Below are positions 1 through 64,000 of a stretch of 64,000 bases of DNA, in pieces. This DNA comes from Toxonevra muliebris (lineage: Eukaryota; Arthropoda; Insecta; Diptera; Pallopteridae). The DNA lies in NCBI GenBank assembly GCA_963691655.1, contig OY829326.1, positions 75,509,235 to 75,573,234 of the forward strand, written 5' to 3'. Numbering within the stretch: position 1 is the stretch's first letter; each line of letters begins with the position of its first letter. A program made the translations under genes and the position numbers. The notes beneath the pieces were generated by a model, which worked only from the letters and a program-made list of their open reading frames with translations, had not been told where the DNA came from and did no database searches.

Positions 1-1
1 A

Positions 2-241
2 GCTCTGGAGTGGTACCAAAGTAATAACATAGTTTTTGTACCAAGAGAGGCCAATCCTCCAAATTGTCTGGAGCTAAGACCAGTGGAGAGATATTGGACT
101 CTTGTGAAAAGAAACTTAAAGAGCACAAAAAAGGTGTCCCAAAATATCGAAGATTTTAAAAGGAGATGGGCAAACTGTTCCAAAAAGGTGTCTAAAACAA
201 CTATCAAATCTCTAATGGAAGGCTTATCAACGAGTTCATAA
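2..241 (+). mobile_element. Tc1/mariner-superfamily transposase, C-terminal fragment
   Basis: An open frame enters from the window edge and runs for 79 codons to a TAA stop at 239-241. It contains a motif of the form PPNCLELRPVERYW followed by a basic helix (LVKRNLK). This matches the third-catalytic-acid block (the E in RPVE) and C-terminal tail of DDE transposases of the Tc1/mariner (IS630-like) superfamily. The upstream catalytic aspartates lie outside the window, so it is unknown whether the copy is intact. No terminal inverted repeat could be identified after the stop. Confidence 0.6.
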
Positions 242-1099
242 ATAGTGGTTAGAACTATAAAAGTTATATTTTTCTGTAATTTGTAAAATATTATCAATTA
301 AATAAAATAAAAATCAAAACTCTAAGATCAACCGTTTAAACATTATTGAATTTTATATATGTTAAGATTTTTTCGATCTCACTCCTTATTAATTGGCTTA
401 CATAGAACATAAAATAAAAAAATTGAAATTTTGCAAATCATCAAAAATGTCGAGTTTAAATAAGTTAATTTCCGAATATTAACAGAGCATAGCGGGCACC
501 ATTAAAGAGTAAATGAAAGTCCACCAAACGACAATCTTCAAACTTCAGTTTTTAAGGGTTACAGAAAAAATCGAAAAAGCATTTTTTACCAAAATGGTTT
601 GACCAATTTTGCCAAACATATGTTGTAGTCACCCAGAAGGAAGATTTGTACGGAAAATTAAACAAAAAATTTGGAGAAAAAAGAGGAGTCCAAATTTTTG
701 AATGTAAATTTTTAAATATACTCAAATTACTTTTTCTAAAAAACATCGGATTGGTTTTTATATTTCGTTACTTGTGTATAGGAACTTCAAGTGCTTATAA
801 AAACAAAAAATTGGAAACTGACCAGAACAAACTCTTTGCGGTTTTTGATTATTATTTAAGTATGTCCATTTTTTTTATGGTGTTGGAATCATTCACGCCC
901 AAAAATTTATCGCACAGTATAATTTGTAGTTGCAGATATTAAACAACATAACATATTTGAATCTAGAATACAAAATTCAGAAGAAGTTAGAAAAGTTTGG
1001 ACTGGTTGTTCATTTAGTAAAGCAACTTTTGAAAACAAGGGAATGCAATCTTTTTTGGGAGTCATGCGAATGCAAATTTTATCACTGAATCATGACCGC
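242..1099. other. AT-rich stretch, no gene seen
   Basis: No open frame with protein-like composition, no splice-consistent exons and no RNA motif were recognised. Short open frames here are lysine/phenylalanine-rich, as expected from AT-rich non-coding DNA. Confidence 0.5.
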
Positions 1100-1504
1100 T
1101 TTGAAGTCACTTGAATACACTTACAGCCCCATGAAGGCAAAAATGAAATACATTAAAAAATCACAAATTATTCATAATATTTTTAAAAATTGTAAGCAAC
1201 CTTTTCGCGAAATATTCCATTATAAAAAGCGTAAGGCCCAAAAGATTTTACCATTCAAAACGCATTGTGGTCAATTAAATTTTTTTTTAATTTGGTATTC
1301 CAATCTCTGACCTATATTTAGTTGGAAATGCGATCAAAATGCATTGTGGCGGATCTAATTTTTTTCAACTTAATAATTCCAACTTATGACCTTTATTTAG
1401 TTGGGAAAGCGATTTTTTAATTAAATATTTTAAAACTGACTTCAAATTACAATTATTTCCAAGTGACTTTATGTGGCTCCAACATGTACTCAAGTGACTT
1501 CAAA
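1100..1504. repeat. Foldback/MITE-like element with internal 78-bp duplication
   Basis: The outer ends form a perfect 15-bp inverted repeat (TTTGAAGTCACTTGA at 1100-1114 and its complement at 1490-1504), with looser pairing further inside. Between them a segment of about 78 bp is tandemly duplicated: copies begin near 1256 and 1334, both with GCATTGTGG near the start and TTTAGTTGG near the end. No clear target-site duplication was found, so the class is unknown. Confidence 0.5.
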
Positions 1505-4500
1505 TTTCAGCTAGATAATTAATAAGGAAGAGCAAGGATAAATTTTGTAGTAAACAGCTAGATAAATGGGCGCGTGAATAGTGTTCATTGAGAAAATTAA
1601 TGTAATTTTATAAAACTCGGAAACTTTAAGTCGGAGTATTAAATTCATCTTTTTTTTTTTGTATTTCACGTCATTGGGCCCATAGGAACAACTGTCTGAC
1701 AATTAAAATAACGTAAAATAACGAACAACTCTAATATACATTTGTATACACATATTTTAATAAATAATATTAAATAAAAAATATTATATATATTCTTATC
1801 CATGGGAGCTGACACACCTACTTGAGCAAAAAAGTCAACATTCAGCCCTAAAACTAATACCGACATACCGCCTTCCCACACAAACTTGCATTGTTTCCCT
1901 TGCTATTGCTTCTCACGTGTCAAGGATTTCGTTTGTATGGGATGTGCCACATCCATTGCCCAAAACTCTTCAAATCAAGCTTGTGATGTTTTCCGGATAT
2001 GCATAAGCATGTATGCCGGATATGCATAAGCGATTTGATTAAAATCGAATTAAAGTTCTGGAAACGTATGAAGGATAGAAAAACTTGTTGCATTCAACCG
2101 CAAGATTATAATAAAATTTTTTATTTTATTTTTTCTCAAATAGTGGCCATGAAAATGTATCAAATTAATTTTTTAACGTTTTTCAAAATTTTTCAAATTT
2201 TTTTCAATTGGCAAATATAGTGCCAGTGACAGATCCAGAGATCCACCTATCTGCGGGCACAAAGAGGGGTTTTGAAAATTAAATCCCCCTTTGCCGATGT
2301 AAATCTTATACATTTTTATTGTTGCTTATCTTGAAAGTTTACTTCTGCTTCCACACATCCAAAATTCTTCATTCTACCATGAAGACAACCACGTAAAATC
2401 ACTCAAGTTTTCAGGTATTCTGTTTTTTTATTTTTATAGCTTGCATTAAAATCACATATACAAATCCTTGATTTTACTCTATTACTTTGCGTATCAGTAT
2501 TTTTCTCATCGTCCTTCTGAAAATTTTCGTGGCAATCAATATTTACAACATTGTAATAGATTTAGATGTGGCTTTACATACACAAAGAAAATCTTCTTGA
2601 TTCCACATCAAAAAAGTTTTTTTTTCTTTTGTCTTACAAACTCGAAAATAAAAAATTAAATTGAAATTAAAAGCACATGAATTTAAAACATGAAACCAAA
2701 AATAGCAATGAAACGCACACGCATGTATGGAACTTGATTGATGTACAAAACCCGTCGTCAATCCAAATCAAAACAACAACAAGCTAGATGGAAATGAATG
2801 TAACACTGTTGCTCACACAGAAGCTTAATTTCATCAGCCAACAATCAAATCAAAGGAATTCAGTTATTAGTCTGTCAAATGCAACTGGACTTGATTCGAC
2901 TTCACAGTGAGTGCATGTTTAAAAAGTTGATCTCAAGTTCGTAATAACTAAATTGGTAATTCGCACATGCATTCACTCACACATGCACACATATACATTT
3001 ATTCATATGTGCATACCCTACGGCAACATTTAATGCGCTTCCACTTTGCTGAGCATCTAAATGCTCATGTTTTAAAGTTGACTATACACAAGTGAAAGAT
3101 ATCTAATTCAGGCTCGTTTCTTTGGTATACACACATGCACGAAAAATTATTAAACCAAGTGAAGTTTTTAGTGCATAATGTTAGTGAATTAATTTAATGT
3201 AATTCTTTTTGAGTTATTTGTTCATGATTTTTCTATACTTATCGAAATAAATTTAGTTTTCGCAGTTCGGCTGCAATTCCTGTCACACTCTCATCCTTCT
3301 TTCCTTATGCACTCATTATAATTCATTCCAGTACAACACGAATTGAATTCGCACTGTATACAGGTAGATCTCGCTTAACATGTACTTCTTATAGTACGGT
3401 CTCGTTTTAACACGTTTCACTTTTTGCCAAATTAGATCAACTAAATCATAGTTCAGTGTAATATCGAAAAAAATAATGAATTTGTAAGACCGCGACTATT
3501 TCATCTCACCCAAAAAATAAAGGCTTCACCTTGAAATATTAAAAAAAAAATCTAAAATTAATTTCCACATAACCTACAACTTGGTAAGCAACCTTTCAGA
3601 AAGTACTCAGGCCTCAAGGTAAGCACTCAAGCTGCATTGCAAGGCGATTAAATGATTGCGAAAAAATTTGGTTTTCTAGTGTGTGATTGACAGAAGCACG
3701 CTTTATATTTTGCCCTGTATAAATCGACACTCGCACTCCTCAGATCTTATTGTCAATTTAAAAATACACATTAATATGTATTTAAATAGATAAAGACAAC
3801 TGACAAAAAAATTTACAAATGGTTCCCATACTTAATCTGTTTTTTAAATTATATCGATTTCAAATTTTTTGGCGCTCAACTTGCTGACTTTTTTTTTTTG
3901 CTATAGAATTTCGAGGAAATGTTTTGAAAGTTTTTTATTAAGATCGTAAAGCTTGCAAAGTGCAAATATCTTTGAATTTTAATTGCTCACAGAAGATTTT
4001 TTGGATAGGGTATTTGATGTTCGAATTTGGCTGAACTTAATTTCATACACATTTTTCTTTTCTGAATTAATGACTTTTTAATAAGATAAGATATATAAGT
4101 ATGTACAAGTGGGTAAAAGTATAGGGAAGAGTGGGGAGTTTTGCAATGTAGGGAATTGTGTTGTTTCTTATATGGTAAAAGTTTTGACAGTCCCAACTAC
4201 AATACTGTCATATTGTTTTCGTGCTGACATCTCTTTCTCAGTGTCTCTCCAGAGTGTGAGTGGAATTTTTTTTTGCCTTTTTTATTTGTGACATTTCCAT
4301 TTAGTTTAAAAGGTGAGTATATAAAAAATATTCAGCAGTTAGTTTAGCAAATTCCGCAGACTGCATAACCGAACAAGCGGAACTTTTCAAGATGAGTTAG
4401 AATTTTTGGTCCGTATCTTGCATTGTTAGTCAAAAAGTCAAAATGGGTATTCACGCATTGATGTGAATTGCACTTTCGATTCGACGCACAGTGTAACGTC

Positions 4501-5475
4501 ACCATACAATCGGTGGCCAAAAATAGATAAAACTGTCGTTCAAAACAAAGTTTCCGTTTTTTTGGAAATGCGGAAAAAAAGATTTTTATGATATTTTCCT
4601 CCCAAAAACAAAACCCAAAACATAACTCGCCATTCCCCCCTACATATTTCATTACAATTGCAGCACAAACTCAATGCAAATTTAAAGTGTGCACGATACT
4701 TGTACGTGTGATAGTATGTATGCCAGGAGACAACAACCCTGATGGTATCGGGCTGAGATTCAAATATGTTTTATGTATATAATTTCATACATAAAGTAGA
4801 TGCCGTGTGGCGCGGTACCTAAAATTATTCTTAATTTATGACGTGACCTGAACACAACAGCACACTGGATCATTGATCTGAACTGCATTTGTTTAAGCTG
4901 GATTTAATTAAGGCTTATATATTTGCATGTTTATACATACATATACATTCGTATGTATGCTAATGTAGGCTTTCCAATTGTACCCTGGAACAAAAATATT
5001 ATTTAATCACTCAGAACACGAATGCGTAATTACTACTCGAGTGATATTAAGTAAAACTTGTTATACATAGATATATACATATAAGTTACAACAACTATTG
5101 GCAAACTGAATTTAATTAATAAATCGAAATACGATTATGAAACTGTAACTAAATCAACTCCTTATATTAATAATTTTACAAATGCAAAAGCAGAAAAATT
5201 AATATCGTCTAGGAGTTTCTTTGATAAGCTCCAAATTAATCTGAGGAACATGGGCGAGCTATAAATCCATAAAAGGACTTAAAGACGTAGTGCGGGCCGA
5301 TTTCAGGCAACGGGATGGGCCGAAATATAGTGGAATAGTATGGCAATGGATTACGATAAAAAGCCATATCTGAATTGCTTTGGCAGGAGTTTCGAGCCAG
5401 GAGTAATAGGTGACATTTATCTCTTAGCGCATTGACTGACCGATCTATAAGATGGTCAATCCAGATTAATTTTAG
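1505..5475. other. Gene-free AT-rich stretch
   Basis: Poly-A and poly-T runs, short CATA/TATG-type low-complexity patches (for example near 2990-3010 and 4930-4960) and short unconvincing open frames. No exon chain, RNA gene or transposase motif was recognised on either strand. Confidence 0.45.
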
Positions 5476-5664
5476 ATGTATTTGGCAACACATACCTCGG
5501 TAATGAAATTGCAGAAAAAAGAGATTGCCTGCCCAATTAAAACAGCAAGGACGGTCTTTGGTATGATATCCAACTTTTGGCGTAAAGTTAACAGCAATAT
5601 TGCAAAGAAAACGTTGGATTGGAATCCGCTAACTGGTTTGTCAAGGCGGCCGTGTGAAACTTGG
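5476..5664 (+). mobile_element. LINE reverse transcriptase C-terminal remnant, internally deleted
   Basis: A 63-codon open frame aligns by eye with the end of non-LTR retrotransposon RTs. The first part resembles the YLGS...RIxKAR.AFGxLxxIWR block (here KTARTVFGMISNFWR). The second resembles the extreme C terminus (IAKKTLDWNPLTG...RRP.ETW, compare QALDWNPQGSRKLERP in the LINE at 11.4-14.6 kb). The intervening segment that normally carries a VLLYGCETW-type motif is missing, so this is a deleted pseudo-copy. Confidence 0.6.
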
Positions 5665-5907
5665 TGATGGACGGTCCACCGCGAAGCGCGGTTAGTAAGA
5701 AAGCCCTGTAACGAACTAAAACCTTTTTCAAAAAACGAGCGTAGTGGAAAGCAGGCATTATTGATGGGTTATTTTCCACAAGGGCTTTGCGGAACCGATA
5801 ATCGATTACGGTTAAATCATGCTATTCAATTTGTTTCATTTTCGGCCATAAAATAAATGCGAATTTGAGTGGAGGGGAAGGCCTCATGGTTCAATTTTCA
5901 GCGATAC

Positions 5908-5966
5908 ACGTCCTTGTCCAAGTCTCAACGCCATACATTAGGACGCGCAAGATAAGGGACTTTTAA
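5908..5966 (-). mobile_element. LINE reverse transcriptase fragment in opposite orientation
   Basis: The minus strand encodes KSLILRVLMYGVETWTRT, the KI.IFxS.V.SVLLYGCETW block of non-LTR RTs. This is the block missing from the plus-strand remnant 250 bp upstream, which suggests an internal inversion or a second insertion of a related element. Confidence 0.55.
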
Positions 5967-6480
5967 AGCGTTATCTTCGTCCTTTGAGGAGGAGATCTGC
6001 TCTTCAACTACCTAATGAGTCCTTAGAAGCACCTTTTGGTAAGAGTTTATTGATATGATTTTATTAAAAAGTTTCGGTTTCAACAGAACTTAAAAATATC
6101 ACCGAAGTTTGGATTCGGTTTCAGCCAAAAATTTAACCTTCTAGTTCCCAAATTTTTAATTGAGCTAAAAAAATAGAATTGATTAATATTGGTATAAAAA
6201 GCATATATGTATGTATTTGGTCGCAAAATCATTAACAACAAAAAATGCGCGCGGTTTTATGATATGGGAAGGATGGATGCCTAACAGAATTTATTGATAA
6301 ATTATGGAAATTCAACCCCTTTCCCATAATCAATGCATTTATTGAACGCTGATAATGCTTCTCGATGCGATTATTCAATTTGATTCAAGTTGTTCTTCGT
6401 TTTCTATTTTGCTCTCATTGTCGTTATTATCAGATTGAGGATATATCTCTGGTGTAATATTATTGTATAAGCCTTTTAAC
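5967..6480. other. Intergenic, nothing recognised
   Basis: No coding or RNA feature seen. The last eight bases (6473-6480) form the left copy of the imperfect target duplication of the hAT-like element that follows. Confidence 0.45.
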
Positions 6481-8756
6481 TAGGGAAAAGGTATCGGTAC
6501 GCAATACTTTGAATACTCGATACTTTTACCCCGATACCCGATACTTTTTTATTCAATACTTTTATTATGAGTACTTGTACTCATTTAGTACATTGATGCT
6601 GGTATCGAAATTCGATACTTTTCAAAATTTCCAGTGCTAAAACATGCAAATGCAATTAAAATTAAACAGTACAATTTATACAGTTTTGAATAGCATCTGA
6701 TGATGCTAATTTATATTTAGAAATACATACTATGAATTGATCAACTTAAGATCGGTCGGCATTATTTCTCTTAATTAAGGTCAGAAAGGCCTAACAATCA
6801 TTCAACAACTTTTTATATTGTTAATCCAGTTCTCTTCGCACCCTGAATACAAAAGTGGCACAATTCAAAATTTAAACTTTTCAAGAAACGATAAAAAATT
6901 GCATATAAAAATGTATTTTATAAAAAATAAAATGTCCTCATAATAAAATTACATATTATTTTCCATAAGTTTTAGTAAGCAAAAATTTTCAATTTTGAGC
7001 TGTGACACTTTTGTAGTTAGGGTGCGGCCTGTATCTATATTAAATAATATGACTGTAAATAAATATCTGCATTTTTTATATATAAATACACTCGCGCTCA
7101 ACAAAAAAAAAGCCGACCTAAAATTTTTTCGTTGATTTTCATTTACTACTGTTACTGTTATTTTTCGAGTTTGTTTGTTGATTTTCTGACTGCGTAACTC
7201 AATTTCTGATCGATGAGTACAGTTCGGTCTTAAAATATTTGAAGGTTAAGTGAATATTAAAAAATATGTTATGGTATTAACACAATAGCAAAAAATTGAA
7301 CTTATTGGATATAAGCGGCAAAACTTAGAAAATCTTTCAATATCAAAAAAAGTAGGCTGTCACGAATCTTCAGTAAGAAGACTCTGGAAGAAATTTTTGG
7401 AAACCGGGAGTCTGACACGCCTATCTGGCAATGGACGTCTAAGAAAAACAAATGGACATGAGGACAGAGGTATAGTGGGTGTAAGCTTAAAAAATGTATA
7501 AAAAAACTTCACCAGAAATCTCTTCAGAGTTGAGAGAGATGCATAAAGTAAAAAAAGTTGAGAAATAAAATAAACGAAAATGATCTGGATGCACTAAGAG
7601 CTGCGAAAAAGCCACTGTTAACAGCAAAGATGCTATTAAATCGTTTAAATTGATGCAGGGAAAGGAAAAATTGGTCATCTAATGATTGGGTTCAAGTCAT
7701 ATTCTCTGACGAAAGTAAAATAAATCTTGTTGGTCCAGATTCAAGAGTCATGGTGCGCCGCAGACCAAACGAAAGATACAGTGATGAATGCACCCAAAGT
7801 ACTGCAAAGCACAGACCGCACATTATGGTCTGGGGTGCAATTACCAGCTGTGATGTTGGAGAAATTATTCTTCTGGAAGGTTCTGTGAACTCTTAAATCT
7901 ACATAGACATAATAAACAGAGACGTATTACCTTCGAGCACAAATCTAAAGTAATATTTCAAGACGATTCTGCACCATGTCATCATTCAAATTGACAATTA
8001 CCCCTATTGAATGAACATCTTTTTAGAAATTATTTTTACAAAATTTTGTGTTATTACTTATTTTTCTCTTCATAGGTAGCGGAATATATAAAAGTTTTGG
8101 GGATACAGTCGTTACCGTGGCCCGGAAACAGCCCAGACATGACATGAATTGAAAATGTTTGGGCAATTAGTAAACCGAAAATTCGTCAAAATAAGCCCTT
8201 AATCATTCCCAAACTGAAGGAAGCAATTGTATCCACTTGATACAACGTGATTTTCGAAGATTCAATAAAAAAATCTTTGTAATAGCATGTCTTCTATGGT
8301 AGGAAGTGCCACCAAGGCGGGAGGGGGTATACTCGTTACTAAAAGCCTTTCCTTTGTTTACAAAATTTACAAATAACGTTTTTTATACACAAGTAACATG
8401 TAACATAATAAAAAACATAATTTTCACTCATTACAAACTTTTTTTTTTTATTATCAAATTTGTGAATTTGACTTTAACATATAAGCTTTAGTAGCGTATA
8501 TTGTTCTTGAATGGAATACATGCTTTGAGTACACTTTTTAAAAACCCAAAGAAATGTTTTTAATAACATAATTTTCATAAACTTAAACAAAAAAAAATAA
8601 ATTGGTTTAATAATAAATAAAAGAATAAGAATATTTTATCAAACCTAAAAATGGGCTTTTTTTTGAGCGAGTACATTATTTATGTCGATACTTTTGGGTA
8701 CCCGATACTTCAAATGAGTATAGAATCGATACTTTCCCTCCGATACCATTTCCCTA
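6481..8756. mobile_element. hAT-like element, non-autonomous, with subterminal repeats
   Basis: The ends are inverted repeats matching at 16 of 17 positions (TAGGGAAAAGGTATCGG at the left; the right end reads TAGGGAAATGGTATCGG on the minus strand). The flanking octamers CTTTTAAC (6473-6480) and CTTCTAAC (8757-8764) differ at one base, consistent with the 8-bp target duplication of hAT elements. Both ends carry several subterminal copies of a CGATACTTTT-like motif, in the manner of hAT transposase binding sites. No hAT transposase was seen inside; the interior holds a decayed Tc1 transposase. Confidence 0.65.
7271..8342 (+). pseudogene. Tc1-like transposase pseudogene
   Basis: Pieces of a Tc1 transposase appear in order but in several frames. 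They are an N-terminal helix-turn-helix (SSVRRLWKKFLETGSL, ending in a GRLRK basic patch), the first catalytic block FSDESKINLVGPDSR with RRRPNERY, the HIMVWGAI strand, the second block VIFQDDSAPCHH, the third block GNSPDM..IENVWA, and a C-terminal GGYTRY-like tail. There is a stop at codon 6 from the first ATG, further frameshifts, and an AT-rich interruption after the second block (about 7990-8070). It lies wholly within the hAT-like element, so it probably inserted into an older copy of it. Confidence 0.75.
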
Positions 8757-8764
8757 CTTCTAAC

Positions 8765-10536
8765 TCATTGCAACTGCTTCTTTCTCTTAACCTGGAGAGG
8801 GAGGGACAAATTGTCATCAGAATCCCATTCTTCATAATGAATTTTGACTCCAACATTTTTAAAATGTATGTCGATCTGTTAAGCACACTTTTGTGTTTAA
8901 ATGAATTAACTACATTTCGCTGGCTATTCAATAATAACGGCTTAACCGCAGTTAAAATATGTGTTAAGTAACTAAAACTTGGAATTCGTCATACAAAATT
9001 TGCATATTGAGATTTGGTTTTAATGAATTTGATGCATTTCTTATAAACATTAATTAGTGCGTAAAAGCATTTTTCCCTGAATTAATGAGTTCAGTCTTTT
9101 TTCGTTCTTTGGATAAAAGATTCAGCAATGGGAGAAAATATAGTGCCCAAATGAACGCGTTGTACGAATTATCGAGTGTCTGGAGTACTGAGTCTTCACT
9201 ATACATCACATGTAAATACATATATTTTGTTTTTAAAATTATTTTTAAGAAACTACATAGGGAAAGCGAATTAAAATGAAATGAAAGAAATGAGAAATAA
9301 ACGCCACTGTAACATAGCATGATAAATAATGATCAATTTCAAAATAATAAAAAAATAAAGTTTCATATTGAAATGAAATACATGTGCTTTTGAATGAGAT
9401 AACGCACCTCCAAGTGTTGTAGTTCACGAACTATGTAGACTCTTCGTTCACGTTATTTCATTTTACATTCCATTTCACCTGATAGAGCCACGAAACAGCA
9501 ATAATTTACAGTGTAAACACTTCAAACACTCACACCTGAAGCTTATCCACTGAAATGAGAGTTTTCGAACAAACGTCCATGTGTAGGCCTAGAAGAGGGA
9601 CCCAATCGTGAAGAGCCACTTCAACAATCAAGCATTTAATTTAATTTTCATATGTGTGTTTACATAATTCGATTACCGTATTGCATTTGTTGTCCACTTC
9701 GTTACCAAATCATGCCCATCAACAACCATTTGGGTGGCAACTACTTTGTTATTTTTATGAATGAAACACTTTGCCCCACATTATTATACGTTGTGGCATT
9801 GTCCGAGCATTGTGTATTGTATTACAATTTGAATTCACAATCAGTTGGATTCGAATGTATTTTATTTGCTCAAATTAATTTATGCTGATGATTGTGAGTT
9901 GGCAGTTGTTTTTCTTAATAATCCAATAATAATATGAGTGCAAGTGCTTCAACTCCACACTGTTTTTACAGCACGCGCCGTATGAGAATGTAGAAGAATT
10001 ATCACGCAGGAAAATACCTGAACAATGATCTTAACGTTGTTTTCTTTATATTTTGCTGAATATTTTTTGTTTACATACATACATAAGTACCAATATTTAA
10101 AAAAAAATTAAATTTCCATTGTCATTTCTTAAAGAAATGAAGATACATACATTGGTGGATGTGGGATGGCCTCTGAATCGATTTTTCTTTAAGCCTGAGT
10201 AATATAAATCATGTAGTCAGTATTTACCAGGGATTGGGGGAAATTCCCCCAAAAGATTTTCAAATACTTACCCTGCGAATTTTAACTTTTCTTGTATGAA
10301 AAAGATGGCTCCTAGTATTTCCGAATGAATTTTTTGTGTTGAACACGAATCTGGGGTTAAAAATTTCTCATCATGTCATGTTTTTGAAAAAAAGGGTTTT
10401 TGCCTTTTTGGCCATTTTTGAAAAATTGTACAGTAGGAGTTCAAGTCATTAGAACTGTTTCATAATATTAGTATTTTTCGACTTCAAATTAATATGCTTA
10501 CTTAACAAAAAAATGAAGGGTCAATATTTTGTATTT
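8765..10536. other. Gene-free stretch
   Basis: No convincing exon, RNA gene or transposase motif on either strand. The short open frames near 9.05-9.3 and 9.65-9.9 kb have no recognisable family motif. Confidence 0.45.
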
Positions 10537-10562
10537 CCCCCCCCCCCCTCCCCACTCCCCCC
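10537..10562. repeat. Poly-C/CT tract (G-rich on the minus strand)
   Basis: Nearly pure cytosine interrupted by T and A. The minus strand therefore has four or more G runs of at least four, which could fold as a G-quadruplex. It lies at the edge of the adjoining Tc1 remnant. Confidence 0.8.
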
Positions 10563-10835
10563 GCTTTTATAACTGCCTCTATTCTGGTAGCCATACTCTC
10601 AATACAGTTTTTTATGCCACACTTTAATGATATTTTCTTTAAGAATAGGAATGGTAGGATTATTACGGAGGTATACAAGGAATTTTAGGGTTTCCCAGAC
10701 ATTCTCGATAGGGTTTAGGTCGGGAGAATTGCCGGGCCATGGCAAAAGAGGAATACAATGGGATTGAAGCAAATTTTTGACACTCTTTGCCGTGTAGCAT
10801 GGTGCGCCGTCAGCATGGTGAAATCAGAGAATATT
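10550..10835 (-). pseudogene. Tc1-like transposase C-terminal remnant
   Basis: Read on the minus strand, the fragment has the second catalytic block (DGAPCYTAKSVKNLL), then LLPWPGNSPDLNPIENVWE with the third catalytic acid, then a helix-rich tail and an in-frame stop. The first catalytic block and the N-terminal DNA-binding half are absent. It differs from the copy at 7.3-8.3 kb (AKSV after the CH-type motif), so it belongs to another lineage. Confidence 0.75.
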
Positions 10836-11439
10836 CAGAGAATGGACCGTTCGCCTTGGCATGCGGAGGCCTGTTGTCTCAATAAGAGGAAGGGTTAGGC
10901 AGTGCTGCCAAGATATGCTTGCAAAATTTTCAAACGGGGATGTACATTTCTTTTGTCACTGAAATGGTTATCCAACATACATGACAAAAGAAACACTGTT
11001 ATTATTGAAAAGTTTCAGGATCAGTTATGGTTTTGCTTTCTAATTTTAACCCTTAAATACACACTAGTCACCGCAGTGACCAACCACTTCAGTGACTGCC
11101 TGTGCTGCCATTTTACGTTAGCTATTTAAAATAAAAACACGTGATTTTACCCTCAAAATTTTTTTATTTATTAATGCGTAGTTACAAATTTGAATCAAAA
11201 ACTGACAGCTGTATTATAGTTACAATGATTTTTAACTCAAAAAACACATTTTAAGCCACAAATTGAAAAAAACGAACTGTATGTTATAAAAACAAATAAT
11301 TGCTTTTAAAAATTATTACACACAATTTAAATTTGACTTTTAATTTGTATTAGTTTGGCTGCAAAATGGCACTAAAAGAACCTAAGTCTTCAGATTGAAT
11401 AATTCTAAATTAATGTGTAAAAAATATTTTTTTATAATA
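10836..11439. other. Intergenic, nothing recognised
   Basis: AT-rich. A short open frame at 10.90-11.13 kb has no recognised motif. Confidence 0.4.
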
Positions 11440-11655
11440 AAGGTATTCATGGGTGCCCGGACATAACGCCCACGGCCATAACGCCCAAAAGTGGGCAGCT
11501 GCAAATAGCGTCTGTTTCCCATGTTAGGGGCGGCTGAATTAAAACGTGCCTGGTCGTCAAAAAGGAGGTAGACCTACCAGGATCCTGGTTTGTCCTTATA
11601 AGCATCGTAGGAATTTATCAAACACGTAGTTAACAACAACATAAATCAAAACTAT

Positions 11656-12768
11656 ATGGAAATAAGTATCCTAGAGGGTAACCGATTTCCGGCAAATCCT
11701 TCCGCTCTGACGGCAAGCCCCACGGTTCTGGGAGGGGCAAATTCATGTTTATTCGACTCTATAGTTGAAACCTCTACAAATATAAATCCAAACTTAAACA
11801 ATAACAACGTTTTCTCCTTAAAAAAACGCACAAAAATTGGTTTGTGGAACGTGCGATACCTGTCCGATTGCTGCAAACTACAACAAGTCGCAAATAAAAG
11901 CAAAAAACTGGCAATTGAAATTTTGGGCTTAAGCGAAAGTCGATGGAATGAGTTCGGCGAAATATCACTTCGATATGGCGAAAAATTTCTATACTCTGGC
12001 AGAGAAATACATGATGTGCACAGCGACGGTGTGGGATTACTCCTGACCAAACGCGCGTACCAATCACTTATGACGTGGAAACCAATTAGCAACCGCATCA
12101 TTATGGCTCGTTTCCACTCTAAGATACGTAACATCACAATTGTGCAAGTGTATGCCCCAACGGAAGTCGCAGACATTGATATTAAAACATCTTTTTACAG
12201 CAGTCTAACAAAAACGCTTACAAAAATCCCTAAAGGTGACATCGTTATCTGCATGGGCGGCTTCATTGCCAATGTAGGGGCGGAAAACTCCTGCTACGAA
12301 CATGTCATGGGCAAACAAGGAATTGGCTCACGAAACGTAAATGACGAGCTTTTATTAGAGGCATGCAGCTTATTCGATCTACTGGTGGGAGGCACTCTTT
12401 TTAAGCATAAAGATTGTCACAAAACAAAGTGGACTTCCCCAGATAGTAGAACGGAAAACCAAATTGACCATATATGCATAAGCAAAAAATTGAGACACAG
12501 TTTGTGCGATGTCCGTGTCAGACGTAGCGCGGACATCGGGCCAGACCACCATCTGGTTCTAGCCGTACTGCAGCTAAAAGTAGCTGCCACGCACAACAAA
12601 GTAGCAAAGACCACAACTACTAGGTTCGATATCAATAAGCTCAGCAACATTCTAGTGCGCCACAAGTTTAATACAGCAATCGACCACAAACTACCCTACG
12701 AGTTTAACAAATCTGATAACGCAGAAGTTCGTTTGAACTACGTTAAAGCAGCTTTTCTATCAAACTAG
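11656..12768 (+). pseudogene. LINE endonuclease domain, catalytically altered
   Basis: This 370-codon frame opens at an ATG and covers a whole APE-type endonuclease. Visible blocks are KIGLWNVRYL (N-terminal strand), GLSESRWNEFG with the metal-binding Glu, a DGVGLLLTK strand, IVQVYAPTE, and GPDHHLVLA with the catalytic Asp-His pair. The normally invariant GDFNA block is replaced by MGGFIANVG, losing the catalytic Asp and Asn, so this copy should be unable to nick DNA. The frame stops at 12768, before the RT. Confidence 0.8.
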
Positions 12769-13235
12769 TGAAGAGATCCTTGGCCGTCCCATAGAGAAAA
12801 AAAATTGTTAAGCGATAAAATCTGGAATCTCATCGAAGAGAGGAGAGCAGCAAAAAGAGCTAGAGAATTAGCAAATTCGATTGAACAGCGTGTGGCAGCT
12901 GTAGCTACTTATAACGATCTCATTAAGAGGGTTAAAAAGTCATGCCGAAGAGATAAATGTAATTGGATAGACAACCTAGCCTGAGAAGCGGAAGCAGCAG
13001 CAAACAACAATAACACCAGAGAAGTCTACGACAAGCCGAAAACTATCAGATAAAAAAACGTCGTGCTGAACATCCTATAAGATCTAAATCAGGCGTTCTT
13101 CTCACATCCACTGCAGACCAATTATCGCGTTGGCGAGAACATTTCTTAGATACCTTTGGCAAAGAAGCACCCGAAAATTAATCTACTCTAACCAATGCAC
13201 CCGATACATGCCTAAAAATCAACACCAATCCACCT

Positions 13236-14534
13236 TTGCTAAACGAAATCATAATGGCAATAAAAAGGCTCAAAAACCATAAATCTCCAGGCTATAATCA
13301 TATTCCATCTGAAGTACTAAAAGCTAGCCCTATAAACACCGCAAAGCTGCTGCCAGTATTCGAAGCAATCTGGAGTCCAGAGTCAAATGCCCAGCGATTG
13401 GCTACAGGGAACACTAATAAAAATTCCCAAAAAAGGTGACTTAACACAGTGTAAAAATTATAGAGGCATAATGCTCCTATCAATTCCATCGAAAGTTCTT
13501 ACACGAGTTCTGCTTAACCCCATCGATAATACTTTGGATAAGACAATCAGAAAACAACAAGCTGGATTTCGTGAAAATAGATCCTGTATTGACCAAATTA
13601 ATAGCTTGAGAGTCATTGTCGAACAGGTAAACGAGTGGCAGTCTTCCCTACACCTTGCATTCGTCGATTTTATCACAGCATTTTACACAATTTTTCGCAA
13701 CATGATGTGGGAAGCTTTAGCCAAGTGCGGCATCCCAAATAAGCTAATTCTTCTTATAAAGGCCCAATACGAAGGCTGACTGATGTCGCTGATCCTTTTC
13801 CTACTGGTCCTTGATCAGGTTTTGCACAACACATTACATGGGAAAAACCGAGGCATCCCCTGGAGCTTCACAAAACAGCTAGAAGATATCGACTACGCCG
13901 ACGACATCTACTTTTTATCCGTAAGGCACTCAAATATGCAGTCTAAACTAGATTATTTATCCGCCGAATCAGCAAAAGTCGGATTAAAAATCAACGCCAA
14001 CAAAAACAAAGCTATGAAGATAAAGGCAAATCCCATTAGCACATTCTCGGTGCAAACAGCAAAGATCGAGTCCGTTGACCGCTTCACATACTGAGGAAGC
14101 ATCATTTCATCCGAGGACAGCGCTAACCAAGATATTGAAGCGAGAGTTAGAAAAGCGAACGGTGCTTTCTCGCAGCTACGCACTATTTGGAGCTCACACT
14201 TAATATCTGCAAATACAAAAATTAAAATCTTCAAATCCATCGTCATATCTGTGCTGCTTTATGGTTGCGAAACTTGGCTTACCACCGAAGCGCTAAATCA
14301 TAACCTGTAACACACTGCGTAAAGATCAGAATGAACAACAATTGCCAACAAGCTCTAGACTGGAATCCGCAAGGCTCTAGAAAGCTAGAACGCCCAAAGA
14401 TCACGTGGAAATGCAGTCTATTGAAAGACATAGAGAAAACAGGGAAAACATGGAATGAAGTTAAGGCACTAGCTAACAACCGAACAGGCTGCATATGCTT
14501 TGTAGTGGCCCTATGCACCACTAGGTGTTAAACG
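13236..14534 (+). pseudogene. LINE reverse transcriptase domain, frameshifted
   Basis: RT blocks occur in order across three frames: IKRLKNHKSPGYNHIPSEVLK (13236 onward), IPKKGDLTQCKNYRGIMLLS, QQAGFRENRSCIDQI, FVDFITAFYTIFR (motif A; first Asp kept, the Asp of AFD changed to Tyr), then after a small deletion near 13780 the LFLLVLDQVL block, DYADDIYFLS (YADD catalytic motif intact) and VLLYGCETW near 14260. The deletion removes the usual GVRQGC segment. A stop follows at about 14093 and the tail continues to 14531. Confidence 0.8.
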
Positions 14535-14560
14535 GAACTGATGTCGATGATATAAAATAT

Positions 14561-15928
14561 TTAAATACTTAAAACAAATTGATAAAAAACTCATTCAAGA
14601 ACAAATAATTTTAGGCGTTCAAACTTTCTCACTTCATAAAACCACGCTCATTAGTTTTTTATTTTTTTTTAACTCTAAAAGCGATCACCTTTTATAATAA
14701 AGGTCGGCGCTTTCAGCTTCCAATATCCAGAAGTATTTGGGTGCAGCGCACATTTATCAAAATTGGGCAGGCCTGCTTTGAGGAGATTTTTAATAGACGA
14801 AGATCGTCTACATTTACGTTTATGGGAATTTCATTGCTATGAAGGTTGTTGTTTTACAAAAAAAAGTCGGTAAGAACATCCTTATACCTAAAACACAATT
14901 AAGCTTTGCGGCTGCTTTGCTTTGACGTTTAAAGTAGAATCGTATGCATTCATTCGCAGCAAAATACAATTTGTCCGCAGTAGAGCTACTCTCTACTTTC
15001 AACGCTTTTTAGCAGTTGTTGTGGTTGTTCGATGTTATTGTTTTTTTCAAAGTGCGAATCGGGGAAAAAGAAAATACGGGTGTTGTACTAAAAAATTATA
15101 GATTAAATATGTAAAATTGAATGTGATATTTATGAATAAAATTAATTCTTTTAAGGGACATTTAATTTCTTTGGTGCTTTTTGTATGAGCTCTCGGATCT
15201 ATTGTCTTTGTTGCGCAGACGTTTGTTACTGTTTGTGGATTGAGTAACCACCATATGCCATGAGAGTAAAAAACTTGAAATCAATTAAATCATCATCATC
15301 CGAATCCATAATTTTGTAATTTTATTTCTTTAATAATTGGCAAAAAAAAAACTCAACGCACGTAATATTGTGTTTTAAGAAAAACTTAGATCGAGCTTTT
15401 TGGGAGAAAAAAAAAACAAAAACGATATAAAGCGAATAACTGTAATATCAATAGGCATTAATCCTATAACATACTCGCAATGCGAAGTTTTTTCTTTTAT
15501 CACGGTTCGCGGTGTTTTTAGTAAAGCTTGGACATCAACGGGAAATTTTTTTTCTTAAAATCGGTAGTAATTCATTTGCGGCAGATTTTTATTAATTATA
15601 TTATTTTTAGTAATCCACTTCGCGATTTTTATATTAAAATATTCACTATTTTCCAAAATATTGAAATTTTCATTTCCACTCTGTTTTATACCTTCTACTT
15701 CTCTTAATCCCATTCATTGATATCTCACTTTTGTTTTAATACTCGCACTTTGTAGTGTTCTTTTAGTTGTTTTAAATTTGGTTTTACCTTTAGTTATTGT
15801 ATTTAAAAAAATGTATGCGCGCGCCAATTTTTCACTTTTTTTCATTTGAATTCAAATGAATGACGGTGCTGCCAGATAAAACTTTCTGTAAATCATCAAA
15901 ATAAAAATTAAACGATATTTGTTTCAAT
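14561..15928. other. Gene-free stretch
   Basis: AT-rich DNA with no recognised exon or RNA gene. It ends at the 8-bp left flank of the hAT-type MITE. Confidence 0.4.
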
Positions 15929-16272
15929 TAGAGATGGGAGCGTGACATGAATTTTACATGACATGCTTGATAATGCGATGTTAAAAAATCAACCCTGTGT
16001 TTTTCTTCACCTAATAATCTTGCAAATTCGAAATCTGGCATCACTATGTAACATATAATATATGTATTTTATTTATGTAAGCATTTTATTTCTTATTTAC
16101 ATAAATAAAAATTTAAGATTAAAAAGACTGCATGCGTGAATATGCGAGTAATTTTTTGGAAAATTTTCAACATGCATGTATTTTTTTGGGTTTGTTTTTG
16201 AAATGCCAGCGTGCGTGAACGTGTGAGTATTTTCATAGCGTGAGTCAAAAAGTACTCACGCGCCCATCTCTA
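15929..16272. mobile_element. hAT-type MITE, 344 bp
   Basis: The termini are inverted repeats (TAGAGATGGGAGCGTGA at the left; the complement of the right end reads TAGAGATGGGCGCGTGA), one mismatch in 17. The flanking octamers GTTTCAAT and CTTTAAAT agree at 6 of 8 positions, compatible with an aged hAT target duplication. The interior has repeated GTGAG/ACATG-like subterminal motifs and no coding capacity. It lies about 580 bp upstream of the first zinc-finger gene. Confidence 0.6.
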
Positions 16273-16850
16273 CTTTAAATGACATAAAACTTTGTATCAG
16301 CAATTGCTGACAGCTAAATGAATCGTCAGTCGACTTTCATAACATATTCGGAAAACTATGCAGAAAAATTAAAATAAGCGATAAAAGTCTTTCGGGAATA
16401 CTTCGTATTTTACGATAGCCGCCAAAAACAAAATTTGGGCTAGCTGGGTATTTCTTCTATTCTTCATTTAATTTTCTGTTGCACAGCAAACAACTGCTCT
16501 CAGTTACTCAGGGTTGTATTCACAAACGCATAAGTTAGAGAGATCGTTTGTACATAGAAATTATCGTGCAAACATATACAAATTGTGTAAATGAATTTAC
16601 ACACACAATTTAGATGCTCAAGCGAGCCTGAATACCCTTAATAACATGTTTCAAATGGAATACGTTTACTTCCGGATATCATAAAAAGTATTTAAATAGT
16701 GCTTACTTTTGCATTACTGTTTGTTCTTCACATAGGCTTGTATTATTATTCTACTGTGAATAACAAAAGAGAAAAAGAAGAATAAGAGTCAAAATAATCA
16801 ATTGATTTTAGACTTTGTTTTGAAAATAAATATTTGTATTTAAAAGAACT
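16273..16850. other. Upstream region of first zinc-finger gene
   Basis: It presumably contains the promoter and 5' UTR, but no clear TATA or initiator was fixed. A block around 16740-16800 (TTCTACTGTGAATA followed by GAA-rich sequence) is repeated upstream of the second zinc-finger gene near 19725-19760, showing that the tandem duplication included 5' flanking DNA. Confidence 0.5.
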
Positions 16851-17841
16851 ATGTATAAATTAAAGTTGTTGAGAAGGTGTAGAGTTTGCTTGGAAAATAA
16901 GTTGTTCTGTAAACCACTCTTTGACAAGGTGCTTGCTCAGTATTTACCTACGTTGATAGAAAATATATGTGCCGTCCAGGTAAGGATTCTCAGCCAATTC
17001 TTTTAGCTGCTGTAAATGAAAAATATCTTTACAGCTTTCGCAACAGGATGAATTCGATTCAGTTGCGTGTCTTGAATGTGCCATGGCGCTGATTCAAGCG
17101 GAAAACATTAGAAATAAGTTTCTATCATCTCATGAAATACTTCAAAAACAAAAAATATATGTAAAGGAAGAAGAAGTGGAGGAGAATCATGTAGACGAAT
17201 ATAATGAAGATACAACTTACAACGATATTGTAGAAGAAGAAGAAACTGAGAATTTAGAGGTAACAGAGATCCAGAGTATGGAGCCATTCGAAGATGAACC
17301 AAAAGATACAGTCCTTATTCCTACCAAAAGTCAATATCAGCGTGTGAATAATGGAGAACAAGCTGTAACTGTCAATCGAAAATACAATTTACACTTCACC
17401 TGTGATTTGTGCTCCTATGAATCAGATTTTGTAAAATATTTTCGCAATCATATGATCGAAGTACATAAAGTGGAAAGACCACGAATATTTAAATGTGAGC
17501 TATGTAGTGGATCATTTGTGGAGCACACATCTCTGCAAGAACATATAGCCCGAGTGCACGAACCCGAACCACCATTACTGAGATATCTTTGTTCGGAGTG
17601 TGGTAAGGCATTTAACAGACGATCTCACTTCGTTCGGCATTCTTATGTGCACAAACCGGACAAAATGCCATTCAGCTGCGGAATGTGCCCAAAGTTATTT
17701 GCATCTCGGTCTAACATGCAACGTCATATTTTAGCCCATCATTCTAAAGGGAAACCTTACTCTTGCGAAATATGCGAAAGAAAATTTGGTGATATTTACG
17801 TTTTGAAAAGTCACAAAAAACGTGTTCACCATTGGACATAA
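16851..17841 (+). CDS. ZAD-type C2H2 zinc-finger protein, copy 1
   Basis: Two coding exons, 16851-16979 and 17035-17841, are joined by a 55-nt GT-AG intron in phase 0, giving 311 residues. The start at 16851 is chosen because it opens MYKLKLLRRCRVCLE, a typical beginning of a ZAD (zinc-finger-associated) domain. The four ZAD cysteines are at 10, 13, 55 and 58 (CRVC and CLEC), so the intron splits the ZAD. An acidic linker follows (about 84-140), then five C2H2 fingers (about 164-308). The protein is expected to be a nuclear DNA-binding regulator; ZAD domains mediate dimerisation and the fingers bind DNA. No target can be inferred. A close paralogue lies 2 kb downstream in the same orientation. 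Confidence 0.9.
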
Positions 17842-19820
17842 TTATTTTTAAGATTTTTATATACTTTTTCTCCAAATATAAACTTTTGTTCAACTATAAA
17901 TTTGCAAAGAATACCGAAACATTGTACAAATATCTACACTGACGTTTAGCGAATAACTGGGTACGCCATCGGGATTAGTCTTCAAATTATATAGAAATGA
18001 TGTAACAGGTGTCTGATGCAAGTTTCGTTGAATAGTGTTATTTAAAAAAAATTGAAACCTAACACTAGAAATATGTAAACTAACAAAACAAGTGAAAAAG
18101 AATTGTGCAATATGCAACTTTCTAAATATACATATATTGTGGCTGTTTTATATATGTATATTAATTTATGTGAAAAGAATAAGTTACTGTAGCGTAAAAA
18201 CGCGCGGTAACCACACTTGAGTATTTTACCAGAAAACTGGGAAACGTTTTCAAACGTTCGCTTTGAAAATATATATCTGACAGAGCTAGTTGCAACTTCT
18301 GTTAAGCTGCATTTTCCAGGTTTATATATATGATGTTAAGGACAAAATATTCTTACTAAGCTCGATTTCATATGCTGAGGAATAAAATCAGTCGTGTAAC
18401 AAATTTTCCTAAGAACATAATTAATTTTACTTATACTTAGTAGAGTTAATATACCATAAATATTAGAGAACCGTAGTCGGTTTCTTCATACAAAATAATT
18501 TCTTTTATGACATTTGAGTTAACATCTAAACTGATATTTGTGATGTTTATTATATCATGAGAGTGCTCTCTCCATCTACGATCTTATACGTATGTGCTTG
18601 TGAGTAATACCTCATTGTGTTGGTTCTTAACGTATTTCTGTTCAGTTAGGCGTTCTATCTAATATTTGATTCAGCTTTCTCAGATTATTTCCTCCTACTG
18701 TTATTTCTGCATCACTAGCTACTTTATCATGTAATTTGATGCTGATATGTTATTAAACTTAGCTAATTTTTCGTATTTCTGCTTTAAGGAGTAATTATTT
18801 TTAATCCTTGTTGCATCAGAGATCTCGAATGTATCTTTTTCTGGATATAGTACACCAAGTTTTTCTTCCGTGATTCGCTTGATTATTGCATCAACTACAT
18901 TCGCGTATATGGTTGGCAATTTATTTTTGAAATAAAGGAAACGTCAAATAATAACAAAAAATCTTTATATAAGTTAAAACGTAAAATGAATTGTAAAGAT
19001 TCAACCGCCACTACAAGTCTCTTCTCCATGGGAATTTATTTCCTATATTTAGTGTCCACTTTGCCAATACCTTAGACGAAACCACACAGTTTATTGAAAG
19101 AACTTCGAGCCATTTGCAAGTTTTCTTTAAAAAATTGGACGCTATTTACTTGGCAGATGGTTTCCGAAAAAGTTGTTGCAAGCTCCTAAAAAATTGAATG
19201 TGTTATCAATGAACTTAAGATACGTTAAATACTAGTAAATACTAGTTTCCAAAATCTCGGAACAGGATGTAAGGTTTTATTTGTAGTCAACCAAATCAAC
19301 AATTTCTTTCGATGATCGATCAGTTTCTTAAAATGTATTTGTTGTTTTGTTTTATAGAGACTTATTTTACGTTTGTAGATTTCATCCACATATCTTATAA
19401 AATTTAAAGAAATGTTCGAATGATTGCAATATTTGCATTGCCAACCGATTCTTTTTTTTTATTTTTTTGTTTCTTTTTCAAGTTTTTTGTTTTGTCAATC
19501 ATATATTACTTCAAATCTATGTGAACAGTCGTAATATCACTTTGGTAATATTTCAAAATTAACATAATATTGTTTTGGTCTGATAACTACGGTTTCCACA
19601 GATATAACATCAATTCTGAAGACCCAAATTGATTCAACACTACCGCTCTATTAAAAATGTTGTATAATGAGCATTGATCAGTTGGAGCTGTTGAGTACTA
19701 TGAACGCACGCAATGCTTGTACTATTACTCTACTGTGAATAGCAAAGAAGAAGAAAGAATTAAAATATAGAACTTGAAGGATATTGCTCAGTTTGAAAAA
19801 AGTACTTTGCGTTGGGAAGA
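17842..19820. other. Spacer between the two zinc-finger paralogues
   Basis: AT-rich. A 66-codon minus-strand frame at 18719-18919 (reading MPTIYANVVDAIIKRITEEK at its start) has more balanced composition than its neighbours, but no family was recognised and no flanking exon was found. It could be a fragment of an old coding sequence. Confidence 0.4.
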
Positions 19821-20841
19821 ATGTATAAATTGAAATTATTAAGAAAGTGCAGAGTCTGTTTGGATGAAAAGTTGTTCTGTAAGTCGCTGTTCGAGAAGGT
19901 GCTTGACAATTATTTGCCTGCACTGATAGAAAATATATGTGGAGTGAAGGTAGAAAAGAACATTTGATATTTTATCAAGTTGTTAATGAAAAATTTCGTA
20001 TTTATAGATCTTGCGGCAGGATGAGCCGTATTCAGTTGTTTGTCTCGAATGTGCTATGGCATTGGTACAAGCTGATAACATAAAAAAGAAGTTTCTATCA
20101 TCTCATGAAATACTGCAAAAACAAAAAGAACTCATTAAGATAGAGGTGGACATAGATGAGGAGGAAAACCATGATATAAACGTTGAAAAAGAGGAGTATA
20201 TATACGAGCATAAAAAAGACCATATAGATGAGGAAAAAGAGGAGTATATAGAAGAATATATTGAAAGCGATCATTCGGAAGCATACTATAATGAATCACA
20301 ATCGGTCAAAGTAACGCGTCCTACCAAGAGTTTGTATCGTCGCGTGAAAATTGGAGAGCACGCTGTAACTATCAATCGGAAGAACGACTTACACTTCTAC
20401 TGTGATTTCTGCACGTTTGAATCTGACTTTGTAAAATATTTTCGCAAGCATATGATAGAAGAACATAATGTGGAAAAACCGCGAATATTTAAATGTCTGC
20501 AGTGTAGCGAAGCATTTGAGTATCACAAAACTTTGCAGGCGCATATTGCGCGAGAGCACGATTGCGTGCCACCAACTTTAAATTATCTTTGTTCGGAATG
20601 TGGTAAGGCATTTAGCACGCCTTCTGATTTGAGACGACATTCTTTTATACACAATCGAGACAAAATGCCTTTTCGCTGCGAAGTGTGTTCAAAGTTGTTT
20701 GCGGCGCATTGCAACTTGAAACGTCATTTCGTGGCCCACCATTCGGATGAAAAATTCGATTGTGAAATTTGCGGAAAAAAATTCGGCGATTTTTACGTTT
20801 TAAAATATCATAAAAAACATGTACACAAATATAAAGTGTGA
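19821..20841 (+). CDS. ZAD-type C2H2 zinc-finger protein, copy 2
   Basis: Exons 19821-19949 and 20008-20841 flank a 58-nt intron at the same phase-0 position as in copy 1; the product is 320 residues. The ZAD cysteines are again at 10, 13, 55 and 58. The acidic linker is longer and contains an internal near-repeat rich in DEE/EYI. Five C2H2 fingers start near residue 173. Finger 1 and finger 5 helices are almost identical to copy 1, while the helix contact positions of fingers 2-4 differ (finger 3 has T/D/R at -1/3/6 against R/H/R). Same intron, same order and shared 5' flank show a tandem duplication, and the finger changes suggest different DNA targets. Confidence 0.9.
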
Positions 20842-22655
20842 CACAAATGCCTTTATGCAAGAACAAAGTTGTATATTAAACAAGGAAATTATTTAAAAAT
20901 TGGTATTCAATCAGTGAAGTTTTAGTCTTAAAAATGTTGTATGCAACCACAATAACTGCTCTGAATTCCTTTAAGTTATTGTATTTGCGGTCTTTTAGCT
21001 TTTACACTACGCACCCGCATATGGAAAAGATCGAACGACTCAAATTCTTTGGGATGAAATAAGAAATTACACTAATTTTCACTGGGCTTACCATTTTTCT
21101 AGAAGATTTTTTAATGTTATTTCCCTTATAAATGAAAAACGGTCGAAAAACAACTTTTTAAATGACTTCTCAGGCGATTACATGAATAGTTCTAGTACGA
21201 TGATATGCTTGTAATATAAACCGTTTTTATCTGGATCGCATATTAGGATATGCAACCATGATATAAATTATGACCTTCAGCTGCGATCCTCATCTACTAC
21301 GTCAGATTGACCATGTGGCTCATTTGCGTTTACAGCTTTAAAGTTATAAATTTAACATATTTTGTATGAATGCAGCTGTCCAGCTTTGAGCTTTAAAAGA
21401 CTACAGGTAAGAGCCCACAACATTTGTTAAAAGTTAAGTGCTAAAAGGGGCCATTTTGGTTTGCAAATACTTTTTTTCCTACCTTCAGTATACAGTGGTA
21501 ATATTGATTTACTACATGTTTGAATAAATTTGAGTATTTCAAAAAAAAAAAAAAAAAAAAAAATGATGTGATTTTTCTTAGAATGTTTAGAACAGACTTG
21601 ACTTGTCTGATTTTTTTTGCTTGTTTCAATTAATTTCATGCATCAAATGTGCACTAGTATGTATGGATTTTATACAATTTGCATGCACTTTAACCCTCCT
21701 TACTTTTGTATCCACTATTGTATGTATGTTCTTTTCATATTTTAATGAAATTTGTTTCTTATTTTATACGAATAAATTTTATGTGCTGAATAATAAAAAA
21801 AAAAAACAAATTGGAAATAAAAAGAAACTGTTTAAATATTTTGTTCAAATAATTTTATTTTAAATGTGTCTTGGTATCTTGAACCGTATAATTATTACGC
21901 ATTTTGATTAATCAGAATTCTTGATTAAGCCAAACAGCCCCATTCTTTATTACCGGGAAAAAAACAAAACATTTCCAACGTAGTTATGATTATTAGTAAC
22001 TTTTTAGACTTTTCAGGACTTAAACACCTAAGCTTTTCCTAGAATTCGTACTCAGAAAATACAAAAACAATATTTTTAATTCTATTAAACAGAATGTTCA
22101 TTAATAACGTCCGTAAAATGAGAAAGTTTTCCTAAACAAAGGGAAATGGTTTTTTTAAACTATGAAGCTTGTGGTTAAAAACGAGTTTTTACCAAATCTG
22201 TAATTAGTGAGTTTTACGTCTGAACCGACATACCCTCAATACAGCCAAAAACAAGTAGGAAATGAGTGAAATTTTAATTTTAAACAAGTTCAATTAGCAC
22301 ATATTAACGTTCCAGCTAATTTTAATTTGAGAATGACTAAATATTGTTCGTAGGTGTTACTTACACTTTATTAAATTTAAATTTTTTTAATATTTCATTA
22401 GGTACTTTTTATAATATTAATTACTAATATATATTGTAAATACGTATTGCTACAAATTTGTTCAGAGAGGGAGTAAATAGGGGCATTAGGATACAAAGAT
22501 TTTTGGAAAGCATTTTTAAAAATATACAAAAATATTCACATTAAAATCATACAAGAGATAAATATAACAGAGAAACGGTGTTAGCACACACATAGCTCGA
22601 ACTATGTATCTATATAAAATGGTAATATTGAAAAAGATAAATTAGTACGACTCAT
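20842..22655. other. Gene-free stretch with an A23 tract
   Basis: Contains an uninterrupted run of about 23 adenines at 21541-21563 and other A-rich patches, but no recognisable gene. The part adjoining 22655 probably includes the 3' UTR of the minus-strand Gorab gene. Confidence 0.45.
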
Positions 22656-23896
22656 TTAACTATTATTCGTTGATGTCACCGGTGGTTCATATTCACCACT
22701 GTCTGTCAATCCAACCTTTTCCATTAGTTCAGAGAGCTTTTGTGCTTTACGATCCTCGTTGTGCGCAATTACAGTGCAAAGATGCTCTGTTAGTAGTTCC
22801 TTTTTTTCGGCAGCATTATGTAAATCTATTTTAGCTTTTAAGAATTGAGCCTCAATTTTCATATATTGTTTTCTGCAAAGCAAGTACAAATTTAATAAAT
22901 ATAGAAAAATTAACAAACCATGTGTGTACTTACTCAACATTTGCAAATTGTACACAGGCATTATCGATTTGTTTTCGAAGTATGGATACGTCCATTGACA
23001 AATCATTATCCAATTTGGCAAGTTCACTTTTAATTTCTCCAATTTTTCGAGTTTCAGCAGCAGTTTTTTGTGAGCTGAAGACAAAAAGGTTATGACATAA
23101 AAAATGTATAAAATTTTATTAGCAATTCTCAGTTTCAGGGTTTTCACTTACTGATGCTCAATAGCTTTGTAGAGCATTTCCTTCTTTTGTTTATTTTGTT
23201 CTGCAATCATTTTACGATGCGCCTCAAAATCCTTCAGCGAAATACCTTTAAATGGCGAATCCAAATTGAGCTCGCTAGGCGAAATACCAGCAGCACTATT
23301 ATACTTTGGCGCTGCTAATATTGATAAATCATCATTCAGATTGGTAGAACTAGAAGTGACATTGGTATCCATAGAGGGTAGTTTAAGAATGGAAGAATCA
23401 TTAGCATTGCCATTGCTTAAGATAGCACCATTCTTCTTATTGTTTTCATTTGGAGTCTCAGAAGTTTGTTTCATGGGCTGGTAGAAGAGAGCTTCTTCAA
23501 TTGATTTGGACATGCTGCGATCAAGATTTATCTCATCTAATGTATCATCATATTTTTCATTTGCTGTGGTGGGTGTAGTTGTTGCTGTGTTATTTTTCGC
23601 AACTGGTGCTTGCGATTGCTTATGATCTTTTATTTGCGAATTCTTCAGAATTGTATTTGGTCTTGACCAGTTTTCTGGCATTCGCCGTATGCCACCACTA
23701 TGACCTCGAAAAGCTTGTTTCACTACGAATGGGTAAAACTTTTTAATGTTAACTCATATCATACAAAATATCTACGTGTTTATATATTGGTATGTATGTA
23801 CTTACTTGTTTCCGCTGTCTGTCCATTGGGTTTTTTATTTTTATTTTCAGAAACTTTGTTGATTTCATCCTGGCTGAAGCCATTAAATTTCTCCAT
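22656..23896 (-). CDS. Gorab: RAB6-interacting golgin (GORAB)
   Basis: Four exons were deduced from GT-AG borders with consistent phases: 23896-23806, 23722-23152, 23074-22934 and 22872-22656, giving 339 residues. The N-terminal half is low complexity (Ser/Thr/Asn-rich) with conserved [16 protein letters not shown]. The C-terminal half is the golgin coiled coil: [20 protein letters not shown], then a [20 protein letters not shown] segment, then [20 protein letters not shown] and [11 protein letters not shown]. The family is a trans-Golgi coiled-coil protein that binds Rab6; Drosophila Gorab also acts in centriole duplication. The start ([15 protein letters not shown]) was chosen as the only exon with a matching phase-1 donor upstream. 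Confidence 0.92.
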
Positions 23897-24799
23897 TTCC
23901 AAAAAAACTTCACACAAATTTTAAATGTACGGAAAAATCCTTCACGTCTCAGATGCAAAAATGGTTTTGATGATTAAAAAAAAAATGCAAGCAAAACAAA
24001 AACTAATAAATAAGAACAACCGAGCGGTGCTAACGTCACATCATCAACAAATTGAATACGAACGAGTTGCCAACCATTTGATTTGAAGTGCAGTGATCTT
24101 GTGGCGCAGTGCTCTTCAAACTATTCCGTATTAAAAGTTTTTGACGTATGTAAATATCGTGACCTAACCGCTAATTCATGGTAATCGCTGTTTCTCCGAA
24201 AAATGGGTTTTGTTAAGGGTGTTGCCTCCTAAAACAGTTTTTTTTTGAGATTTTTTTCATAGTAAAATTTTTTTCGTAGGTACATAATATTAGGGTCATT
24301 GTTTTCTCGTTAGAGCCACATAGACAGATCCCTGCTTATACCTGATTAACATAATATCTCGACTTTTGAATATCTGAATGCAGAAATTCAAGTTGATTCT
24401 TGAAATTAGAATTTCTGCTACAGCCGGAATTAAAGTTTTATACTTGTGATAAGAAAAAAAATGGTGGGCTTTCGAAATTTTGGACCTTTTTTTGCAACTT
24501 TGTTTATTAATATGTTTAAATATGGATGAATAATTATAATGCTATTCCAGCAATAGGCATTCTTGTGTAGAATAAGTCCTCGAAATTTGAACTAGTTTTT
24601 TTACATCATGTCAAGTTGTTCATGAAAAAGTTGCTTTGAGAAAAACGCGTTTGAACTTTTTTATGGAATATATCGTTGTATCCATTATGATACAAAATTA
24701 AAATTTACAAAAAATTTTACCATGAAAAAAATTTAATAAATTTGACTTTAGCACCAAGGGCATCTTTCACATAGGCATAATTGTAGTTAACACATTTTT
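23897..24799. other. Intergenic, upstream of Gorab
   Basis: The first few hundred bases should hold the Gorab promoter and 5' UTR. No further feature was recognised before the Tc1 remnant. Confidence 0.4.
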
Positions 24800-25230
24800 T
24801 GAACAATTTCGATTCATCCCCCTTGGTTATAAATAGTAAGACTCATCAAATGCCAAGAAAAACACCCTCACACCATAATGCTTCCATCTCCGTAAAACGA
24901 ACGTGAAACTCTTTGTCTTTTGGGCGTTGAATATTCTTTTCTGCACCGTTTCCAAAGAGATTAATCTTAGTTTCGCTGCTCTATAAAATATTTCTCCATT
25001 TTTTCTCGCTTTTAGGTCCTAACCAATTTTCGTGATCTTTTAGCTAGTTTAGCCTCATACACAATTTTTCCCCCCTCATTAAGTTCCCTTTTCTGGCTAT
25101 TTATCCTGGTAGGTTGGCTTGTTGTAGCCGTTGACGAATTGTTTAATCACTAACCACGTTCCCGATTTCTGCTGCAATCGCCTCCGATGATTTAAATGGG
25201 TCTTTTTTGCATATGCTCACTATATGCCAA
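24800..25230 (-). pseudogene. Tc1-like transposase remnant
   Basis: On the minus strand the order is KDPFKSSEAIAAEIG, TIRQRLQQANLPG (second helix-turn-helix region), DHENWLG, SSETKINLFGN (first catalytic block, with Asp replaced in SDE to SSE), RPKDKEF and a broken GSIMVxGCFS strand, with stops between blocks. The second and third catalytic blocks are missing. Sequence differs clearly from the full-length element at 61.4-63.1 kb. Confidence 0.7.
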
Positions 25231-26647
25231 TCAAGATTTGTGTTTATTTTTGGAAGCTTACCATTATTTTCTCTTTTTTACAAATTTTTTTAGAAAATTA
25301 TCTCGAGTTGGAAACTAATCGGGCTTCTTCGATTCAAGAAAACAGTTTAATATTGTATTAACTTTCATCAAAAAGTATTAAAGTAGACTTGTAGGTAAAA
25401 CTATTATTTTGAGCAAGCCAATTTACAGCTCATTTAGAGAAAGTTCAAGTAAATCATGAATTAAGGATTCATACTTTCGATTTCGCTGACAACAACGTAG
25501 TTGGAGTATGCTATTTATATTTTCTCTACAATTCAACCTTTAAATTTCCACAAAAGTTTTGCAGAGGAGTTAAAATTAATAGTTTTGAAGTGTAATTATT
25601 ATTTTGAGCAGGTGTGTACATTGTATACATTGCATGTTTAGTTAAACTCTGATTTATAGAGTTATTAATAAAAATATTGATAAATATCCATTTCCAAACA
25701 AAAATCATTTAAAAAACGACGTTGAATTACTTACTGTTCATGTTCTTGTTCTCGTTTTAGAGTAGTCAATGTAAAATAAAAAGTGTTCACATTAAGCGGC
25801 GTTCACGTTATGCTGCGTTCACGCTATCGCGAGAGCACTGTATTTTTCTACGTACTGATTAACTGGTCAACTCTTCTTCAGCAACCTAGCTGACATCAGT
25901 GATTTAGATAAGTGACTCAAAACTTCAAATTGGTTCAACCATTCTTCAACTATTTAGCTTACTTTGAATTTGCTGACATCAGGGATTTTGAAATTTAGTG
26001 ATCCTCAAAGGTTCAATAAAGATTAGGGTAACTGTGAAACAGTCCCCGTGATATCACAACGGGCCTAAGTATGTCCTACTATTACATTAGTAGCTAGGAC
26101 AGCCATCTAATCTACGTACTGATATTTTTTATACTTATTATTCAAATATTCATTAACTTCTTTTTGTATTAGATTAAATATGCATTTCTTACCTCTACAT
26201 TTGCATAGCCCTCGGCCAAGTATTCCTGAGGGAATATTAATCGAGCTGTGCTTTATTAAGTAGTATGAAGCAAAGAAACATTTTTTTAAATAATATGCAT
26301 ATAAGTGTCACAAAGGATTCATTTGGATATTTTTAGTTTCAAAAGTTTCATAATTTGATTACCCATTTACCAATTGAAGCAAATGGTCTCAGTGAATTTC
26401 TTCTATCAAATATGTCTCTTGCATAATTTTTAGTTCCTTCCACTTTTTTTTTCTATCTTTTTCCAGCGTTTTTTTTCGTTGGTTTTCCGGTTTCCATTAA
26501 AACGCTTAGCGGCATATCTTGCTTGGTTGTTTGCAGAGAGTATTTTTGATACAGCACAATTTACGCAATTTAATTTTTAATAAAATATGTTTAATAATAT
26601 TTATATTGCAAAACAAAATTGTGAAATTCAAGAAAAAAATAAATAAT
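25231..26647. other. Gene-free stretch
   Basis: No exon chain or RNA motif recognised. Two GCGTTCACG-like near repeats occur near 25800-25835. The end adjoining 26647 probably contains the Coq4 3' UTR. Confidence 0.4.
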
Positions 26648-27668
26648 TTATTTCAAAATAGTTATTCCTAATTCATTGCGTAAATCAGTGACATTTTGCT
26701 CCCAACGCTCTTCCCAATATACTGCCATTAGTGGTTTCATATTTTTGCCATTCTTCACGGCCCACGGTAAATAACGTGAAACATATTGTTTGCGTTGTCT
26801 GCAAATAAGAAATACAGTCAAGTTTTACAGTGTCAATAAACACAGAAATCCTCATTTCCTTACTTTGGTCGTAAACGAAAAGCACCAAATACCGCACCAC
26901 CATAGCACATAGGTAAACCATTGTTTAAAGCCTCTACCCACTTCACAGCCACTTCGCCCAGCATATTTGTGGGCATATCCAGCACAGTGTGCACCAAATC
27001 ATGACATTCACGATAACGTGTCATAATGTAAGCCAATTCCGGATCATCCATAAAACGTACCTCCATACGTGAGTCAGGTGTTACAGCCTAAACAGATTAG
27101 AAAACAAAAAACACTAAAATAAATGGCATTTCCGTTCTAAAACTTGAATTTTACATTATCATCCAAAAATTTAATATAAGCACGTCCGAATGTATTTTCT
27201 GGCATTTTGCGTAAGCGTTCCATATCCACAGTTGTCGTATTGATGCGTGGTTTTTGCGCAAGTATGCGTTTTCCTTCTTCACTGGAGCGCATTGCTTGCA
27301 AAATATTCTGCAAAGCGATTTCGCCAGTGGTCTCCCCCAAGCAAGCGATCATATCATGTCTAAAAGTGGGCATCAGTTAATAATGAGTGATAATTCATAT
27401 AATTAGATGCGTAAACTAACCGTCTTGGATCCACAAGTGCTGCTATTGAGGAACCTGCGCTAAGTATCAGTTTTTGAAATGGTGACATTTCAATACGATT
27501 TTTCATGAACTCTTTGGTGAATTCATCCAAGTGTCGTTCGTCGCCTTCCGGTTTCGATTCCTCAATGTTTGTTGTGCTGGTAATTGTTGTACCAATAGTT
27601 CCCAAGCGACATATTTGAGACGCATTGTATGCGCATGGAAATGTTTTTTTACATATATTTTGCAACAT
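26648..27668 (-). CDS. Coq4: Ubiquinone biosynthesis protein COQ4
   Basis: Four exons with matching phases: 27668-27421, 27359-27155, 27087-26864 and 26798-26648, giving 275 residues, the usual size. The N terminus ([15 protein letters not shown]) looks like a mitochondrial targeting peptide. The core carries [20 protein letters not shown] and [13 protein letters not shown], then the diagnostic HDxxHx(11)E motif (HDLVHTVLD...E) that binds zinc in this family, then [20 protein letters not shown]4 is a matrix-side inner-membrane scaffold of the coenzyme Q synthesis complex; recent work assigns it a role in C1 decarboxylation and hydroxylation of the quinone ring. Introns are all 60-80 nt. Confidence 0.95.
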
Positions 27669-29542
27669 GCTTGATATGGCAATTGAAAATTAGCGTTGCG
27701 AGTCTAGATTCTAAAGCAATGTTAAAAAAAAAAAAAAAAACAAAAAAAGATTTCATATTTTTTTCGGAAAATGAAGAACTAAGAATGGTGTAGATTATGT
27801 ATGAATATACAAATATAAAACGTGATGATGTCAGCTTCTTTTGCTTATTGTTAATTCAAGGCTTTTTCTTTTTATTGGTGTGTTCAAAATTATCTTCTTG
27901 TTTTTAATTTAAGCTATTATGCCGTTCGGTACAATTTAAAATTAGTCAAACATTTATACTTTAGACTGATATCACTGTAGGAACATTGCCAACTTTTGAA
28001 ATAGCACAGCCAAAAACCCATCACATAAATTTAATTTAGTTGCGCGTAGAATTGGAGTATATAATTGGTTTGGCTGGTGGAGCTCGGAACTTTGAGATTG
28101 ATTTTTCTTTCCTTTTTCATAGATAATACTTCGAAATCTTTATTTAAATGCTGTAAAACTTGATGCATACATTCTTCAAAGCCCGGAAGAGACTAAGTTA
28201 TGAAATCGGCTAAATTGGTGAAGTGGGTGTGGTACCTCCCATAAATGTGAAATTTCTTAACGCGATTTTAAAAGAAATTATAAAGTATAAAATAAATTCA
28301 AATTCAGTACACATTTTTGGAGTACCCTTTAGTGCACAAGCGCTATTTAACTCTTTAAATTCTAAAGTTTAGAACAACTGTTTTATAAATTGGCAATATC
28401 GGACAACAACCATGCCTTCTTGTTTCAAAATAAAATAAAAACGTACAAATTTTCAAAGTATTCAAAATAAATGTCGAAATATTTTCTTCAAAAAATTAAC
28501 GGAAAACTGACAAAGTCAAATATCCCGAAATTTCGAGCTCCCCCAGCTAAACCAAACTCTTATGCAACAAAACTAAGTTGTCGTGTTCGGGCACCAGTAA
28601 AAGTTTTCTGATTTAATAAATTCTTTTTCATGATATTTGTAAATGCTAACAGGAAGTTGAAAAAATTTTCGGCCGAAAAATTTAAACAAATTGTAATTTA
28701 TGGTCAACATTTCAGGACTTTCGAGACCCTTTTAGAGCTTGAACCTGATGAGTAGAAACTTAACTATGCTGTTAGTTTTTGATTTGACGCCATTTTTGGC
28801 TATTTCTCGTGCCCTTTATGTGATCAGTTTTGTGAGTCACTGTATTTAGAAAAGAAAATCTGACATCATTTCTAATTTAAATACTTAATATTATTGTATG
28901 AAATATCTAGCACCATTTCCCTCAGAAATTTAAGAACTTGTACTGGGTGCAAGGACAAAAACTTTTTATTGCTTACCTGGAATGCCCTTAAACCTTGAAA
29001 CCCATTGCTCGAAGAGTCTTACCAGCAAACATCAAGTGTCATAAAAAATAACTTATTCCTAGCTGATTCAACACACCTGCTACAAATTTAAGGAGTTACA
29101 AATTTCAAAAACGATTTGTTTTGCATTTTTTTATTCATAGAAAAATTTTATGGAATTAAATAAAAATAATTCCTTCCCTAACCAAAAAACATAAAAATCT
29201 TTAATTTACATTTTTTCGATATTTTATTAAGTTACAGATGTGTAAGTATCTATGAAATAGATTTTTACTTTACTGTTCTATCAAATCGGTGGGTCCATGT
29301 AAGTACAGTCTAAATCGAAGTTAAAACGTTTTTAAGCCAAATAATCAAGCATATTAAAATCAATAATCTGTCCAAATGTGTACGAATATATTAAATAGAT
29401 TAAAAAACCCCAAAACTTTACTTGGAATGTTCAACAATTTAGTTAAATAAACTTTGAATACTTTTCCTGAGAAAGTGAAAAAAGAATCGTCAACAACTTA
29501 GAATGTTCTTACTCGGATCCATCGATAGTATACATTAATTAT
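27669..29542. other. Intergenic between Coq4 and EloC
   Basis: AT-rich with an A-run near 27724-27748. No gene was recognised. The part next to 29542 should include the EloC 3' UTR. Confidence 0.4.
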
Positions 29543-32189
<2,647 letters not shown>

Positions 32190-32430
32190 TTTAAAACTGC
32201 GCAAATTTACCCAATCACGCTTCAGTTTTGAAGTATGTTTCGGATTATTGTTCTGCTGAAAAGTTCTCCGCCCCTCACGCATTCACAGCTTATTAAAGTC
32301 AACAGGCAAATGCACTTCTAAAATTTTAAGGCAGTGCTTCTTAATAATTTTGCCATCAATTTCCGTCGCAGGACCGACTCTACAGGGTGTAATAAGTTCC
32401 CCTGTCATCAAGCATCCACCTTTGTGATTG
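32190..32430 (-). pseudogene. Tc1-like transposase fragment
   Basis: Minus-strand frames show a broken MTGEL...KIIKKHCLKILE segment followed by RTFQQNNNPKHTSKLKRDW, the second catalytic block of Tc1 transposases (normally QQDNDPKH; here the Asp is replaced by Asn). No first or third block was found. Confidence 0.6.
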
Positions 32431-33967
32431 ATCGTTGTATAGGTTTGAAGTGGCCTGGAGCGGGACAGTCCGTCTATCTGACAAGATAGGTTTATTTTAC
32501 ACTGTCATACTTATATAAAACAAATTGCAAGATTTTTTTTTTACAAAAAAAATTTGCAAGCAATTTAATGCAACAAAATTAATTATATCTATATGAAGAA
32601 TATCGAATTTTTTTATAAAAAGTTCCAAGAATTCGAGTGTTTTTGTAATGCTGAACTTGTTGTAGTGCTTCAGGCACCTCTTAAAAATCTGCCATGATCC
32701 GTAAGTTTTCAATATAGCTAATTGAACTAGGTAAACAATAATTTTCCTGTTGGTTAAATTATAAAATACTTTATGAACAAAAAACAAAATAAATATAAGA
32801 CAATGCCTGTACTGTCATACTTAGCATAAACTACTCATCTGGCATTTATTTATTTTTTTTTGTGAACATATCTTACTTCTTTAACTATTAAGAAACGTAG
32901 TAAAAAAGTCATGCTTATAAGATGGATTAGCATTAGTCAGCATACATTATTTATTTTTTTTAACCCAGGCACAATATGCAGTAGTATATTTTGATTGAAT
33001 ATATTCTCATTTAATCCAAATCAAAAATTTCTGAAGCGTACTACATATAGGGCATATATTGGCCCCCGACGGTTAAAACAGTTTTTGCTAATCGTAATTA
33101 TAAAAAAAGGTGAGCTTTTGAAAAACCCAAACGTTCAATATCTCAGGACTTTCCAAATTTCAGATAAATAGTTTATGCTAAGTATGACAATGTACATCTC
33201 AGATGTGTAAAATATGAAATTTATCGACTCATGCTTTATGTATTCACATTCATTTTCATTCGAGACTTCATGGAGTAATTAATTTATCAACACCTAAAAA
33301 GCATTGTTCCATGCAAACTTATACTTAGATACCTAATGTTTACAAACTCTTTGAAAAACAAGAAAAAAATTTAAAAGAACCTGTTTCCTCATAATTACGT
33401 TATTTTAGATGAAAATACGAAGCTTCTGCTTTTTGAAGAATTCATTCTTTGTATACGAATATGCGCATGCAAGAAAATATGTCCAAAGTAATTTCTGCTG
33501 AAAAATGTTGAAACTTTTCACATACCATAAATACAACTAAAATTTATTTATAAATTACATACAAACAATTTTCGTAAAAATTTCAATAATTTGCTTGAAA
33601 TTATTTTCGTTTATGTTACCCAGAAAATCATAAATTGCTATAGCAGGGCAGTCGCAAGTAGTTTGGCTAGCTTCACGTCATGGCAATGTCATTGGCTTCT
33701 AAACATGTGCGTTATTACTATTATAGAGAAGTCAAGTTGAAAGTCAAGTAGCTTTTAGGCAATAACAATAAGAAAAAAATAAACAAAATACAAAACAAAC
33801 AAAAACCAAAAAAGAAGACGGCGAATGAGTACTTAACAATACAGTCTACAGTTTTTCTTAAGCTGTAATTCATGTTTCGAAATCACAATTTCATTTTGAG
33901 ACAATAATTTTGTTTAATAAAATTAAGGAACGAGGTTTATTATTTCTGATAAACGTAAATGCTAACG
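32431..33967. other. Gene-free stretch
   Basis: AT-rich DNA without a recognised coding or RNA feature. Confidence 0.4.
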
Positions 33968-34997
33968 TTAAGGGGTTATATACGTTTTGGTGCGGGAAAC
34001 TTAGGGCAAATTTGTGATTTTTTTTTACTATTTGAAATAATTTATTTGAAACTACATTACATTAATAGCCCAGTCGGTAGAGTAAAAAACGCACCAAAAG
34101 TTCATAAAAATTCTTAACTGCGATTTTTTTTCAGTAATTGTTAGTGGGGTATGATAAATGGAAAAACCATAAAAATCAGTTCTAGGGTTGCAGAGCGACC
34201 CTCTTTGGTGAAAAAAGCCTTTTTGTACCAATAACTGGATAACCGTTGGAGATATCAAAAAATAATCTGACACACATAAAAAGCTTAAGTGATTTTCTAA
34301 AAAAAAAAAGGTTTTATGTAATTTTTTCGTATATGTCATAGTTTTCGAGATATTCAATATTTAAGAAATTGTAAATTTAATACTTTGGATGTACTGTGGA
34401 TGCGCGCGCATCTTTGTTTATTTGAATTTTTGAGTGCGGAACCTATAGGAAAAATTGAATTACTCGAAAACCAAACAAGCTAGGAAGAAAAATTAAAAAA
34501 GATTTTTAAGAGAATATAAAGTTCAAAATCCTCTGCCATTTTCATTGACAACGGATAATTTTTTGCATACAAAAATAACAATATAGTATAATTGCCTGTT
34601 GGTTTTTACTACTTTTACTATTTGCAGGCCTAATAAGAATAACTGGTTTCACTATATGTTATAAATCTATTATCTTTTAGTTCAAGATATTACTTCTGAA
34701 AATCCTTTTAAAGTTAGAAATAAAAAATTATCATTTTGCAATTTTAGTAGCATATTAAAATCACCCAATTTTTGGCTAATTTTTTATTGTATTTGATGTT
34801 TTCTTTTTTTTTAATGCAATTTTTTAACTTCTAAATTATTAGAAAATATTGTTAAAAGATATATGTACTGAAAAAAACAATTTTCGAGATATATATTCAA
34901 TTCGTTTGGGTCTTTTTTTCTATTTTAAGGAAACAATAAAAAAAACGCCAAAAATTAGGCCATCTTTTGACTCATGAAAACGTATATAACCCCTTAA
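33968..34997. mobile_element. TTAA-flanked inverted-repeat element, 1.03 kb
   Basis: A perfect 21-bp inverted repeat begins TTAAGGGGTTATATACG at 33968 and its exact complement ends at 34997. The terminal TTAA on both sides could be part of the repeat or a duplicated TTAA target, as in piggyBac-type and TTAA-specific MITEs. The interior is AT-rich and non-coding, with several scattered (T)CGAGATAT-like motifs. Confidence 0.6.
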
Positions 34998-35929
34998 AAT
35001 GTTATTTTACACTAGAGTAACTGTTTGACCGCGTTTCTCAAATAAGATAAAAAAATGTAATTTCGTGATAAAATTTAGTTAGGAACTTAAGTTACGTTGA
35101 ATATTAGGTGCAATAAATTTTATACATTTTAATTCAAATTGGAATGCTCTTTTAAAACATCAAGCCGTGATCGCCCAATTATCGTAAGCGCCATTTTTTT
35201 AATTAAAACAAGACGCATCTTTTCACAAGATTTTGAGATGCCAGTGAATAATACTGAAAATACTGAATTAGCTAAACAATTTTTCGCTTCTCATGTTTAG
35301 ATGTGCTCATGATAGCTAAAGTAAACGATACTTTAGTAACAACCAACTTTATCGTAAAAAGGCTAAGCAACTTTCTTTAGCTAAAGAAATAACACTATGC
35401 TACAGTGTAAAATTATTTTGAACGAGATCTAGTACAGGTTGCAGGCCTAGGTGAACTAAAAATACTAAAAATTTCGAATGCACCTTCAAAATCGAGGCTT
35501 AAAGCTAAAAAAAAAAAAAACGATTTTTCATGGTACATATGTATACCATATTAAATTAAAATTCCAAGATTAAATTTGTGTAAACGAGGGGAAAAAAGTG
35601 TTTTTATCCCCTATCAATATAGGGAATTTTGACAATAACAAAAAAAAAATCCAAATAATAATTAAATTATCTAAATTTTATTTCAATACAATTCGTTAAT
35701 TGCCGACCACATTCTGGCGTTATATATATGAATTTTTTGAAAGACTATTTGGAGAAATTCAACATCTAACCCAGACAAAGACATGAAGACATGGGCAGCG
35801 TCAATGAATTAACTCAATCTTTGGTAGAAGAATTGAGCCATCACAATCAAATCAATTTAAAAACATTCTAATCGACACAGTTCAAAAAAAAAAAAAATAT
35901 TAATTCTCTACAGTAAGACTTTTTACATT
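34998..35929. other. AT-rich stretch
   Basis: No gene recognised. The 35.7-35.9 kb part may be decayed hAT sequence upstream of the hAT tail that follows. Confidence 0.35.
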
Positions 35930-36121
35930 TTGACATATTTAAAAAACATCCTGAATAACTTAACTTCATTTATTTCGAAATCAACGATAAGTGAAAGGGT
36001 ATTTTCAACATGCAGTTTCATAATAAATAAAACCAAAAATCGGTTAAAAGCAAAACATTTAAACTGTTTATTATTTACAAAAGGGTATTACAATAAATGT
36101 ACTTCACTGGGGAAAACTTAA
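35930..36121 (+). pseudogene. hAT transposase C-terminal dimerisation-domain remnant
   Basis: The frame contains STISERVFSTCSFIINKTKN followed by RLKAKHLNCLLFTKG. This is the pattern of the hAT C-terminal dimerisation domain (SxSERxFSxxxxIxxxxRxRLxxxxxxxLLFLxxN). The upstream catalytic parts are not seen. Confidence 0.65.
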
Positions 36122-39100
36122 ACTGGTTTTAGATGTGCTGCCACTTTTTCGTAACATATATTGCTTGTATTTATCAAAATTTGTTGTTTGGCACTTATTC
36201 TTATTATGTGCTTACATGTATGCATGTAAATAAAAAAAAAACAAAGATAAATTTGTTCAAAATGTGAAACCTCTTATTTTTTATGTTAATTTGTTTAAGA
36301 TTGCTTAGTGCAGTGATATATAAAAGTATGTATATTTATATATGCACTTTCAAATAAAACTGTAAAACAAATCTTTTGTTTTATTTAAAATAGGGGGTAT
36401 TTCGCGAGTTGTGCATTTAACAAAGTAACTAATTTCCTAAATCTATAACTTACCTTCAATTCATCTTTAACAACATAGAATTTACTTATTCTATCCGTAG
36501 TCTGGCCGAAAAAATTATAAAGGTTTGTATATTAAGAAGAATGTGGACAATTGAATTAGGAATACCAATTAGATTGATATCGAGGGTTGCCATTTTTCAA
36601 AAAGCTATGTCCAGTAATAACGTCAATCAGTAAACTGTATTCTTTACGAGCCAAAAATTGTTTGTTATACGGAAAAAGTTTTGGCTTCACCATCTTCTAT
36701 TTAAAGTAAAGAAAAGTTGTTCATCTAAGATTACGTAATGAATACATAGTGACGGCGAAATGTTACAGGGCTCTGCCTCAAGGCATATATCTTGTTTTTG
36801 AAAGAGTTGTAGCATTTATTTACCTATTTAAACTTTATACTATGGCTTCCCAAGGACTTCAGAGCAGGTTGACAGTCTGAATAAATAATTATTTGCAGAT
36901 CATTTGCTCTGCTCATGTGGCTTTCAGATTCTTACAATAGGGTACAGATAATTATATCTAAAATTTCATACAAATCGGTTGATATCTTGTACCTCGTCCC
37001 CTGAATTGAAATTTCACCTTACGCCTGATAGGAAAATTGCCGAGAAAACAACTTTATTTTCCACTTTATTACAAATTCAAATTTGTTAAGTAGAAATATT
37101 TTTTGTAGAACAATAAAAGATACAGAATAAAATTTCCATCAAAACAATTATTTTGAATATATGTTTTGAAACCTGTGAATATAATAAAAGAAAACATATT
37201 TATAATCTTTTCTTTGCGAATATTCGATTCGCAAGCCAGAATAGGTACTTCCTATACGTTAAACATGACAACAAATCGAACCTTAATTATTTACAATCGG
37301 GGGTAAAATATAAATGCTTTTGAGTTCAAGTAGTTTATTTAATTTTTATTTTTAAAAGAAATTTTTTTCTCAAAAATTAAATTATGTAGTTTGGAACTCC
37401 ATATTTTGGGCAATGCGCTTTTTAACTAATATGCTCTCTCACAACTTCAATATGTCTTTGTTTAAAAATTACACCAGTCTTCAGAATTTCGACTCGGTTA
37501 AAACATCAGTAAAAAACCTTAACCTTCCTTATTCTATCCTAAAGTTTTAAGATACTTATTTCGAAGGCGGAATAACTCCAAAATTTTGATGAAATTAATT
37601 GCAGCGCTTAGTAATAAATTAGCTTTTTCTCTTTCTGAAATTGACTAGGACGAAGGTATTCTCTTTTCAGATTGTATGATTCAACAAAATTTTTTTTTTT
37701 TTGTTTGCCAAGGTTAAAAATTGTACTTTCGGAATCGTTAACGAGAAGCAAGGGCTCCCTATTAATATATAAGGTACAGACAGATTGTGAGGTTTTCCTG
37801 AACACGACTCTTTGATAAGGGCAGAGTAGCCAACTCAGCGCTTTTCCCGCTGATTTTAGTGCTTTTTGAAAATTAAAACGCGGAAAAAAGTGATTTAGCG
37901 CTCAGCGCATTTTGTCAATTTAAAATATCTTCGAGAAATCGAAGAAATTTCCATTGACTGGAAGTATCAGATGTGTGCCTGTAATAGTGAAAAAGTTTAA
38001 ATGTCTTGAGTTTTCTCGCACTTTTATAAGGAAAAAAATTTAACGCTTTTTTTAAGAAAATACGCGTTTTATTCTTCATTTTAGTGGATTTTGAAAAACA
38101 AAAGTTGGCCACACTGGATAAGGGGTATCGTTATTGTGAACAAGTAGCTGCTTATACTTTTTCGCAAAGCCCCTCTAAATACATCATGATACGCCATCGT
38201 AAAATGACGGTCATCAAATCTGCTTGCAACGTGGGACACACACAAACTACATTATTCAGCGAACATCCAGAAATTAAAGGTTTGGAGACACTTAACATTG
38301 TACTTTTGTCGAGATACGTTCAGGTTTTACTACCGCGTAATGGGGTAAATTGAACGAAAACAATTTGCTGACTGCAAAGGTCTCTCTTTCAGGCGCGAGT
38401 ACCAGGCTTTACAATTATGAACCTATCAAATTTTTGACTAGAAATTTCCATAGGATCTGAGTAAACTGAAGATTAAATGGAAATAACTACTAAATCTTCA
38501 CATAAAATTCGAATTCAAGATCTGCACCTTAACAGATCGTAATTGCTTTCATTTTTTTTTGAGCATTTTTGAGATAAAATTTAGATTTATTTCAACATAT
38601 TTTTGTTTGCAATGGATCCAGGTTTAGTACAAGATTGGATTAGGTTATTGAAGATAACCCCGTCTAGTTCTCATGTTCACTGCAAAACATTTGAGACTAA
38701 ATAACGAATTTTTATTAAGCCATTCCGAAGAATATTGTTGAATGTAAAAAGTTGCATAATTTTGTAAAAATTTGTTAGAAAATAACTTTTTTAGTGTCCG
38801 TGCTAAAAATAAAATTTTGTGTGTGTTACTGACTAGAAGAAAACTTGCTCAGCTATGGAAACGGCTACATTATCAGTATTACTAACAGGATGATATTTAT
38901 GGATTTGAAAAAATCTAGATTTTCTTCGTCAGCACCTATTTCACCAGTATTTATGTTCACACATCAAAAAATACCGGTATCAGTATTTACGCCAGAAAGT
39001 ATTGATAAGGTAGCCGCAGTCTATAAAAGATAAGCGATAAGAAACTCAAAAATGTCAACAATAGTTTGATATGTAGTACACCCATTTGACATTCTCATCA

Positions 39101-40501
39101 ATTGTAGTTATATTTTGAAGAATTGATAAAATTAAGTTAAAATAAATTAATCGTAGATAAAATTTTTGCAATAAAATAAAAAACTTTAAAACAAATATTA
39201 CTTATCGATTGGATATGCAAAGTTAAGTTAAGTTATCACTTTATCGGTTAGAAGAGGGTAAGCGGATGAATTATTGTTGATAACAACTGCTTTAGAGTTT
39301 TCAATCTAATGTTTGATATGTCCTTATAAAATTCAAAGAAACATTCTAGAACCATTAATTAATATGTCATATTTTTCACAATGTTATCACTTACTGTTAT
39401 TTTAAATATTTGGTTCAATTCTAACGACAAATTGGCTTATCTCTAATGTTAATGGTATTTGAAAGAATACATTGTACGTTGTGCCGCATTGGAACCTTCA
39501 GATAAATTGTTGACATTCTACAATTTTTGTTTTACAACTGCTTTTATCAATAATTTTTATCTATTTCTTTATTATTTTTAAAACATTTACAACTATCCTT
39601 CGATTAACATTGCACTTGATTTACACGATTTCGCTTTTACTCAGTTTAGTTAAAAAAAAAAAAAACAATTTTTTAGGTTTGAGAAAAAACATTCGCAATA
39701 TTTTTAACTCATTTTTATCATTATCATTTCTATTTGTCTTTCCTAATTTCTTTCGTTATTTTTCATGTGCATGCTAAGTCTCATTTTGCACTTTTCTCCC
39801 CTTTAAATCGAGGAATGGGTGTATTCCTATTGGATATGTGAACCATGTAAAAAAAATTAAAACTACAACTTATTTTAATAATTGCCAATAAATCATAGTT
39901 TATTTATTTGATATTTGTTTCTTTTTCAGAAACGAATAATCACATAGTTTTCTATTAAATAACAAAATTAGACCTATTCTCCTACATTTCGAATTAGCGA
40001 CTATGACACTTGGTAACTTCCTTATTAATGCTTTATGCTTTAAGAGACAATAATACAAATGAAATTGGTCCGATGGTTTTTAGCTATACAATATAAAAAC
40101 AAGCTTTTAAATTAAATCGCAACATAAAAAGTTATATGTTATATTTATGTGTTTAAATATACAAGTATGTATGTATGGCTTTGGTAAATTCTCTAAATTA
40201 TAATTACTTATTAATAAGTAATTTAATTTTTCTCCCTCTAAACTATAGCTTAACTATTTTTTTTTTTCATTTTTAATACCATGATATATTCGTTCGAATT
40301 AGAATAAATAACTAGAGGTTATTTTTCTTTTCATTAATTTAAAAATGTACGTGTGTTTCTTGTTTTTTTTTTTTTGTTGTTTGTTTTTTTTACGCGTTCA
40401 ACTAAATCAATATAACGTCAGCAAATTTTGCGCCGCTTGTCAAATTCAAAATTAAATACATATTAAAACAAAATAGTGTAATAAATTTGTTAGAGTAACT
40501 A
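36122..40501. other. Long gene-free stretch
   Basis: No exon chain or RNA motif recognised in 4.4 kb. A 38.08-38.35 kb open frame has no known domain. The last several hundred bases probably include the 3' UTR of frc. Confidence 0.4.
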
Positions 40502-41569
40502 CTAGACTGCTTCGCCTCTTGTAGTTGGTATCAGCAATTCCTTATCAGGTGTTTGCTTCCGTCTGAATGTAACGTACGTATACAGTAAGCTAGCAAAGAC
40601 GCTAATGTTGATGCCGATACAGTTTAGCCACGAGAAAATGTAATCGCCACCGATGAACATGCCCAAATATGTAACGCATATATTTTTCAGGCATCCAACA
40701 ATGGTGGTGGTTAAAGCTGAGTTGTGTTGTGTACAGAGTATAGTGCTGTATGATAGTATGAAGCCCATAAAGCAACTGAGCAGAAATTGCACTATAAAGT
40801 ACGGATCAGACCAACCGTTGAAAGCCAACGTTTTTTGTAAATCTCCAGTCAAAAACGTTAAGGCCAATGCTGGCACGAACATATACAGCGAATTGTAGAA
40901 CATAAGTCCATATTTGCCAATTTCCGAGGTGTCCAATTTCTTCTTGACGAAAACACCATTCGAGGCCGTGAGCGCATTTGTGATCATCACGTAGGTATAC
41001 CCTTCCATATTGAAAGACAAATCATCCGATGCAGCCACCAATGCGCCGCCAATCATAGCGTAGACGCTAATTTGTACAGCAGTTGATGGACGCACGCCGA
41101 GAATTTTCAATTCCAACAGCATTGTCATTAGTATGGAGAAACGGCGCAGTGCTGCAAACATTGGCAAACTTAACGCTTGCGTGCCACCTAAACCGAACAT
41201 CATATTCCCTAGGAAAATGAGCGGCAGGGGGAAAATTTTCATGAATGTATTACGCGCTAACGGCGGGTATGTAACTAGTTTGATGCGTTTACCCAAACCC
41301 AGTACAACGATGCTCGCCGTCAACTGACCCAAGCTAAGGAACAGAAACGAGGGAAAATGATATGAGGTCAGCACGGTCTTATTGACGACTGTGATCATGA
41401 ACGATGACATCCCGTAGAAGACTGCACTTCCGACTTTCTTGAAATATAGTGAGGCATCTTCCACTTGACGTAACTCCTTCGAGCTAAGACTGGTTGTGCT
41501 GCCGCTGCTACTCGTGGCGGATAGATCAAGTGCTGTGTTTTCATTGCCGCTGCGTGTACCGCCTCCCAT
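40502..41569 (-). CDS. frc: UDP-sugar transporter, SLC35D family (fringe connection)
   Basis: A single-exon frame of 355 codons starts at the ATG at 41569 (MGGGTRSGNENTALDLSATS). Codons upstream in the same frame lack a better ATG. A Ser/Thr-rich cytosolic N terminus is followed by about ten hydrophobic segments: SAVFYGMSSFMITVVNKTVL begins the first, then FPSFLFLSLGQL, PLPLIFLGNMMFGLGGT, a central NGVFVKKKLD loop, and STILCTQHNSALTTTIVGCL with KNICVTYLGM near the end. This matches Drosophila Frc, a Golgi/ER antiporter carrying UDP-glucuronate, UDP-GlcNAc and related sugars, needed for heparan sulfate synthesis and Fringe modification of Notch. The C terminus (TTRGEAV) is cytosolic. An intronless coding region is notable but not suspicious, as the frame is intact. 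Confidence 0.93.
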   Translation of the reverse strand: MGGGTRSGNENTALDLSATSSSGSTTSLSSKELRQVEDASLYFKKVGSAVFYGMSSFMITVVNKTVLTSYHFPSFLFLSLGQLTASIVVLGLGKRIKLVTYPPLARNTFMKIFPLPLIFLGNMMFGLGGTQALSLPMFAALRRFSILMTMLLELKILGVRPSTAVQISVYAMIGGALVAASDDLSFNMEGYTYVMITNALTASNGVFVKKKLDTSEIGKYGLMFYNSLYMFVPALALTFLTGDLQKTLAFNGWSDPYFIVQFLLSCFMGFILSYSTILCTQHNSALTTTIVGCLKNICVTYLGMFIGGDYIFSWLNCIGINISVFASLLYTYVTFRRKQTPDKELLIPTTRGEAV

Positions 41570-44439
41570 TGTAAAGTGAAGTGCTTGTACAAATGCTTTC
41601 ACACAAATTGAGTTGTGTTCTCTTCGCCCCGTCGCGATCCGATAATGTTACTGAAGGAGAGGGGGAAGTGACGATAATCTTATTTTCTTATTCGTTGTTA
41701 CGAAATGGGACTTTATTTTTTATTATATTTTCACTTGATCATGTTATTTTGAGTTCCTCTTTTTTGCAATTAAAAGAAAATTAAAATTGCAGCATTTTGT
41801 TTAATTTTACCACTTTTTTCACTATACAATAAAAATCAACTTGAACCGACGCAGCATTAAATATTTCTTGCCATTTTGACAGTCGGTGGATGACTGAATT
41901 GAATGACAGCTCAGTCTTAGAGTCTTTTCAACTGTCATAGCTCGGCGAAGGTAAATGCAGTAAAAGTACTACTATAGGGAACTAAAATAATTTCCAATTG
42001 AAATACTAACTTCAAAAAATAGATTACCTTTGAATTTTGATGATTATTTTATTTTTTTGTGTATCTTGATTTTAGTAAATTGAAAATTATGTACACGAGA
42101 AAATTAATCGACTGTCAAGTTCAGCTGAGAACAAAATTCAAGTTGGCAACGCATACAATGTTGCCACTAAGCAAGCAACTCCAAATAGCACTCAGACACC
42201 TCTCGGCCGTCCACAGGTCTGTTCACGTGCAGAAAATATGCACAAATTCTTATAAGTTTTTATTAATAAAGTGTTCACGAACCCGAAAATCTTGCGAAAC
42301 AAAGCAAAAATGAGAGAGTAAAATTATGAAAGGAAAAAGTAGCTGGAGGTAAAATTTTTCCTTATAATAATTTTCAGCTATGGAAAAAATAAACGGTCAA
42401 AATAAAAAAAATGTCTAAAAATGCCCAAAAAGGCAAAAAAAAGTATGGTGTTTGGTTAAGTTCAGTAGCATTTATTTATTTTTTTTCAATTAAAATGAGC
42501 GGAAGAAAACATTATTCATTAGAGAACAACAATTGTGGGTGGTTCGATTTTATTAATTTTAATATATTGACAAAAACTTACAACCGCATATTTTTTCCTG
42601 CTTAAAATTAACTGTCAAAACATTTGATCAGCTGCAAATTTCTACTAATTTTTTGCCCCACGTGCATTTAGAAATGTTGAAACATATCTTCGGCGTTCAA
42701 ACAGAAATCACTAAGTCCAAATTAATTTTTTGAATTAGGTCCGCGTTAATAATCTTATATAATTTAAACTACGTAATAAATTCGACTTTTTATGATGCAG
42801 TTTAAAAGTATACGAATGTATATATCAATCTGTTGATTTCTTAAGTTTTTCCAGTGTTCATATCGCGACATGCATTGTATAAACTGATTATCTCACAAAT
42901 TTAAAAAATAAACCTAGTGATTTCTGCTTGAACACCAACGATATATGAAAATTCCAATGCTTTGATTTTAACCTTCAAATGTTCTAAAATTAATTTTAAA
43001 TATAAAATAAATCAATTTGAAATATACAAAAATATAGTTAGGTAATGTTGAACCTCTTTTAGATTAACCAATTCGTCGCCTGAGAATTGATTTGGCGTAT
43101 TTGGTTTCTGGTTAATGTACCTAATTTCGACAAGTTGTTTCAAATGAAACGTTTGTAAAATAAATATATATAAAATACTGACAATATTACTTATCGTGTA
43201 AGAGGAGGAGAATACCTCTTTCATCTCACACCCTCTTTCCAATACAATTTGAGAGTTTCAAGAGGCTACTCTCCACGTTTAAGAGCAGGCATACCAAAAT
43301 TCTACTGATTTTCAAGTGTAAATACAAGGGCTGGATTTAGAAGTATTGACGCCCTAAGCAGTTGTAGTTTTGGGTAGGGGAGAGAGGAGGTAAATCTGTG
43401 ATCACCAAGCTTTCAACCCCAGGCCAGCGTTTGGGCTTTTAAACCTGCACCAGGTTTGTGGAAGGGTTCGTCCTCAATTTTTTCGAAGAATTTTAGACTT
43501 CAAACCCCACTGTGTACTTACAGTGCAGATGGGTCTTCTTTACCATCCATGGTAGTTTATCATAAAAGGCGAATCCCTCGCGCTATTATTAATCAAATGG
43601 GTTTAAATATGTGGCAAATGATTTATTTATTAAAGTTAAATACTGTTATTTCTAGATGGTCACAAAAGCCACCTCAGTTTGCTGCTGCCATTGCTAAAAA
43701 CTAAAAAGTTGTTTTTGCTCGATAACGAACCCTAGTGAGCGGATTGTATTTAAATAGAAAAACTATAAATATCTGCTATTGTTGAAATTAAATAGGTTGA
43801 CGTAGGGAAGAAAATAATTTTTTGAGTCAATATTAACCAAAATAGCAAAAAACTTCAGAAATGCTATCACTGCATATTTGAAAGTTAAGGAGGCTGTACT
43901 AACTACTGGTGTTTAAACGAATAAACCATTAAAAAGGCAATTTGCACACCGATTATTTTGTCCAAGGTGTTTCACTATTAATATGTAACAATATATTTTT
44001 GTTCCTTATCTTTTATTTTAGGATTTTTAAAATATGTAGGCTTTCGTTAAAATGTATGGTCACATCTATTATTTTGTCCTGCAATGTGTTCTTAGTGTAG
44101 TATTATGCATTCGATTGAGATCCAAAATTCATCGATGCAAAGCATTAGTGTGCCTTACTATTTGTTTAGAGCACCTATGCTGTGGTGCCATATGAATATG
44201 GTTTTATTCTATCCACACTCTTCCCATAGTATTGGGTATCAACTACTAAACTTCAAGACGATATCGTGAAAACAGAAAATTTGAAGTAAATATTTGTTCG
44301 ACCTTCCCATTCGTATATAAGTATCATAAATTATAATCTATCTAAATTGCTCGAAATAAAAAATTCGTTTTATTTAGTTATTAAAAATTTATTTCATAAA
44401 GTACGTTGAAACAATTCTCCTGAAATGAAATCACGATTT
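41570..44439. other. Intergenic between frc and the snoRNA host gene
   Basis: The right flank of frc should hold its promoter and 5' UTR. Apart from the transposase-like fragment at 43.46-43.70 kb, no coding or RNA feature was recognised. Confidence 0.4.
43456..43704 (+). pseudogene. Possible pogo/Tigger-like DDE transposase fragment
   Basis: The frame contains CTYSADGSSLPSMVVYHKRR then IPRAIINQMG, resembling the A(S/D)GxxLPPMVVYKxKRIP stretch of DDE1 (CENP-B/pogo-type) transposases. Nothing matching the rest of the domain was found, so this is a short decayed piece and the assignment is tentative. Confidence 0.4.
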
Positions 44440-44562
44440 TAGTCACCTGAGCAAATAAATTTATTTATTCCTCGAGCCATATCTGTAAAACCAAATAAAG
44501 GGATTGCATATTAAAATTGGTTGAAATATTAAAGTGTTTTAATTAATTTTAATAGATATTTA

Positions 44563-44648
44563 AATCAGCAATTTATTTTAGCGTTGGTTTTGGAACAGTT
44601 TTCTTCATAGAATATTTCAAAGCGAGCTGGGTAAGTTGTCATCATTGA
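44563..44648 (-). ncRNA. Box C/D snoRNA, family A copy 1
   Basis: C box ATGATGA at 44645-44639 and D box CTGA at 44568-44565. The guide-like segment TTACCCAGCTCGCT ends at a degenerate D' (TTGA), followed by a C'-like TATGAAGA. The next exon starts 83 nt beyond the D box. The ends are estimated from the boxes. Confidence 0.8.
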
Positions 44649-44811
44649 AAAATATTAATTTGTGTATAAAAAGTTAATATTCACCTGTAAATATTGAAGT
44701 TTAATAATGAGCAAGCAGCAAAATTGTTGCCTTTAAGTCTGAAACTAGGAGGAAAATTCAATTAAAATTGGTACAGAAACGATTTTTATGCAGACAAATA
44801 TGATGGAAAAA

Positions 44812-44878
44812 AATCAGTAAGGATTTTGTGTCATTTAACAGTCAAATGATGGGGAATCCGAAAACAAATCATCATTTA
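44812..44878 (-). ncRNA. Box C/D snoRNA, family B copy 1
   Basis: C box ATGATGA at 44875-44869 and D box CTGA at 44817-44814. It contains TTTTCGGATTCCCC, complementary to the conserved 28S segment GGGGAATCCG. D box to next exon is 76 nt. Confidence 0.78.
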
Positions 44879-45061
44879 GAATGAAAATGTATATATGCAA
44901 TTTGAAGTTATAATTACCTTGAAAAAATTGTTAGCAACGTATCAACACACACCCAAAAGTATTTAAATTCATTTAAGTTTTATCTGAAGCTGCAATCAAA
45001 TAATAAAAAACTTATTTAAATTTTTAAAATAATGTTTTTACAATAAATAGTAAGGATTTAT

Positions 45062-45147
45062 AATCAGCAGTTGATTTTAGCGTTGGTTTTGGAACAGTTT
45101 TCTTCATAGAATATTTCAAAGCGAGCTGGGTAAGTTGTCATCATATA
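45062..45147 (-). ncRNA. Box C/D snoRNA, family A copy 2
   Basis: C box at 45144-45138 and D box at 45067-45064. The flanks TTTATA and TATAAA can pair as a terminal stem. Core sequence as in the other family A copies. D box to next exon is 75 nt. Confidence 0.82.
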
Positions 45148-45379
45148 AAAATACTTTAAATTAAAAAAAAAAAAAATTATAATTACCTAATATCAAACGA
45201 GGCAACTGAAATACTTCTTTGACGTTATACATAATTTTGGACTCGGATCGAAATTTTGACATCAAGCCATTTTTGGTTGAATGTCAACTAACTGAAACCA
45301 AGAAAGAAATAAATAAAGATTAATATTGAAAAATATATTTTAAGAAATCATAAGTGATTTTTTAAAACATATATTTTAT

Positions 45380-45464
45380 AATCAGCAGTTTATTTTAGCG
45401 TTGGTTTGGAACAGTTTTCTTCATAGAATATTTCAAAGCGAGCTGGGTAAGTTGTCATCATTGA
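45380..45464 (-). ncRNA. Box C/D snoRNA, family A copy 3
   Basis: C box at 45461-45455 and D box at 45385-45382. One T is lost in the run between C' and D (the complement of GGTTTGGA rather than GGTTTTGGA); the D'-side guide is unchanged. Confidence 0.8.
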
Positions 45465-45643
45465 AAAATTTATGTTTGCTAAATTATTTATAAAAAGCAT
45501 ATTTATATTTACCTTCAAATATTGTGTGTATCGAATTTGTAGCAACAAATTTATAGACAGCATTGCAAACTGAAAAATATTTTAATATTCAATCATAATT
45601 CGTTCATTATATGTTTTTATACAGAATTATAATTTCGTTAAGT

Positions 45644-45710
45644 AATCAGTATGGATTTTGTGTCATTTAACAGTCAAATGATGGGGAATCCGAAAAAAAA
45701 TCATCATTTA
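45644..45710 (-). ncRNA. Box C/D snoRNA, family B copy 2
   Basis: C box at 45707-45701 and D box at 45649-45646, D box to next exon 77 nt. Its 3' flank (AGTAATCAG on the plus strand) represents the empty site of the foldback insertion found at copy 3. Confidence 0.78.
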
Positions 45711-45856
45711 GAATGAAAATGTATAAATTTATTTTGAAGTTATAATTACCTTATTCAAGTATTCAAGTTTTAATTGAAGCTGCAATGAAACAAAGACAAA
45801 CTTATTTAGTTTTTTGAAATAATTTTTATATAATAAATAAAAAAGTAAAGATATAT

Positions 45857-45943
45857 AATCAGCAAATTTATTTTAGCGTTGGTTTTGGAACAGTTTTCTT
45901 CATAGAATATTTCAAAGCGAGCTGGGTAAGTTGTCATCATATA
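45857..45943 (-). ncRNA. Box C/D snoRNA, family A copy 4
   Basis: C box at 45940-45934 and D box at 45862-45859. TATA-type terminal stem as in copy 2. D box to next exon is 80 nt. Confidence 0.82.
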
Positions 45944-46171
45944 AAAATACTTTAAATTAAAAAAAAAAAAAATTAAAATTACCTAATATCGGTCGAAGTA
46001 ACTGGAATACTTCTTTGACGTTATACATAATTTTGGACTCGGATCCGATTTTTGAAATCAAGCCATTTTTGGTGTAAGTTCAACTTACTGAAACCAAGAA
46101 AGAAATAAATAAAAATTAATATTGGAAAAGCTATTGTTAGAAATCATGTGATTATTTAACATATATTTTAT

Positions 46172-46257
46172 AATCAGCAATTTATTTTAGCGTTGGTTTT
46201 GGAACAGTTTTCTTCATAGAATATTTCAAAGCGAGCTGGGTAAGTTGTCATCATTGA
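46172..46257 (-). ncRNA. Box C/D snoRNA, family A copy 5
   Basis: C box at 46254-46248 and D box at 46177-46174; flanks like copies 1 and 3. D box to next exon is 87 nt. Confidence 0.8.
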
Positions 46258-46433
46258 AAAATTAATGTTTGCTAAATTATTTATAAAAAGCGTTTATATT
46301 TACCTTTAATTATTGTGCATCGAATTTGTAGCAACAAATTTATAGACAGCATTGCAAACTGAAAAATATTTTAATATTCAATCATAATTTGTTCATAATA
46401 TGTTTTATACAGAATATCATTTTGTGTTAGTAA

Positions 46434-47203
46434 CACTGGAATACAGTGAAAATATAACATGAACCAAAGTATGTTTTCTAAGCTAATTCGAGGTCGCGGA
46501 ACACGAAAATAATATTCATTTTATTTTTCTATGGGTAAGTTTTCGAGATATGACAAAATAACGGTTTTTCAGGTTACAGTTTCACTTACAGGCTAATATC
46601 TCATTACCTATAGCTTCTATCGATCTGAGTTATATGTTATAGAAAATATAATTAAATTACGCGTTTATTAATGAATTTTGAGAAAAATATCGAGTTTTCG
46701 AGAATATTTTGTTTTTACTCAATCCTTGATTACTTTGTCATTTTTGATCCGATTGCTATCGTTTTATGCTTAAAATTTTTGTAATGAAATGGTCTATCGA
46801 TTAAAATAATAATAAAACTTTAGATTTCGTGATTACTTTTTGTGAGAAAGAAAACTTAGCCCACAACTTGTGTGAAAATTTCTAAAAAATCACACAAAAA
46901 TTGAACTTTCAACATCTGTATCTCAGTCATTTATAATATCCGATTTTAACAAACTTAGCAGCATAAGACGCGTAATATAATTATAATTCTTATGATATAA
47001 CTGGGATCGGTCGATGCTATAGGTATATAGATATTAGCCTGTAAATAAAACTGTAACCTGAAAAACCGTTATTATGTCATCTCGAAAACTTACCCAAAGA
47101 AAAAAAAATGAATATGATTTTCGTGTTCAGCGTCCTCAAATTAGTTTAGAAAACATACTTTGGTTCATGTTATATTTTTAAAGTGAAATTTTGTATTCCA
47201 GTG
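46434..47203. mobile_element. 770-bp foldback element inside the snoRNA host gene
   Basis: Perfect 12-bp tips CACTGGAATACA / TGTATTCCAGTG extend into roughly 180-200 bp of imperfect inverted repeat on each side, sharing ATAACATGAACCAAAGTATG and GGTAAGTTTTCGAGAT. TAA flanks both ends (46431-46433 and 47204-47206), a 3-bp target duplication of the PIF/Harbinger kind, or TA with a chance A for Tc1/mariner. No coding capacity was seen. The uninterrupted site survives in the paralogous unit near 45643-45649. Confidence 0.8.
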
Positions 47204-47204
47204 T

Positions 47205-47270
47205 AATCAGTATGGATTTGTGTCATTTAACAGTCAAATGATGGGGAATCCGAAAAAAAATCATCATTTG
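47205..47270 (-). ncRNA. Box C/D snoRNA, family B copy 3, abutting an insertion
   Basis: C box at 47267-47261 and D box at 47210-47207; core sequence equals copy 2 apart from minor changes. The foldback element starts only 3 nt beyond the D box, so the next exon is 849 nt away instead of about 76. The snoRNA body is intact but its processing may be altered. Confidence 0.75.
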
Positions 47271-47441
47271 GAATGAAAATGTATAAATTTATTTTGAACT
47301 TATAATTACCTTAAATAAACTGTTATGAACTAACACTCCAAAGTATTTATGTGTATTCAAGCTGCAAAGAAACAAAGACAAACTTATTTAGATTTTAGAA
47401 ATATTGTTTTTATAATAAATAAAAAAGTAAAGAAAAAGTAT

Positions 47442-47528
47442 AATCAGCAAATTTATTTTAGCGTTGGTTTTGGAACAGTTTTCTTCATAGAATATTTCAA
47501 AGCGAGCTGGGTAAGTTGTCATCATATA
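47442..47528 (-). ncRNA. Box C/D snoRNA, family A copy 6
   Basis: C box at 47525-47519 and D box at 47447-47444. D box to next exon is 83 nt. Confidence 0.82.
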
Positions 47529-47748
47529 AAAATAATACTTTAAATTATAACAAAAAAAAATTTATAATTACCTAATATCGATCCACACAATTGACATTCT
47601 TCTTTGACCAAATTTTGGACCAAGGTCCATTTTTTGTCAAATCATTTTTGGTTGAATAAAAAATCACTGAAACAAGGAAAGAAATAAATATTAATATTAG
47701 AAAAAATATTGCTAGATATCATGAGTGATAATTTAAAATATATTTTAT

Positions 47749-47834
47749 AATCAGCAGTTTATTTTAGCGTTGGTTTTGGAACAGTTTTCTTCATAGAATT
47801 TTTCAAAGCGAGCTGGGTAAGTTGTCATCATATA
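47749..47834 (-). ncRNA. Box C/D snoRNA, family A copy 7
   Basis: C box at 47831-47825 and D box at 47754-47751. One base differs in the segment between D' and C'. D box to next exon is 85 nt. Confidence 0.8.
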
Positions 47835-48071
47835 AAATCATTTTAAATACTAACAGCAACAAAACAAGTTAATATATAATTACCTAATATCGAACGAAGA
47901 AGTTGAACTCCGCAGGAAACAATTTTTTTTTTTTTTATATAAATTCCATCATGACATATCAAATATTTGATATTCATACAAAAAAACTGCACTGAAAGCA
48001 AAAAAGAAATAAATATTAAAACTCTGGAATTGAACAAGTCTTTATAAATGATTGCAATTTAAAAACAAATT

Positions 48072-48156
48072 TATCAGCAGTATATTTTAGCGTTGGTTTT
48101 GGAACAGTTCTCTTCATGGTTTATCAAAGCGAGCTGGGTAGGTTTGTCATCATTAA
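48072..48156 (-). ncRNA. Box C/D snoRNA, family A copy 8 (most divergent)
   Basis: C box at 48153-48147 and D box at 48077-48074. The spacer between guide and C' has changed (ATAAACCATGAAGA-like), and the 5' guide flank has an extra base, but CAGCTCGCTTTGA is intact. D box to next exon is 83 nt. Confidence 0.75.
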
Positions 48157-48197
48157 ATTTTGTTTTTAAAAACCATTTATATAAAAAGTATAGTTAT

Positions 48198-48304
48198 GTA
48201 TAGGAAGGAGTGGCCATCGAGAGACACACTTGGCCTGAACGGCCCATTGTGATACCACATAGTTGGACCTACAGTTTAACGCCGATTCCGAACGGCGGTA
48301 AATA
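48198..48304. repeat. GC-rich insert in a host-gene intron
   Basis: About 105 bp of balanced base composition (including GTTGGACCTACAG and CGATTCCGAACGGC) interrupts otherwise very AT-rich intron DNA. It resembles the end of a dispersed insect retroelement as I recall such sequences, but no element boundary or target duplication is visible. Confidence 0.4.
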
Positions 48305-48444
48305 TATATGGGAAACTTACCATTTATATTTGCTTGTATCAACTGCATGCATGACGAAAAATTGGCCCAAAACTATTAAAATAAAAGAGAAGTATTTTTA
48401 GTTTGAATAGTGAAAGTTTAAACAAATCATTTGTTACAAAATTA

Positions 48445-48517
48445 AATCAGTTCTACTATCTAGTTTGAAAAGCTCACATTTTATATTCAAGTTTCAAAAC
48501 AAAAATTTCATCACATT
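48445..48517 (-). ncRNA. Box C/D snoRNA, family C (single copy)
   Basis: C box GTGATGA at 48514-48508 (exact RUGAUGA consensus) and D box CTGA at 48450-48447. Two bases upstream of the D box is CTAGATAGTAG, complementary to CTACTATCTAG, a 28S segment I recall as preceding GCGAAACCACAG. D box to next exon is 75 nt. Confidence 0.8.
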
Positions 48518-48680
48518 TTCAAAATGATTTTAGAAATAATCAAAGCTGTATAAACTTACCTTTACATATTTTAAATGCAAAACACAATTTCAGCACATCA
48601 TTTGGAACTGTAAAAGAAAGAATTGGTTAATTTTACTATTTATTTTGCAAATTAATTTAAAATATGTTTTAATTATTATT

Positions 48681-48748
48681 CAATCAGATATTGTTTACAT
48701 CAAAGTTTTTCAAGAGTAGCAAATAATTTATATATTAAGCATCATGAT
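48681..48748 (-). ncRNA. Box C/D snoRNA, family D copy 1
   Basis: C-like box ATGATGC at 48745-48739, D box CTGA at 48687-48684, C'-like TTGATGT, and a guide TTATTTGCTACT before a degenerate D' (TTGA). The guide is complementary to AGTAGCAAATA of 28S rRNA. D box to next exon is 77 nt. The imperfect C box could mean reduced function. Confidence 0.7.
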
Positions 48749-49063
48749 TTCTCTAGTCAAAAGGAATAACACATCATTCAATTTTATTAAAACATAACAA
48801 AATATTAATTAAAACACTATAGGCAAAATAAAACCGAACAAAATTAAGAATATTTAATATGCTATTATTACTTTTGACAATACATTTTTAACAAAACTTT
48901 ATTGATTTTTTTTTTTAATAATTACCTGTTAGAACACTTTTGTACGACAAATGCATTGCAAATTCTTTTATGTAGTAAATAAAGATGTCTGAAATTAAGG
49001 AAAATAAAAGTTTTTTATTACATTGGACAAAGAACATTAAAGAATTTATATGATTTTAATAAT

Positions 49064-49132
49064 AAATCAGATATAATCTTCATCAAAACTTTTCAAGAGT
49101 AGCAAATAATATAAATATGTAAACATCATGTA
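49064..49132 (-). ncRNA. Box C/D snoRNA, family D copy 2
   Basis: C-like box ATGATGT at 49129-49123, D box CTGA at 49070-49067, internal C' TTGATGA exact. The guide TTATTTGCTACT is identical to copy 1 while the rest has diverged, indicating selection on the guide. D box to next exon is 79 nt. Confidence 0.75.
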
Positions 49133-49305
49133 AAACAGGTAATAAATAAATAATATACTTGTGATTTGACTTACCATTTAAAATTTCTGCTTCAACTATT
49201 TTACTTTCCTTCTTTCTCTTCCTTTGATGTCATCTACAAACAAAGAAAATAACAAATATTTTAGATGTGCAATAAATATTTCAGTGCAATTTTAATTGTT
49301 AGTTT

Positions 49306-49371
49306 AAATCAGTAAAAAATTGACATCAATTTGTATTATTAATCAGCGACGAAAAATAGAAACATCATTTT
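49306..49371 (-). ncRNA. Box C/D snoRNA, family E (single copy)
   Basis: C box ATGATGT (49368-49362), D' CTGA (49346-49343), C' TTGATGT (49329-49323) and D CTGA (49312-49309): a complete C/D'/C'/D order. The guide TATTTTTCGTCG directly before D' matches, as complement, the conserved 18S segment GACGAAAAATA. D box to next exon is 76 nt. Confidence 0.8.
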
Positions 49372-49691
49372 ACTGACTTAAAATATTTAATGAATACAAA
49401 GTATAAAATTACCTTATTTAGAGCAGCTTTCCTAGAGCTTCTAAAGAATGAACTAAAACTGAAATGAATTGAAAAGAAAAAAAAAGAAGAAACCACATCC
49501 CTTCCTGCAAATTGCAGTACCTAGACTCATAACTCTCAATCGAAAAAAAAACACTAATTATGTTTTTAAGGCAAAACTCCTTAACGGAGTTTAGCTTCAT
49601 TCTTTTTTCACACATTCAACTACTACATTTCACATGAATGTATTAACTTAATTTATCAAAATGTTTATGTAGAGACGAAACCTCTAATTTT

Positions 49692-51223
49692 TTAAACGGA
49701 TTCTTGTACTGGTGGCTCATAACCCTCTGGTCTATCAACAACAGCACCTTCAGCTGATACAACAGCTTCAGTCCCCTTGCCGCCGCCATCACCGTGCAAC
49801 TCCAAAAGTTTTGATAAATCGAAACGTGGCTTCTTCAATACTTTTACTTTACGGATGTAAACATCATGCAATGGGTAAATGCGTTGGCATTTCTTCTCAA
49901 TATCCTTAGCAATGGAATCCAAAGCAAGTTTATTCACCAATTGCTTCAAGTCAGAGCTGGTAACATCGTTGGCAATGATTTCACTCATCTTGGTGCGAAT
50001 GTTACGCACTTGTGATTGCTGGGCATAACAAGTCTTGCGCTGCGATTGTTGGTCCTTAGCAGTGAAGCCAATGCAGAAAACACGCAACATATAGCCATCA
50101 GTGGTCTTGGCCTCAACGATAGATTCGATCAAGGTTTGCCATTTTTTGACCATGGACCTGTGGGAGAAGAAATATTTGTAATACTTTGTTATAAATAAAA
50201 CTTACAAAAATACCTAATTTACGTTTTATATTGAGATAATGTCTGCAAACTAATCTGTTGTAAAACTAATTAATATTTTACTCAAGATATTGTTTGTAGT
50301 TTATTCTTGGAGTATCGTAGGGACAAAACATTTGCAATTTTGAATGTTTTGTCTGAATTTTACGTCCATAATTAAATACACTTCAAACACATTTGGACCG
50401 TTTACAAGATGTTTCATTTACCGACGTATACTCTCATTTTTCATAAATTTTCTGTTTTCATACAAAATTATACATTATAATTATACGGTAGCTTGTGAAT
50501 ATCCCAATTGTATCTAATATAACACAAGTGATTAAATCATATAACATTGTTGGCAAAGAAGTGGATAATGAACTGAAGTAACCCTGTCACACAAGCCAAT
50601 TCAACTTTTAGAAATGAAAGAATAAGTTAATCAACGCATTTTTGAGAATTATATATAGGACAAGATTTTACTTTGGCCGAACGATTTTGGAAAAATACAA
50701 TTTTTTACACGAGAAAATATAAAAACTAAGATTTAGTTTAAAATTTGAGTATACTTTTATTATTTTTGTCACTTTTCTAATACAAGCACGGCAATTCAGA
50801 AGTTCACTAGGGCATTTAGCCTTCACTGCTCACCACAGTTCACTTCACATATTCACACTCGAGCCTCTCCGTCTCAACTTACCTGTACTTGTCCGTGGTC
50901 AAATCCATGCCATGGAAGTTGGTTAACACATTACGGTCCTGGACATCCTCAGCAATGAGACGGAACTTGCGGAATGAACGATCAGAATCAGTATCGTTTT
51001 GCAAATCAGCCAATGAGACTTCGAACACGCGCCCCTTCAAGTAGTCAGAAGCGATTTTCTGGCCCTGAGTACGATTTACCAAAGTTTTGCCGATTTGGCG
51101 AGTTACAAACATATTTGGTGCTTTTACATCATACCAATCCTTGCGTGAGAAAGGATCTATAACCTTCTTTTTGCCACCTTTTTTGCCTCCTTTGGAGAGT
51201 CCCTTATTTTTACCGACCGCCAT
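49692..51223 (-). CDS. RpS3A: Ribosomal protein S3a (eS1)
   Basis: Two coding exons, 51223-50883 and 50157-49692, are spliced in phase 2 across a 725-nt intron to 268 residues, the size of the Drosophila protein. The start [20 protein letters not shown] was chosen over an in-frame ATG two codons upstream because it is the conserved eukaryotic N terminus. Further landmarks are [33 protein letters not shown], then [20 protein letters not shown] after the intron and [12 protein letters not shown] at the end. It is a structural protein of the small ribosomal subunit. The large intron was scanned for box C/D snoRNA motifs and none was seen. Confidence 0.97.
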
Positions 51224-51271
51224 GTTCAATGTTCAAAGCGGAAAAAGATCGAATCACGTTGGGTTTGCTGT

Positions 51272-51284
51272 CAAAAAGAGGAAA
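51272..51284 (-). promoter_or_regulatory. Candidate 5' TOP transcription start of RpS3A
   Basis: The minus strand reads CCTCTTTTT about 50-60 nt upstream of the RpS3A ATG. A pyrimidine tract beginning with C at the cap site is typical of ribosomal protein mRNAs (TOP motif, growth-regulated translation). The exact start site is inferred. Confidence 0.35.
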
Positions 51285-51619
51285 TACAACATGGCGTCGA
51301 CCACTGTACTGTAATTTGACAGCTAATGGGAGTGTTCGCACAGATAAAAATAAAATCCCCCAAAAAATCCCATAACTGAAGAATGAAACTATTCAAGAAA
51401 TGTTGCGAAAAATTTCATCAATTTCGTTAAATGTTATTTATTTAACCTGACCGAAACTGGTAGCATAAAAAAATATATTTGCTATGGAGAAAAAAGACGA
51501 AAATAAATTTATTTTAAATTTAATAGAAAATGTTGCAAAAAGAAAATCTTTATTATAATCGCAATACTTTCAGATTCATTGAATGTTGTAGTTTTTCATC
51601 CATTTTTTATAGTAGCTGT

Positions 51620-51850
51620 ATGCATGAACGCATGTCTGAAAGAGAGAGGTAGAAAAAATAGGTAGTAAGAAAGAGGCAGAAACTTACCAAAGTACAGCCG
51701 CAAGCATAAACGCCTGTCTGAAAGAGACGTAGAAAAATTTATGGCTAGAAAAATATAGGTGAGTTTCTCTCTCTCTACTATTCTCTATTTACTACCTATT
51801 TTTTCTATCTCTCTCTTTCAGACGGGTATTTATGCTTGCATCCGTGTGAG
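51620..51850. repeat. Inverted repeat of CTGAAAGAGAG / GTAGAAAAAATAGG arms
   Basis: An arm near 51635-51669 (CTGAAAGAGAGAGGTAG, then AAAAAATAGGTAGTAA) is mirrored with one or two mismatches near 51788-51823. A third, partial direct copy (GCCTGTCTGAAAGAGACG) lies between. The unit could form a hairpin of about 35 bp with a 120-nt loop. The class is unknown. Confidence 0.6.
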
Positions 51851-52007
51851 AAGCAACAAAGTGTAGAATTTTGCTTTCTAATTATTCTTAAAATTAATAA
51901 TGGATTTGCATATTTATTGAAATAATTACCTAAATTAATGTCATTGACTGCACAGTTTGAAAATGCATGTAAGTACTTATTACCACCAAAAAGTCTATTT
52001 TGAGTTC

Positions 52008-52850
52008 AACACAGTTTTGTTGTAGCGGTCATAATGGGTGAATGTGAATGTCATAATGGCGAAAAAAAAAAATAATGAATTATTTTGACACCTAATGGTA
52101 CATGGTGAAATTGCATATAAGATCATAGCAAAATTACAACAATTTCATCTCAACAAAAATAACATATCTTTGTTGATGTATCGGATACCAGTAAATGTTA
52201 AAATCAGCAGTACAATACAATAAACACACAGCTTTGTTGTTGCGACCACAATGGCGTCATGTAGTGAATGTCAAAATGGCGAAAAAGTAAATATACAATC
52301 AAAACTAATCAATGATTTTGACACCCATTGGTACATTGTGAAAATATATATGCATAAGGTATAGGGATAGTAAGATTACAACAATTTGGCCTTGACGAAA
52401 ACAACACATCTTTGTTTCAGCGTCGGATACCAGCAAATGTCAAAGACCTCAGTACGACAGGACAATAACAACACATATTAGTTGTTGCAGCTATAATGGC
52501 GGCATACTGTAAATGTCAAAATGGCGAAAAAAAAAGTAAAGAATGATTTTGACAGCCATTGGCACATGGTGGAATTAAATATAAGGTCAGAGCAAGATTA
52601 AAACCATTTCACCTTAGCAAAAACAACACATCATTGTTGTTGCGTCGGATTCCAGTACATGTCAAAGTCCGCAGTACAACAAAACAATAACAACACTTCT
52701 TAGTTGTTGCGGCCACAATGGCGGCATATAGGGAATGTTAAAATGGCGAAAAAAAGTAAAAAACTATTTTGACAACGATTGGCACATGGCGGAATCAAAT
52801 ATAAGGTCAGAGAAAGATTAAAACAATTTCATATAAAATAGCATTTCGTA
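52008..52850. repeat. Four-copy tandem array of about 0.22-kb units
   Basis: Units begin near 52008, 52225, 52470 and 52692. Each has an ACAATGGCG/ATAATGGCG-type box, then GAATGTCAAAATGGCGAAAA, then TTTTGACACCCATTGGTACA, and a later CGTCGGATACCAG-like box. The spacing is 217, 245 and 222 bp. Units differ by substitutions, so the array is old. The last unit is shorter and ends at the foldback element. Confidence 0.75.
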
Positions 52851-53326
52851 AAGTTTCGTTAACTTTTAGTAGCTTAAGAAAAGTGCAAAACACACTGCTC
52901 GACACTTATGCTGGCTTAATCCTAGCTCATTTTTATCTGTATGTAACTAACATTTGACAGTTGATAGTTATGCTCGCGTAAGTATATAATGGGTAATTTA
53001 AGGAACTTAAGTTCGATTTTCAGTGACTTTTGACATTAACTTAAACCCGCTTGAGCCCATTATGGTTGAGCCTTTAAATAGCCTTGATTATAGAAACTTA
53101 ACAAAACTTAAAGATTCAACCATAATGGACTCAAGATAGCTTAAGCTAATGTCACAGTGAACAAAAAGCTATCTTAAGTTATGTCAATATCAATGATAAC
53201 TGTCAAATGTTAGTTACATACACATAAAAATGAGCTACGAGAGAGAGAGAGAGTCAATTAAGCCCGCATAAGTGTCGAGCGGTGTGTTTCGCACTTTACA
53301 TAAACTACTAAAAGTTAACGAAACTT
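52851..53326. mobile_element. 476-bp foldback (near-complete palindrome)
   Basis: The left arm AAGTTTCGTTAACTTTTAGT is matched by the complement of the right end, and pairing continues inward through CGACACTTATGC, GGCTTAA and GTAACTAACATTTGACAGTT. Almost the whole element can fold back on itself. There is no coding capacity. A GA dinucleotide run (53240-53252) lies in the right arm only. No target duplication was clear. Confidence 0.75.
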
Positions 53327-54501
53327 CCAACTATTCTAATTATGGGCATGACGATATTATTTCCATATGTTCCCATTCTTGGCTAAGCAGGCTTAAGTTG
53401 GCATATGCCTATGGTTGCCACTTAACTCTTCGACATGTAGACGGCATCGGCTATCTGTAGTACCGTCTTGTTAGCACACTTTAAAGCACAAATTTACAAG
53501 TTGGTTTTATTAAATGAAAAAGCAGATCGTTGTCAATTCCTGGTTTTCTTTTTGCTTTTGGTTGTATACACCTTTAATATCAGTGAATAATATTGATGAA
53601 GATCAAAATGTGATGTAAGTACATAGTTATATTGGTGTTCGCTGTTCGGCGAATACATCACAAGTTTATGGTAAAGGCTCTCTCTTTGTGTTTGGTACAA
53701 CAACAATTTCATAGTATTCGACGATTGATGGGTGTAAACGCATAGTGATGGTGAGATGCATTTAGACGGTGAGATTACTCTCATGAAATTTTTGGACATT
53801 CACTTATAAAGTTTCACGTATTTTGTCGAAATGAGAAAACATGGAAGTACAAAAATATTTAAAGAGGAACGTCTAAAAGTTTCATGAAAAATTTAATGAA
53901 ATACTGCCCAAGAGATTTTGTCATTCTGACGTTTTTCCCCTCTTTTCCACATTTGTTCGGGTTTCATTAGATTATTCTCATTGTGTAAATGTTGACTTAA
54001 TGGTTGGCTTTTCAAATAAAATGCATCTCTATCCAATATTATTTCAGGAACAATATTTATGAAATGTTAACATAATTTTGAAACACTTTAATATACGAAT
54101 TCAATTAATGCTGTATCCAAATAAAAAATTAACTCACACAGTTATTGATTAAAAACCCAAAAGTAACACAAAAATTTTAATTTTACTTTTCTGGCAACTA
54201 TAAAAAACTGGGATTTTTTACTGAAATAGTATTACAAGTACTTCAATACGATATTGATCAACCTTGAAATTTGCAAGAAGTGCAAATAAAAAGTAGTAAA
54301 TTTTTATTATTGTGAAAATAAACAAATGATAAAAAGTGTGGAAAACAGTAAATATTTTGAAGTTTTTTAAATGAAAATTCCTACTCTAACGAACAATAAT
54401 TGTATGCAAATTTTTCCTATTACAAGTAAAATCTAAACCAATTCGGTATTGTAATTTTTGCCCATTGTGTATTGAGTAATTGAAAAGGTATCTTGGAAAA
54501 G
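53327..54501. other. Upstream region of the CCDC102A-like gene
   Basis: No other gene was recognised. The promoter and 5' UTR of the downstream gene should lie here. An open frame at 53.53-53.80 kb (minus) has no known motif. Confidence 0.4.

Positions 54502-64000
<9,499 letters not shown>

Follow-up and report, generated by a model that had tools for sequence, protein, structure and literature searches.

A probable Uhg-type host gene for fifteen box C/D snoRNA candidates directly downstream of RpS3A in Toxonevra muliebris

The stretch of Toxonevra muliebris DNA analysed here (64,000 nt, referred to as the window) very likely contains a non-coding host gene of the Uhg type, whose snoRNAs would guide 2'-O-methylation at about five rRNA sites. 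The preliminary description of this DNA had proposed a Uhg-type host gene, and the proposal is supported because there is one candidate snoRNA per intron, the spacing to the splice sites is regular, the RNA bodies are more conserved than the exons, the largest group of candidates resembles snR71, and box C/D pairs are far more frequent than in shuffled sequence. In the mechanism envisaged, RNA polymerase II would transcribe the gene, most likely from a TCT/TOP-like start of its own, and the short exons would be spliced together without a product of their own. Each of the 15 introns would release one box C/D snoRNA lying about 75-90 nt ahead of the 3' splice site, and the released snoRNAs would direct methylation of rRNA at the sites discussed below.

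The gene lies head to tail with the ribosomal protein gene RpS3A. The features, with the basis of each in brackets, are as follows:

50883..51223, minus strand: RpS3A first coding exon, upstream neighbour (boundaries by eye)
49692..50157, minus strand: RpS3A last coding exon (domain match to PF01015, Ribosomal_S3Ae)
44358..49503, minus strand: snoRNA host gene, 16 predicted exons and 15 introns (by-eye splice model and motifs)
49413..49503, minus strand: host exon 1 with an assumed 5' end (tracts of TCT-like pyrimidines, 49491-49478)
49304..49372, minus strand: C/D candidate S1, singleton, CTGA in both the D and the D' position (nothing matched in Rfam up to E 10)
49062..49133, minus strand: C/D candidate S2, group C (nothing matched in Rfam up to E 10)
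48679..48749, minus strand: C/D candidate S3, group C (nothing matched in Rfam up to E 10)
48442..48518, minus strand: C/D candidate S4, singleton (nothing matched in Rfam up to E 10)
48069..48157, minus strand: C/D candidate S5, a divergent member of the snR71/U29-like group A (Rfam search and block comparison)
47746..47835, minus strand: C/D candidate S6, group A (Rfam match, alignment to snR71)
47439..47529, minus strand: C/D candidate S7, group A (Rfam match)
47202..47271, minus strand: C/D candidate S8, group B, insertion 3 nt past the D box (weak Rfam match)
46434..47203, minus strand: MITE-like terminal-inverted-repeat insertion, 770 bp, in intron 8 (TAA on both sides)
46169..46258, minus strand: C/D candidate S9, group A (Rfam match)
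45854..45944, minus strand: C/D candidate S10, group A (Rfam match)
45641..45711, minus strand: C/D candidate S11, group B (weak Rfam match)
45377..45465, minus strand: C/D candidate S12, group A (Rfam match)
45059..45148, minus strand: C/D candidate S13, group A (Rfam match)
44809..44879, minus strand: C/D candidate S14, group B (weak Rfam match)
44560..44649, minus strand: C/D candidate S15, group A (Rfam match)

The 15 introns (49412..44483, minus strand) were chosen by eye, not by independent splice prediction, and a script located and checked each of them. In this model, all 15 start with GT, end with AG and enclose one chosen C/D candidate, in line with the earlier report of fifteen minus-strand C box/CTGA segments, each in an intron of its own. 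The 5' end of the gene was assumed from a pyrimidine tract and the 3' end from AATAAA signals; both kinds of signal were found in a motif scan that had no chance control for either. Among the best 120 of 1418 matches, a neighbouring 366-aa UST74c-type protein shares 84% identity with Bactrocera latifrons and 85% with Lucilia sericata, which points to a higher fly.

A box C/D snoRNA is expected to have a C box (RUGAUGA) followed by a D box (CUGA), with about 55-80 nt between them. The 15 candidates were drawn from 22 TGATG and 21 CTGA sites within 43900-49700, where a CTGA follows 17 of the TGATG sites at a distance of 46-119 nt; intron 3 has two TGATG ahead of its CTGA. Both motifs are present in 15/15 candidates by selection, and 14 also follow a strict pattern ([ACG]TGATG[AT], then CTGA 50-79 nt on), S3 with its TGATGC falling outside. 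Between 44440 and 49521, the minus strand carries 14 strict pairs and the plus strand none, versus a mean of 0.192 and at most 3 across 500 dinucleotide shuffles; with a looser pattern there were 16 pairs versus 0.70 expected (300 shuffles), and the remainder of the window has one strict pair on the minus and two on the plus strand. This chance test concerns pair counts. In 13/15 introns, 40-53 nt separate the 5' splice site and the C box, the exceptions being introns 3 (181 nt) and 5 (168 nt). The D box precedes the 3' splice site by 74-90 nt in 14/15 introns, close to the 75-91 nt reported previously for as many; this takes the 3' site of intron 14 at 44739 instead of the script's 44745, which changes its distance from 69 to 75 nt. 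The exception, intron 8 (848 nt between D box and 3' splice site), arises because the 770-bp element follows its D box; intron 11 is an uninterrupted copy of the same intron. Terminal stems are weak, e.g., at least 4 bp in 9/15 candidates versus 6.3 for shuffled flanks (mean length P 0.014).

The candidates fall into five groups, namely, A (n=8), B (n=3), C (n=2) and the two singletons S1 and S4, and an A-A-B three-intron block is present three times in tandem. Copy number probably grew via tandem duplication of this block. Between blocks, the RNA bodies have a mean identity of 0.958 (range 0.90-1.00), and the exons 0.19-0.91 (mean 0.53), some exon pairs being probably not homologous. The bodies exceed the exons in 9/9 block comparisons, the 3' flanks in 7/7 (two excluded owing to the insertion) and the 5' flanks in 7/9 (one tie, one lower). 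The excess over exons, together with 14 C/D pairs where 0.192 are expected, makes it hardly credible that the locus is a short-peptide or protein-coding gene with chance C/D look-alikes in its introns, even though the spliced exons contain an open reading frame of 76 codons, their longest (as long in 10/300 mononucleotide shuffles). It is just as hard to credit that a tandem DNA repeat or transposon array has been mistaken for a gene: tandem near-copies do exist, but the region matches nothing else at E 1e-4 within the window, and S1 and S4 lie outside the repeats and yet obey the same splice-site spacing. On these grounds the coding, chance-array and repeat-array readings were all set aside.

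For guide assignment, guides were compared with a heterologous panel of eukaryotic rRNA records found in prokaryote and virus collections. Most records of this panel are devoid of animal-type marker strings, and a missing match there means little. Eight of the 15 candidates were aligned to rRNA records, and group guides were tested against shuffles. A guide is expected to pair with rRNA over 10 nt or more next to D or D'. Those of A, B, C and S4 are complementary to LSU sequence from other eukaryotes over 11-12 nt; shuffled guides reach the observed duplex score in 2-10 of 60 trials, i.e., such complementarity is not rare. Agreement at the group A site and in records L015 (group C) and L014 (group B) is by construction, because these records were fetched by patterns holding the sites, while the matches in L006 (group B) and L005 (S4) are not.

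Group A has the clearest identity. All eight copies match RF00479 (snR71) with E values from 8e-6 to 2.5e-4, and S6 aligns over the full model, guide included; at 42.1-48.9 bits against a gathering score of 60, none of the eight reaches the cut-off, in which they differ from snR71/U29 proper. The preliminary description had named an Rfam/snoscan search as a check; in Rfam, every group A copy is matched below the cut-off, and the whole window has no match at gathering score. The group A guide (S5 and S6 examined) pairs over 11 nt, one of them G-U, with GTGAGCTGGGT, and in both copies the pairing sits one nt from TTGA in 13/13 LSU records fetched by a site-holding pattern; 9/60 shuffled guides equalled or exceeded its score on this heterologous panel. 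The snR71/U29 site is listed with a D' guide in a published table (PMC2780460), and group A likewise has a candidate D' guide to LSU GUGAGCUGGGU. Group A is predicted to guide 2'-O-methylation at the U29/snR71 adenosine of 28S. A second block, CCAACGCT, is kept in 8/8 copies; its contact with LSU AGCGUUGG occurs in one record only (L007), with 46/60 shuffles as good, and is background.

Identities of the other groups, read from sequence, are weaker. The group B duplex (score reached by 4/60 shuffled guides) ends 4-5 nt ahead of TTGA with no clear D' box, and Rfam matches are weak (E 0.12 to 2 in an 8-kb search). In a 131-nt search, S8 aligned to RF00339 (snoR60), sharing UCGGAUUCCCC, with E 0.011 and 22.2 bits, below the gathering score of 40; S11 matches snoR60 at 21.2 bits, and S8 and S14 score 25.7 and 21.2 bits to SNORD101, of snoR60's clan, against a gathering score of 47. 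Group B might guide methylation at the GGGGAAUCCGA stretch. In group C, the S2 guide ATTTGCTACT is complementary to LSU AGTAGCAAAT, with 10/60 shuffles as good and the best match elsewhere than the proposed site, and the S3 duplex is equalled by 8/60; AGUAGCAAAU is the putative target of this group. The S4 D guide CTAGATAGTAG is complementary to LSU CTACTATCTAG (2/60 shuffles as good), and S4 may guide methylation at CUACUAUCUAG. The S1 guide showed no 11-12-nt LSU pairing on the heterologous panel (44/60 shuffles as good). It is perhaps aimed at GACGAAAAAUA of animal 18S, and this target was not found in the rRNA panel.

The cluster might be partly decayed, with some copies serving as guides and other duplicates without function. 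The group B D-guides vary among copies with no consistent rRNA match in the panel, S5 is only 0.85-0.86 identical to the two group A copies compared, and the intron 8 element starts 3 nt past the D box of S8, at the place expected for the terminal stem. However, core guides are identical across 8/8 group A and 3/3 group B copies, both boxes are kept in every candidate (as selected), and bodies are more conserved than exons and 3' flanks; partial decay is considered unlikely.

The claim that the cluster lies directly downstream of RpS3A stands: the assumed first host exon begins only about 190 nt past the stop codon of RpS3A, on the same minus strand. AATAAA is absent from this gap, which permits read-through from RpS3A, and a search for seven signal variants found only CATAAA (49669) and AATACA (49644). 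It is thus possible that the two genes share transcription. Taken further, the snoRNA introns could be a 3' extension of RpS3A, i.e., one pre-mRNA with alternative ends and without a second promoter, for which the short gap and its two variant signals speak, as do the precedents of the fused RpL23A-Uhg7 RNA, demonstrated by RT-PCR in D. melanogaster (PMC5932544), and of mfl/Uhg6 (PMC1821038). On the other side, the TCT-like tracts at 49491-49478 resemble the TTTCCTCTTTTT stretch ahead of the RpS3A ATG and suggest a promoter belonging to the host gene, tract frequency being uncontrolled, and no obvious splice link from RpS3A to the host exons was seen by eye; an extension is regarded as improbable. 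More remote still is an operon-like RpS3A-Uhg unit, in which read-through and alternative 3' ends would couple the ribosomal protein to a greatly amplified U29-type guide, CCAACGCT would make an additional contact with LSU AGCGUUGG, upstream of the methylated site by about 30 nt, and copy number would determine how fast a 60S folding step proceeds.

The preferred reading, a Uhg-type gene, has several known counterparts. Introns number up to 16 in the Drosophila Uhg genes, and almost every one of them carries a single snoRNA (PMC4430873); Uhg1-5, 7 and 8 are alike in being non-coding multi-intron RNAs with one snoRNA per intron nearly throughout. Among the 16 snoRNAs of Uhg1 are the only guides to five positions in rRNA (PMC4430873), a ratio similar to that of 15 candidates and about five predicted sites here. 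The present locus differs in belonging to another fly, in adjoining RpS3A and in being dominated by eight snR71/U29-like copies. RpL23A-Uhg7 likewise has its host gene directly downstream of, and on the same strand as, a ribosomal protein gene (PMC5932544); that protein gene is a different one. The mfl/Nop60B cluster (formerly Uhg6) occupies the 3' end of a gene for ribosome biogenesis. Its introns each hold one of several tandem isoforms of a single C/D snoRNA, placed about 70 nt ahead of the 3' splice site, a position reported for intronic snoRNAs of this sort (PMC1821038); four isoforms are present there versus eight here, in a repeated three-intron block. Among the titles and abstract openings of the matches listed from the open-access literature, and in passages of PMC2246290, no RpS3A-linked snoRNA host gene was found.

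The locus is very probably a further, well-formed member of an established class of genes, in which one guide RNA has been copied eight times. The cluster holds an apparent internal record of its own growth, with three-intron blocks copied, exons drifting and guides fixed, and the transposon-like insertion in one of three copies, which breaks the spacing rule, would offer a natural test of whether RNA release depends on spacing to the 3' splice site and on the bases directly behind the D box.

On the strand of RpS3A, 16 short exons separated by 15 introns form a chain between about 49500 and 44360. Splice sites of this predicted snoRNA host gene were chosen by eye, with GT/AG ends and positions then checked by script, and both gene ends are assumed.

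51223-50883 and 50157-49692, minus strand: RpS3A coding exons
49503-44358, minus strand: predicted snoRNA host gene
46434-47203: 770-bp element in intron 8
40502-41602: UST74c-type transporter ORF
60391-60954, plus strand: reverse transcriptase fragment (PF00078)
62164-62571, minus strand: Tc3-type transposase fragment (PF01498)

Among the matches listed, the transporter ORF shares 84% identity with that of Bactrocera latifrons and 85% with that of Lucilia sericata, so the window appears to come from a higher fly. The host exons, once spliced, contain a 76-codon ORF that extends across several of them (10 of 300 shuffles had one as long).

The preliminary description had placed a C box followed by CTGA in each of fifteen minus-strand introns, and under the by-eye splice model one chosen candidate (S1-S15, numbered 5' to 3') indeed lies inside every intron (15/15), these being a choice among 17 TGATG sites having CTGA at 46-119 nt. 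A strict C/D pattern gave 14 pairs on the minus strand of the host region and 0 on the plus strand, versus a mean of 0.192 (maximum 3) in 500 dinucleotide shuffles, and a looser pattern gave 16 versus 0.70; the remainder of the window holds 1 minus-strand and 2 plus-strand pairs. Terminal stems are only slightly above chance. Thirteen of the 15 introns have their C box 40-53 nt past the 5' splice site, the exceptions being intron 3 (181 nt) and intron 5 (168 nt). Intron 3 is about 130 nt longer than usual ahead of the C box, and the 5' part of intron 5 is lengthened by a G+C-rich stretch (48200-48320) that looks by eye like a transposon fragment and has no second match within the window. For the distance separating the D box from the 3' splice site, the regularity described earlier for fourteen of fifteen introns was recovered (74-90 nt in 14/15, with the intron 14 site set by eye at 44739 in place of 44745).

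The sole exception, intron 8 (848 nt after the D box), arises because the 770-bp element is inserted in otherwise intron-11-like sequence: the two introns are 97% identical over the first 108 nt and 90% over the last 77 columns. The element starts 3 nt past the D box of S8 and has TAA at both sides; its ends are long inverted repeats (CACTGGAATAC...GTATTCCAGTG), and at E 1e-4 nothing else in the window matches it. If the element were absent, about 75 nt would separate the D box from the 3' splice site.

Sequence groups of the candidates
Group A (snR71/U29-like, RF00479): S5, S6, S7, S9, S10, S12, S13, S15
Group B (weak snoR60/SNORD101 matches; snoR60, RF00339): S8, S11, S14
Group C: S2, S3
Singletons: S1, S4

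From S6 onward the order is A-A-B three times, then A, and therefore a block of three introns, roughly 800 bp long (insertion excluded), has been duplicated. Between the three blocks, RNA bodies are on average 0.958 identical (0.90-1.00, 9 comparisons), 5' flanks 0.81 (9 comparisons) and 3' flanks 0.77 (7 comparisons, 2 set aside for the insertion). The exon mean of 0.53 (0.19-0.91, 9 comparisons) is too low, since some of the nine pairs are probably not homologous; four well-aligning pairs are 0.65-0.91 identical. Bodies exceed exons in 9/9 comparisons, 3' flanks in 7/7 and 5' flanks in 7/9 (one tie, one lower), a pattern that fits selection acting on the intronic RNAs and not on the exons.

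Recognition by Rfam, proposed earlier as a check, was partial: when 8 kb were searched with matches accepted up to E 10, each of the 8 group A copies had snR71 as its best match, at 42.1-48.9 bits and E 8e-6 to 2.5e-4; S1-S4 matched nothing, and no family reached its gathering score over the window. The group A guide is alignable to the snR71 consensus and, in S5 and S6, forms an 11-nt duplex with one G-U with LSU GTGAGCTGGGT of other eukaryotes; the 13 LSU records with GTGAGCTGGGT were retrieved by a pattern containing the site, so that their agreement is by construction. In a published Neurospora table, the guide for the snR71/U29 site is a D' guide (PMC2780460). All 8 copies (e.g., the one at 47746-47835) share a second conserved block, CCAACGCT, complementary to AGCGTTGG 32 nt upstream of GTGAGCTGGGT in the rRNA record L007; it may possibly make an extra contact with 28S, its shuffle test being at background (46/60).

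Group B matches fall in one clan (S8 SNORD101, E 0.12; S14 SNORD101, E 2; S11 snoR60, E 1.3), and the group has UCGGAUUCCCC in common with the consensus of snoR60 (S8, searched within 131 nt, scored 22.2 bits at E 0.011). The group B guide forms an 11-12-nt duplex with (T)GGGGAATCCGA of LSU in L014, retrieved by that stretch, and in L006, retrieved independently of it; no clear D' box follows the pairing stretch. The group C guide is complementary to AGTAGCAAATA, which we take to be the U76 site, in L015, a record retrieved by that stretch. The S4 guide pairs over 11 nt with CTACTATCTAG in L005. For S1, whose target may be an 18S site, no pairing above background was found on the heterologous rRNA panel. 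The Neurospora table keeps the U24 and U24b/U76 sites apart (PMC2780460).

On this 11-piece panel of eukaryotic rRNA from other organisms, standing in for the fly's own rRNA, the observed duplex score was reached by 9 of 60 shuffled guides for A, 4/60 for B, 8/60 for S3, 10/60 for S2, 2/60 for S4 and 44/60 for S1; shuffled guides often reach such scores, and therefore pairing alone proves little. Twelve GTDB species-genome contigs (L001-L012) match a eukaryotic rRNA pattern, apparently through contamination; Rfam found eukaryotic LSU rRNA in all six scanned (L001, L005, L006, L007, L009, L012), with a group I intron in L006. Two IMG/VR viral contigs carry eukaryotic LSU rRNA pieces (L014, 3-188; L015, 4115-4503) and are apparent chimeras, the rRNA being joined to sequence that is phage-like by eye.

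The host gene may possibly have its own promoter or be reached by read-through from RpS3A. TCT-type pyrimidine tracts occupy 49491-49478, and AATAAA signals occur at 44469, 44465, 44393, 44374 and 44208. Of seven signals sought in the interval from the RpS3A stop to exon 1, only two were present, CATAAA and AATACA. Published parallels to this arrangement are the fused RNA of RpL23A/Uhg7 (PMC5932544) and the snoRNA cluster at the 3' end of mfl (PMC1821038). The observation in the preliminary description was right, and its reading as a Uhg-type non-coding host gene, with expression and targets in the fly's own rRNA as predictions, is supported; the weight of the case lies in the anatomy, the conservation of the RNA bodies and the snR71 match of group A.
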